The notes: generated by a model from the sequence alone, not told the origin. Counted from the first letter of the stretch, positions 1-44,853 are shown. The stretch is DNA of 44,853 nucleotides from Chloroflexota bacterium (GCA_012728955.1 JAAYED010000207.1:1-44853), one strand, 5' to 3'. Made by a program: numbers and translations.

Positions 1-1
1 C

Positions 2-736
2 GACTCGACCTACTTGCGCAACGGCATCACAGCCTGGATCGATGGCTGGCGCGCCCGCGGCTGGCGCACCAGTAGCGGCCAGCCGGTGCAAAACGCCGAT
101 CTGTGGCGTGCACTCTTGGCCGCCAGCGAGGGCCACACGCTCCGGTGGCACTGGGTACGGGGCCACCGCGACAATCGGCACAACAACCGCGCCGATCAAT
201 TGGCCACGCTGGCGCGACAGCAGTGGACCTCTGCTCCGTCCGCTGGCAGCGCTCCACGCGTGACGCCCTCCTCGTCAGAAAGCGCCCTGCCCCGCTACGA
301 GATCTATGCGCGGGGCGTCTCTCTCAATGGTGGCACCGGCGGTTACGGCGCCGTGATCGTGGGACCAAAGGACACGCAAGAACGGTCGGGAAGCTGGCCG
401 GTGGCAAGCAACGTGGCCATGGATCTGTGGTCCGTGATCGCTGGTCTGCAGGCTCTGCCGGAACCGGCGCAGGTGCGCATCCTCACCCCCTCCAAATACG
501 TGGTGGACGGCGCAACCCGCTGGTTGGCGGGCTGGGAGCGCAACGGCTGGCGCACCACTTCGGGCCAGGCCGTGGCCAACCAGAGCCTCTGGGAAGAATT
601 GACCCGCGTGATGGGCGACCATGCACTAGAGTGGCAGCACCTCCCTGCGGAAGCGGCGGAGGAGCACGCCGAACGGGCGGTTAGCCTCGCCCGCGACGCC
701 GCGAACCGGCGCACCTCAGAAAAACCCGCACAGTAA
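2..736 (+). CDS. Tandem RNase H domain protein (5' end outside window)
   Basis: The reading frame is open to the left edge, so the N-terminus is missing. The visible part opens with DSTYLRNGITAWIDGWRARG, the third conserved block of RNase HI (E. coli Asp70 region). WVRGHRDNRHNNRADQLA follows, supplying the catalytic-loop His and last Asp. So the C-terminal half of a canonical RNase HI domain, which cleaves RNA in RNA-DNA hybrids, is present. After a Ser/Pro linker a second RNase H fold begins around position 290 (EIYARGVSLNGG...GGYGAV). It looks catalytically dead: the first Asp is Ala, the Glu position is Asp (AMDLW), and the Asp70 block reads TPSKYV. The second copy may serve in substrate binding. 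TAA at 734-736; the next gene starts 18 bp downstream, suggesting an operon. Confidence 0.85.
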   Translation, partial: DSTYLRNGITAWIDGWRARGWRTSSGQPVQNADLWRALLAASEGHTLRWHWVRGHRDNRHNNRADQLATLARQQWTSAPSAGSAPRVTPSSSESALPRYEIYARGVSLNGGTGGYGAVIVGPKDTQERSGSWPVASNVAMDLWSVIAGLQALPEPAQVRILTPSKYVVDGATRWLAGWERNGWRTTSGQAVANQSLWEELTRVMGDHALEWQHLPAEAAEEHAERAVSLARDAANRRTSEKPAQ

Positions 737-754
737 TCGGCGAAAGGAATGTCC

Positions 755-1384
755 ATGGCAAATGCGATCACGCTGTCGCGCTTTCCCCTGCTGGTGCTGA
801 TCGTGCTGTTGCTCTCCTCGGCATCGCACGGCGCGCATGTGGCGGCAGTGCCGTTGGTGGTCCTTTTGATCCTGCTGGATACCGTCGACGGACTGGTGGC
901 GCGCGCCCGTGGAGAAGAGTCACTGCTGGGCAGCGTGCTCGACATCATGGCGGATCGCTCGGTCGAACTGGTGCTCTGGGTGGTGTACGCCTACGTCCGC
1001 CTGGTACCGCTGGCCATCCCCGTAATCTTTGTTCTGCGAGGCACCATCGTAGATTCTCTCCGAGCGGTGGGAGTCCGCCAGGGAACCAAGCCCTTTGGCA
1101 GCAACACCTCCCGTCTGGGGCGTGCTCTGGTGGCCAGCCCCGTCATGCGCACGGGGTACGCCCTTGCCAAGGTACTGGCCTTTGCGCTGCTGGCGCTCAC
1201 GGCGGCGGTTCAACCGGCTGGATGGGCCTCCTCACGGATTGCCGAGCCCGGCACGTTGTGGACCGTGGCCAGGGCCGCCAGCTGGATCGCCACTCTCTTT
1301 TGCATCGTGCGCGGGGTGCCGGTGATCGTCGAGACGCTTCCACGCCTGATGAGCCAATCCAACAATAGCGAGCAGGCACAATGA
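755..1384 (+). CDS. CDP-alcohol phosphatidyltransferase family membrane protein
   Basis: Integral membrane enzyme that moves a phosphatidyl group from CDP-diacylglycerol to an alcohol acceptor (glycerol-3-phosphate or inositol-phosphate class). The complete family signature D-x2-DG-x2-AR-x8-G-x3-D-x3-D is visible at residues 42-67, so metal binding and catalysis should be intact. About five hydrophobic segments; 209 aa is normal for the PgsA class. I chose ATG 755 over ATG 749 because GAAAGGA at 742-748 gives a 6-nt spacer only to the former. The stop overlaps the ATG of the acyltransferase gene by 4 nt. That pairing resembles the phosphatidylinositol-phosphate synthase/PatA pair of actinobacteria, so a phosphoinositol-type acceptor is possible. 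The exact substrate cannot be read from the sequence. Confidence 0.88.
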   Translation: MANAITLSRFPLLVLIVLLLSSASHGAHVAAVPLVVLLILLDTVDGLVARARGEESLLGSVLDIMADRSVELVLWVVYAYVRLVPLAIPVIFVLRGTIVDSLRAVGVRQGTKPFGSNTSRLGRALVASPVMRTGYALAKVLAFALLALTAAVQPAGWASSRIAEPGTLWTVARAASWIATLFCIVRGVPVIVETLPRLMSQSNNSEQAQ

Positions 1385-2280
1385 CGACGGGAAACAGCGA
1401 CCGTACCGCCCGCTGGATCCGCCTGGGAATGATGCTGGCGCCGCGCATCCCGCGTGGGCTGGGTTTCTGGCTGGCCCGCCAGGCTGCCCGCGTGCTCCGT
1501 CGTCGCTCCTCCGCCGCCTACAGCATGCTGCGTACCAACCTCGCCGTGGTACTGCCGGGCACGTCCGAGCGCCAACGGGATGCCATGGCGGAGGATGCCC
1601 TGTACGAGTTGGCCTGCAGCTACTTTGACATGGTACACTTTGCGGGGGACAAGGTGTTCCGCGCAGGGCTGATCACGGTTGAGCCCACCGGTTGGAAACG
1701 CCTCCAAGACGCCATTGAGGCCAAACAGGGCCTGCTGGTGGTGGCTGGCCACGTGGGCAATTTTGACTTGGGCATCCAGTGGGTGGTGGCGCATGGCATG
1801 GATGCGCAAATTCTGAGCCTGCCCGACGAGAGCCGTGCCCAGCAGCTGATGACCGAGTTCCGTGAAAAGAGTTCGGTGGTGGTGACCCCCACCTCGGTGT
1901 CAGCGCTGCGCACCGCCCTGCGGCGTCTGCGCAATGGGGGAATCGTTGCCACTGGCGTCGACAGGCCCATGGATTACGCAGACCCTCCCGTGGTGTTCTT
2001 TGGCCGGCCGGCCCCACTGCCCACCGGCCACGTGAGGCTGGCCCTGCAGACGGGGGCGCCGATCGTCGTGGCCTCCTGCATCCGGCAAGCAGATCGCTCC
2101 TACTATCTCAAATTCTGGCCACCGCTGGAGATGCAGAGCACGGGCAATCGGGAACAGGATGTGGCCAGCAACGTGCGTCGGGTGTTGGCACTGGTGGAGG
2201 AATCCATACAGGAGGCGCCCACGCAGTGGGGCATGCTGCACCCGGTATGGACGCCACCCCAGGCGAACCTGCGCGACTAG
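1381..2280 (+). CDS. LpxL/HtrB- or PatA-type lysophospholipid acyltransferase
   Basis: 299-aa acyltransferase that probably adds an acyl chain to a glycolipid or lysolipid at the inner face of the membrane. The family catalytic motif H-x4-D appears as GHVGNFD (His124, Asp129). It is followed by the conserved GVDRPMDYADPPVVFFGRPAPLP-like substrate block near residues 193-215. The N-terminal basic/hydrophobic segment fits membrane association. The ATG lies in an ATGA overlap with the upstream CDP-alcohol phosphatidyltransferase stop, so the two are translationally coupled and probably act in one lipid pathway. If the organism lacks lipid A, a PatA-like role (acylating phosphatidylinositol mannosides or a similar glycolipid) is more plausible than lipid A lauroylation. 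That choice is inference. Confidence 0.85.
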   Translation: MTTGNSDRTARWIRLGMMLAPRIPRGLGFWLARQAARVLRRRSSAAYSMLRTNLAVVLPGTSERQRDAMAEDALYELACSYFDMVHFAGDKVFRAGLITVEPTGWKRLQDAIEAKQGLLVVAGHVGNFDLGIQWVVAHGMDAQILSLPDESRAQQLMTEFREKSSVVVTPTSVSALRTALRRLRNGGIVATGVDRPMDYADPPVVFFGRPAPLPTGHVRLALQTGAPIVVASCIRQADRSYYLKFWPPLEMQSTGNREQDVASNVRRVLALVEESIQEAPTQWGMLHPVWTPPQANLRD

Positions 2281-2635
2281 CGCACACCGCCCTTCCGTAT
2301 CACGTTCTGCCCGCTCTGCACGGCAGTGCTGCCGATTGGACGGCGCCTGCCGATGGCCAGGATTGGACCTGTTGCGCAACTCTATGACTTCTTGCGCCAA
2401 CCCTGCAGACCGGTAGTACCTCCCAGCGACACAGGCTAGCAGCAATATCGTTGCCCCCTGCCCACCAGCAGCCGAGTGCCTTTGTCCCTGAGCCGCCGAA
2501 ACCGTGCGTAGCGACGGAAACCTCTGATACCTGTAGACTATTGTGTTAACAAATTGCCGACCGAGAGGTTTCGTGGCATCCGAAGGTGACTGCGGCGATA
2601 GGACAGCCTGCCGCGCTGTCTTCGAGGAGGCTACC
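2281..2635 (+). other. Intergenic region, 355 bp
   Basis: No convincing gene. A perfect 10-bp palindrome GTTGCGCAAC lies at 2371-2380, with a related TTGCGCCAAC about 12 nt later. These could form alternative hairpins at the end of the lipid operon transcript, but no T-tract follows. A GTG-initiated extension of the downstream gene begins at 2543, but that start lacks a ribosome binding site. I see no clear promoter hexamer pair. Confidence 0.4.
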
Positions 2636-3604
2636 GTGCCCTATCGAACCCTCACAAGGCTCTCGCTGGCATTGATTCTGTCGTTCCTTCTCTCTCTAAC
2701 CCCTGTGCAGAGTGTGCGGGCCCAGGAGCCTTGGATCATCAGGGTCACTACCACGCAGGACCTCCGGAACTATGGCCACAACAGTGTTTGCAGCGCTGGC
2801 GACGCCACCAAAGGGCCCTGTTCCCTGCGAGCCGCCGTGTTCGAGGCAGCCCACGACCCGAGTGGGGACGTGATCGTGGAGGTTCCCCCTGGCGTGTACC
2901 GATTGACGCTGACGGCGTCCAGCGGATCCAGCAGTGATGAGGACTATGGCGATCTCGATTTCCCCGCTCTCGGTACTCCCCGTTCCGCGGGCATCCTCAT
3001 CAGGGGCATCGGTGACTGGGAGAACCCCTCGATCATCGAAGCCAACTATATCGACCGAGTGATGCAGATCGGCGCAAATCAGCAGGTGCGGTTGGAGAAC
3101 CTGGTGTTGCGAAACGGCTTGGTGACCTCAAGTGCAGGCACCGGGTCGGGTACTGATGGAGGCGGCCTGTACATCTCCGATGCCTCGCTGCAGATGAATC
3201 ATGTTCGGCTGAGCAACAACGAAGCGCGAGGGAATAGCTCGACGCTCTCCAGTGGCGGGGCGATTTACACCGCAGGCTCCAACCTTGAACTGAACCAGTG
3301 CGAGTTGAGTTACAACAAGTCGGATGTTGGCTCCGCCCTTGCCGGAACGCAGAGCCAAGACACGCTCATCCAGGGTTCCACCCTGCGTCACAACACGGTG
3401 AACCAGAGCACTGGCGCACACATCGAACTCGACAGCTGGTTGGTGATGACCAACAGCACCATGTCGGACAACCAGGGCGGCGCCTATTATGTCAAGGATT
3501 CGCTCTATACCCTGATCCAGAATTCTACGCTGGTCTCCAGTGCAGCGTCGGGCTTTTCTGGAATCCTAACGCGCTGCGGCTCTGGTTCAACATTCTGCAG
3601 GTAA
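2636..3604 (+). CDS. Secreted parallel beta-helix (choice-of-anchor Q type) protein, main part before a frameshift
   Basis: The start GTG 2636 has GAGGAGG five bases upstream and is followed at once by a Sec signal peptide: basic PYRTLTR, a leucine-rich core, and a QSVRA|QE cleavage site. The mature protein has the opening typical of right-handed beta-helix proteins: a VTTTQDL...CSLRAAVFEA block, then many N-rich coils (NLVLRNG, GGLYISDASLQMNHVRLSNN, GGAIYTAGSNLELNQCELSYN). Such proteins are exported, often surface-associated adhesins or polysaccharide-active enzymes; no active site can be named. The frame ends at TAA 3602-3604 right after an out-of-character CGSGSTFCR. The expected C-terminal domain continues in the -1 frame (next entry), so the gene is interrupted by a one-base deletion or a sequencing error between about 3540 and 3600. 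Confidence 0.75.
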   Translation: MPYRTLTRLSLALILSFLLSLTPVQSVRAQEPWIIRVTTTQDLRNYGHNSVCSAGDATKGPCSLRAAVFEAAHDPSGDVIVEVPPGVYRLTLTASSGSSSDEDYGDLDFPALGTPRSAGILIRGIGDWENPSIIEANYIDRVMQIGANQQVRLENLVLRNGLVTSSAGTGSGTDGGGLYISDASLQMNHVRLSNNEARGNSSTLSSGGAIYTAGSNLELNQCELSYNKSDVGSALAGTQSQDTLIQGSTLRHNTVNQSTGAHIELDSWLVMTNSTMSDNQGGAYYVKDSLYTLIQNSTLVSSAASGFSGILTRCGSGSTFCR

Positions 3605-3975
3605 TTCCCACAGGCAGCGGTACAGCGGCTGCCGTGTGCACAATAGATCCGGGCTGGCTCCCCTCCCTGGGGGGCAACCTCTTTTCCGACAGCTCCTGCA
3701 AACCGGAAATCGATGACAGAATTTTCAGCTATGCCTCCATGAGGCTGGGACGCGTGGCCGTGTATGGCGGGTGGGTACCCACCATCCCGCTCATGCCCGG
3801 CTCACCGGCCATCGACTATGGGATCGGTGGCAACTGCACCACCGCAGACGGTGCCCCACTGGCGATCGACCAGCGCTTTGAGGAGCGGCAAGACGGACTC
3901 TGTGATGTGGGCTCTTACGAGCGGCAGGCCCATGACGCTCCGAGCCTGGTGTTCTTGCCCTTGGTCCAGAGATAA
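3556..3975 (+). pseudogene. Frame-displaced C-terminal part of the beta-helix protein
   Basis: This frame (one base back relative to the upstream part) encodes the standard end of choice-of-anchor Q proteins: SLGGNLFSDSSC, MPGSPAIDYG, then DQRFEERQDGLCDVGSYE. It finishes with a hydrophobic tail SLVFLPLVQR. The segment has no start codon with a ribosome binding site of its own and no signal peptide, so it is not an independent gene. With the preceding CDS it would give one protein of roughly 445 aa. The crossover is probably near the CTTTTC run at 3553-3558 or within the next 40 bases. The tail looks like a short C-terminal sorting or anchoring signal seen on Chloroflexota secreted proteins; that role is inference. 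Confidence 0.7.
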
Positions 3976-4601
3976 CAGGGGCGTACTCCCAGACCGATGC
4001 CCTGGTTGGCGTGCGTTCGTGCAGGTTTGACATCCGCGCATGGGTGGCGCGTGCCGCGCTGCACGAACCTGTGCTGGAGGCCGGGACTTGGCATTGCCGG
4101 GTGGCCCGGTATTGGTCCGCGAGACGGGCCCGACACCTCGGCCCGGCACACAGGACTTGCCCATCCGGGGCTGGTTCAGCCCATCCCCTCTCTGCCTGCT
4201 GGCCTGGGGCAGCAGGGGCCACGACCTGCCTACAGACAGCGGCTCGGTGGTTCACCCGGAGACGAACTGGCCCTGGCGGGCGTTTCTCCTGCGGCCGATC
4301 CGGACGATACAGGCGGCTGTGAATGGCGGTTGGCGCCCATCGCGCGGTTCATAACAGCCTGTTTCCGGCAATGGTTCACACGGGAACGCGTGTTCCAAGG
4401 GACTACCATCGTTTTGGGTGCGGCACCGATCAGCAGCACAGCCACCCGAGAATGAGCACGGGCCTGTACTCGTTGACGGCCATGGTCGGGCTGACGGCGG
4501 CTCATCAGCGTGAAACAAGGACACTCCAGGCCCCCAAAGATGGGTGGCCTGGAGTGCGGCAGTCCGTGTCGCTCTCTGGTCCGGCCTGGATTCAAAGTGC
4601 G
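3976..4601. other. Long region without a recognisable gene, 626 bp
   Basis: Several open frames of 90-150 codons cross this stretch on both strands, but all are Arg/Pro/Gly-rich, lack ribosome binding sites and match no family I recognise. They look like GC-rich noise. Small inverted repeats are present, such as GGGCTG-GTT-CAGCCC near 4168-4182 and CTGCTG...CAGCAG near 4196-4215. I see no tRNA, rRNA, RNase P, tmRNA or SRP signatures. The right end holds a strong terminator (4522-4556). Confidence 0.45.
4522..4556 (-). terminator. Hairpin terminator after the coiled-coil gene
   Basis: Perfect 11-bp inverted repeat CACTCCAGGCC (4522-4532) / GGCCTGGAGTG (4546-4556), with an inner CCC/GGG extension. 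It lies 46 bp beyond the stop of the minus-strand gene ending at 4602. Only a weak T-rich stretch follows on the minus strand. Confidence 0.65.
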
Positions 4602-7232
4602 TCAGCCGATAGCCCTCTCCAGCTCTGACTGGGCAGCACTGAGCTGCTGCAGCGCATCCTCAAAGGTACCGGCGCTCTGGGCCAGGCTCACAACGCTCAT
4701 GGCATTGGCAATGTGTTCATCCAGCTCGGTCAGCGCCTCCGATTCACCCTGCTGCCGGAGAGCATTGGCGCGACGCTGCGCACGGTCCAGCAGGTTGCTG
4801 GCGGTGCGAAACTCGCGATTGAGCCGCTCCAGGGCCGAGCGTAACTGTTGCTCGGTGCCCGAGTAAATGTCGTGAGCCTCCTGCCCGAGGGTCACGGCGC
4901 GCTGCATGTCGTTCACCGCCTGGTCCAGCACTGTGGCCTCCTGGCTGGCACTCTGAGCGGCAAGGGCACGCTCCCAGGGCTCCTCGCCAGAACCCAACAC
5001 CCAGCTGATCTGCTGCCACTGGTTGTCATGCTCCAGAGAGCGCAGAGATGAGCGGGTGCGTTGGACCGCCTGCCCCAGCTGCTGGAACTGCCGCCGCAGC
5101 GCGTTCAGCGCCTGGCGACCATCGCTGATCTGGGTGCGAGCCTGTTCGATGCGACGCTCCAAATGGTCCGCCTGATGGGTGGCAAGGTTGGCCATGGCCG
5201 CCGGATTGGCACTTTCGGCCTCGGCGGTGGACACCCAGGACTGATAATCCGCCAGCAGCTTGGCCACATCCTCCGTGGGGAGCGGCGGCTCGAGCGGATC
5301 GAGGCGTTCCAGTCGCTGGTAGCTGCGCTGCAGCCGACGCCGCACGCTCTCCAGCTCACGCCCATAATGCGCCAGATCGCCGTCATAAGCGGACATGATG
5401 TTCTCGCCGGCGGTCCGGACCTCGGGCAGCCAGCTGTTCACCGCCTGCTCATAGTCCACCTGAGATTGATCCTCCAGAGTAGCGCGCACCTGCCGATAGT
5501 CCGCCAGCCAGGTGTCGTGCCGTTCCGCCAGCTCGGGCAGCATGGTGTCGCGCCGGGCAGCCAGGGCCGCTACCAGCCGCTTGTCCACATCCTCCAGCCC
5601 CTCATCCAGCCGCTGGTGCTTGTCCTGCAGCACACTCAGCCCCGACTCCAGCCTTTCAATGTTGGCGCGGGCGCCATCGCAGGCCTGCTTGACGGTGGCC
5701 AGAGCCGTCACAAGCGCGGGCAGCTCGGACTCGAGCGCTGTGCCCTGGTCACGGAACGCCAGCGGGATTTCACTCCAGGCGGCGTCCGCCGCATCGAGCA
5801 GTGCGACGGCTTCATCGTACTCGGCAGAGCGCAGCGGCAGCCAGTGACGCGCATAGGGCTCCCAGCCGCGCGCCAGCTCGGCACCCTTTTCTCGCAGGGC
5901 AGCCCGGGCAGCATCTCCCAGCCCCTCCCGGTCCGAGGCGAGCTCGGCGGCACGTTCCGTGGCATCCCCAACCTTGCCCAGGGCAGCTGTGAGGGTAGTC
6001 TGCGCCTCCTCAGCCAGGCTGGCCGCGGTGCGATAACCGTACTGCGTGCCCTGCGCCCGTTGGCGCTCGGCATCGCTCAAGAGCTGCGCGCCCAGCTCCA
6101 CATCGGCCGCGCTGCTGTCCCAGAACACCTGAGGATGCTGTTCCTGAGCGGCGACCAGTGCATCACGGGCCTCGGTGGCCAGTGCTTGCCCCCGAGTGAT
6201 ACCCGCCTCGCTGGCGGAGCGAGCGGCATCCAGCGCCTCCAGCTCTCCCATGATCGTCGTCGCCAGCCCCAGCGTCTCGTCACCCACCACAGTGGCACTC
6301 TGAAAGGCCTCTACGGTGGCGGCGTTCAAAGTTTCATCGAGGCCGGCAGAGGCCTCCAAGAGCTCATTCACCCGCTGTGCCGCCGATGAGTCCGTAACGC
6401 CTTGCTCCTGCAGCGCCTGCCAGCGGGTGCTCACCTCAGCCACTGCGCTGCGTACCCGTTCGGTGGCAACCTGAGCATCGACACGATGGGTACGGGCCGC
6501 AGTGAGATCCTCATCGGCTTGGGCGATGGTCTCGCCCGCCATGGTCAGCTGTTCTTCGGCCTGCAGCACAGTATCCAGCAGGTTGTCCTCCGTCGCCTGA
6601 TAAACCGCCTCCATGCTGGAGCCGATGGCGTTATCCACAAGAGCCAGGGAGTCTCCCAAAGGCTGGATGTCTTGCGTTCCCGCCTGAACCTCTGCCTCCC
6701 ACTGGGCGTACAGGCGCCGGATCTCGGCCTGGGCGGCCCCCAGATCGGCCTGCACGCGCTCCGGCACGCCCAGTGCCAGATCCTGCTGCTCCAGCAGCGC
6801 ATTGGCAGTATTCTCGGCGGCGGCAATCTCGCTCTCCAGCCGATCGCGCTCCTGCAGCGCCGCCAGAAGCGAACGGGAGCTGGTCCAGCCCTTGAGGGCA
6901 AGTACGTCCACCAGAGACAACTCATCAGGGGTAAAAGCCGCCACGCGGTCTGCCGTGTCGTTTGCCCGATCGAGCTCGCCACGCAGGGCCATCAGGAGGC
7001 TTGTGGCAGTCTGATCGATCTCGCCATAGCGCCCACCACGGGGTTCTTCGGGCCACAGCATCGTCTGTGTCCGTTCGGCATCCACCAGGCCATTGATGCG
7101 AGGTAGAGCATCGCCCACAAAGCTGGGGCGACCGCGCAGCCGCGAGAGGATCACCGCGTTGACCAGCCAACCCAGGAGGCACACCAGCAGGTATCCCCCC
7201 AACAGTATCAGGATCCATGACCACCAGGGCAT
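4602..7232 (-). CDS. Large membrane-anchored coiled-coil protein (EzrA-like architecture)
   Basis: 876 aa. One N-terminal transmembrane helix (residues 5-29, starting MPWWSWILILLGGYLL) is followed by a short basic stretch and about 840 residues of Ala/Glu/Gln/Leu-rich helical sequence. Heptad-like patterns and recurring Trp positions suggest spectrin-like helical bundles. One TM helix plus a long cytoplasmic helical rod is the layout of the division regulator EzrA, but I cannot see diagnostic sequence identity, so the function is unknown. GAGGAGG sits just before the ATG. The gene follows the enolase-superfamily gene by 42 bp on the same strand, so it may be cotranscribed with it. Other proteins of this type occur at 8636-9274 and 42928-44163. 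Confidence 0.8.
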   Translation of the reverse strand: MPWWSWILILLGGYLLVCLLGWLVNAVILSRLRGRPSFVGDALPRINGLVDAERTQTMLWPEEPRGGRYGEIDQTATSLLMALRGELDRANDTADRVAAFTPDELSLVDVLALKGWTSSRSLLAALQERDRLESEIAAAENTANALLEQQDLALGVPERVQADLGAAQAEIRRLYAQWEAEVQAGTQDIQPLGDSLALVDNAIGSSMEAVYQATEDNLLDTVLQAEEQLTMAGETIAQADEDLTAARTHRVDAQVATERVRSAVAEVSTRWQALQEQGVTDSSAAQRVNELLEASAGLDETLNAATVEAFQSATVVGDETLGLATTIMGELEALDAARSASEAGITRGQALATEARDALVAAQEQHPQVFWDSSAADVELGAQLLSDAERQRAQGTQYGYRTAASLAEEAQTTLTAALGKVGDATERAAELASDREGLGDAARAALREKGAELARGWEPYARHWLPLRSAEYDEAVALLDAADAAWSEIPLAFRDQGTALESELPALVTALATVKQACDGARANIERLESGLSVLQDKHQRLDEGLEDVDKRLVAALAARRDTMLPELAERHDTWLADYRQVRATLEDQSQVDYEQAVNSWLPEVRTAGENIMSAYDGDLAHYGRELESVRRRLQRSYQRLERLDPLEPPLPTEDVAKLLADYQSWVSTAEAESANPAAMANLATHQADHLERRIEQARTQISDGRQALNALRRQFQQLGQAVQRTRSSLRSLEHDNQWQQISWVLGSGEEPWERALAAQSASQEATVLDQAVNDMQRAVTLGQEAHDIYSGTEQQLRSALERLNREFRTASNLLDRAQRRANALRQQGESEALTELDEHIANAMSVVSLAQSAGTFEDALQQLSAAQSELERAIG

Positions 7233-7274
7233 CGCTTTCCTCCTCTGGATTCGGGTGTAACGGCCCGCTCGTGT

Positions 7275-8417
7275 CTACCAGTTCGTAAAGGACCCGTCCG
7301 TTCGTCGCAGATGAGGCAGCTCCTGCATCCGGAAGGGATGCGCCGCGGCAGCCTCGCGATTCAATTCAATTCCCAACCCGGGAGCGGTGGGCGCCAGAAT
7401 GGAGCCATCCTCCCAAAGGGGCTGGTTGGTGATCACGTCGGTCAGAACTGTTCCCGGCTGCCGCGGTTGTTCTTGAACCGCCATGTTGGACACGCTGAGG
7501 TTAAAGTGCAGACAGGCTGCGGTCGCCACCGGGCCCAGCGGGTTGTGAACGGCCATGTCGATATAGTGGCCTTCACACCAGCCCGCGATCTTGCGCCCCT
7601 CGCTGAGGCCGGCGGCGATGCACAGGTCCACCCGGGCATAGTCGATGAGGTCCCCATCGATCATCTCTCGAAAGTCCCACTTGGAACAGAATTGTTCGCC
7701 CGCGGCCAGCGGAACGTCCGTGCGAGAGCGCAGCATGCGAAAAGCCTGCTGACTCTCCGAGCGCAGCGGGTCCTCGATAAAGTACGGACGATAGGGACGC
7801 ACAGCATTACACAGTGTCACTGCCTCGGGAGGCGTCAGACGGGTGTGCACGTCAAAGCAAAGCTCGATATCGGGGCCAACCGCCTCGCGCACTGCCTCGA
7901 ACTGCTCCACCGTCTGCCGGATGGCCAGGTTGGGATGCAACAGCTCCCCATCATTGGGCAGGCCCCAGCGGAGGAACTTCCAACCCTCGGCAACCTTGGC
8001 CCTGGCATCCTCCACCAGCAGATCCAGATCGGTGCCATGCCCACCACTCAGATGACAGTAGCACACCACGCTGTCACGCACTTTGCCACCGAACAGGTCA
8101 TACACCGGGAGGCCCAGGGCTTTGCCCTTGATATCCCAGAGGGCGATGTCCACCGCCGCCAGTGCGCTGCCGAGAATGCGGTCATGGGGAAAGAACCCAC
8201 CGCGCGAAAGGGTCTGCCATAGGTGCTCGATACGCATCGGGTTCTGGCCTACCAAGAGCGCCTTAAAGTGCTCCAGAGCGCCCATCACGGCGAGCTCCCG
8301 CCCCGTCAGGCCCGACTCGCCCAGCCCGTAGATGCCCTCGTCCGTCTCTACGGTGACGAACAAAAAGTTACGGTGCCCTGCCCAGACAGGATACGTTTGG
8401 ATGTCCGTTATCTTCAC
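7275..8417 (-). CDS. Mandelate racemase/muconate lactonizing enzyme family, galactonate/mannonate dehydratase-like
   Basis: Enolase-superfamily sugar acid dehydratase, expected to abstract an alpha proton from a sugar acid with Mg2+ help and eliminate water. Visible are the N-terminal capping domain (KITDIQTYPV...GLGESGLTGREL) and the barrel metal ligands CFDVHTR (with the D-x-H motif), FIEDPL and AAGEQF. Beyond them are the DLCIAAGLSEGRKIA strand and the HNPLGPVATAA block with the catalytic His. These resemble the D-galactonate/D-mannonate dehydratase branch; the substrate cannot be assigned. I start at GTG 8417 (protein beginning M-KITDIQ) because GGAGGT lies just upstream and family members start there. 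A GTG at 8432 would add five residues and place the SD inside the gene. About 380 aa, full length. Confidence 0.88.
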   Translation of the reverse strand: MKITDIQTYPVWAGHRNFLFVTVETDEGIYGLGESGLTGRELAVMGALEHFKALLVGQNPMRIEHLWQTLSRGGFFPHDRILGSALAAVDIALWDIKGKALGLPVYDLFGGKVRDSVVCYCHLSGGHGTDLDLLVEDARAKVAEGWKFLRWGLPNDGELLHPNLAIRQTVEQFEAVREAVGPDIELCFDVHTRLTPPEAVTLCNAVRPYRPYFIEDPLRSESQQAFRMLRSRTDVPLAAGEQFCSKWDFREMIDGDLIDYARVDLCIAAGLSEGRKIAGWCEGHYIDMAVHNPLGPVATAACLHFNLSVSNMAVQEQPRQPGTVLTDVITNQPLWEDGSILAPTAPGLGIELNREAAAAHPFRMQELPHLRRTDGSFTNW

Positions 8418-8444
8418 TTGACCTCCACACACGAGCGATGAGTA

Positions 8445-8474
8445 CTCTTAACCGAAACCGACGGCACTTGTCAA
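8445..8474 (-). promoter_or_regulatory. Candidate promoter for the dehydratase gene
   Basis: On the minus strand a perfect TTGACA (8474-8469) is followed after 18 bases by TAAGAG (8450-8445), about 30 bp upstream of the GTG start. The -10 is poor, so confidence is limited. Confidence 0.4.
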
Positions 8475-8516
8475 GAGCCCGCGCCCAATGAGCCCTTGCG
8501 TTCAGTAACAGCGCTC

Positions 8517-8545
8517 TTGGCGATGTGCGGCGCCTCGGGTAATAT
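8517..8545 (+). promoter_or_regulatory. Promoter for the small coiled-coil gene
   Basis: TTGGCG (8517-8522), a 17-base spacer, then TAATAT (8540-8545). It lies 90 bp upstream of the ATG at 8636. A small hairpin, CGCCCC (8571-8576) / GGGGCG (8588-8593), sits in the leader. Confidence 0.55.
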
Positions 8546-8635
8546 GCTGCTCAGTGTCGTTCTGCGTGAGCGCCCCACCGCTTTTGGGGGGCGTCCGGAG
8601 CGATTGACCATTGCCAAACAAACCAGGAGTCAGAG

Positions 8636-9274
8636 ATGCCCGAACCCACCTTTTGGCAGACTGTATTGAGCCCACCGGTTCTTCTCACGATCATGGCCTG
8701 TGCCCTTGTTACCGGCGTTCTGGTATGGCTGCGCGGCAAGTGGACGGGCCGTCAGCAGCAGGCTGCGCTCAGTGAGCAGCGCAAGCAGCAAGAGGCCACG
8801 GTGGAGCGCCTGCTGGAGGCCACCAACATGGACAAGCAGCGGGTGATCAGCAACTATGAGCAAACTATCCGCGAGCGGGACACGCAGGTTGCGAAACTCG
8901 AGCGCGAGGTTGCCAGGCTGCGTGACCGGCTGGCTGCCGGGGGCGTGGTGGGCGTGTTCGGTGGAGGAAGACAACGGGACGTGGTGAGTGCGCTGCTGCT
9001 GGAGAACGAACAGCTGCACGAGTTGCTGGCGGATAAGCAGGCCGAGTTGCGCGACCTGATGGCCGACATGACGGGCAAGTTGGTGGATCGGCTGGACGCA
9101 CAGGCGCAGGAAAGCGCCCGGGCGGTGCGCTACAAGCAGGCGCTGCTCTCGGCCTTTCTGGAGCGTGAGGAGACCCGTCAGCTGCTGGGCAACATGCTGG
9201 CCCACGGCGAGATCGCCCAGGATGCCGAGGTCCGCGAACTGCCTCCAGAAGCGCCCACCGCACCGCAACAGTAA
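8636..9274 (+). CDS. Membrane-anchored coiled-coil protein, function unknown
   Basis: 212 aa. One N-terminal transmembrane helix (about residues 12-32, VLLTIMACALVTGVLVWL) is followed by a basic stretch and a long helical region. Strong Glu/Arg/Leu heptads appear around residues 45-100 (TIRERDTQVAKLEREVARLRDRL) and again at 120-200. A short Gly-rich break (GGVVGVFGGG, about 102-111) splits the two helical halves. The C-terminus is Pro/Glu-rich and disordered. It resembles small scaffold or cell-envelope proteins in layout only. An AGGAG sequence precedes ATG 8636. It stands alone between two minus-strand operons and has its own promoter. Confidence 0.75.
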   Translation: MPEPTFWQTVLSPPVLLTIMACALVTGVLVWLRGKWTGRQQQAALSEQRKQQEATVERLLEATNMDKQRVISNYEQTIRERDTQVAKLEREVARLRDRLAAGGVVGVFGGGRQRDVVSALLLENEQLHELLADKQAELRDLMADMTGKLVDRLDAQAQESARAVRYKQALLSAFLEREETRQLLGNMLAHGEIAQDAEVRELPPEAPTAPQQ

Positions 9275-9289
9275 TTCTGCTCGGGGGGC

Positions 9290-10525
9290 CTACTCGTAGC
9301 GCAGTGCGTCGATGGGGTTAAGCCGTGCCGCGCGGAGCGCGGGATAGATTCCAAAGAAAAGCCCAACCAGCAGCGAAAAGGATACCGCCAACAGCACCGA
9401 TTGTGGCGTAACCAGGGTCCGGAAGGCGCCCATCTGGTTGATGATCATGCCGATGGCCCAGCCCAAACCAACGCCCGTGAGCCCACCGATGACGCTGAGC
9501 ACGATCGACTCGATCAGGAACTGACTGAGAATGGCGGCGCGGGTGGCGCCCAGCGCCTTGCGCAGGCCGATTTCGCGAGTCCTCTCCGTCACAGAGACCA
9601 GCATGATGTTCATGATGCCTATACCACCCACCAGCAGCGAGATGCTGGCGATGGCGGCCAGGAAGGTGGTCATGATGCCCATCACCTGGTCAAAGGCACC
9701 CAGTACGTCCTGCTGGGAAGTGACGGTGAACCGATCGTCCTCGGGCAGGTAGGTGCCCTGCCGCTGCCTCATCACCTGCTGCAGCTCGGCCACCGCTGTG
9801 TCTACGCTCTCTGCATCCACCACCGAGGCATAGATCAGGTCCACAGTGCGGCCGCCATAGGCTTGCACCCGCCATGGGAACAGCTTGGTGTAGGCCGTGC
9901 TGAGGGGCACAATGGCAAACTGATCCTCTGACATGCCAAACATCGAACCACCCTTGGCCTGCAACACCCCAATCACCTTGAAGGGGATGCCATTCAGGCG
10001 GATGGTCTCGCCCACCGCGCTCTCACGGTCACCGATGAGCCTGTCGGCCACCTGCGCACCGAGGACGACGACGCGAGCGGATACGGCATCATCTCCCGCG
10101 CTGATAAACCGACCGTAGGCGACGCGATGGTTGCGCACCATGGCCAACTCTTCGGTGGCGCCCTGCAGTTGAAAGCCAAGCACCTCCGAACCATAGGTTC
10201 CCGTGACTGATCCGTCCACGGTGGGCGCCACGGCCGAAACATGCGGAACCTGGGCTGGATCTGCGATGGCCTGGGCATCTGCGAGGGTCAGTTGCTTGAC
10301 GTCGCCGGTGCTGTTGATCGTCGTAAAGTTCGGATACAGCATCAGGACGTTGGACCCAATGCCGTGGAGCTCGGAGGAGATGGCGGCCTGAGCGCCCGCC
10401 CCAGCCGACATGAGTGCGATCACCGCCCCCGTACCGATGACTATACCCAGCATGGTGAGCAGCGAGCGCATCTTGTTGGCGCCGATGCTTTGCAGCGAGA
10501 TCCGGAGGCTTTCCAATATTCCCAT
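9290..10525 (-). CDS. ABC transporter permease, MacB family
   Basis: 411-aa FtsX/MacB-type permease. It starts with the family's cytoplasmic lead-in LRISLQSIGANKMRSLLTMLGIVIG and first TM helix, then a roughly 240-residue extracytoplasmic MacB-like core domain (residues 45-280). Three C-terminal TM helices follow, with the conserved RTREIGLRKALGAT loop between them and a terminal LNPIDALRYE. Such permeases use ATP hydrolysis on the inside to drive movements of the outer domain and export peptides, lipids or drugs with a membrane fusion protein. It is third in the order fusion protein - ATPase - permease, starting 3 bp after the ATPase stop. Substrate unknown. Confidence 0.93.
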   Translation of the reverse strand: MGILESLRISLQSIGANKMRSLLTMLGIVIGTGAVIALMSAGAGAQAAISSELHGIGSNVLMLYPNFTTINSTGDVKQLTLADAQAIADPAQVPHVSAVAPTVDGSVTGTYGSEVLGFQLQGATEELAMVRNHRVAYGRFISAGDDAVSARVVVLGAQVADRLIGDRESAVGETIRLNGIPFKVIGVLQAKGGSMFGMSEDQFAIVPLSTAYTKLFPWRVQAYGGRTVDLIYASVVDAESVDTAVAELQQVMRQRQGTYLPEDDRFTVTSQQDVLGAFDQVMGIMTTFLAAIASISLLVGGIGIMNIMLVSVTERTREIGLRKALGATRAAILSQFLIESIVLSVIGGLTGVGLGWAIGMIINQMGAFRTLVTPQSVLLAVSFSLLVGLFFGIYPALRAARLNPIDALRYE

Positions 10526-10528
10526 GGC

Positions 10529-11251
10529 TTACCTGTCCAGTGCCGAAACGGCGATGCGTGGATCGGGCACCGGCTCGTCGCTGATCAACCGACCGTCCGT
10601 AAGGCGAATGATCCGTTCCGTATATTCCGCTGTTTCTGCCGAATGGGTCACATACAGGACCGTGATTCCACTCTCCCGATTCAGTTTCTGGAAAAGGGAG
10701 ATGATCTCCAGGCCGGTGCGGGTATCCAGGTTGCCGGTAGGCTCGTCTGCCAGGATAATCTCGGGGTTGTTGATCACCGCCCGGGCGATGGCGACGCGCT
10801 GTTGTTCACCGCCCGAGAGCTCGTTGGAGCGATGGTGCATGCGGTCCTTGAGTCCCACACGCTCCAGCGCCTCTTCAGCGCGGCGGCGCCGGTTGCGTAC
10901 GCCCGCATAGATCAGGGGCAGCTCCACATTGTCGACGGCGCTGGTGCGGCGCAGCAGGTTATAGCTCTGGAACACGAACCCGATCTGGCGGTTGCGCACC
11001 ACCGCCAACTGCCGCTCGCTCAGCGTAGAGACATTCACGCCCGAGAGATAATAAGCACCGCTGGTGCTCTGGTCGAGGCACCCCAGGATGTTCATCAGCG
11101 TGCTCTTGCCCGAGCCGGAGGGCCCCATGATGGCAGCCATCTCCCCCGACTGAATGGTCAGGTTCACGTCGGTCAAGGCCGGTACAGACAGGGCCCCCGT
11201 GCTGTAGACTTTGGAAAGATTCTCCAAACGGATCAGTTCTTTACATTCCAA
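10529..11251 (-). CDS. ABC transporter ATP-binding protein, MacB/LolD type
   Basis: 240 aa with every nucleotide-binding motif present: Walker A GPSGSGKST (43-51), Q-loop Gln95, signature LSGGEQQ (145-151), Walker B IILADE (165-170), and the switch His in YVTHSAE. It energises the adjacent permease. The only start fitting the family N-terminus is TTG 11251, which lies inside the end of the fusion-protein gene (11-bp overlap), with AGGGGTG upstream as ribosome binding site. The arrangement implies translational coupling. Three-gene export operon with 9290-10525 and 11241-12716. Confidence 0.93.
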   Translation of the reverse strand: MECKELIRLENLSKVYSTGALSVPALTDVNLTIQSGEMAAIMGPSGSGKSTLMNILGCLDQSTSGAYYLSGVNVSTLSERQLAVVRNRQIGFVFQSYNLLRRTSAVDNVELPLIYAGVRNRRRRAEEALERVGLKDRMHHRSNELSGGEQQRVAIARAVINNPEIILADEPTGNLDTRTGLEIISLFQKLNRESGITVLYVTHSAETAEYTERIIRLTDGRLISDEPVPDPRIAVSALDR

Positions 11252-12716
11252 AGGGCACCCCTATCGACATCCCTGGGCGAGGCAGCAGCAACTTGTCGCC
11301 GGGCTGGAGCCCCTCGGTCACGATGGTGTACTCGGCGTTACTGGCGCCCAGAGTGACGGGAACCCGCACCGCCTGGTCTCCTTCGATGCGCTGCACAAAG
11401 CGCCCGTTGGCATCGCGCTGCAGAGCGCGGTTGGGCACCAACACGGCATCCTCCTGGCGATTGACCACGATATCCACCGCAGCGGTCATAAAGGGCCGCA
11501 AGGCGAGGTCAGTGGCGTCAATATTCACGCGCACATCGAACATGGTGATGCCCTGTACATTATTACCCACGGCGCCGATGCTGCTTACCGTCCCCAAGAC
11601 GGGCTGCGAAGGATAGGCGTCCAGCGTGACCGTCGCCTCCTGACCCGGGGTCACCTGGCCGATATCCGTCTCATCGATGCTCAGCAAAAGGTGATAGGCA
11701 TGCGAGTCGATGAGTGTGACCACCGGATTGCCGGCGGCCACCATGTCTCCCACCAGCAGCGAGATGTCGGCCACGATGCCATCGGCGGGGGCGCGCAGCT
11801 CCACATCCGCCAGGCGGGCCCGGGCCGCATCCACCCGAACCTGCGCCTGCTCCACCTGCGCCTGCACCACTGACAGGTCCGCCTCACTGGCCCCCTGGCG
11901 GGCCTGCTCAGCCTCGGCCTGCGTACGCTGCAGCTGGGCATTGGCAGAGGCCAGCTGCGCCAGCGCCTGATCCACCTGCGCCTTGGCGGCGGCGGCATCT
12001 GCCGCCGAGACCCCCGCCTGCATGCGCTGCAGCTCGAGCGTGGCGATCTCTACCGCGATCTCGCCGCTCTTGACGCGAGAATTGGCCGCATCGCAATCTG
12101 CCTGGCTGGCCATCACACCAACCTGACCGCAAACGGCGTCCCGTTGGGCCTGTGCGCCCCACAGGGCGTTCTTGGCATCGTCCACCCGGCGTTCGGCGAT
12201 CCTTACCTCATCAGCGCTGGGGCCCGCCAGCACGCGCTGCTGATTGGCTCTGGCGGCATCCACGCCGGCGCGGGCCATGTCCACAGCCGCCTGCGCCGAG
12301 GCGAGCGATGCCTCGATGATGGCCAGCTCCGAATCGCTCTTTTCGGCCTGGGCCTTGACCAGCTGGGCCTGTGCAATCTCGAGTGCGGCTTCTGCATCGG
12401 CCAGATTGAGCCGCACATCCTGATCGTCAAGGCGGGCCAGAACCTGGCCCGCGGTCACCGTGTCGAGCTCGCGCACCAGTATCTCGGTGACCGTGCCCGA
12501 GGTGCCAAAACTCAGGCGCTGCGAGCGTTCGGACCGTACGCTGCCTGTGGCACTGATGGTGGACTCGAAGGGAGCACGCACCACCTCTGCTGTAGAGAGC
12601 GCAGGATCGACGGCGCTTGCACTGCTGGCCGGAGTCCTCCCCTTGACAAACAGCCACCCTCCAGCCCCCAACACAAGCAGTGCAACGACAATCCAGATCC
12701 AGCGCTTGCCCACCAT
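11241..12716 (-). CDS. Membrane fusion protein (HlyD/MacA family)
   Basis: 491 aa. It begins MVGKRWIWIVVALLVLGAGGWL, a signal-anchor helix. The lipoyl half-motif TGSVRSERSQRLSFGTSGTV follows, then a very long Ala/Gln-rich alpha-hairpin of about 220 residues and the second lipoyl half (ELRAPADGIVADI). The beta-barrel and membrane-proximal domains end in LQPGDKLLLPRPG. It would bridge the MacB-like permease to the outside. Upstream in-frame sequence to 12998 is not coding: ATG 12716 has AAGGAG upstream and starts exactly at the signal anchor. The hairpin is long for MacA, closer to multi-adaptor HlyD proteins. Confidence 0.92.
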   Translation of the reverse strand: MVGKRWIWIVVALLVLGAGGWLFVKGRTPASSASAVDPALSTAEVVRAPFESTISATGSVRSERSQRLSFGTSGTVTEILVRELDTVTAGQVLARLDDQDVRLNLADAEAALEIAQAQLVKAQAEKSDSELAIIEASLASAQAAVDMARAGVDAARANQQRVLAGPSADEVRIAERRVDDAKNALWGAQAQRDAVCGQVGVMASQADCDAANSRVKSGEIAVEIATLELQRMQAGVSAADAAAAKAQVDQALAQLASANAQLQRTQAEAEQARQGASEADLSVVQAQVEQAQVRVDAARARLADVELRAPADGIVADISLLVGDMVAAGNPVVTLIDSHAYHLLLSIDETDIGQVTPGQEATVTLDAYPSQPVLGTVSSIGAVGNNVQGITMFDVRVNIDATDLALRPFMTAAVDIVVNRQEDAVLVPNRALQRDANGRFVQRIEGDQAVRVPVTLGASNAEYTIVTEGLQPGDKLLLPRPGMSIGVPFGM

Positions 12717-12887
12717 CGTCTCCTTCCGAGCCTGCATCCGCAAGTGAACCAGGGTACAGTGACTGACGGCACTCCCGGACAAGCCCACCCACACCGTACC
12801 GGGCGAGCTGCCGCTGTACCAGGGCCACCGTCCTTCATGTACGTTACGTAAGAATCCCCTGTTCGGTTGCGTAAAAGTAGCAGCAAT

Positions 12888-12938
12888 CACAGAAAAAGAA
12901 AAAAGGTCAGCCCATCCCGGTGACAGGATGGGCTGACC
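12888..12938 (-). terminator. Intrinsic terminator of the ThuA-like gene
   Basis: A 13-bp perfect stem, GGTCAGCCCATCC (12905-12917) / GGATGGGCTGACC (12926-12938), with an 8-nt loop. On the minus strand it is followed by a T-rich run (complement of the A-rich 12888-12904). It is a textbook rho-independent terminator just after the stop at 12952. Confidence 0.9.
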
Positions 12939-12951
12939 AGAGATGATCGGC

Positions 12952-13698
12952 TTACTCGGAGACGGTAAAGGTCTCGTTCGCCTTGTAGTTCGGTGCACGG
13001 CTCAGGTCCGTATAGGGTCCTGCAACGGGCGCTGCCCAGCGCACCGCATTCTTGAGTACCTGCTGAACCTCGGCCTGATAGTAGATGGGAAAGGTCTCAT
13101 GTCCGGGGCGGAAGTAAAAGACCTTGCCCTTGCCACGGTGATAGGCCACTCCGCTGCGGAAGACCTCTCCACCCTGGAACCAGCTGATAAACACGGTGGC
13201 ATCTGGCTTGGGGATGTCGAACAGCTCGCCATACATCTCCACATGCGGAATCTCAAAGAACTCGCCCAGGCCGGCAGCGATGGGATGTCCTGGATCCACA
13301 ACCCAAAGGCGCTCGCGCTCCCCTGCCTCACGCCACTTGAGCGAGCAGTTGCTGCCCATCATGCGGCGAAAGATCTTGGAAAAGTGTCCCGAGTGCAGAA
13401 CGATCAACCCCATCCCGTTCAGGATGCGCTTTTGTACACGATCCACAATCTCGTCCTTGACCTCGCCGTGGGCCATGTGCCCCCACCAGATCAACACATC
13501 GGTCTCATCCAGCACCTCTTCGGTCAGGCCGTGCTCGGCCTCGTCGAGGGTCGCTGTGCGGGTGACAATGTCCTCTTCAGCGCCGAGAAAGCTGGCAATC
13601 TGCCCATGGATGCCTTCCGGATAGACATCCGCCACGACCTTGTCCGTCTTTTCATGGCGGAACTCGTTCCACACCGTTACACGAATCTTGCCGGCCAT
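12952..13698 (-). CDS. ThuA-domain protein (trehalose utilization family)
   Basis: 248 aa. ThuA-like fold of the class I glutamine amidotransferase superfamily, usually acting on sugar intermediates. Visible blocks: [54 protein letters not shown], then [14 protein letters not shown] and the closing [17 protein letters not shown]. These match the single-domain ThuA proteins that are often next to sugar dehydrogenases, but the neighbours here give no substrate. The ATG at 13698 is preceded by AGGAGG, whereas an upstream in-frame ATG at 13740 lacks one. Monocistronic, with a strong terminator. Confidence 0.88.
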
Positions 13699-13801
13699 AG
13701 TGCCTCCTGTGCTCTGGTCCTGAGAACGTGTATGGATCACACCTTCAACAGTCTACCCGACCCGCGACCGCCTATCAAGTAATTGCAGGGCCCATCGAGC
13801 G

Positions 13802-13829
13802 TTGACGCCGCGGGTTGCCACGCTATACT
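13802..13829 (+). promoter_or_regulatory. Promoter for the DprA-like gene
   Basis: TTGACG (13802-13807), 16-base spacer, TATACT (13824-13829). The predicted transcript start falls just upstream of GGAGG at 13840, giving a very short leader before GTG 13854. Confidence 0.65.
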
Positions 13830-13853
13830 CTGGCTGATCGGAGGTGGAAAAGG

Positions 13854-14927
13854 GTGGATGTGGCCGAAAAACAGGCGTGGGTGGCGCTGTTCAGCGCAGA
13901 GGGCCTCGACAGGACTGTCGCCAAGCGGGCCCTGTACCGACACACCCTGGCAGAGGGAGCGCTGCTCAGTGCCTGTGAGCCAGAGGCGCTGGGGACGCTG
14001 ATGCCCGAGTTGGACGCTGCGCAACGAAAGTGCTGGGCGGCGGCCTTGGGACAACAGGCGAGCATGCACCAGCGTACAGCCGCCTGGGCCCGGGAGGGCA
14101 TCGAAGTGCTGCTCCGTTCAGACCCACTCTACCCCGAGAATCTTGTGCGCCGCGAGTCCGAGGCCTGGCTGCCGTATCTCCTGTTCTACCGGGGCAATCT
14201 GGAGCTCCTGGAACAGCCCGGGGTGTATGTTACGGGCTCTGGCAGTCCCACCGCACCGGCGCTGGACTTTCTGAGCGATTTGGCCGGGCAGGTAGCGACG
14301 CTGGAGCTCGTCAGCTTGGGCATGTATGCGCAAGGGGTGGATCGAGAGTTCAGCCGGGCGGCAACCCAGCGTCAGGGCCCGACGGCACTGATGCTCCCGC
14401 TTGGACTGGGCCACGCCGGTGCCATCCACCGCGAAGGACTGCCCGCCCTCCAGCAGAGTCAACGCCTGGAACTGTCCCCGGTGATGCCAGAGGTTGCGCA
14501 TTCTCCGGCGCTGCTGCGTGCCTGTCGTCGGCTGCTGACTGGCCTGGCCGAAGTGCTGGTGGTCGTCGAGGATGAAAGACCGGAGGACTGGCCTGGTTTA
14601 CCAGAGATGGTCCGAGATGGGGGATTGGTGTTGGTGTACGCTGGTCAGAGCGCATCTGCAGCGGCGTGGGCAGCCCAGGGCGCCACGCTCGTCTCGGATG
14701 CCTCCACTGCTGCGCAGCGCATGGCAGAACATGCCAGCTTGCACGAGGACGCCGACACCGAGACGCCTCCGGAGGCCGAATCGGACCGGGAAGATGCCAC
14801 GCCCATCCAGTTCGAAAGCGCTGATTCTGCCATTGCACGCTTGAGTCAGACTGGCCGGGTTCCCCCTGCTCTCGCACGCCGTTTGCGCGAGGCAGAAAAC
14901 AGCGGTACGCTCGGGCAAAAGGACTGA
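13854..14927 (+). CDS. Divergent DprA/Smf-like protein
   Basis: 357 aa with the order of features of the DNA-processing protein DprA. There is a helical N-terminus, then the LLRSDPLYPENL...LPYLLFYRGNLELL lead-in (family: YP..L..P..L...G). A Rossmann core follows with VYVTGSGSP in place of the usual GSR motif, then SLGMYAQGVDREFSRAA (family: SGlA.GID..AH..AL) and a LPLGLGH strand. True DprA loads RecA on single-stranded DNA during transformation. Loss of the GSR arginine, the weak later strands and an acidic C-terminal tail suggest an altered role. GTG 13854 is chosen because GGAGG lies 9 bases upstream; an earlier TTG at 13815 precedes the promoter-proximal SD. Two small membrane protein genes follow closely. 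Confidence 0.65.
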   Translation: MDVAEKQAWVALFSAEGLDRTVAKRALYRHTLAEGALLSACEPEALGTLMPELDAAQRKCWAAALGQQASMHQRTAAWAREGIEVLLRSDPLYPENLVRRESEAWLPYLLFYRGNLELLEQPGVYVTGSGSPTAPALDFLSDLAGQVATLELVSLGMYAQGVDREFSRAATQRQGPTALMLPLGLGHAGAIHREGLPALQQSQRLELSPVMPEVAHSPALLRACRRLLTGLAEVLVVVEDERPEDWPGLPEMVRDGGLVLVYAGQSASAAAWAAQGATLVSDASTAAQRMAEHASLHEDADTETPPEAESDREDATPIQFESADSAIARLSQTGRVPPALARRLREAENSGTLGQKD

Positions 14928-14958
14928 GCGTCCCCAATACTTCTGAAGGGGTATTCGC

Positions 14959-15228
14959 ATGAGTCATCGCTGGTCAGAGCTCGAAAGCCGGGCAAGCAAT
15001 GAGGTCATCATACCAGCTTGGATGCGCCAGTTGGTGTCGGTTGTGGCAACGGCAAGCGCCGCCATTCTGTACGCCATCGTACTGGGCATTGCCGTCTATC
15101 GCACCTTTACCGAAGGCCAGCCCCAATTCTCTGAAACCATGACCCGCGCCGCTGCGGCGTTGAGTGGTCTGGTGGGGTCCGTGGTCACTGCCGGGTTTGC
15201 TCGTGGCGGCTCCGCGGCGGCGATCTAG
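14959..15228 (+). CDS. Small two-helix membrane protein, first of a tandem pair
   Basis: 89 aa, two predicted TM helices (about residues 25-47 and 63-84), with a short N-terminal cytoplasmic segment. AAGGGG lies 7 bases before ATG 14959, 31 bp after the DprA-like gene. The second helix, ALSGLVGSVVTAGFA, matches LGSIITSGYA in the next gene position for position, so the two are paralogues by tandem duplication. Function unknown. Confidence 0.65.
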   Translation: MSHRWSELESRASNEVIIPAWMRQLVSVVATASAAILYAIVLGIAVYRTFTEGQPQFSETMTRAAAALSGLVGSVVTAGFARGGSAAAI

Positions 15229-15252
15229 GTAGCGGGGATCCGACGGGATGCG

Positions 15253-15612
15253 GTGGACGTGCCTGTCAACCTGGTCAAACGAAGCTTTACGGGCCTGGCC
15301 AACACCATCGGGCTGCCCCTGTTGCCCGAGCTGGTGTTGTGGACCGAGCCGGAACTCGGGCCGGGGGGCGAGCCCGTGTCCGATACGCCCTCCTTTGAGG
15401 TCGACGAACCGGCGGTTAATCGCACCTCGCTCTTTTTGGCCATCCTCTACTTTGCGGTATTCTTTGTGGTCGGGCTGACCGCCTTTGTCACCAGCATCGC
15501 ACGGCCGAGCGTCCCTGAACTTTTGGCCAATTGTGCCTGGGTATGGCTCGGGTCGATCATCACCTCGGGCTATGCTTTTTTCACATTGAGCGGAGAGAGT
15601 GCGACCAACTGA
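15253..15612 (+). CDS. Small two-helix membrane protein, second of a tandem pair
   Basis: 119 aa from GTG 15253. A roughly 55-residue hydrophilic lead (LPLLPELVLWTEPELGPGG...) is followed by two TM helices (about 62-83 and 93-115) ending GSIITSGYAFFTL. The last helix is clearly related to that of the upstream gene. No good ribosome binding site is visible before the GTG, and the frame is the same as that of the preceding gene, open straight through except for one TAG (15226-15228). Either the two are coupled genes, or one four-helix protein has been split by a nonsense change. Function unknown. Confidence 0.55.
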   Translation: MDVPVNLVKRSFTGLANTIGLPLLPELVLWTEPELGPGGEPVSDTPSFEVDEPAVNRTSLFLAILYFAVFFVVGLTAFVTSIARPSVPELLANCAWVWLGSIITSGYAFFTLSGESATN

Positions 15613-15617
15613 GGGAT

Positions 15618-15661
15618 AAAAAAAGGGACGAGCAGGTTTGCGCCTGCCCGTCCCTCTTTTC
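15618..15661. terminator. Bidirectional intrinsic terminator
   Basis: Stem AGGGACG-A-GCAGG (15624-15636) / CCTGC-C-CGTCCCT (15643-15655) with loop TTTGCG. It has A7 on the left (15618-15624) and CTTTT on the right, so it can stop both converging transcripts (15612 from the left, 15671 from the right). Confidence 0.88.
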
Positions 15662-15670
15662 TGTTCCAGA

Positions 15671-16354
15671 CTAGCCCGCAGGGTTGATCAGCGTCCGCAG
15701 CAGGGCTACCGGCACCAGCGGCCATACGCCCAGCACGAGGATCGCCAACACTTCGACCTCGCCCAACGCCCGTGAATTGGGTGCCGGTTTGCCCAACAGG
15801 CGACTTCCCAACGCCTCACAGGTATTGGTGATGAGCACGATTGCAGTAACCAAACGCACGTAGGTCACCACATCCCGCGCAGTTCGAGTGCCAAAAGCCC
15901 CAATCAGCTCCTCCAGTCGCTCCCTGGGGGGCATTCCTCCGGCGGCAAGCGTTTCGCGGGCCAGCGCCGCCACCAGCATCAGCTGCTCCTCCGAAGGCTC
16001 GTCGGGAGAAACGTCCCGTCTCTTGCGCAAACGCCTGCCCGGCGCGGCCAGCCAAGCCAGCACGGAATCGGCCCACAACGGCTCGTCCGCGCGATCGCCC
16101 TGAACCAGGGCTGCCAGAACCGTCTCCGTGAGGGGCGCCCCGATCACAGGATCAGCACGCGTCATGGCCAGCGCCTCCGGATGTCGCCAGAGGGGCCTCA
16201 GGATCTCGAGCAACTGGTAGGCGTCAGTAAGGATGGGCTTTTCGTAAGGCCTGGCAGCGGCGCGCGCCTCATTCAGCTTGTGCGTGCCCCAACGGTAAGC
16301 CAGCACGCCCGCCAGGGCACCCACCAGAACCCAGCCCGCATTACCTTTGCGCAC
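15671..16354 (-). CDS. Membrane protein, function unknown
   Basis: 227 aa. An N-terminal hydrophobic helix (VRKGNAGWVLVGALAGVLAYRWG) precedes a helical middle domain. Two TM segments lie near the C-terminus (about 165-185, RDVVTYVRLVTAIVLITNTCEAL, and 200-220, VEVLAILVLGVWPLVPVALLRTL). I do not recognise the family. The start is GTG 16354, with GGGAGG six bases upstream. It lies 29 bp downstream of tyrS on the same strand with no terminator between, so it is probably the second gene of a tyrS transcript. Confidence 0.65.
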   Translation of the reverse strand: MRKGNAGWVLVGALAGVLAYRWGTHKLNEARAAARPYEKPILTDAYQLLEILRPLWRHPEALAMTRADPVIGAPLTETVLAALVQGDRADEPLWADSVLAWLAAPGRRLRKRRDVSPDEPSEEQLMLVAALARETLAAGGMPPRERLEELIGAFGTRTARDVVTYVRLVTAIVLITNTCEALGSRLLGKPAPNSRALGEVEVLAILVLGVWPLVPVALLRTLINPAG

Positions 16355-16383
16355 GACACACCTCCCAACTGCGGGCACCGTGC

Positions 16384-17607
16384 CTAGGCGACTGTGAGAC
16401 GATGGAATCGCTTTTTACCTGCGCGCAGCAGGATCTCGCCTTCCTGAATGTCATCTGTACCGAGCAGACGGTCGGTTGACGGTACGGCCTGATCATTGAC
16501 ATAGGCACCCCCCTGCTCCACCAGGCGGCGTGCTTCACTCTTGGAGCGGCTCAGGCCGACTTCCACCAGCGCATCCACCAGGGGCAGGCCATCGGTGAGC
16601 CGATCGAGCGCCAGCGGCGTCGAGGGGATGGCCGCCCGTTCGCCAGAGCCTCCAAAGAGAGCCCGCGCGGCCCCCTGTGCCTGCTCAGCCGCCTCTGCAC
16701 CATGTACCAGGCTGGTCACGGTGTAGGCCAGCACCTGCTTGGCATGATTGAGCGCGGAACCCCGTACCGAGGTCAGTTCGGCAACCTCCTCCAGAGGCTT
16801 GAAGGTATACAGCCGGAGAAAGCGCTCCACGTCGTCATCCTCCACGTTGACCCAGTACTGGTAAAAGTCGTACGGGGAGAGCATGTCGCCGTTCAGCCAG
16901 AGCGCGCCTTCAGCGGACTTGCCCATCTTGGCGCCGGAGGAGGTGGTCAAGAGCGGCGTGGTCATGGCAAAGGCCTCGCCCCCGTCCACACGGCGGATCA
17001 GATCCACTCCCGCCAGAATATTGCCCCATTGATCGTTACCGCCCAGCTGCAGACGGCAGTCGTAGGTCCGGTAGAGGTGCAAAAAGTCATAGGCCTGAAG
17101 CAGTTGATAGTTGAACTCGATAAAGCTGAGCCCCCGCTCCAGCCGCTGACGGTAGGCCTCCATGGCGATCATGCGGTTCACAGAAAAGTGCTGGCCGATC
17201 TCGCGCAAAAAGTCGATGTACCCCAGCTTGAGCAGCCAATCGGCATTGTTCACAACAATGGCCTTGCCCTCGTCAAAGGAGATAAAGCGCGAGAGCTGCT
17301 GCTGGATGGCACGCACGTTGGTTTGGATGGCCTCTACGGCCAACAGTTTACGCATCTCGGTACGACCGCTCGGATCTCCAATCATGCCTGTACCACCGCC
17401 CACCAGGATCAGGGGGCGATGCCCGGCACGCTGGAGGTTGGCAACCACCATGATGGTAAGGAGATGTCCCACATGGAGACTCACCGCAGACGGGTCATAG
17501 CCAATGTAAAAGGACAAGGGTTGGTCCAGGGCGGCATGCAGCGCCTCCTGGTCCGATACCTGTTCGATGTAACCCCGTTCCTGCAGCAGATCCAACACGT
17601 TCGCCAT
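16384..17607 (-). CDS. tyrS: Tyrosyl-tRNA synthetase
   Basis: 407-aa class I aminoacyl-tRNA synthetase that charges tRNA-Tyr. The HIGH-type motif is HVGH at 45-48, preceded by FYIGYDPSAVSL. The tyrosine-binding block is LGGNDQWGN (188-196), and the KMSKS loop is KMGKS at 227-231. The C-terminal S4-like RNA-binding domain (LVDALVEVGLSRSKSEARRLVEQGG...) is complete. ATG 17607 follows AGGGTGA and begins MANVLDLLQERG, as in the family; upstream in-frame codons run into the promoter. No T-box or other leader element is visible. Confidence 0.97.
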   Translation of the reverse strand: MANVLDLLQERGYIEQVSDQEALHAALDQPLSFYIGYDPSAVSLHVGHLLTIMVVANLQRAGHRPLILVGGGTGMIGDPSGRTEMRKLLAVEAIQTNVRAIQQQLSRFISFDEGKAIVVNNADWLLKLGYIDFLREIGQHFSVNRMIAMEAYRQRLERGLSFIEFNYQLLQAYDFLHLYRTYDCRLQLGGNDQWGNILAGVDLIRRVDGGEAFAMTTPLLTTSSGAKMGKSAEGALWLNGDMLSPYDFYQYWVNVEDDDVERFLRLYTFKPLEEVAELTSVRGSALNHAKQVLAYTVTSLVHGAEAAEQAQGAARALFGGSGERAAIPSTPLALDRLTDGLPLVDALVEVGLSRSKSEARRLVEQGGAYVNDQAVPSTDRLLGTDDIQEGEILLRAGKKRFHRLTVA

Positions 17608-17665
17608 GACATCACCCTTGTACTTGACTGACCTGAACAGCGTAATACGATTAGGCCTATCGGAT

Positions 17666-17694
17666 ATCCTATCCGCCGGCAGGCGGATTGTCAA
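17666..17694 (-). promoter_or_regulatory. tyrS promoter
   Basis: On the minus strand, TTGACA (17694-17689), exactly 17 bases, then TAGGAT (17671-17666), 59 bp before ATG 17607. The element overlaps small palindromes (GGATATCC at 17662-17669, TAGGCCTA at 17652-17659) that could be operators; that is speculative. Confidence 0.75.
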
Positions 17695-17738
17695 TTATGT
17701 GCCGCTGTCGACGGTACCGAACTGGCCGGGAGGTTCCC

Positions 17739-18458
17739 TTGTCCGAAACTGCCACCGTCATCGCCATCATCCTGCTTTCAGGGCTCATTCAGGGCATCAC
17801 CGGCTTTGGATTCGGGCTGTTTTCCATGGGCGCCCTGGTACTGATCATGCCTGTGCGCGACGCGACGGTGATCATCGCCATCCTGTCCCTGGCCAGCGCC
17901 ACCCTGAACCTGTGGAGCACGCGCAAGAACATACCGTGGCGCGACGCTCTGCCGGTTACCGCGGCGGCTGTGCCCACCACCATCATCGGGGTATGGCTCC
18001 TGCGCAGCACCCCGACCGAGGTCTTGAAGGCAGGCATCGCCGTGATGATCCTGGTAGGATGCGCGGTCACCTTTTGGCAGCCCAAGCGCCAGCTGATCAA
18101 CAAGCCGTTGCCGGCGGCGGTGGGAACGGGGGCGCTGGCAGGGCTGTTTGGCGGAGCATTGAACATGGGCGGGCCCCCAATCGTGCTCTATACGCTGTTG
18201 CGCGGCTGGGACAAGACCGAGGCCAAGTGCGTCATGTCGCTGTTTTTCTTTGTGACGGGCATGCTGCGGGTGGCGATGCATGGCATCACCGGTAACCTGA
18301 CCGCTGCGCTGGCCTGGCGCTCCCTGCTGCTGTTGGTCCCGGCCCTGGCGGCCACCTTTGCCGGAGTACGCATTTTCCGCAGGCTGAGTACGCGCGCATT
18401 TCGGTATTCAGCAGCGGGCCTGCTGGTGGTGCTTGCCTTGCGCATTCTGCTGGGCTAG
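17739..18458 (+). CDS. TauE/SafE family sulfite/anion permease
   Basis: 239 aa, seven to eight TM helices, with the two TauE repeats visible: N-terminal LIQGITGFGFGLFSMGALVL (family G-x-G-G-x motif region) and the second-half ALAGLFGGALNMGGPPIVLY. These proteins move sulfite, sulfonates or related organic anions across the membrane; the substrate cannot be predicted. The start TTG 17739 is supported by GGGAGG five bases upstream and by the hydrophobic N-terminus starting immediately. It is divergent from tyrS and has no metabolic partner next to it. Confidence 0.9.
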   Translation: MSETATVIAIILLSGLIQGITGFGFGLFSMGALVLIMPVRDATVIIAILSLASATLNLWSTRKNIPWRDALPVTAAAVPTTIIGVWLLRSTPTEVLKAGIAVMILVGCAVTFWQPKRQLINKPLPAAVGTGALAGLFGGALNMGGPPIVLYTLLRGWDKTEAKCVMSLFFFVTGMLRVAMHGITGNLTAALAWRSLLLLVPALAATFAGVRIFRRLSTRAFRYSAAGLLVVLALRILLG

Positions 18459-18664
18459 CACGGGGCGTTCGCAATCCTGCCAGCCTCGGTGACCGGCGAG
18501 GTTGTCGCCACCGCTGTCGCCCTCTGATGAGCGCCGCTCCGCCAACACGCCCGGGTGGGGGCGCGGGCCATCCCGGGACCTAGCATAGAGCCTGTGCCGC
18601 TGCACGCCAGAGTCCCAGGGCTCGATCAACAGGCACTGACGACCGGCTTTCAAGTGGTACAAGC

Positions 18665-18696
18665 AAGAGGGCCACCGGGTATCCGGTGGCCCTCTT
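18665..18696 (-). terminator. Intrinsic terminator of tRNA-Asp
   Basis: Perfect 14-bp stem AAGAGGGCCACCGG (18665-18678) / CCGGTGGCCCTCTT (18683-18696) with loop GTAT, starting 7 bp beyond the tRNA 3' end. Because of its symmetry it may also stop read-through from the permease gene. Confidence 0.85.
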
Positions 18697-18702
18697 GTTC
18701 TG

Positions 18703-18776
18703 CGGAAGCGACGGGAATCGAACCCGCGATCTTCGGCTTGACAGGCCGACGTGTTAGACCGCTACACTACGCCTCC
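18703..18776 (-). tRNA. tRNA-Asp (GUC)
   Basis: The minus-strand sequence folds as a full cloverleaf: acceptor GGAGGCG / CGCTTCC with one G-U pair, the D arm, an anticodon stem with loop CTGTCAA (18744-18738; anticodon GTC at 18742-18740), and a T arm GCGGG-TTCGATT-CCCGT. The discriminator base is G, as expected for Asp. The CCA end is not encoded. It has its own promoter upstream and terminator downstream. Confidence 0.96.
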
Positions 18777-18786
18777 AGCGCGAAAC

Positions 18787-18815
18787 ATAGTACCATGGCT
18801 GAGCTACCCTGTCAA
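18787..18815 (-). promoter_or_regulatory. Promoter of tRNA-Asp
   Basis: On the minus strand, TTGACA (18815-18810), 17-base spacer, TACTAT (18792-18787), ending 10 bp before the tRNA 5' end. It uses the same hexamers and spacing as the serS promoter at 27447-27475. Confidence 0.85.
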
Positions 18816-18926
18816 ACGTGGTATTCTCACTCGCCGCTGGTCTCTCACAAGTTCGCAACCGCAGGGCCTGAGGCACGTACTGTAGAGTGTGGTCAAGGCC
18901 GCACCATCCTGTTGGGAGCATGCCTT

Positions 18927-20306
18927 TTGAGCGCTACCAGTTCCGATCCGCTCGCGCCAGGTACCCGCCTCAAGGGTCGCTACGAGGTGATTGACCTGAT
19001 CAAGGGCGGCGGCATGTCCTGGATCTACCGGGTGCGCGAACACCGTCAGGATGCCACCACCCAGCTGTGGGCACTGAAAGAGTTGCGCATCGACGCAGAG
19101 GATACCCACACCCTCGCCGAGGCGGAACAGCTCTTTGCTCAGGAAGCACATATCCTGGTACGCCTGAGCCATCCGAACCTGCCGCGCGTAGCTGCTTTTT
19201 TCAGCGAGAACGGTCGATCATACCTGGTGATGGAGTTTGTGCACGGCCACACCTTGCAGGAGATACTCGGGCGGGCCGGTGGGCCATTGCCCGAACGCGA
19301 GGTCACTCCCTGGTTCATCCAGGTGTGCGCGGTGCTCCAGTACCTGCACGCTCAGCGCCCAGCGGTGATCTTTCGCGATCTCAAGCCCAGCAATGTCATG
19401 GTTACCCCCTCCGGCGATATCAAGCTGATCGATTTTGGCATCGCCCGCACCTACAAAGTGGGCAAACTGCGTGACACTATCAGCATGGGTTCGGAGAACT
19501 ATGCGGCGCCCGAACAGTGGGGGCAGGAGCAGACCGACGCCCGCTCCGATGTGTACGCCGCCGGTGCGACGATGTATCATCTGCTGGCCAACGAGGCGCC
19601 GCTGCCGGCCTTTGTACCCGGGGAGCGCATTCCCCTGGAACGGCGCAACGCCGCCGTGTCGGCCCGGCTGGCGGAAGTGATCGCCCGGGCCATGGCGCCC
19701 GAACGCGCCGACCGGTACCAGTCGGCAGAGGAGCTGCGCGCGGCGCTGATTCGCACCCTGGCGCCGTGGGAACGGGTGCGCTGGCTGGGGACGGGCACCC
19801 GGACGCAGTCCGCGCCGCGGCAACCGGACACATCCCCGGGATACGCAACTGCAGAGGCAGTGGCACCGGCACCGATGGTATCACCACAGCCGAGCGTATA
19901 CTGTATACATTGTGGTGCGGCCAACCGACAGGGGGCGCGCTATTGCGCCAGCTGTGGCCGCCCCCAAACCGCCAGGTTGCGACGCACCCTGACGCTGCAG
20001 TATGCCTCGTCAGCACCGGTGCGGTATTCTCTGGAGCACAACAACACCGTAATCGGCCGGCGATCGCCAAGCCGTTCCGTGGATATCGATCTGGGTCCCT
20101 ATGATCCCCAAGGCTATGTATCACGTCAGCATGCGCAAATTGGCTGGCACCAGGGACAGGGCAGCATTCAAGATCTGAAAAGTTCGAACGGTACCTTTGT
20201 GAATGGGCGTCGCGTGCCGGCTGACCACGCCACACCCTTGCGCCATGGAGACGTGGTACGCATCGGCACACTGGAACTGCGCTACTCGGAGGAGCCCGAA
20301 GTATGA
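18927..20306 (+). CDS. Ser/Thr protein kinase with zinc ribbon and C-terminal FHA domain
   Basis: 459 aa, no TM helix. A Hanks-type kinase domain occupies residues 19-275: Lys51 in ALKEL, catalytic FRDLKPSN (Asp151, Asn156), IDFG (Asp169), AAPE, so it should be active. A Pro/Ala linker follows, then a C4 zinc ribbon (YCIHCGAANRQGARYCASCG, 325-344). An FHA domain lies at 365-455 with GRR, VSRQHA (399-403) and SSNGTFVNG (419-427), which reads phosphothreonine. Start: TTG 18927 with GGGAG 8 bases upstream; in-frame sequence further upstream runs through the tRNA and is not coding. First gene of a five-gene phospho-signalling operon; it overlaps the next gene by ATGA. Confidence 0.9.
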   Translation: MSATSSDPLAPGTRLKGRYEVIDLIKGGGMSWIYRVREHRQDATTQLWALKELRIDAEDTHTLAEAEQLFAQEAHILVRLSHPNLPRVAAFFSENGRSYLVMEFVHGHTLQEILGRAGGPLPEREVTPWFIQVCAVLQYLHAQRPAVIFRDLKPSNVMVTPSGDIKLIDFGIARTYKVGKLRDTISMGSENYAAPEQWGQEQTDARSDVYAAGATMYHLLANEAPLPAFVPGERIPLERRNAAVSARLAEVIARAMAPERADRYQSAEELRAALIRTLAPWERVRWLGTGTRTQSAPRQPDTSPGYATAEAVAPAPMVSPQPSVYCIHCGAANRQGARYCASCGRPQTARLRRTLTLQYASSAPVRYSLEHNNTVIGRRSPSRSVDIDLGPYDPQGYVSRQHAQIGWHQGQGSIQDLKSSNGTFVNGRRVPADHATPLRHGDVVRIGTLELRYSEEPEV

Positions 20307-21586
20307 TATCGCACGGCACCACACACACCTGCCACGATTGCGGGCGTGACAATCGGCCCGGGGCGAGTTTCTGTGCCTGGTGCGGAAGCCCGATCCCTTC
20401 AGATGAGGATCCTTGGCTGACTCCACGGGCGAGCCCGGTGCCCCCCGGTGCCGGGGGCGCTGTCACCCGCAAGCTTGATCCCGCCGAACTGGACCTGGCC
20501 ATGCCCCTGGGCGTGGGCACGCTGTTGGCGCAGCGATACGAGATCCTCGAGCTATTGACAGAGACGCCCGATAACCGAATCTATCGCGCCCGGGATCGAC
20601 AGCGCTGCCCGTCCTGTGGCCAGGTCGCGCTGGACACACCCGCACCGCCCTACTGTTCGCGCTGCGGCGCTCAGATGGCCCCCGCAGGCACGGTCAGCAT
20701 CCTCGAGTACCGAGCAGGTCCCTCCACGGAGCTGGAGGGGCACTTTCAGGATGGCGGCCGCGACTATTATGTCCAGTATGAGCCCAGCGGTCCATCCCGG
20801 GCGCTCGCCGCATCAGACTGGCGCGTGGTGTTCGGAACGGCGACCGATCCCGGATGCCAGGCCGACACCAACGAGGACGCCCTGGACGCCCGGCTGTACG
20901 CTGATCACCGGGGCACGCGTCTGGGCTATTTCGTAGTGGCCGATGGCGTGGGGGGCCAACAGCATGGTGAAATCGCCAGCCACGCCGCGGTGCAGGCAGC
21001 CTGGCATTCGCTCTATGAGGGGTTGTGGCAGATGGCCTTCCATGGCGAGGCCATCACCGATGCGGACGCACGCGCCGCAGTGACCGGAGCGATCAACGCG
21101 GCCAACAGCGCGGTCCAACAGGCGCGCAGCGTGCGCCAGAGCGACATGACCACCACGATCACGCTGGCCGTATTGGTGGGCCGCCGCGCGCACATCGGAA
21201 ACCTCGGAGACAGCCGCACCTACCTCTGGGACGCTCAGGGTCTCCACCGGGTCACCAAAGACCACTCTTTTGTGCAGCGGCTGGTGGATACCGGTCAGAT
21301 CAGGCCGGAAGAGGTCTACACACACCCACGCCGCAATCTCATCTACGGCTCGCTGGGGGAGCAAGCCCAGTGTCAGCCTGACCTGTACACCGTCGAGGTG
21401 GGCCCTGACGCGCGCCTGGTGCTGTGCAGCGACGGCTTGTGGGAGATGGTGCGTGACGAGGGCATCGAGGAGGTGTTGCTGGCAGAGCCGGATCCGCAGC
21501 GCGCCGCCGAGCGCCTGCTGCAAAACGCGCTGCTGGCAGGTGGCGCAGACAATATTGCCGTGGTGGTCGTACAGTTAGAGCGCTAG
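20303..21586 (+). CDS. Zinc-ribbon PP2C-type Ser/Thr phosphatase with remnant kinase N-lobe
   Basis: 427 aa. Order: zinc ribbon (CHDCGRDNRPGASFCAWCG, 10-28); a short segment GTLLAQRYEILELL...NRIYRARDR (72-99) that matches beta1-beta2 of the upstream kinase but lacks the Gly loop and all catalytic parts; a second zinc ribbon (CPSCGQ...YCSRCG, 102-122); then a full PP2C domain (about 172-426). PP2C motifs: NED (190-192), VVADGVGG (211-218), GNLGDSRTYL, LCSDGLWE (Asp377) and GGADNIAV (Asp416). It probably reverses the operon's kinases. ATGA overlap with the kinase gene. The kinase fragment is too short to fold alone and may dock to the active kinases (inference). Confidence 0.9.
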   Translation: MISHGTTHTCHDCGRDNRPGASFCAWCGSPIPSDEDPWLTPRASPVPPGAGGAVTRKLDPAELDLAMPLGVGTLLAQRYEILELLTETPDNRIYRARDRQRCPSCGQVALDTPAPPYCSRCGAQMAPAGTVSILEYRAGPSTELEGHFQDGGRDYYVQYEPSGPSRALAASDWRVVFGTATDPGCQADTNEDALDARLYADHRGTRLGYFVVADGVGGQQHGEIASHAAVQAAWHSLYEGLWQMAFHGEAITDADARAAVTGAINAANSAVQQARSVRQSDMTTTITLAVLVGRRAHIGNLGDSRTYLWDAQGLHRVTKDHSFVQRLVDTGQIRPEEVYTHPRRNLIYGSLGEQAQCQPDLYTVEVGPDARLVLCSDGLWEMVRDEGIEEVLLAEPDPQRAAERLLQNALLAGGADNIAVVVVQLER

Positions 21587-21609
21587 GGCAGGCACGGCAG
21601 GAGGAAAGA

Positions 21610-22878
21610 ATGACGCAGGAAATGCAGCTCGTTGTGACAACGAACAAACAATACGTCCCCGTGACGCAAACGCAGCAGCTGATCTATGTGCTGGTTTCGG
21701 CACAGCCCAGTTCGGTGCTGGCACGCACGCGCATGGGCCTGAACTTTGGCTTTGTACTGGATCGTTCCGGGTCGATGCGCGGCGCCAAAATGGACCGACT
21801 CAAGCAGGCGATGGAAGTGGCGGCGGCCCGCCTGGGGCCCAGCGATCGGGTGTCGGTGACCGTCTTTAACGACAGTGCCCAGATACTTTCCGCCAGTGGT
21901 CTGTTGAGCGAGCAGCGGTCCCTGGCCTTTCGGGTACGCTCCTTGCGCGCCGGAGGCGGCACGCAAATGGCGCGGGGCCTGAGCCTCGGCCTGCGAGAGG
22001 TCTTTCGCCACTTTGACCGCCAACTCTCCAACCAGGTGCTGCTGTTTACCGACGGACAAACCTATGGGGATGAAGAGCAATGTCTCAAGCTGGCGCGAGA
22101 GGCGGGTGAACATCACATCGCCATTCAGGCGCTGGGGCTGGGCGACGACTGGAACGAGGATCTTTTGGACCAGATGGCGCAGAGCAGCGGCGGCATCGCG
22201 GACTTGATCGAATCCCCCGACGAGATCGTGCCCTTGTTTACGCAGACGGTAGAGCGCTCGCAGAAGGCGGTAGTACGCAACGCCGCGCTGGTTTTGCGAC
22301 TGGTGCCTGGAGTCACCCCACGTCAGGTGTGGCAAGTCACCCCCCTGTTGGCAAACCTGGGGTACATGCCCATCGGCGAGAATGATGTGCAGATCGACAT
22401 GGGCGAGTTGGATGCGGAACAGGGCAAGTCGGTGCTGGTGGAATTGCTGCTACCGCCTCGACCGGCAGGAAACTATCGTATCGCACAGGCGCAGGTGACC
22501 TATGACCTGCCCCAGGCTGACAAGACCGGCCTGCAGACGCGTCAAGATGTGATTTTGGACTATACGGGTGACGCGACACTGGCGCGCCGATATGACCCTG
22601 CCATCATGAATTTGGTGGAAAAGGTCACCGCCTTCAAGTTGCAGACGAGAGCGCTCGATGAGGCGCGCATGGGCAATGTGGCGGCGGCAACCAAAAAGCT
22701 CCGGTCTGCGGCTACCCGCCTGCTGGAGATGGGCGAGGCCGATCTGGCCCGCTCCGCCCAGGCCGAGGCAGACAACTTGGAGAGATCTGGACAAATGAGT
22801 GCCGCAGGCACAAAAAAGCTGCGCTACCAGACCAGAAAACTGACACAACGACTATCGGACCTGCCCGAGGATATGTGA
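21610..22878 (+). CDS. von Willebrand factor A domain protein (TerY/CoxE-like)
   Basis: 422 aa. The vWA domain spans about 44-225 with an intact MIDAS motif D-x-S-x-S (Asp51, Ser53, Ser55 in FVLDRSGSM), a Thr in the GGGTQMARGL loop, and LLFTDGQTYGDE. A beta-sandwich-like region follows (about 230-340), and a helical C-terminus with several Lys/Arg (KVTAFKLQTRALDEARMGNVAAATKKLRSA). Without signal peptide or TM, it is presumably a cytoplasmic metal-dependent interaction platform. AGGAGG lies 6-7 bases before ATG 21610, 23 bp after the phosphatase gene. vWA + PP2C + kinase as neighbours is the TerY-P arrangement. Confidence 0.9.
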   Translation: MTQEMQLVVTTNKQYVPVTQTQQLIYVLVSAQPSSVLARTRMGLNFGFVLDRSGSMRGAKMDRLKQAMEVAAARLGPSDRVSVTVFNDSAQILSASGLLSEQRSLAFRVRSLRAGGGTQMARGLSLGLREVFRHFDRQLSNQVLLFTDGQTYGDEEQCLKLAREAGEHHIAIQALGLGDDWNEDLLDQMAQSSGGIADLIESPDEIVPLFTQTVERSQKAVVRNAALVLRLVPGVTPRQVWQVTPLLANLGYMPIGENDVQIDMGELDAEQGKSVLVELLLPPRPAGNYRIAQAQVTYDLPQADKTGLQTRQDVILDYTGDATLARRYDPAIMNLVEKVTAFKLQTRALDEARMGNVAAATKKLRSAATRLLEMGEADLARSAQAEADNLERSGQMSAAGTKKLRYQTRKLTQRLSDLPEDM

Positions 22879-22898
22879 GTACGCACAAGGAGCTGACC

Positions 22899-23975
22899 AT
22901 GAGATGCCAGAATTGTGGGAGTCAAGTTCAACCCGACGCCCTGTTTTGTGACCAGTGCGGCGCCAAGCTCGAGGCGGCACCGCCTTCCGCAGCGGTGACC
23001 GCAGCACCGGCGGCGATGCAGACACCCGTTGCCCCTGCGTCCATACCTGCCCTGCCTGGCGTGGCAGTGTGCGCCGCCTGTGGTGCCGAAAACTTGCCCG
23101 GTGAGGCGTTCTGCTCTGACTGCGGGTCACCGCTGGCCCCGCCAGAGCCGATGCCCGAGGCGGCTCCGTTCTCTGCAGCGGCGCCTGAGCAACCGGTGGT
23201 TGTGGAGGCTCCGCTGCCGCCAGAGGCCATGCCGGCCAGCGAGCCACCTGCCCCTGTGGCAACACCTGCCAGGGAGGAAAGCGCACCAGTTGCAGCCGCA
23301 CAACCCGAGCAGACCATTGCCTGCGCCGCCTGTGGCGCTGAACTGGAGGCGGGCGACCGCTTCTGCCACGCCTGTGGTGCCCGTGTCCAAGCGCCTGCGG
23401 CGGCGGTAGAGCCGCCGGCGGCGGTAGAGGCAGTGGAGGCGGCAGCGCCTGCCAGTCCTGCCCCGGCGGTGTTGACCGAGTGCCCCACCTGTGGCGCGCA
23501 CGTTACACCCGGCGAACTGTTTTGTGAGTTTTGCGGAGCAGCCCTGGTAAAACACGCGGCCACGCCAGCACAACAGAGCACGTCATCTGCGCCAGTGGCT
23601 GCGCCTGCAGCCGCAACTTTGTCGGTTGCAGCGCCGGCGACGGTAGAGGAAGGGCCTGCCTTGCAGGTGGTAGAGACGGGGCAGCTGTTGCTGCTCCCGG
23701 TAGGCACCGAGGTTCTGGTGGGCCGCGAGGACTCGTTCAGCAACATCTACCCGGACATCGACCTGACACCCTTTGGGGCGGAGGAAAAGGGCGTGTCCCG
23801 TCGCCACTTTAAGTTGACCGTGGCGGAGAACGCCTACGTGGTGCTCGATCTGGGCAGCACGAACTATACCTGGGTCAACCAGCAGCGGCTGCAGCCCAAC
23901 GTGCCCGTGCGGTTGCAGGATGGCGACGAGATTCGGGCAGGCCGGCTCAAGCTGGTGTTCAAGGCGAGAGGATGA
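22899..23975 (+). CDS. Protein with four zinc ribbons and a C-terminal FHA domain
   Basis: 358 aa. Four C4 zinc ribbons of the pattern CxxCG-x9-10-FCxxCG, at about 3-21, 58-76, 142-160 and 195-213, are separated by long Ala/Pro/Glu linkers. The FHA domain is at 262-356: VGRED, GVSRRHFKL (298-306) and a variant Ser-Thr-Asn loop STNYTWVN in place of the usual SxNGTxVN. It has no enzymatic domain, so it is probably an adaptor that recognises phosphorylated partners and multimerises through the ribbons. ATG 22899 has AAGGAG six bases upstream; GTG 22875 overlaps the previous stop but lacks an SD. ATGA overlap with the following kinase gene. Confidence 0.88.
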   Translation: MRCQNCGSQVQPDALFCDQCGAKLEAAPPSAAVTAAPAAMQTPVAPASIPALPGVAVCAACGAENLPGEAFCSDCGSPLAPPEPMPEAAPFSAAAPEQPVVVEAPLPPEAMPASEPPAPVATPAREESAPVAAAQPEQTIACAACGAELEAGDRFCHACGARVQAPAAAVEPPAAVEAVEAAAPASPAPAVLTECPTCGAHVTPGELFCEFCGAALVKHAATPAQQSTSSAPVAAPAAATLSVAAPATVEEGPALQVVETGQLLLLPVGTEVLVGREDSFSNIYPDIDLTPFGAEEKGVSRRHFKLTVAENAYVVLDLGSTNYTWVNQQRLQPNVPVRLQDGDEIRAGRLKLVFKARG

Positions 23976-25855
23976 CCACTCCCTGCCCCCAGTGCGGCCA
24001 TGACGTGCGCCCGGGCGCGCGATTTTGCCCGCGATGTGGTCGGCTGCTGCGTGAGCAGCTGGAGCCCGGCACATCGCTGGGCGAAGGGCGCTTTCGCATC
24101 CTGCGCTCCATCTCCAAGGGCGGCATGGGCGCCGTGTACCTCGCCGAGGATCGCGGCGCCTTTGATCGGCTGTGCGTGGTTAAGCAGATGCTCGAGTACT
24201 TTGATCCGGGTGACCCAGCCGAGCGTGCGCGCGCCCAGCAGCGCTTTGAGGAGGAGGGGCGCATTCTGGCCGAGCTGAGCCACCCGGGTATACCCCGCAT
24301 CTATGCCTTTTTGCAGGAGGGCGGCCGCTTTTACATTGTCATGGAGTATGTGCGAGGCGAGAATCTGGCTGCTTTTACCACCCGTGAGGATGACCGGGGC
24401 CCCGTGGCACCGGTACGGCGGCTGCCACGAGAAGAGATGATTCGGTACACCATCCAGGTGTGCCGGATTCTCGAGTATCTTCACAACGGGTCCACGCCTG
24501 TCGTGCACCAGGACATCAAGCCCGCCAATATCATCCTGGAGCCGCAACTGGGCGAGGTCAGGCTGGTGGACTTTGGCACAGCACGCAGCCGCAACGCCGG
24601 CAGTGGCGGGCAGCCGGGAACGAACGACCGGTCGAGCATCTATGGCACCGCCGGTTATGCCCCCCCGGAGCAGTACCGCGGCAACCCGGTGACCAAGTCC
24701 GACGTGTTTGCACTTGCTGCCACCACCTACCATGTCCTCACCGACGACGACCCCCAGGATCATCCCTTCAAGTGGCCCGAGCTCGCCTCGCTACCCAGGG
24801 AGCTGGCGGCTGCACTGGAGCGCGCGCTGCGCAACAGCGTCGACGAGCGCTGCACCGCCGCCGAGCTGCGTCAGGCATTGGAGCCGATGAGCACGCCCCA
24901 ACGCACCCTCGAGGTGTTTACCTTTCCTGGGAACGTTCAGATCCGTACCGTGGGCGGGCTCTCGGCCTTGGCCGACGAGCACTGGGACGCGGCCCGCGGA
25001 TTTCTGTATCAGGGCGATTTTCAGCGTTGGCTCAAAGACATCAACCGGCACGATCTCGTGCTGATCGCAGACCAGATCGTGGCCCGGGAGGACAATCAGG
25101 ACGCGGGGCTGGAACAGTTTCTGCAGGCCGTGGACCCAGGGTTGGCGCAGCCCACCATCAGCTCTGATCCGCCCGAGATCGACCTGGGCGGAGTGGCCCG
25201 CGTGTCGGCCCTTTCGGTGCGCGCCACGCTCACCAACCGCACCCGTGGCTATGTCCAGGGGTCCGTGTCATCCTCAGAGCCCTGGCTGGAGGTATACCCG
25301 CCCCTTGTGCACCTCTGGGCGGGGATTCCCTCTCATCTGAGGGTACATGTGCGGGCAGAGGATCTCCCACTGCGGTCGGAGCAACGGGGAACCATCACGG
25401 TGAGCGACCCGCAGGGGCAGACGCTGGCGCTGGTGCCCGTGCGGGCACGGGTGTCCCTGTGGCGAGAGGTGTGGCGGCTGGTGTGGCGCTCGCTGGCGGC
25501 AGCCATACCGCAGGGCTGGAGCTGGACGCGCACTGTGTGGCAGTGGCACGTCCAACACCTGCAGGCCCTGGCGGCACCCTTTGAGGGACGGCCCTGGCTG
25601 GTGGCGCTGGTGTGGGGCATCCTGTCCCTGGCTCTGGGCATCGCCCTGTACACCTTTCCTGTCGAGGCTCCCCTGGTGCCACTGGTCGGTCCGGCACTGC
25701 AAACAGGGGGCAGTGCCCTGCAGCTGGTGCTACGTGCCCTGGTCGTGCCGCCCCTGCTCCTGCTGACAACCTGGCTGGGGGCCTTTGTCATCAGCCTGGC
25801 AGGAGCCGGATTGATCGGCTCGGTGCTGGGGGGCATTCGCTCCTGGTCACGCTAG
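23972..25855 (+). CDS. Membrane-bound zinc-ribbon Ser/Thr protein kinase with Ig-like domain
   Basis: 627 aa. Zinc ribbon (CPQCG...FCPRCG, 5-23); Hanks kinase 40-305 with GGMGAVY Gly loop, Lys71, HQD-IKPAN (HRD with Gln instead of Arg, Asp181), VDFG (Asp200) and APPEQY. A small helical domain follows (about 325-390, LYQGDFQRWLKDINR...EQFLQAVDP), then an Ig-like domain (about 398-495) with the SEPWLEV motif. Two to three TM helices close the C-terminus (about 543-562, 585-612). The kinase precedes the TM segments, so the catalytic part should face the cytoplasm. Last gene of the operon, followed by a hairpin. The Ig-like domain is the same type as those repeated in 30112-33420. Confidence 0.9.
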   Translation: MTTPCPQCGHDVRPGARFCPRCGRLLREQLEPGTSLGEGRFRILRSISKGGMGAVYLAEDRGAFDRLCVVKQMLEYFDPGDPAERARAQQRFEEEGRILAELSHPGIPRIYAFLQEGGRFYIVMEYVRGENLAAFTTREDDRGPVAPVRRLPREEMIRYTIQVCRILEYLHNGSTPVVHQDIKPANIILEPQLGEVRLVDFGTARSRNAGSGGQPGTNDRSSIYGTAGYAPPEQYRGNPVTKSDVFALAATTYHVLTDDDPQDHPFKWPELASLPRELAAALERALRNSVDERCTAAELRQALEPMSTPQRTLEVFTFPGNVQIRTVGGLSALADEHWDAARGFLYQGDFQRWLKDINRHDLVLIADQIVAREDNQDAGLEQFLQAVDPGLAQPTISSDPPEIDLGGVARVSALSVRATLTNRTRGYVQGSVSSSEPWLEVYPPLVHLWAGIPSHLRVHVRAEDLPLRSEQRGTITVSDPQGQTLALVPVRARVSLWREVWRLVWRSLAAAIPQGWSWTRTVWQWHVQHLQALAAPFEGRPWLVALVWGILSLALGIALYTFPVEAPLVPLVGPALQTGGSALQLVLRALVVPPLLLLTTWLGAFVISLAGAGLIGSVLGGIRSWSR

Positions 25856-25857
25856 CA

Positions 25858-25883
25858 AGAGGGGGCCCGCAGGGGCCCCCTCT
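25858..25883. terminator. Hairpin between the kinase operon and serS
   Basis: 11-bp stem AGAGGGGGCCC (25858-25868) / GGGCCCCCTCT (25873-25883) with a 4-nt loop, between converging genes. There is no long T-tract, but the stem is very GC-rich. Confidence 0.7.
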
Positions 25884-25894
25884 GTACGCATGCG

Positions 25895-27160
25895 CTAGAT
25901 CTGGGACACGCCTCCCATATAGGGCCGTAACGCATCCGGAATGGTGACGTGCCCATCGGCCGTCTGATAGTTCTCGATCACGGCGATCAGTGTACGTGGC
26001 AAGGCAAGGCCTGACCCGTTGAGCGTGTGCACAAACTCGGGCCTGCCGCCAGCGCTGCGATAGCGGATGTTGGCTCGGCGCGCCTGAAAGTCCTTAAAGT
26101 TGCTGCAGGATGAGACCTCGAGCCATTCCTGACAGCCAGCAGCCCATACTTCCAAGTCGTACTTGATGGCAGCCGAAAAGGACAGGTCGCCGGTACACAT
26201 CTGGATGACGCGATAAGGCAACTCCAAACCGCGCAACACCGCCTCGGCATCGGCGATGAGGGACTCGAGCTCTGCTGCCGACTGCGATGGCTCCACGAAC
26301 TTGACCAGCTCGACCTTGTCGAACTGATGCCCGCGCTTGATGCCTCTTGTATCACGCCCGGCGGACATCTGCTCGCGTCGAAAGCAGGCCGTATAGGCCA
26401 CGTGATGGATCGGCAATTGAGCGGCATCGAGGATCTCATCGCGATACATGTTGGTTACCGGAACCTCGGCAGTGGGCACGAGCCACAGGTCATCCGCCTG
26501 ATCCATATAGAGATTATCGGCAAACTTGGGCAGCTGGGCGGTACCTACCAGACATTCGCGCCGCACCATGTAGGGCGGATACACCTCTACATAGTCCTGC
26601 TTCAGCGTATGGAGATCGAGCATGTAGCTGATGAGAGCCCTCTGCAGCCGGGCTCCCTGCCCCTTGAGCAGGTAGAACCGTGAGCCCGAGATCTTGACCC
26701 CGCGGTCAAAGTCAATGATGTCGAGGGCGGGCCCCAGATCCCAGTGCGCCTGCGGCTGAAAAGCATAGGTCGGCAGGACCCCCTCCTGGCGCACCACGAT
26801 GTTCGCCGACTCGTCCGGTCCCACGGGCACGGCTGGATCCGGCATGTTGGGAATCTGCAGCAAGGCATGCTGCAGCTCGGCCTCCAATGGCCCTAGCTCG
26901 GCATCCAAGGCGTCGATGCGCTGGCCCACGCCCAGCATCTCGGTAACCAGCTGCGCCCGCTCGGCCTGGTCTTTGACCTTGGGAATCAGCTTGGAGACCC
27001 GGTTGCGCTCGGCCCGCAGCGTCTCCACCGACACCAGCAGCTCGCGGCGGCGGGCGTCGAGGGCCAGCACCTCGTCAATAGGTGCGTCGAGCGCACCCAC
27101 CGCACGCATCGCCTCACGCACCGTCTCGGTATTATCGCGAATCATTGCCAAATCGATCAT
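25895..27160 (-). CDS. serS: Seryl-tRNA synthetase
   Basis: 421-aa class II synthetase that charges tRNA-Ser. The N-terminal antiparallel coiled-coil arm (residues 30-105, VSVETLRAERNRVSKLI...) binds the long variable arm of tRNA-Ser. The catalytic core has motif 2 ACFRREQMSAGRDTRGIKRGHQF and motif 3 LNGSGLALPRTLIAVIENYQ, both complete. ATG 27160 is preceded by AGGAGG; codons upstream in the same frame belong to the leader RNA. Expression is controlled by the serine T-box just upstream. Confidence 0.97.
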   Translation of the reverse strand: MIDLAMIRDNTETVREAMRAVGALDAPIDEVLALDARRRELLVSVETLRAERNRVSKLIPKVKDQAERAQLVTEMLGVGQRIDALDAELGPLEAELQHALLQIPNMPDPAVPVGPDESANIVVRQEGVLPTYAFQPQAHWDLGPALDIIDFDRGVKISGSRFYLLKGQGARLQRALISYMLDLHTLKQDYVEVYPPYMVRRECLVGTAQLPKFADNLYMDQADDLWLVPTAEVPVTNMYRDEILDAAQLPIHHVAYTACFRREQMSAGRDTRGIKRGHQFDKVELVKFVEPSQSAAELESLIADAEAVLRGLELPYRVIQMCTGDLSFSAAIKYDLEVWAAGCQEWLEVSSCSNFKDFQARRANIRYRSAGGRPEFVHTLNGSGLALPRTLIAVIENYQTADGHVTIPDALRPYMGGVSQI

Positions 27161-27180
27161 GAATCCTCCTGTACGCCCTG

Positions 27181-27440
27181 CAACAAAACAGACACTGTGT
27201 CCGAAAGGACGCCAGTGCCTGTGCGTGGTGCCACCTCTCTGCATGCCCCGCTGCTGACGGGGCACCTCATGGGCTATTGCCCGGTTCGCTAACGGGAACC
27301 AACCGGCTGCGCTTGGGGCTGCGCCTTTTGCGCGCGGCTCCGGAGTGGATTTCACCTGCGGGGTTACTGCCTTGCAGCACCGGCAGCTCTCTGGAAACCT
27401 GTGGCAGGGTACTCTGCTCCCTCATCGCCCATATTCAACT
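27181..27440 (-). promoter_or_regulatory. Serine-specific T-box leader of serS
   Basis: T-box riboswitch that senses uncharged tRNA-Ser. In the minus-strand transcript, 5' to 3': Stem I begins GGGCGATGAGGGAGCAGAGTA near 27428-27411. The AG-bulge/distal-loop signature AGAGAGC (27392-27386) and GCCGGTGCTGC (27384-27374) follow. A Ser specifier codon UCC (27349-27347) lies in GUGAAAUCCAC, ahead of CCGGAGC. The antiterminator T-box AGAGAGGTGGCACCACGC (27240-27223) matches the canonical GGTGG-x-ACC-x-CG core. A terminator stem (CACTGGCGTCC / GGACACAGTG, 27217-27193) follows, then a T-rich run (27192-27182). Binding of uncharged tRNA-Ser should favour read-through into serS. Specifier assignment assumes the usual position before a purine. 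Confidence 0.9.
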
Positions 27441-27446
27441 GTCCAC

Positions 27447-27475
27447 ATAGTAGTCGCCAGGAAGGAGGCTGTCAA
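27447..27475 (-). promoter_or_regulatory. serS promoter
   Basis: On the minus strand, TTGACA (27475-27470), 17-base spacer, TACTAT (27452-27447). Transcription would start near 27440 at the beginning of Stem I of the T-box. Confidence 0.85.
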
Positions 27476-27476
27476 C

Positions 27477-27503
27477 CGGAGGCTGCCCTCCTGAGGGCGT
27501 CCG
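27477..27503 (-). terminator. Possible weak hairpin after nagA
   Basis: Imperfect stem: outer CGGA (27477-27480) / TCCG (27500-27503), and inner CCCT (27486-27489) / AGGG (27494-27497). No T-tract. It abuts the serS promoter, so some nagBA read-through into the T-box is possible. Confidence 0.3.
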
Positions 27504-27512
27504 CTTGCACCC

Positions 27513-28532
27513 CTAAGTACCCTGGTTGCACACCACCAAGCGTCCATCCTCCAAGTACAATGCCCGCCCGGGGATGGCCTTGACTACCGCCTCGTCCAGG
27601 CCCAACAGTGCCAACGGGGCGTGGCAGGCGGCGAACAGAGTGGCTTCCAGCGACAGAATGCCGTGGTCGAGCAGGACGTTGGCACACTGCACCAGCGTGG
27701 CGCTGGATCCCACCAGATGTCCCTTTTCAGGGTTGTGCAGCCTCCCCGAGGGCTCTAACACCGCGCGATTGCCGAGCACGAGGTACTCGCCGGGCGGCAG
27801 CCCCGCGACCGGAGCGGCGTCGCTCACCAGCACCAGGTTGCCTGCTGCGCTCCGGGCCCGCGTCATCACCTGCAGAACAGAGAGGGGCAAATGGTGCCCG
27901 TCCGCAATGATCATGGCCACGAGTCGCCTGTCCGCCAGACCTGCCCAGACAGGATTGGGATGGCGCGGCAGCATGTTGGGTAGACCGTTGCCCAGATGGG
28001 TGAGCGCCTGTGCTCCGGCGCCATAGAGCCGGTCCAAATCCTCACTGGAAAACAGCGAGTGCCCAACAGACACCGTTACGCCACGCTGTCGTGCCAGGCG
28101 CGCCAATCGCTCTGCGCCTGGGACCTCGGCCGCGATGGTGAGCATGCGCACGGCGTTCTCTCCGGCATCAAGCAGCTCGGTCAGATACTCTACATCGGGC
28201 GACAGCACACAATCCGGGTTGTGAGCGCCAACGGCGCCCGGTTCCCGGGAGATAAAGGGTCCCTCCAGATGGATGCCGAGCACGTGGCCTTGAAATTCGT
28301 CCCGTCGCATGGCATGGGCAATCAGCGGAAGGTTGCGGGCATAGGTTTCCGGCGCGCTGGTGATCAGCGTGGGGAGAAAGGCGGCAGTCCCTGCGGCAAG
28401 CATCCCCCGCCACGCGTCTACCAGTTGCTGCTCGGTGAGATCAGGCGACGAAAAGTCGACTCCGAGGTATCCGTTGACCTGCAGATCCACCAGCCCAGGG
28501 ATCTCCAGCAGCGTTGCCCCCTGTGCGCCCAT
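27513..28532 (-). CDS. nagA: N-acetylglucosamine-6-phosphate deacetylase, short N-terminus
   Basis: 339-aa amidohydrolase that removes acetate from GlcNAc-6-phosphate. Family blocks: IPGLVDLQVNGYLGVDF (the QxN form of the first metal motif, as in E. coli NagA), GIHLEGPFI (metal Glu), VSVGHS, THLGNGLPNM, a DGHH pair, and LVLVSDAAP with the catalytic Asp. The usual N-terminal beta strands (about 45 residues) are absent. The gene begins one base after the nagB stop, so no extension is possible. The C-terminal half of the small beta domain (ALYLEDGRLVVCN) is present. It may still be active, since all barrel residues are in place. Downstream partner of nagB in GlcNAc/cell-wall sugar recycling. Confidence 0.9.
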   Translation of the reverse strand: MGAQGATLLEIPGLVDLQVNGYLGVDFSSPDLTEQQLVDAWRGMLAAGTAAFLPTLITSAPETYARNLPLIAHAMRRDEFQGHVLGIHLEGPFISREPGAVGAHNPDCVLSPDVEYLTELLDAGENAVRMLTIAAEVPGAERLARLARQRGVTVSVGHSLFSSEDLDRLYGAGAQALTHLGNGLPNMLPRHPNPVWAGLADRRLVAMIIADGHHLPLSVLQVMTRARSAAGNLVLVSDAAPVAGLPPGEYLVLGNRAVLEPSGRLHNPEKGHLVGSSATLVQCANVLLDHGILSLEATLFAACHAPLALLGLDEAVVKAIPGRALYLEDGRLVVCNQGT

Positions 28533-28533
28533 G

Positions 28534-29280
28534 TCAAACTACCGGCTTGCTGAGTTTGCCGGCCGACGCCGCGTCCAAGTACAGGTCGCAGTTGCCATGG
28601 TTCTGCAGAGCAGAGGCAGGTACGGAGGGGGTAACCGGACCCTCGAGGGTGTGCAGCACCGCTTCGGCCTTGCGCTCGTCCGGCACGGTACAGACGATGG
28701 CCGCACTCTTGAGAATGTGAGCCACGCTCATGGAGATGGCCCTGGCAGGCACATCGTTCACCGTCGGGAACCAGCCCTCGCCCATCTGTTGACGCCGACA
28801 GGCCTCATCCAGCTCGACCACCAGATAGGGTTCCTGCGTGTCGAAATCGGCGGGTGGGTCGTTAAAGGCCAGATGGCCATTCTCGCCGATGCCGATACAA
28901 GCGACGTCCACGTCAACCTGGGAGATCAGCGCTCCCAGACGGGCGCACTCGGCCGCGGGATCTGGCGCGTCGCCCACCACCGGCACAAAGCGGCCAAGGC
29001 TGGGCAACCGGTTTACGACACGTTCGCGGAGATACTTGCGAAAACTCGCCGGATGGGACTCGGGCAGGCCGATATACTCGTCCAGATGAAAGATGGTGAC
29101 CTTGTCCCAGGGGACGTCGGCATGAACCAGGTTTTCGAGCATCTCGAACTGGCTGGCCCCGGTCGCCAGGATCAGATTCGCCTGTCCGCGGCTGCCAATG
29201 GTTTTGGCAAGCAAGTCTGCCGCCCGGCCGGCCGCTGCAGCTGCCATGGTGACGCTGGCATCAAAGATGTGTACGCGCAT
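28534..29280 (-). CDS. nagB: Glucosamine-6-phosphate deaminase (NagB family)
   Basis: 248 aa. It converts GlcN-6-phosphate to fructose-6-phosphate and ammonia. Visible motifs: [11 protein letters not shown] (phosphate loop), FHLDEYIG (catalytic Asp67), [13 protein letters not shown] (His136; the position of E. coli Glu148 is Asp141), and [23 protein letters not shown] near the C-terminus. The FNDP form instead of FNEP marks a divergent NagB branch, but placement directly before nagA supports the role. GGGAGG precedes ATG 29280. First gene of a nagBA operon. Confidence 0.9.
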
Positions 29281-29333
29281 GGTTCCTCCCCGCTGGATGG
29301 TGTTCTCGAGCCGCCTTCACCTCATCCGTGTCC

Positions 29334-29339
29334 ATTATA
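29334..29339 (-). promoter_or_regulatory. -10 element of nagBA
   Basis: Perfect TATAAT on the minus strand, 54 bp upstream of ATG 29280. No good -35 is seen at 16-18 bases; activation by a regulator is possible. It faces the flavin reductase promoter at 29356-29383. Confidence 0.5.
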
Positions 29340-29355
29340 GCGAGTGCGGCGACGC

Positions 29356-29383
29356 TTGACACCCCAACGCGAGTCGGTATCAT
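29356..29383 (+). promoter_or_regulatory. Promoter of the flavin reductase-like gene
   Basis: TTGACA (29356-29361), 16-base spacer, TATCAT (29378-29383), 37 bp before ATG 29421. Confidence 0.65.
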
Positions 29384-29420
29384 CGCCGAAACAACCTGGG
29401 CCGCCACTGAGGAGTACACC

Positions 29421-29945
29421 ATGTCCACACAACGCGTCGCCGTACCCTATGACCACCAACTCGGCAAGACACTCGCCCTGCTCAGGAATCCGGGCTTGCT
29501 TCTGGCAGCCACGGGAGCCTCGGGCAGGTCCAACGCCATGACCATCGGCTGGGGTTCCGTGGGCATTATCTGGGGCCTGCCGGTGTTCATCGCCCTGGTT
29601 CGCCCCTCCCGCTTTACCTATGGACTCATCGAAGAGACCGGTGAGTTCACGGTGAACGTGCCGGCTCCAGAGATGCGCCGCTTTGTAGGCCTGTGTGGCA
29701 CGAAAAGCGGGCGTGACATCGACAAGTTCGCCGAGGGAGGCATCTCCACGCAAGCCGGCCAGCAGGTGCGCGCCGTCACCATCGACGGCTGCCCCCTGGT
29801 GTACGAGTGTCGATCGGTGCACTACAACGATCTGATACCGGAAAACTTGTTGGAGTCTATCGAAAAGAGTTCTTACGGCGGCTCGGACTATCACCGCCTC
29901 TATTTTGGACAGATCTTGGGCACCTATGCCAGCCCGGACTACTGA
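29421..29945 (+). CDS. Flavin reductase family FMN-binding protein
   Basis: 174 aa with the split-barrel flavin reductase fold: SGRSNAMTIGWGSVGIIWGLPVFIALVRPSRFTY (FMN-binding strand pair), EETGEFTVNVP, CGTKSGRDIDKF, and a closing RLYFGQILGTY. The family uses FMN for NAD(P)H-dependent reductions or simply binds it; no substrate clue is present. ATG 29421 has GAGGAG 6-7 bases upstream, and the earlier in-frame ATG 29328 lies upstream of the promoter. Single-gene unit with promoter and terminator. Confidence 0.88.
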   Translation: MSTQRVAVPYDHQLGKTLALLRNPGLLLAATGASGRSNAMTIGWGSVGIIWGLPVFIALVRPSRFTYGLIEETGEFTVNVPAPEMRRFVGLCGTKSGRDIDKFAEGGISTQAGQQVRAVTIDGCPLVYECRSVHYNDLIPENLLESIEKSSYGGSDYHRLYFGQILGTYASPDY

Positions 29946-29974
29946 TCCTCACCGTCGGGCTCTGTGACGAATCA

Positions 29975-30002
29975 AAGGGCTGGCGGCTGTCGCTCAGCCC
30001 TT
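29975..30002 (+). terminator. Hairpin terminator of the flavin reductase-like gene
   Basis: AAGGGCTGGCG (29975-29985) pairs with CGC-T-CAGCCCTT (29991-30002) around loop GCTGT, with one bulged T. It starts 30 bp after the stop; the T-tract is weak. Confidence 0.6.
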
Positions 30003-30039
30003 CCAATACTTGACCGGATAGCTCCAGAATGCTCACCTG

Positions 30040-30067
30040 TTGACACTCTGCGGCACCGGTCTATAAT
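30040..30067 (+). promoter_or_regulatory. Consensus promoter of the pseudokinase gene
   Basis: Perfect TTGACA (30040-30045), 16-base spacer, perfect TATAAT (30062-30067), 45 bp before ATG 30112. This is the only fully consensus hexamer pair found in the window. Confidence 0.85.
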
Positions 30068-30111
30068 CAAGGGCACGATTTCCCCGTCTACTCTCGCCTG
30101 GCGGATGTGGC

Positions 30112-33100
30112 ATGACCAACACGCGTAACTGCCCCAAGTGCAATCAGCCCAACCCTCCGGAAGCCGCAGTGTGCAGCTCATGCGGTGCAGAACTGGTGCG
30201 TTATTGCCCCAGCTGCGGCGCACCGCGCCCCTGGTACGTGGCCGCTTGCCCCAATTGTCAGGCAGACCTGCAGGAGACGGCGCAGTTTGCGGACCTGTTT
30301 CGGGCGAACCGCAGCGGCGTGTTGCGCAGCCGCTATACCCTGCTGGACAAAATCGCCTCTGGAGCGGTGAGCGCCGTTTACCGCGCCGCCGACGTCAATC
30401 ACGCTAACCGCCTCTACGCGGTCAAAGAACTCTCCACAATTTCCCTTTTCCGCCCCGACGAGAGACGCGAGGCGGTGGCTCGGCTCTCGCGGGCTATTGA
30501 ACGCTGGTCTCAGGTGCGGCATCCTGGTCTCGCCCGCGTGGTGGATGCCTTCCGTGAGCGGGACCGTTATTATGTCGTCTCTGAGTATGTGTATGGCTGG
30601 AGCGCAAGTCAGTTGTTGACGGAGGCGTCGAGCCACATCCCGCCAGAGCTGGTGCGTAACTGGGGCGCCCAGGTTGCCGATCTCCTTGAGCACCTGCACA
30701 CCCTGACAGATCCCTTGTTCGTGCCCTTTCTCTCACCTGCTCACTTGATCGTGAATCCCGAGGGCCAGGTGCGTCTCGTGGGCTATGGCCTGGGATACTA
30801 TATCCGGCCGACAACCTATGGGCCCTATGGCGGGCTGCCCGGCTACGGTGCCCCCGAGTTGAGCCGACAAAGCCCCGACTCCCGCACGGACATTTTCAGC
30901 CTCGGGCGGGTGCTGTACGCCCTGCTTATCGGCCAGCCACTGGAGCGCGGAGTGCCCAAAGGCACGGCGCTGGATCGTGCGGTTCCCGGTATCTCCAAGC
31001 AATTGGTGCGCGTAGTCGCGCAGGCAGCCACCAGCCGGCGGGAACGCCGCTACGAGCGCGCCGCAGACCTGGCATCTGCCTTGAGAGAGGGCGCGCTGGG
31101 CCCCATGGAGCCCGTATACGGTTGGCACGAGCAGTCGGGCAGCGCCCTGGCCTCGCATCTCACCCGGCAATCCGAGGGGCAACCCTCTGAGCAGCATTCC
31201 ATGGAGGCACTGGGCTATGCGCGCGACCCGCGTTTTGGCCCACGGCCCGAGCCCACAGCAGCCGCCTTGTCGACCCCGACACTGCCGGCCAGTTCCAGTG
31301 CCAAACTCTCGGCCAGTCCCACCCGACTGACGCTGCGCGATCTGCCGCCCAACGCGCCTCGCCGGGCCGTACTGGCAGTGCGCAATGCAGGGGGCGACCA
31401 GCTCACCTTTCGGGTTGCCAGCCAGGTGCCCTGGATCAAGGCGCCCAGTCGCGAGGTCAGCCTGAGTGCCGGCCAACAGGCGAGGGTGGTAGTAACCGTG
31501 GATCCTCAAGCCTTGCCCGCCGAAAGGGTCAACGAGACACAGGCGCTGTTGCTGGAATCCAATGTGGGCAGACTCTGGATCGCGGCGTCTATCCAGATCC
31601 GCACGGCACCGGCGCTCAGCGTTGATCAGGACAGCCTGGATTTTGGCGAGGTCGATGCTCCTCAATCGCTCGAGATCACGGTACGCAACCAAGGCAGGGA
31701 GCGGCTGGAAGGCCAGATCGTCTCTCAGGTGCCCTGGCTGGAGCCCAGCCCGGCTTTACTGCGCGTTCAGGGAGGGGCGAGAGCCACGCTTACTGTGCGA
31801 TTGCGCCCGGAGCGCATGCCCGACGGACCGCAGACGGTCGCCCAGGCTCTCCTGCTGGACACAAACGGCGGCCAGAGCGCCATCGCAGCGCAGGCCTGGC
31901 GCCCCAACCCGCACCTCGAGATCGCTGGGGGCATCGATCTGGGAAATGTGAACCCCGAGGCGCCAGTCACGGACGTGATTACCGTGAGCAACTCGGGCGA
32001 TGGCGCGCTGCGCGGCACCGTCAGAAGCCTGGTGCCGTGGCTGCAGGTGTCGCCAGAGACGGTGCAGTGTGCCGCTGGCGAGAGCTTGACGCTGCAGATC
32101 ACCGCCGACACCACCGGGCTGGGCGACGGTACGGTACAGCTCCCTCAGGGGCTGCGGGTGCAAACCAACGGGGGAGCGGCCACTCTGTGGGTGCGCCTTA
32201 ACAACCGGGCCCCGCGCCTTGAGGTGCAGATGGCGTTGCTCGATTTCGGACAGATCACCCTGGGGCAGACGGTGGCGCAAGACCTGGTGATCCGCAACAG
32301 CGGGTCAGCAGACCTGTATGCAGCAGTGAACTCTGCCCTGGACTGGGTGCACACCTCTGAACGCTCGGTGCAGTGCGCCCCTGGCGAATCTCAGATTATT
32401 CGCGTCACTCTGGATTCGTCGCTTCTGCCCCGCGGTGGGCTGTACAACGAGCCCATCGCTCTGCGCATCTCCAGCGGTGCGGACATGCAAATGGTCGGGC
32501 TGAATGCATTGGTGCTGCAGCCAGAGCTCACCGCACAACCGATGCTGGTAGACTTTGGCTATCTGGACCCACTGACACCGGGAGCCGCGGAGGTGCTGCT
32601 GACCAACACCGGTACCGGTGAGCTGGCATGGCATGCGCAGTCCGACGTCGAGTGGTTAGAGATCGAGCCCACCAGCGGACGCTGTGCCGAGGGAGAAGCG
32701 GCCAGCGTACAGCTGCGCGCCTATGCGCTGGGCCTCGAAGCGGGCCACCAGCAGGCCTCCGGCAGCCTCGCCATCACCAGCGATGCCGGCAGAATCAAGA
32801 TCCCGCTGCGTGTTGCCCTGGCGGCACCGCGTATCGCCATGGACCGAACTTTTGTCGACCTGGGTATCAGTGTGAACCGCGAAAACGTCGCGGCCGCCGT
32901 ACGGATCTTTAATCGGGGCTTGGGCCTGTTGCGCGGCACGGCGATGTCGGATAGACTGTGGTTGGTTACTGGTCGCACCTCTTTTGAGTGTGACACGGGA
33001 CACTCGATCGAGCTCAGCCTCGGCACGGACATGGACGAGTTCCCCGAGGACCTCAGCGAGGACCGCGCCGTGGTTTCCATCGAATCCAACGGCGGGGCCA

Positions 33101-33420
33101 CCGAGATCGATGTGCGGGTGCAGATCGAGAGGCGCCCGATGTTGCGCGAGCCAGAGCCGGTGCAGCTGCGCGGGGGTGAACGCCCGCAGGGGCGGCTGGT
33201 GCTCTGGAACGATGGAATGGCCCCGGCCATGGTTGACCTGCAGCCAACGGACGTCCGACTGGGGATCTCCAGATCCGATGTTCAGGTCAAGCAGGGCAAG
33301 AGCGTACGCATCTCGGTGAGCTGGGATGGCAGCCAGCCGCCAGAGGCACCGGTCAGCATCGGCATTCGCAGTGCCGATCAAGAGTGGCAGGTACCGGTGG
33401 AGTTTACGACGAGCACCTAG
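30112..33420 (+). CDS. Zinc-ribbon pseudokinase with about seven Ig-like repeats
   Basis: 1102 aa, no TM or signal peptide. Two zinc ribbons (CPKC...CSSCG and CPSCG...CPNC, residues 7-49), then a Hanks kinase fold (about 74-325). The VAIK-type Lys105 (AVKEL) and GAPEL survive. The HRD-x-K-x2-N loop has become VPFLSPAH (204-211) and DFG has become GYG (224-226), so the phosphotransfer and Mg-binding residues are gone: a pseudokinase. After a Ser/Pro linker come about seven Ig-like repeats of 101-103 residues (397-1100), each with a Trp in a PWL-like motif (Trp441, 542, 643, 745, 848, 950) and an NGG turn. Probably a large intracellular scaffold. The RBS before ATG 30112 is weak, but the promoter is perfect consensus. 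Confidence 0.88.
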   Translation: MTNTRNCPKCNQPNPPEAAVCSSCGAELVRYCPSCGAPRPWYVAACPNCQADLQETAQFADLFRANRSGVLRSRYTLLDKIASGAVSAVYRAADVNHANRLYAVKELSTISLFRPDERREAVARLSRAIERWSQVRHPGLARVVDAFRERDRYYVVSEYVYGWSASQLLTEASSHIPPELVRNWGAQVADLLEHLHTLTDPLFVPFLSPAHLIVNPEGQVRLVGYGLGYYIRPTTYGPYGGLPGYGAPELSRQSPDSRTDIFSLGRVLYALLIGQPLERGVPKGTALDRAVPGISKQLVRVVAQAATSRRERRYERAADLASALREGALGPMEPVYGWHEQSGSALASHLTRQSEGQPSEQHSMEALGYARDPRFGPRPEPTAAALSTPTLPASSSAKLSASPTRLTLRDLPPNAPRRAVLAVRNAGGDQLTFRVASQVPWIKAPSREVSLSAGQQARVVVTVDPQALPAERVNETQALLLESNVGRLWIAASIQIRTAPALSVDQDSLDFGEVDAPQSLEITVRNQGRERLEGQIVSQVPWLEPSPALLRVQGGARATLTVRLRPERMPDGPQTVAQALLLDTNGGQSAIAAQAWRPNPHLEIAGGIDLGNVNPEAPVTDVITVSNSGDGALRGTVRSLVPWLQVSPETVQCAAGESLTLQITADTTGLGDGTVQLPQGLRVQTNGGAATLWVRLNNRAPRLEVQMALLDFGQITLGQTVAQDLVIRNSGSADLYAAVNSALDWVHTSERSVQCAPGESQIIRVTLDSSLLPRGGLYNEPIALRISSGADMQMVGLNALVLQPELTAQPMLVDFGYLDPLTPGAAEVLLTNTGTGELAWHAQSDVEWLEIEPTSGRCAEGEAASVQLRAYALGLEAGHQQASGSLAITSDAGRIKIPLRVALAAPRIAMDRTFVDLGISVNRENVAAAVRIFNRGLGLLRGTAMSDRLWLVTGRTSFECDTGHSIELSLGTDMDEFPEDLSEDRAVVSIESNGGATEIDVRVQIERRPMLREPEPVQLRGGERPQGRLVLWNDGMAPAMVDLQPTDVRLGISRSDVQVKQGKSVRISVSWDGSQPPEAPVSIGIRSADQEWQVPVEFTTST
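31300..33411 (+). repeat. Coding repeat array: about seven Ig-like domains
   Basis: Diverged in-frame repeats of about 303-309 bp within the pseudokinase gene. Aligned landmarks are a DFG-x-V/I strand at each repeat start, an N-x-G turn, the (V)PWL motif and a late L-x-S/T-NGG strand. Trp spacing is 101, 101, 102, 103 and 102 residues. The last unit lacks the Trp. Confidence 0.75.
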
Positions 33421-33473
33421 AACGAGACACAGCGGACGCCCCGTCGACACCAGCAACTGATAAGGACAAAACG

Positions 33474-33761
33474 ATGAAGCTACTGATGGCAATTGTGCGT
33501 GACGATTACGCCGCCGATGTCAGCTATGCCCTGACCAACGAAGGTTTCAGCTCGACGCGGGTGAGCACCACTGGTGGCTTTTGGCGCAGGGGCAACGTGA
33601 CCTTTCTGATCGGCGTTGAGGATGCTCAGGTGGAGCAGGCGCTCAGCATCATCGATGCCAACGCGGGCCCCGAGATCGAGGCCCGCACCGCGCCCGAAGG
33701 CCACCCGCCCCGTCGTGCCACCGTGTTTGTCATCAACACGGAAGCGTTCGAGCGCTACTAG
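33474..33761 (+). CDS. Cyclic-di-AMP receptor of the DarA/PstA (PII-like) family
   Basis: 95 aa. It starts MKLLMAIVRDDYAADVSYAL and carries the family hallmark TTGGFWRRGNVTFLIGV, with the Thr-Thr-Gly-Gly-Phe loop that contacts c-di-AMP, and ends with the ATVFVINTEAFERY strand. It is shorter than PstA (about 109 aa) because the loop before the last strand is trimmed. Family members are trimeric sensors that signal by binding partners. AAGGA lies 7 bases before ATG 33474, 53 bp after the pseudokinase gene with no terminator between, suggesting cotranscription. Confidence 0.9.
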   Translation: MKLLMAIVRDDYAADVSYALTNEGFSSTRVSTTGGFWRRGNVTFLIGVEDAQVEQALSIIDANAGPEIEARTAPEGHPPRRATVFVINTEAFERY

Positions 33762-33817
33762 CCGCTGCCAAAGCCCCCTCCTGCAGCCTGGCCCAGGGGC
33801 TAGCGCTGCGGCAGCGG
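33762..33817. terminator. Possible compound hairpin between converging genes
   Basis: Outer CCGCTGCC (33762-33769) / GGCAGCGG (33810-33817) and inner AGCCCC (33772-33777) / GGGGCT (33796-33801). It overlaps the 3' end of the LarA-like gene; no T-tract. Confidence 0.35.
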
Positions 33818-35104
33818 GCTGTGCCACCTTCCCTGCTGGTCAAAGGGAAGCGCCATCAAGTCCGACACCACCTCCAGGTCCGGATTGTTGGCGACCTCGG
33901 TAAGCATCGACTCTGAGACCAGCAGGTACTCCAGGTGCAGCGTATCCTGCACGGCAATCAGTCGCAGGTCTCGCGGTGGAATGAGCCGCTCTCGAAATCC
34001 AGCGGCCTCCACCGCTTCTCGATCGGTGTCATAGGCAAAGGGTATTTTGCCCCGCTCCATATTGCCAGAGGCCAGCACGTTTGCGCGAACAGCCGGCCAG
34101 TCGATGGCGTCCACAAGCTCGCGCGTGGTAAAGTCTGCCAGTCCCACCCCCAGAGCATTGCCCTTGCTGGCGGCCGTGACCCTGAGGACGACGAGACTGT
34201 GGATGTCCGGTGCCTCGGGCCACTCGGGCTCGCCGATCACCCGTTTCCGCCCGATGACATAGCAGTCCATGCCGGTCCCCGAGATGTTCTTGCCCAGCTG
34301 CTCCACGATACCGATATCGATCTGATGGAAGGGGATCTTGGGGCTGAGCTCACGCGCCTGACGCAGCAGGGCGGGTTCCGCATCCAGGATCTCTTCCCGC
34401 CGCAGTCCCTCCAGGCGTGCCAAGCCGCCGCGGGCATTCTCCACCAGCGCCAGCCCCGCAAGTATCGGTGCCTGGGCGAACACCACCGCTGCCACCTCGG
34501 GGATCAGCCGAGCCAGGCCCGCGTTTCCGTAGCGATGCACGGTGACAGCCTGCCGGTGTTTGCCCATGCCGATGACAGCCATCTTGCAGAGTCCACTTTC
34601 GCGATCGGCATCAAAGCTGGTGTGCTTTTTGATCCGGTTCACCATGATGATGCCCTTGGCCTGAGCAGCCTGAGCATCCAGAAACACCGGCAAGCCGGCA
34701 GGCGTCTCGCCTATTTGAACCACCGTCATTTCGCTCTTGATGGGAGCGCCCATGGTGGTCTCGTCGATGCCAAGCTCGGCCAGCAGTGCGCGCTGGCCCT
34801 CGGCGGTGCCGCCACCGTGGCTGCCCATGGCAGGAAAGATAAAAGGCCTGCCACCCCGACTGCGCACGGCATCAACGATGGCACAGAGTACCACCGGCAT
34901 GGTGGCGATCCCACGGCTCCCGGCGGTGATGGCGATCTCGTCGCCCGGATTGATTCGGGCAAGCGCTCCCGTCCTTTCCAGCTGGCGCAGCACCTCCCCG
35001 GGCACATCATCAATGGAGGGCTGCCGCCAGAGCTGGCGCACCATGGCCACACGGACGTCCGACAGATCCTGGCTGGAAGCAATGATGGTCTCGCCACCGG
35101 TCAT
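33800..35104 (-). CDS. LarA-like (DUF2088, nickel-dependent lactate racemase family) protein
   Basis: 434 aa. N-terminal domain with the AMGSHGGGTAEGQ block (LarA GxH region) and the VNRIKKHTSFDADRESGLCKMAVIGMGKH block, corresponding to the metal/cofactor-binding centre of the family. The C-terminal half has ISGTGMDCYVIGRKR and a VLRVTAASKGNALGVGLAD block. It is a divergent LarA relative, so racemase or epimerase activity on a hydroxy acid is plausible but unproven; nickel-pincer synthesis genes (larB/C/E) are not in the window. ATG 35104 with a G-rich SD is chosen over an earlier GTG frame extension. Divergent from an Ldh2-family dehydrogenase that may share the substrate. Confidence 0.8.
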   Translation of the reverse strand: MTGGETIIASSQDLSDVRVAMVRQLWRQPSIDDVPGEVLRQLERTGALARINPGDEIAITAGSRGIATMPVVLCAIVDAVRSRGGRPFIFPAMGSHGGGTAEGQRALLAELGIDETTMGAPIKSEMTVVQIGETPAGLPVFLDAQAAQAKGIIMVNRIKKHTSFDADRESGLCKMAVIGMGKHRQAVTVHRYGNAGLARLIPEVAAVVFAQAPILAGLALVENARGGLARLEGLRREEILDAEPALLRQARELSPKIPFHQIDIGIVEQLGKNISGTGMDCYVIGRKRVIGEPEWPEAPDIHSLVVLRVTAASKGNALGVGLADFTTRELVDAIDWPAVRANVLASGNMERGKIPFAYDTDREAVEAAGFRERLIPPRDLRLIAVQDTLHLEYLLVSESMLTEVANNPDLEVVSDLMALPFDQQGRWHSPLPQR

Positions 35105-35178
35105 CAGGCACCCCCCGAGTGTTGAATGTACACGCAGGTTAGCACATCCGCGTACACCTGTCACAACAGGGGCTCACA

Positions 35179-35207
35179 CTGACAGCAAGGCGGGGCTGTG
35201 GTAACAT
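35179..35207 (+). promoter_or_regulatory. Promoter of the Ldh2-family gene
   Basis: CTGACA (35179-35184), 17-base spacer, TAACAT (35202-35207), 30 bp before ATG 35238. Confidence 0.6.
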
Positions 35208-35237
35208 ATCAGATAGTCCATTTTTCTGGAGGCCTTT

Positions 35238-36269
35238 ATGGTACACGTTTCTCCATCCGTACTCATGGGACATGTCCAAGGTGTGCTGGCCGCTGCAGGC
35301 TTGCCCAAGGATCAGGCAGAGGTGGTCGCACAATCCCTGGTGGAGAGTGACCTGGCAGGACACAACTCTCACGGCGTGTTGCGGGTGGGTGCCTATGTCA
35401 ATGCCATCGAGCGAGGGGCTATCAATCCACAGGCCAAGCCCGAGACGGTGCGCTCAAGCGCCACCACCGCCCTGATCGACGGAAACGGTGCCATCGGCAT
35501 CGTTGTGGCCCAGCAGGCGATGGCCTTGGCCATGGAGAAAGCCAATGAGCACGACCTGGGGATGATTGCGGTGCGCAACCTGGGTCACACCGGCCGAATG
35601 GGAGCCTACACCTCCTACGCTGCCTCGCAGGGCTATGTAGCCATGATCATCGGGGCGGGCTCTCGGCCGGGCGGTACCGTCGCTCCCTATGGCGCAGCCA
35701 GCGCCGTCTTTAACACGGATCCCATGTCGTGGGGGCTTCCGGCCAAGGTGTTTCCGGCCGTGTACACCGACTTTGCAACCTCCGTTGCTGCCTGGGGCAA
35801 GGTGCAGAACGCCATCGATCGGGGCAAACCCATCCCCGAAGGCTGGATACTGGACAGCGAGGGTCGGCCCACTACCGACCCCAACGACCTGCGCAACGGT
35901 GTGCTGTTGCCCTTTGGCGCGCACAAGGGCTCTGGTCTGGCCTTTGTGGTGGAGGCGCTCACCGGCGGTCTATCGGGTTCCAGCTGCGCCCCCCTTCCGG
36001 ACTACAAACCGCAATACACATTGGTGATGATCGCCATTCGGGTGGAAGCTTTCCAGCCACTGGATGAGTTCCGCGCCAGGATAGACGGCCTCGTAAACGC
36101 GGTTCATTCAGCACGCCCTGCTGAGGGATTCGATCGCATTTTGGTACCTGGCGAGACTGAATGGCTCAATCGGCAGCAGGGTTTGCGTGTCGGCCTCGAA
36201 ATCTCGGACGCCGCCTGGGAACGCATCGTGGCGGCAGGAGCAAAATACGGCTACACTGTTTCCCTGTAG
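35238..36269 (+). CDS. Ldh2-family (malate/L-lactate/ureidoglycolate) dehydrogenase
   Basis: 343 aa NAD(P)-dependent oxidoreductase of the unusual Ldh2 fold, oxidising 2-hydroxy acids. Visible: ESDLAGHNSHGVLRVGAYV (catalytic His in NSHG), VRNLGHTGRMGAYTSYAA, PYGAASAVFNTDP, DFATSVAAWGKV, and LLPFGAHKGSGLAFVVEALTGGLSG near the nucleotide site. The family spans malate, lactate, ureidoglycolate and sulfolactate enzymes; substrate not decidable here. GGAGG precedes ATG 35238. It is followed 22 bp later by a D-aminopeptidase, with a LarA-like gene divergent. Confidence 0.92.
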   Translation: MVHVSPSVLMGHVQGVLAAAGLPKDQAEVVAQSLVESDLAGHNSHGVLRVGAYVNAIERGAINPQAKPETVRSSATTALIDGNGAIGIVVAQQAMALAMEKANEHDLGMIAVRNLGHTGRMGAYTSYAASQGYVAMIIGAGSRPGGTVAPYGAASAVFNTDPMSWGLPAKVFPAVYTDFATSVAAWGKVQNAIDRGKPIPEGWILDSEGRPTTDPNDLRNGVLLPFGAHKGSGLAFVVEALTGGLSGSSCAPLPDYKPQYTLVMIAIRVEAFQPLDEFRARIDGLVNAVHSARPAEGFDRILVPGETEWLNRQQGLRVGLEISDAAWERIVAAGAKYGYTVSL

Positions 36270-36291
36270 AGGCAAGGCAGCAGGAGGCAGC

Positions 36292-37068
36292 ATGAAGCTC
36301 TATATCATCACCGATCTGGAAGGGATAGCGGGAGTGGCGCGCTGGGATCAGACGGGCACCGACGCGCCCGGCTATGCACAGGCGTGTCGCCTCATGACCG
36401 AGGAGTTGCGAGCCTGTGTGGCGGGCATCCAGTTGGCGGCCGCAGATGCAGAGATCTGGGTGTGGGACGCCCACGGCCCGGGCTCGATCGATGTGGAGCG
36501 CTTTCCTCGCGGGGCACGTTTGATCAATCGAGGCTCCATTCAACCGCCCTACTTTATCGACAGCAGTTTCGATGCGGTATTCTTCCTGGGACAGCACTCC
36601 AAAGCGCGAACACGCAACGGCAACCTGTGCCACACCTACTCCTCGGCGACGGTGGATGGTTACTGGATCAATGGAATCGAACTGGGTGAATTTGGCTGCC
36701 GCGCGGCTTTGGCCGGCAGCATGGGGGTGCCTACTGTTTTTGTAAGTGGTGACGACACCATGGCAGCCGAGGCCAGGGCACTCATCCCCAATATCGAGGT
36801 GGCACAGGTCAAGGTGGGCCTTGGCCCCCAGCTGGCCCTGCATCTGGCGCCGGAGGACGCGCGGGACCTGGTGCGTGACACTGCCGCCGCAGCCGTTCAA
36901 AGAGTCGCCGAGATCGCTCCCTATGTCATTGCGGGGCCGCCCTATGAGCAACGCATCGTGATCACGGGCCGGGCGGATGCCGGGTCGCTGCTGCGCAGCG
37001 GGTTTGAGCAGCGCAGTGCCAATACCTTTGTCAAAGTGGCAGAGCGCCTGGAAGACCTGAACATCTGA
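36292..37068 (+). CDS. M55 family D-aminopeptidase (DppA-like)
   Basis: 258 aa zinc peptidase of the DppA family, which releases D-amino acids from short peptides such as D-Ala-D-Ala. The DppA active-site residues fall at matching positions: Asp8 and Glu10 (ITDLEG), His61 (DAHG), His102 (GQHSKA), the proposed nucleophile Thr115 (CHTYSS) and Glu133 (LGEFG). No signal peptide, so cytoplasmic. ATG 36292 has AGGAGG upstream; the longer in-frame version reads into the previous gene. Probably cotranscribed with the Ldh2 gene, suggesting use of cell-wall peptides. Confidence 0.92.
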   Translation: MKLYIITDLEGIAGVARWDQTGTDAPGYAQACRLMTEELRACVAGIQLAAADAEIWVWDAHGPGSIDVERFPRGARLINRGSIQPPYFIDSSFDAVFFLGQHSKARTRNGNLCHTYSSATVDGYWINGIELGEFGCRAALAGSMGVPTVFVSGDDTMAAEARALIPNIEVAQVKVGLGPQLALHLAPEDARDLVRDTAAAAVQRVAEIAPYVIAGPPYEQRIVITGRADAGSLLRSGFEQRSANTFVKVAERLEDLNI

Positions 37069-37155
37069 CGCGCGCAGCCGCTACCGCAGCAGGGCTGAAG
37101 GAGAACGTTCGAGTGACAGCGTCGCCACACATGCACGGGCACAAGGAGACGAACC

Positions 37156-37416
37156 ATGCCCAAAGTAGATCCTGACCTGCGTCAGGAGTGGAAGGATGGC
37201 GAGAACCGCACTTTTTCGCTGATTCTTCGAGTCACCGGTGACTTGGAAGCCAGAGCGGAAGTTCTGGAAGAGATCGGCTGCCAGGTGCGTCGCCGTTTTC
37301 GCCTGACCAGCTCGATCAGTGTGCGTTGTACTGGCGAGACGGCGCTGGCATTGACGCGCCGCTCCTGGGTCACCAAGGTGGAGCGCGACTCGGCGCTCCG
37401 CGTCTTTGGAGGCTGA
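37156..37416 (+). CDS. Small protein resembling a subtilisin propeptide/I9 inhibitor
   Basis: 86 aa. The pattern is SLILRVTGDLEARAEVLEEI - GCQVRRRFRLTSSISVRCTG - ALALTRRSWVTKVERDS. That is the beta-alpha-beta-beta-alpha-beta order of peptidase inhibitor I9 propeptides, ending with the V-x-x-V-E-x-D strand that normally runs into the protease. Here it is a free-standing gene: AAGGAG before ATG 37156, stop at 37416, then the subtilase ATG 6 bp later. It may act in trans as folding aid or inhibitor of the adjacent protease. Assignment rests on pattern, not on strong identity. Confidence 0.6.
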   Translation: MPKVDPDLRQEWKDGENRTFSLILRVTGDLEARAEVLEEIGCQVRRRFRLTSSISVRCTGETALALTRRSWVTKVERDSALRVFGG

Positions 37417-37421
37417 CGGCT

Positions 37422-38693
37422 ATGGCGAGAGCGCGCAAACTGAGCGACGAGCTCGTGGTGAGCATGGGCCGCACCGCTCCCAATCGACAGATACCGGTGA
37501 TCGTGCGCTACAGCCCCAATCGTGTGGTCATGCGTGCCAAAGGGCCAGCGCTGCCGGGCGTAAGCGAGAGTTACAACTATCGTCTGGCGCCGCTGGCGCA
37601 CATGCATGCCACACCGCAGGCCTTGCAGAGCCTCTCGCGCGATCCGGAGATCGTGCGCATTTATCGGGACCTGCCCGTCCGGGCCCTTATGGACACCGCC
37701 TCAAGAATCGTGCGGGTGCCAGAGGTGCTCAGGATGGGCGTGGACGGTTCGGGCGTGCGCATCGCCGTGATCGACACGGGGGTAGACCTGCACCACCCCG
37801 ATTTTCATGGACGCATCGCCGAGGCTGTTGACCTGGTGGGTGAAGGGCCCAACGATCAGAACGGACACGGTACCCATTGCGCCGGCGTTGCGCTGGGCAG
37901 CGGCATCGCCAGCGCCGGAAGATACCGTGGCATCGCCCCGGGGGCGCTGCTGTATGCGGCCAAGGCGCTGCATCGCAACGGTCAGGGGATGATGAGCGAT
38001 GTGATGGCGGGCATCGAGTGGGCCGTGGAACACAAAGTCCAGATTATCAGCCTGTCGCTGGGCGGGCCGGGCTCCAGCGACGGACACGACGCGCTGTCAG
38101 ACATCTGCGACGCTGCCGTAGCGGCGGGAGTGGTGGTAGTAGTGGCCGCCGGCAACGACGGACCGGGAAGCTCTACCATCGGTTCTCCGGGAGCGGCCCG
38201 TCGGGTAATCACCGTCGGCGCTACGGACGATACCGATACCATTGCCAGCTTTTCATCGCGGGGGCCTACCGCCGATAACCGCGTCAAACCGGACGTGGTG
38301 GCTCCGGGCCACCGCATCGCGGCCGCACGAGCCAGAAACACCGAGCTGGGCACGCCGGTGGATCCTTACTATACCGAGCTCTCTGGCACCAGTATGGCAA
38401 CGCCCCTGGTGGCCGGAGTATGCGCGCTCATCCTGGCGCGTGAACCGGGTTTATCGCCCGAACAGGTCAAAGCCCGCCTGATGAACACTGCCATCGACCT
38501 GCAGCAGCATCCTTGCCTGCAGGGCCGCGGCAGGGTGGACGCGCTGCGGGCCGTTTGGAACGACAAGGGCAGGGCCCCGTCGCGACCGCAGCCACAGCCA
38601 CAACCCCAGAAGCCCGCCCCTCAGGCTCCCAGCGGCTGCCTCACCAGCATCACCGCGTCCCTACGTCGGGCACTGTATCGTCGCCGCCGCTGA
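37422..38693 (+). CDS. Intracellular S8 subtilisin-like serine protease
   Basis: 423 aa without a signal peptide. The catalytic triad is complete: Asp118 in AVIDTGVDLHHPDF, His149 in GHGTHCAG, Ser324 in SGTSMATPLVAG, with the oxyanion Asn245 in AAGNDGPG. Residues about 22-90 form an I9-like prosequence (IPVIVRYSPNRVV...DPEIVRIYRDLPV). A Pro/Gln-rich and then Arg-rich tail (RRALYRRRR) closes the protein. GGAGG at the end of the small inhibitor-like gene serves as its SD (spacer about 9), so the pair is coupled. A strong terminator follows. Likely role: intracellular proteolysis, upstream of D-amino acid or peptide use. Confidence 0.93.
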   Translation: MARARKLSDELVVSMGRTAPNRQIPVIVRYSPNRVVMRAKGPALPGVSESYNYRLAPLAHMHATPQALQSLSRDPEIVRIYRDLPVRALMDTASRIVRVPEVLRMGVDGSGVRIAVIDTGVDLHHPDFHGRIAEAVDLVGEGPNDQNGHGTHCAGVALGSGIASAGRYRGIAPGALLYAAKALHRNGQGMMSDVMAGIEWAVEHKVQIISLSLGGPGSSDGHDALSDICDAAVAAGVVVVVAAGNDGPGSSTIGSPGAARRVITVGATDDTDTIASFSSRGPTADNRVKPDVVAPGHRIAAARARNTELGTPVDPYYTELSGTSMATPLVAGVCALILAREPGLSPEQVKARLMNTAIDLQQHPCLQGRGRVDALRAVWNDKGRAPSRPQPQPQPQKPAPQAPSGCLTSITASLRRALYRRRR

Positions 38694-38720
38694 GAGGAGC
38701 GGCTGACACTGGCAAACGTC

Positions 38721-38746
38721 AGCGGGCTCCCCGTGGGGAGCCCGCT
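38721..38746. terminator. Hairpin terminator between subtilase and amidase genes
   Basis: Stem AGCGGGCTCC (38721-38730) / GGAGCCCGCT (38737-38746), loop CCGTGG. It serves converging transcripts; TTGATG follows on the plus side. Confidence 0.75.
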
Positions 38747-38777
38747 TGATGCTTCACTACCTAGAGGGCCATGCGCC

Positions 38778-39707
38778 TCAGGCCTTGCGCTCCTGGTTCA
38801 AGAGCAGCTTTTCCATCTCGGCGACGCTGAGAATCTTGCCGGAACCATCGGCGCGCATGAGCAGGCCCTCGGAAAAGACCTGCGCCACATAGGCCTGACC
38901 AGCGATATTGAGTTGCATCTCGGCGGTGATCGGGCCCAGCAGGCGGCGGCGTGCCGCCTCTTTGCTGAGTGGCGATTCGGGCCTTGCAGGAATCAGACGT
39001 CGCTTGATCATCCACAACAGGGCCTCACGCATCTGCCGGACCTGTGCCGCGGGATCATTGGGCGCTGCAGGGGTCTTGCTGCGACGATAACCATCGATCC
39101 ACTGCGCCACCTGCGGTATGATCCATTCTTTTTGCACCGCCCTGCCCGGGCAGCTCTTGCTGCCCAGGTCGCGATGGAACCCCAGATTGGCGATATCGAG
39201 CCCAAACTTGACATGTAACATGCCCAACACAGCGATGGTGTTGTCCAGCGTGGCCCCTGAAGGCAGCTGCTCATCATAGTTGCCCACCATCTCTACGTGG
39301 CGTGTTCCCGTGTTGTGCCCCCGCACGCCCACGCCATCCAGACGGAGATCGCTGAAAAGCCAGATTCCATCGTCCGCGACAAAGATGTGAGGGCCCGCCG
39401 TCCACCCTTCGCGCAGCGTACCATCGACGTCTCGCCATAGCTGCTTCTCGTAGTACTTTTTCATGGCAGCGATGGTAGATTTGCCCTTCCAAGACTCGCG
39501 GGTCGGCTTCCAAGTATGGTGGAGAAAGACCCGGGTGGGCTGTGGATCGAGAATCTTGAGTCTCTCCACATAGGTGATGAAACTCGACTCGTTCATCACA
39601 CGCCCATCGATCACCATCGGCGCTGACTTGATTGGACGTTCTGCCAGGGTCCTCGGACCGCGCCAGTCACTCACACGATAGCCTGAATTATGTCGATCCG
39701 AGTACAT
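38778..39707 (-). CDS. N-acetylmuramoyl-L-alanine amidase, PGRP/amidase_2 type
   Basis: 309 aa. The amidase_2 domain spans about residues 55-205: zinc ligands His63/64 (VFLHHTW), His178 and Cys186 (GFHRDLGSKSCPG), plus the substrate loop WTAGPHIFVADDGIWLF and the RGHNTGTRHVEMVGNYDE block. The C-terminal part is helical and ends with two short motifs around GKILSVAEMEKLLL. It cleaves the muramoyl-L-alanine bond of peptidoglycan. No signal peptide is seen, so export would need a holin or other route; phage endolysins share this. GGAGGTG precedes ATG 39707. It is 16 bp downstream of the LysM glycosidase gene, likely cotranscribed. Confidence 0.88.
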   Translation of the reverse strand: MYSDRHNSGYRVSDWRGPRTLAERPIKSAPMVIDGRVMNESSFITYVERLKILDPQPTRVFLHHTWKPTRESWKGKSTIAAMKKYYEKQLWRDVDGTLREGWTAGPHIFVADDGIWLFSDLRLDGVGVRGHNTGTRHVEMVGNYDEQLPSGATLDNTIAVLGMLHVKFGLDIANLGFHRDLGSKSCPGRAVQKEWIIPQVAQWIDGYRRSKTPAAPNDPAAQVRQMREALLWMIKRRLIPARPESPLSKEAARRRLLGPITAEMQLNIAGQAYVAQVFSEGLLMRADGSGKILSVAEMEKLLLNQERKA

Positions 39708-39723
39708 GGCACCTCCAAAGAGG

Positions 39724-40986
39724 TCAGCGGTACCACCTGTAGTCATTCTGCAGGGCAGCTTTCCAGTCAGCCAGGACCTGACTCTTGCCCGCCATCTGCC
39801 AATCATCCTGTGGATGCCTGCCCCAACGATACAGGATCATCGCACGAATCTTTTGGTTGGCAGGGTTGCTGTTCCAACGATCGACCTCGGCATAGGCCTC
39901 ACGCACCCAGCCCCGGTTCACATCCTGCCAGGGAACATTCTGGTTTGTTTCGGTGATGTACACCGGCAACTGGCGCAACCGGGTGGGTATCGCTTCCATA
40001 AAGTCAACGTAAGAACGAAAGCCGCTGCGCCGATTGTCCCAGGGCGCCGACATGCGCGCATCACTGGTGATCTCGGCGGGATTGGCGCTGCGGGCATAGG
40101 TGTGCAGGGCAATGCCATCCAACTGCCCCGCAAGCAGGTCGAGAACATGCTGAAAGTACACAATCCAGTCACCGGTGGGGTTCTGGCGATAGACCGTCTG
40201 CGCGTTCCAGGGGCCCACCGCACCGATCACCACCTGATCACGCTGATGGCCGGCACGACTGTGAATGGCGTTGCGACAGGCAGCAAAGGCGCGCGCATAG
40301 CGCTCTGGCGTGATGCGCTCACCGTTCTCAGGCCCCCCCGCCCGCTCTCCCGCGACGTTGGGCTCGTTGCCGATTACCCAGATGTGGCAGCCGGCGGATC
40401 GCTCTACAAAGTTGGCGCAGCGCACAGCAAAGTTTCCGTAGAGAGTCGAGTGCGGCAGCGTGCCATTGTGCCCATCACCGTGGTTCAGGCGAGCGATGAC
40501 GCCAAAGCCGGCATCCGCCAGATCCTGAAAGGACTCGGAACCCCAGTCGTCCCGGTTGGCACCCAGGACGTGGCTGCTCAATACCCAGCCTCGGCGGCCA
40601 CCCTCCGCCATCAGCTGCGCGCCAGCGCGGTCGTGAATCCCAAAGATATAGGGCGATTCCCCTTTGGTGGGAGCACCCGGCTGGGAGGTGACCTCGGGGA
40701 TGCGCAGGACCTGCCCCACACCGATGAGATTGGGGTTCTCGATATCGTTATAAGCCGCGAGGACGGTGTGTTTCTGGGCGTCTCCGTAGTAATCCCGGGC
40801 GATGGACGCCAGCGACTCTCCCGCCTTGACCACATGTACCGAGAACTGCAGCCCCCAACTCCCGAGCCAGCGCGTCATCTCGCGGCTGAGCCGGTTAGCG
40901 AGCGTCTCTCCTGCGAGAGCGGCCTTGGCACGCAGACGACGGGCGAGCTGCTCATCCACTGTCAAGGCGATCCTGCGATCAGGCAT
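39724..40986 (-). CDS. Ribbon-helix-helix/LysM/clan-A glycosidase-like fusion
   Basis: 420 aa. Residues 1-42 (RRIALTVDEQLARRLRAKAA...LANRLSREM) look like a ribbon-helix-helix fold. A LysM peptidoglycan-binding motif follows at about 49-96 (HVVKAGESLASIARDYYGD...NPNLIGVGQVLRIP). A TIM-barrel region of glycosidase clan A follows (112-400), with the acid/base-like Glu208 in VIGNEPN and the nucleophile-like Glu346 in ITETNQN. No signal peptide. Together with the downstream amidase it suggests peptidoglycan or glycan hydrolysis. The start ATG 40986 has GGGAGG about 11 bases upstream. Starting at a later codon would remove the N-terminal domain, but none has a better SD. Confidence 0.78.
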   Translation of the reverse strand: MPDRRIALTVDEQLARRLRAKAALAGETLANRLSREMTRWLGSWGLQFSVHVVKAGESLASIARDYYGDAQKHTVLAAYNDIENPNLIGVGQVLRIPEVTSQPGAPTKGESPYIFGIHDRAGAQLMAEGGRRGWVLSSHVLGANRDDWGSESFQDLADAGFGVIARLNHGDGHNGTLPHSTLYGNFAVRCANFVERSAGCHIWVIGNEPNVAGERAGGPENGERITPERYARAFAACRNAIHSRAGHQRDQVVIGAVGPWNAQTVYRQNPTGDWIVYFQHVLDLLAGQLDGIALHTYARSANPAEITSDARMSAPWDNRRSGFRSYVDFMEAIPTRLRQLPVYITETNQNVPWQDVNRGWVREAYAEVDRWNSNPANQKIRAMILYRWGRHPQDDWQMAGKSQVLADWKAALQNDYRWYR

Positions 40987-41025
40987 GCTCTGCCGATCCT
41001 CCCTGTACGTGCGACAGCGGGCGTC

Positions 41026-42924
41026 CTAGCGCAAAACTCTCTCATCGCCGATACGACGGGTAACCCGCCTGCGATCGAGTTCTTCAAGCAACGCCACAAC
41101 ATACTTGCGGCTGGCACCCAGCAGATCCCGTGCCTGTGCCACCGTAAAGGGCGTTCCTGGGCCGATGGCCTCGCGCAAGCGCTCCATCATCTCCTGCAGC
41201 GTGTCGTTGGTATAGACCACCGAATCGCTCAGGCGAACCAGTGTGCCCCGGTCCAGAAGGAACTGTGCCAACGCCGATCCCACAGCGGCCTCTACCTGTG
41301 ACCAAGCGGGGCCAGTATATCCTGCGCTGCACATCTGGTCCATCAGGACGTCTACCCTTGCCTGCTCCTCCTGGCTGAGGGTCACGCCATGTTCCGGAAG
41401 TGCCAGCGCTTCCCCAACCAGCAGCAGGTCGCCCCTGTCGACAGCATAGTCGATCAGCGCAGCGGTCCAGTCTCCCGCCAGCGCCAGGCGGCTGCGAAAC
41501 TCTTCGCGGGGCATACCGTCCCGCATCGGATGTTCAGCATGATAGCTACGGAGCAGAGCTTCAGAGCGCGCAAACGCCTCCTGCAATGCCTCAGCGGTAA
41601 CCACGAGCCCACGCCACGTGGCAAGGGGCTGCTGCGCCGGAGGCGGAACCAGCGGTATAATCTCACCGGTGACCACAAAGGCCCGCAAGGCATCCTCCGC
41701 CTCGGCAGGAGCCAACTGGCTCTCGCGTATCAAATCCGCGCAGGGCAGCGGCTTGCCTCGACCGAGCAGGGCCAGGAGCACTCTTGCGCCACCACCACGC
41801 AGGGCCTCCAGGCGCTCGAGCACGGCAGGATCGTTGCGCCGGTGTCGCCGCACAGGCTGCCCATCCACCACCACGCCACCTCCCAGTGTGGCACTGGGAG
41901 AAGGCATACGAATCACAAAGTGATCACCGCGGGAGAGGGCGATCGGCTCGGTCAGCCGTATCTGCGCCCATCCTGCACTGCCGGCCGGCAACTCGTCCTC
42001 CGCCAACAGGCGCATTCGGCCCAGCCCCTGGGCCGCGCCGGTAAAGAACTCGACCTCCATACCGTGCTTTACCGGCCAGGGCGCATCAGCGATGACTTGC
42101 AGATACACGTCTACCAGACTGGAAGCCTGCATGCTGCCCGGCAGGCACAGCACCTGTCCCCTGTGCAGATCCTCCACCGCCACTCCGACCAGGTTCACGG
42201 CGGTCCGAGTACCAGGGAGCGCCCGCTCCACCCGCTCCTTGTGCGATTGCAGCCCTCGGATACGAGCGGTACGACCACCAGGTACCATCTCGACGTTCTG
42301 GCCAACCTCCAGATGCCCATCGGTGAGGGTACCCGTAACGACGGTGCCAAAGCCGGCGATGGAAAAGACACGATCGATGGGCAGCCGAGGGCGACCAAGG
42401 TCGGGACGGGGCTCGACAAGGTCCAGCTGTGCGTCGATGGTGGCAAGCAGCTGCGGCAAACCATTGCCGGTTACCGAGGAAACGGGGATGATGGGCGCCT
42501 GCGCCAGGCTGGAACCAGAGAGCGCATCGCGCACTTCTTCCACCACCAAGTCCAACCACTCGGGATCCTCGATCAGATCCGACTTGGTGAGGGCGACAAC
42601 GCCACGGTGCACGGCCAGCAGGTCCAGAATAGCCAGGTGCTCACGGGTTTGGGGCATCACTGCCTCGTCGGCAGCAACCACAAGGAGCGCCAGATCGATG
42701 CTGCCCACGCCGGCCAGCATGTTGCGGATAAAGTCCTCGTGACCTGGCACGTCCACGATGCTGACTTCGCGACCACTGGGCAGCGTGGTCCAGGCGAACC
42801 CCAGATCGATGGTCATCTCGCGGGCCTGTTCCTCACGCAGCCGATCGGGGTTGATGCCACTCATCGCCCTGACCAGGCTGGACTTGCCGTGATCGACGTG
42901 GCCCGCCGTACCGATGACGAACAC
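41026..42924 (-). CDS. selB: Selenocysteine-specific translation elongation factor
   Basis: 632-aa GTPase that brings Sec-tRNA to UGA codons marked by a SECIS element. GTPase motifs: GHVDHGKSS (8-16), DVPGHEDF, ALTKSD. Domains II-III follow (RVFSIAGFGTVVTGTLTDG...). A long C-terminal region of winged helices typical of SelB, and absent from EF-Tu, ends ARDLLGASRKYVVALLEELDRRRVTRRIGDERVL. The start is GTG 42924, three bases after the TAG of the coiled-coil gene, whose last codons carry GGAGGG as SD (translational coupling). No selA, selD, tRNA-Sec or selenoprotein was seen in the window. Confidence 0.95.
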   Translation of the reverse strand: MFVIGTAGHVDHGKSSLVRAMSGINPDRLREEQAREMTIDLGFAWTTLPSGREVSIVDVPGHEDFIRNMLAGVGSIDLALLVVAADEAVMPQTREHLAILDLLAVHRGVVALTKSDLIEDPEWLDLVVEEVRDALSGSSLAQAPIIPVSSVTGNGLPQLLATIDAQLDLVEPRPDLGRPRLPIDRVFSIAGFGTVVTGTLTDGHLEVGQNVEMVPGGRTARIRGLQSHKERVERALPGTRTAVNLVGVAVEDLHRGQVLCLPGSMQASSLVDVYLQVIADAPWPVKHGMEVEFFTGAAQGLGRMRLLAEDELPAGSAGWAQIRLTEPIALSRGDHFVIRMPSPSATLGGGVVVDGQPVRRHRRNDPAVLERLEALRGGGARVLLALLGRGKPLPCADLIRESQLAPAEAEDALRAFVVTGEIIPLVPPPAQQPLATWRGLVVTAEALQEAFARSEALLRSYHAEHPMRDGMPREEFRSRLALAGDWTAALIDYAVDRGDLLLVGEALALPEHGVTLSQEEQARVDVLMDQMCSAGYTGPAWSQVEAAVGSALAQFLLDRGTLVRLSDSVVYTNDTLQEMMERLREAIGPGTPFTVAQARDLLGASRKYVVALLEELDRRRVTRRIGDERVLR

Positions 42925-42927
42925 GCC

Positions 42928-44163
42928 CTAGCCCTCCACCCCCAGGGTGTCGCTGATTCTGGCCACAAAGGCCATCAGGTCCTTGTGCAGGAGGTCGATG
43001 GTACGCCGTGTGACCAGCGTGGAATGCTCGTCATGCGCGGTGAGCGCCTGCTGCAACACACTCACCCGCTCGTTGACCGCCTTGAGCGCGGCGGCCACAT
43101 CCTCACGTGCCTGTTCCAGGTCCGCCAGGCGGCCATCCACCAGGTCACTGTGTGCGACTGTGTCGACCCGAGAGGCCTCACGCCGTTCCAGGTCCTGAGC
43201 CCAGCGTTGATCATTCTCCACTCGGTACTCACGCAGCTCCTGGCGGAGCTGTTCCTCCGCCACACGCTGCAGCTGGCGCAGGCGATCCTGTTGCTGACTC
43301 AGATCGTGGGCGAGCGCCTGGACATCGCGCAGAACGGTGCGGTTTTTCTCGTGTTGATCGGCGTAAAAGCGCATCTGGTCTGCCCAGGACTCTACCTGTT
43401 GTACCACTCCGTCCAGCTGCCGTCCCCACTCGGTGAGGGTCTGCGAGCGCTCTCGCTCGGTGCGACGCTGTCGCTCGAGAAGCTCGGCCTGCTGAGCCGT
43501 AAGCTCCTCGCGAATGCCCTGCATCTCACCAATCTGTTGCGCCAGCTTGGAGATATCGTTCTCCACAGGAAGCACGCGCTGCAGGAGCTCCGGCCGCACC
43601 CCAGCCAGTTCGTGGGCCTCCTCGGCTACCTGGTTCAACGCCACTACCTGCTTGGCGAGTGCATCTTGCAGTTGCCTGCGCGATTCGTCGCCCTGTGCGA
43701 GCTGCTTGGCAAGCACCTCAATCTGCGACTGGAGCCGCATGACCACTTCGTTGATACGCCGATCTTCGGCCTGATTGACCGTAGCGGCCTGCTCCAGCGC
43801 GGTAAAGCGCCCCAATTCGGTACGGATCTCTAACAAGGCGCGCAGGTCCTTTTCTCGCTCGCCCTGCCGCGTGCGCAAAGCTTCCACCTGACCCTTTTGC
43901 ACGTCCTGGCGGAGGTCGCCGAGCATGGCCACCACCTCATCGCGCGCATTCTGCGTGGCCTGCCGCAGCTCGGGCAGCGTCTGCAGGGTACTCTGCACCC
44001 GGGTGAGCCTGTCCTCCAGGCTGAGGATCCGTTGTGCCTGATCCACCAAGGCTACCTGCTGCTTGTCTACCAGATTCCTGAGGTCTTCGACGATGGCTTT
44101 TTCGCGGCGCAGCTCCTCGTCCAACCAACTGAGGTTAGGCCCACCAGCCTGTGTAACCGTCAT
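42928..44163 (-). CDS. Long coiled-coil protein, function unknown
   Basis: 411 aa, almost wholly alpha-helical with heptads throughout (LSWLDEELRREKAIVEDLRNLVDKQQ..., VQSTLQTLPELRQATQNARDEVVAML, ERQRRTERERSQTLTEWGRQ). No TM helix or signal. It resembles SMC-arm or tropomyosin-like sequences in composition only. ATG 44163 has GGGAGAG upstream and skips a non-helical in-frame extension to 44247. Immediately upstream of selB (3-bp gap), with which it is coupled, although no functional link is evident. Confidence 0.75.
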   Translation of the reverse strand: MTVTQAGGPNLSWLDEELRREKAIVEDLRNLVDKQQVALVDQAQRILSLEDRLTRVQSTLQTLPELRQATQNARDEVVAMLGDLRQDVQKGQVEALRTRQGEREKDLRALLEIRTELGRFTALEQAATVNQAEDRRINEVVMRLQSQIEVLAKQLAQGDESRRQLQDALAKQVVALNQVAEEAHELAGVRPELLQRVLPVENDISKLAQQIGEMQGIREELTAQQAELLERQRRTERERSQTLTEWGRQLDGVVQQVESWADQMRFYADQHEKNRTVLRDVQALAHDLSQQQDRLRQLQRVAEEQLRQELREYRVENDQRWAQDLERREASRVDTVAHSDLVDGRLADLEQAREDVAAALKAVNERVSVLQQALTAHDEHSTLVTRRTIDLLHKDLMAFVARISDTLGVEG

Positions 44164-44195
44164 GCGTAAGTCTCTCCCACCTGCAGTCCTCTGCG

Positions 44196-44853
44196 TCACG
44201 GATTGATGAAAACGACGGTACCCAGCGACGCCCAGTTGTACAGCCAAATCGCGTCGGGCGTGTTAAGCACCAGACAACCAAAGGAGCACTGCGTGCCCAG
44301 CGCCCCTGCCCAAAGCGTGGACCCGTTCGACAGGATGGGCAGGGCGTGAAAACCGTTCTCTGTGCCACCGGCCCAGTAGATGCCCAACCAATAGGGCAAG
44401 CCCATATCCCACGTGGTGGCATAGGCGTACTCGGTCTTGGTCTGAACCTTGTAGCGGCCGGGCGCTGTCGCGTGAGAGGGGCGCCCATGGCACATGGGAA
44501 AGGTCTTGACGACCACATTATCCTCATATACCCGCACCAGGAACTCGCTCAGCGTTGCCTCGATACGACGGGGCGGACGGATCTCGTCCTTGACCCGCTG
44601 CACCAGTGCCGAGGCCTCATCGGTGCCCTGAAGGATTTCCTCGCACACCTGCGCCTCATTGAGCGCCGCATCCAGTTCGTCCGCGCCAATCAACTGCTCC
44701 GCCAGCTGACAGTGCGCCTGCCCCAGCATGGAGCGCGTATCGCGAAAGTTGGGGGTACGCTCGTACACTGCGCCCAACAGCTCGACCGCCTTGGGCCAGT
44801 CCTGTTCCAGATAGGCCTCCACCGCGGCGCGATAAGACTCGATGTCTCGCCGC
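44196..44853 (-). CDS. L,D-transpeptidase (YkuD) with TPR-like N-terminus, 5' end outside window
   Basis: The frame is open to the right edge, so the N-terminus is missing. The visible part starts with a TPR-like helical region (YRAAVEAYLEQDWPKAVELL...RDTRSMLGQAHCQLAEQL). The YkuD catalytic domain follows: VRVYEDNVVVKTFPMCHG, TAPGRYKV, GFHALP (His of the motif) and CSFGCLVL, with the nucleophile Cys in S-x-G-C. The Arg that usually follows (S-x-G-C-x-R) is replaced by Leu-Val-Leu. These enzymes form 3-3 cross-links in peptidoglycan or attach proteins to it. The next gene starts 33 bp downstream on the same strand. Confidence 0.85.
   Translation of the reverse strand, partial: RRDIESYRAAVEAYLEQDWPKAVELLGAVYERTPNFRDTRSMLGQAHCQLAEQLIGADELDAALNEAQVCEEILQGTDEASALVQRVKDEIRPPRRIEATLSEFLVRVYEDNVVVKTFPMCHGRPSHATAPGRYKVQTKTEYAYATTWDMGLPYWLGIYWAGGTENGFHALPILSNGSTLWAGALGTQCSFGCLVLNTPDAIWLYNWASLGTVVFINP

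What the first reader, a model, noticed from the sequence alone, without database searches (positions are those of the whole stretch)
18927..25855. Expanded TerY-P-like phospho-signalling operon with FHA readers
Five genes with ATGA overlaps or short gaps encode kinase-ZnR-FHA, ZnR-PP2C, vWA, 4xZnR-FHA and ZnR-kinase-Ig-TM. The kinase + PP2C + vWA core is the TerY-P triad logic known from tellurium-resistance-associated stress systems. Here there are two kinases, two FHA phosphothreonine readers, and zinc ribbons in four of five proteins. This suggests a closed circuit: a membrane kinase, a soluble kinase/reader, an eraser, and adaptors around a vWA platform. Ter and MoxR-type genes are absent.
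Basis: partly seen in the sequence, partly recalled or inferred. Interest (0 to 1): 0.75.

Follow-up and report, generated by a model that had tools for sequence, protein, structure and literature searches.

The report
Bacterial ArnA/ArnB-like phosphothreonine switch operon
Five neighbouring genes in a Chloroflexota bacterium encode what looks like a self-contained protein-phosphorylation switch (two kinases, one phosphatase, a scaffold and phosphothreonine readers) whose core resembles the archaeal ArnA/ArnB motility switch, and a simpler form of the same operon occurs across Chloroflexota and also in cyanobacteria and Deinococcus.

Summary
The five genes and their domains are real, and the operon is conserved: the window's family keeps the same five-gene order, and 35 of 49 well-flanked homologues of the vWA protein across Chloroflexota, Cyanobacteriota and Deinococcota have a kinase, a PP2C and an FHA gene beside them. 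In this MAG the operon holds both detected FHA domains, the only PP2C_2 phosphatase and two of three Hanks kinases; the third lies 4.3 kb downstream. TerY-P is the wrong family. By sequence the vWA protein's best PDB hit, and by fold its second best, is ArnB of Sulfolobus (8S05; Z 32 over 371 residues): a vWA domain splitting a beta-sandwich, plus a C-terminal four-helix bundle. Its neighbour has the ZnR-FHA layout of ArnA. I read it as an ArnA/ArnB-type phosphothreonine switch carrying its own kinases and a PP2C, with T408 (TRKLT, conserved in 57/66 homologues) as a candidate docking site. New observations: the phosphatase carries a degenerate kinase N-lobe with an inserted zinc ribbon, a remnant of pseudokinase-PP2C fusions seen in relatives; the vWA protein's sister lineage is fused to a J-domain. 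Output unknown; archaellum and Ter are not supported. New variant of a known kind.

The parts
18927..20306 (+). Gene A: Hanks Ser/Thr kinase - zinc ribbon - FHA (459 aa, TTG start likely)
   Evidence: Pfam Pkinase 5e-40, Zn_Ribbon_1, FHA 4e-18; catalytic Lys, Asp and DFG and the FHA GR/SRxH/N residues conserved in 12 homologues; closest PDB kinase PknB
20303..21586 (+). Gene B: zinc ribbon - kinase N-lobe relic (B residues about 68-165) with a second zinc ribbon inserted - PP2C phosphatase
   Evidence: PP2C_2 2e-15; metal-binding Asp residues invariant; relic: hhalign to kinase profile prob 96.9, E 1.3e-10, four unrelated profiles under 1%; AF2 model and PP2C fold Z 28.9
21610..22878 (+). Gene C: ArnB-like vWA protein (split beta-sandwich + vWA with MIDAS + C-terminal four-helix bundle)
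   Evidence: VWA 6e-18; best PDB sequence hit ArnB 8S05 E 1.3e-18; AF2 pLDDT 90.6; VIA Z 32.2 to 8S05 over 371 aa and 37.2 to 4FX5
22831..22845 (+). Candidate FHA-docking motif T408-R-K-L-T412 in the last helix of C
   Evidence: T408 57/66, R409 58/66, L411 55/66, T412 45/66 across homologues
22875..23975 (+). Gene D: four zinc ribbons + FHA (ArnA-like layout); real start perhaps 22899
   Evidence: Zn_Ribbon_1 x4, FHA 8e-16; FHA ligand residues conserved in 11 homologues
23972..25855 (+). Gene E: zinc ribbon - non-RD kinase (HQD) - Ig-like region - C-terminal TM segments
   Evidence: Pkinase 1e-30; K71, D181, DFG and Q180 invariant in 5 homologues; about 3 hydrophobic segments by hydropathy
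30112..33420 (+). Likely associated third kinase: two zinc ribbons - kinase - about six Ig-like (HYDIN/BACON) repeats, 1102 aa
   Evidence: Pfam; homologous to E's C-terminal region; same relative position in G001; only other Pkinase in the genome

Best explanation
A self-contained phosphothreonine switch of the ArnA/ArnB type. C is the ArnB-like scaffold: a vWA domain splits a beta-sandwich, followed by a four-helix regulatory bundle. D is the ArnA-like partner: its zinc ribbons would dock on C when C is unphosphorylated. The two kinases (A soluble, with its own FHA; E membrane-anchored) would phosphorylate threonines in C's helical bundle, most likely T408 in the conserved TRKLT motif; this exposes the bundle and the FHA domains of D and A bind it tightly. 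B, the PP2C, resets the switch; it carries the shrunken remains of a pseudokinase with a zinc ribbon in the N-lobe, which probably acts as a docking or regulatory arm. The state of the C-D complex is the output passed to unknown partners. Shown here by computation: domains, conservation, genome-wide scarcity of other FHA/PP2C genes, the ArnB fold, the conserved Thr motif, the kinase-like relic. Inferred: who phosphorylates whom, ZnR docking, FHA binding, switch behaviour, signal and output.
For: C's best sequence match in the PDB is ArnB (8S05, E 1.3e-18 by a single sequence, 2e-22 by profile) and its predicted fold aligns end to end with 4FX5, ArnB and ArnE (Z 37.2, 32.2, 26.1 over 394, 371, 352 aa). 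D is ZnR-FHA and directly follows C, as in most homologues: an FHA gene lies beside the vWA gene in 40 of 49 well-flanked loci, PP2C in 41, kinase in 38, all three in 35. In Sulfolobus the ArnA zinc finger binds the ArnB beta-sandwich/bundle when unphosphorylated, and the FHA domain binds pThr in the bundle after ArnC phosphorylation (PMC12852372, PMC6509490). Catalytic residues of A, B and E, the vWA MIDAS residues and the FHA ligand residues are conserved. In G000 both FHA domains and the only PP2C_2 are in the operon. In all 12 family genomes with a PP2C_2 match, one such match is the operon's, and G012 lacks vWA, FHA and PP2C together. The most conserved Thr of C outside the vWA domain is T408, in a TRxLT motif of the last helix.
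Against: No phosphorylation or binding data exist for any of these proteins. Pfam's ArnB_C model does not hit C or the genome. Foldseek/VIA ranks the actinobacterial 4FX5 above ArnB, so the family is broader than Arn. In the AF2 model T408 sits inside a helix and would have to be exposed. The Arn phosphatase is PP2A, not PP2C. Relatives such as G001 have two more FHA and two more kinase matches elsewhere, so the circuit is not closed in the whole family; G000 is 89% complete, so its counts may be low.
Confidence: 0.6

Rival explanations
1. A TerY-P-like stress module: the vWA protein senses a metal or stress and the kinase/phosphatase pair controls a Ter-type response.
For: Kinase + PP2C + vWA in one operon is the triad logic; R478 has vWA/TerY_C, PP2C and kinase in a row.
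Against: C lacks TerY_C and has the ArnB fold; its profile prefers ArnB to TerY by 104 against 38-58 bits; the R478 kinase and PP2C are distant (14 and 16 bits); no TerD in the genome.
Confidence: 0.08
2. A general housekeeping Ser/Thr kinase system (mycobacterial PknA/PknB-PstP-FhaA/FhaB type) acting on many cell targets such as envelope growth, with the vWA protein as one substrate among others.
For: Same parts list of two kinases, one PP2C, two FHA proteins; A's kinase is closest to PknB in the PDB and B to PstP/Stp1; these are nearly the only such genes in the genome.
Against: No PASTA domain or extracellular sensor (NCBIfam PknB_PASTA far below its cut-off); no rodA/pbpA seen among the neighbours; the constant partner in relatives is the vWA protein next to FHA.
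Confidence: 0.2
3. A chaperone- or GTPase-linked conflict/defence module related to the kinase-ZnR + PP2C + vWA genes noted beside actinobacterial GAP1-N2 GTPase systems (PMC7159879).
For: [quoted passage not shown] the sister lineage here is J-domain-vWA, suggesting an Hsp70 link; clusters occur on cyanobacterial and Deinococcus plasmids.
Against: In the family the locus is vertically inherited (f1 clade 100/100) and in several genomes beside tyrS/serS; no effector or GTPase gene recognised in the operon; PADLOC hits are generic to kinases, none for C or D.
Confidence: 0.12

Closest known systems
ArnA/ArnB motility-repression module of Sulfolobus acidocaldarius (8S05, 5A8I; paralogue ArnE 5A8J), with kinases ArnC/ArnD and phosphatase PP2A
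   Same: vWA protein with split beta-sandwich and C-terminal helical bundle next to a zinc-ribbon-FHA protein; Hanks kinases and a Ser/Thr phosphatase; threonines in the bundle
   Different: Bacterial; kinases and phosphatase are in the operon; PP2C instead of PP2A; four ZnR instead of one; a second FHA on a kinase; no archaellin in this genome; ArnB_C Pfam model not hit
4FX5, vWA protein of Catenulispora acidiphila
   Same: Closest solved fold to C (Z 37.2)
   Different: Function not known to me; its gene context not examined
TerY-P triad (plasmid R478)
   Same: Kinase, PP2C and vWA genes in a row; zinc-binding domains
   Different: Short TerY vWA with TerY_C, other kinase type, no FHA seen, ter genes adjacent
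Kinase-ZnR + PP2C + vWA genes beside actinobacterial GAP1-N2 GTPase systems (eLife 2020, PMC7159879)
   Same: Kinase with zinc ribbon or TM helices, PP2C and vWA in neighbouring genes
   Different: No FHA mentioned in that passage; GTPase-linked; no GTPase recognised here
Mycobacterial pknA-pknB-pstP-fhaA-fhaB operon (from own knowledge)
   Same: Two kinases, one PP2C, two FHA proteins
   Different: No vWA; PASTA kinase; cell-wall genes in the operon
Type VI secretion PpkA-PppA-Fha pathway (from own knowledge)
   Same: Kinase, PP2C, FHA and a vWA domain
   Different: FHA proteins far below the TagH cut-off
PRK14559 serine/threonine phosphatase (NF011149)
   Same: PP2C C-terminus matches B
   Different: B scores far below its cut-off and is shorter

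Membership tests
ArnA/ArnB module | ArnB architecture: vWA inserted in a beta-sandwich, then a C-terminal helical bundle | tested here: met
   AF2 strands 5-33, vWA 44-200, strands 220-319, helices 330-417; Z 32.2 over 371 aa to 8S05
ArnA/ArnB module | Sequence similarity of the vWA protein to ArnB | tested here: met
   Best PDB hit, E 1.3e-18; profile 2.3e-22
ArnA/ArnB module | Pfam ArnB_C (PF18677) match | tested here: not met
   No match in the genome nor in eight C homologues. I therefore call it ArnA/ArnB-like, not a member of the Arn family
ArnA/ArnB module | Adjacent zinc-ribbon-FHA partner | tested here: met
   D directly follows C; FHA within 6.5 kb in 40 of 49 loci
ArnA/ArnB module | Phosphorylation of bundle threonines by a Hanks kinase and FHA binding | not testable with these tools
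   Only conservation of T408/T412 seen
ArnA/ArnB module | Control of the archaellum | tested here: not met
   No archaellin in G000; in 15 family genomes only G003 and G012 have one, and G012 lacks the module
TerY-P triad | TerY-type vWA with TerY_C | tested here: not met
   No TerY_C in C; R478 TerY proteins score 38-58 bits against 104 for ArnB
TerY-P triad | Kinase, PP2C and vWA co-linear | tested here: met
TerY-P triad | TerD-family genes in the genome | tested here: not met
   (genome 89% complete)
Mycobacterial PknB-PstP-Fha operon | PASTA-domain kinase | tested here: not met
   NF033483 195 and 143 bits, cut-off 450, kinase part only
T6SS threonine phosphorylation pathway | TagH/Fha-type FHA protein | tested here: not met
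   TIGR03354 47 and 28 bits, cut-off 120
T6SS threonine phosphorylation pathway | T6SS structural genes in the genome | not tested
   No search made
MoxR-vWA ternary systems | MoxR ATPase in the operon | tested here: not met
   Two MoxR genes exist, on other contigs
GAP1-N2-linked kinase/PP2C/vWA | GAP1-N2 GTPase neighbour | tested here: inconclusive
   None among the annotated neighbours, no dedicated profile run

The most novel reading that the evidence does not exclude
Bacteria encode a complete, operon-borne ArnA/ArnB-type (Sec23/24-core-like) phosphoswitch, widespread in Chloroflexota and shared with Cyanobacteriota and Deinococcota, in which the eraser is a pseudokinase-PP2C fusion and a sister lineage couples the switch to Hsp70 through a J-domain; the archaeal Arn system would then be one branch of a much wider signalling family.
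Probability: 0.3. Interest if true: 0.75.

Novelty: new variant of a known kind. Interest (0 to 1): 0.56.

Why it matters
ArnA/ArnB is known experimentally only from Sulfolobales, and its wider kinship was pointed out mainly by structure. The pseudokinase-to-relic series fused to PP2C and the J-domain-vWA fusion are concrete, testable additions.

Tried and rejected
Archaellum as output: rejected for this genome, and the paper on Chloroflexota archaella names no Arn genes. TerY-P membership: rejected. Anti-phage defence: PADLOC hits are generic kinases, C and D have none. ArnB_C Pfam model: no hit. A Foldseek/VIA test of B's relic by structure was not informative because PP2C fills the list; the relic rests on profile comparison and on relatives with longer kinase-like regions. 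Pfam on B homologues gave no kinase hit among the 25 families listed. A genome-file script was not possible. My only genome-contig scan used a single sequence and reached few relatives. Literature searches found nothing on the Deinococcus or Chloroflexota operon as such; the two papers that name DRA033x loci were not read.

Full report
Observation. A must start near the TTG at 18927, since the longer ORF overlaps tRNA-Asp 18702-18776 (-); D probably starts at about 22899, where its homologues start. Catalytic and ligand residues are conserved in the family: kinase Lys, Asp and DFG in A and E (E is a non-RD, HQD kinase), the PP2C metal ligands, the MIDAS of C, and the FHA GR / SRxH / N residues of A and D. 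In E, kinase and Ig-like region both precede the hydrophobic segments, so both should be cytoplasmic and there is no large outer sensor (inference from order).

Conservation. The window is contig C185 of a 2.64-Mb MAG (89% complete); related public records are Anaerolineae/Chloroflexota MAGs. Twelve of the 14 other family genomes match C; in eleven the match is long (62-79% identity), and in G007 only the first 45 residues remain at a contig end. Wherever the contig is long enough, the gene order is kinase-PP2C-vWA-ZnR/FHA-kinase; some relatives add a sixth ZnR-kinase directly downstream. With a profile of C, 127 of 301 Chloroflexota genomes have a match at E <= 1e-20. Of 49 full-length homologues with at least 4.5 kb on both sides, 38 have a kinase, 41 a PP2C, 40 an FHA and 35 all three on the same strand within 6.5 kb (the loci were chosen by C, not by its neighbours). 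The set includes cyanobacterial plasmids (vWA-FHA-PP2C-kinase) and Deinococcus plasmids (vWA-kinase-FHA-PP2C). A tree of 66 homologues gives the family as one clade (100/100), and in several genomes the operon sits between tyrS/TauE-like and serS genes, so it appears to be inherited vertically within the family.

Genome-wide scarcity. Pfam scans of the whole MAG find two FHA domains, both in the operon, three Pkinase genes, two in the operon and one 4.3 kb downstream, and one PP2C_2, gene B. In the family most genomes have a single PP2C_2, and G012, which is 95% complete, lacks vWA, FHA and PP2C together. This supports a circuit, with limits: other family members such as G001 (99% complete) carry two more FHA matches and two more kinases elsewhere, and G000 may miss genes.

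What C is. The best PDB match of C by sequence is 8S05, ArnB of Sulfolobus acidocaldarius (E 1.3e-18; profile 2.3e-22); the paper on that entry describes ArnB as a beta-sandwich split by the vWA domain plus a C-terminal regulatory helical bundle (PMC12852372). The AF2 model of C (pLDDT 90.6) has that same order, and VIA-align gives Z 37.2 to 4FX5, 32.2 to ArnB over 371 residues and 26.1 to ArnE. ArnB_C of Pfam does not hit, so I call it ArnB-like, not ArnB. TerY is a poorer match: 38-58 bits for the three R478 proteins against 104 for ArnB with the same profile, and the R478 kinase and PP2C score only 14 and 16 bits.

How it may work. In Sulfolobus the ArnA zinc finger holds unphosphorylated ArnB loosely; ArnC phosphorylates threonines of the bundle, several early sites lie in helices 8-9, and the ArnA FHA then binds tightly; PP2A reverses this (PMC12852372, PMC6509490). 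Here D has the ArnA layout, C the ArnB layout, and the operon brings kinases and a PP2C. The bundle of C ends in a TRKLT motif; T408 is Thr in 57 of 66 homologues, R409 is conserved in 58, L411 in 55 and T412 in 45, even where the rest of the bundle has diverged. Apart from the MIDAS-region threonines it is the most conserved Thr of the protein, and is my candidate docking site. That step is inference.

The phosphatase. B residues about 68-165 align with the kinase N-lobe (hhalign probability 96.9, E 1.3e-10; unrelated profiles 0.1-0.6%). The AF2 model (pLDDT 74) shows paired strands before and after the inserted zinc ribbon; there is no helix C. In other Chloroflexota the PP2C of the same kind of cluster carries a longer kinase-like region: L054 79 bits, L100 39.5, L084 23 bits to the kinase profile, without the HRD aspartate in L054 and L084; a cyanobacterial one gives 12 bits. 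So B looks like the end of a series pseudokinase-PP2C to N-lobe relic. The role of the relic is unknown; docking to kinase or substrate is a guess.

A J-domain sister lineage. Most Anaerolineae relatives outside the window's group have a longer C (about 490 aa) with an N-terminal J-domain (Pfam DnaJ 3e-21 in L057; HPD motif in many). They form one side of the tree (95/85), and G016 has both types. This hints at an Hsp70 link for that branch; the window's C has none.

Output. Unknown. The archaellum is not it in this genome; TerD is absent. An FHA-FHA-ABC transporter lies near one relative's cluster and a similar FHA-FHA membrane protein near another; these could be clients.

Verdict. The parts are all known kinds and kinase-ZnR + PP2C + vWA neighbours were noted in actinobacteria (PMC7159879), so this is a new variant of a known kind rather than something categorically new. 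I found no paper describing this operon, within an open-access library only.

Noticed in passing
30112-33420 (+): A third ZnR2-kinase with about six Ig-like HYDIN/BACON repeats and no TM segment, related to E; kinases of similar length occur in most family genomes, but one lies near the operon only in G000 and G001 among the loci read.
   Followed up: partly
L055-L072 (e.g. L057:6553-8034): The Anaerolineae-wide relatives of C are J-domain-vWA fusions.
   Followed up: partly
L054:5545-8256, L084:6309-7982, L100:10536-12386: PP2C phosphatases fused to degenerate kinase domains with zinc ribbons in the N-lobe.
   Followed up: partly
L052:12442-14931: ZnR-FHA-FHA-ABC transporter (ATPase plus ABC2 membrane domain) beside the module; a similar FHA-FHA membrane protein by L088.
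   Followed up: no
L081 (Deinococcus wulumuqiensis plasmid): The vWA-kinase-FHA-PP2C cluster lies directly downstream of pprA and lexA, suggesting a possible DNA-damage link in Deinococcus.
   Followed up: no
L079, L080 (cyanobacterial plasmids): The cluster is preceded by further vWA genes, an ARC6/PARC6-family gene and a serine hydrolase in a conserved order.
   Followed up: no
G001:C25:7104-9290 and equivalents in G002, G006, G007, G009, G010: A second conserved pair, an FHA protein and a large kinase with FHA, not found in G000.
   Followed up: no
4602-7232 (-): 876-aa protein with weak similarity to SMC coiled coils and no Pfam family above its cut-off.
   Followed up: no
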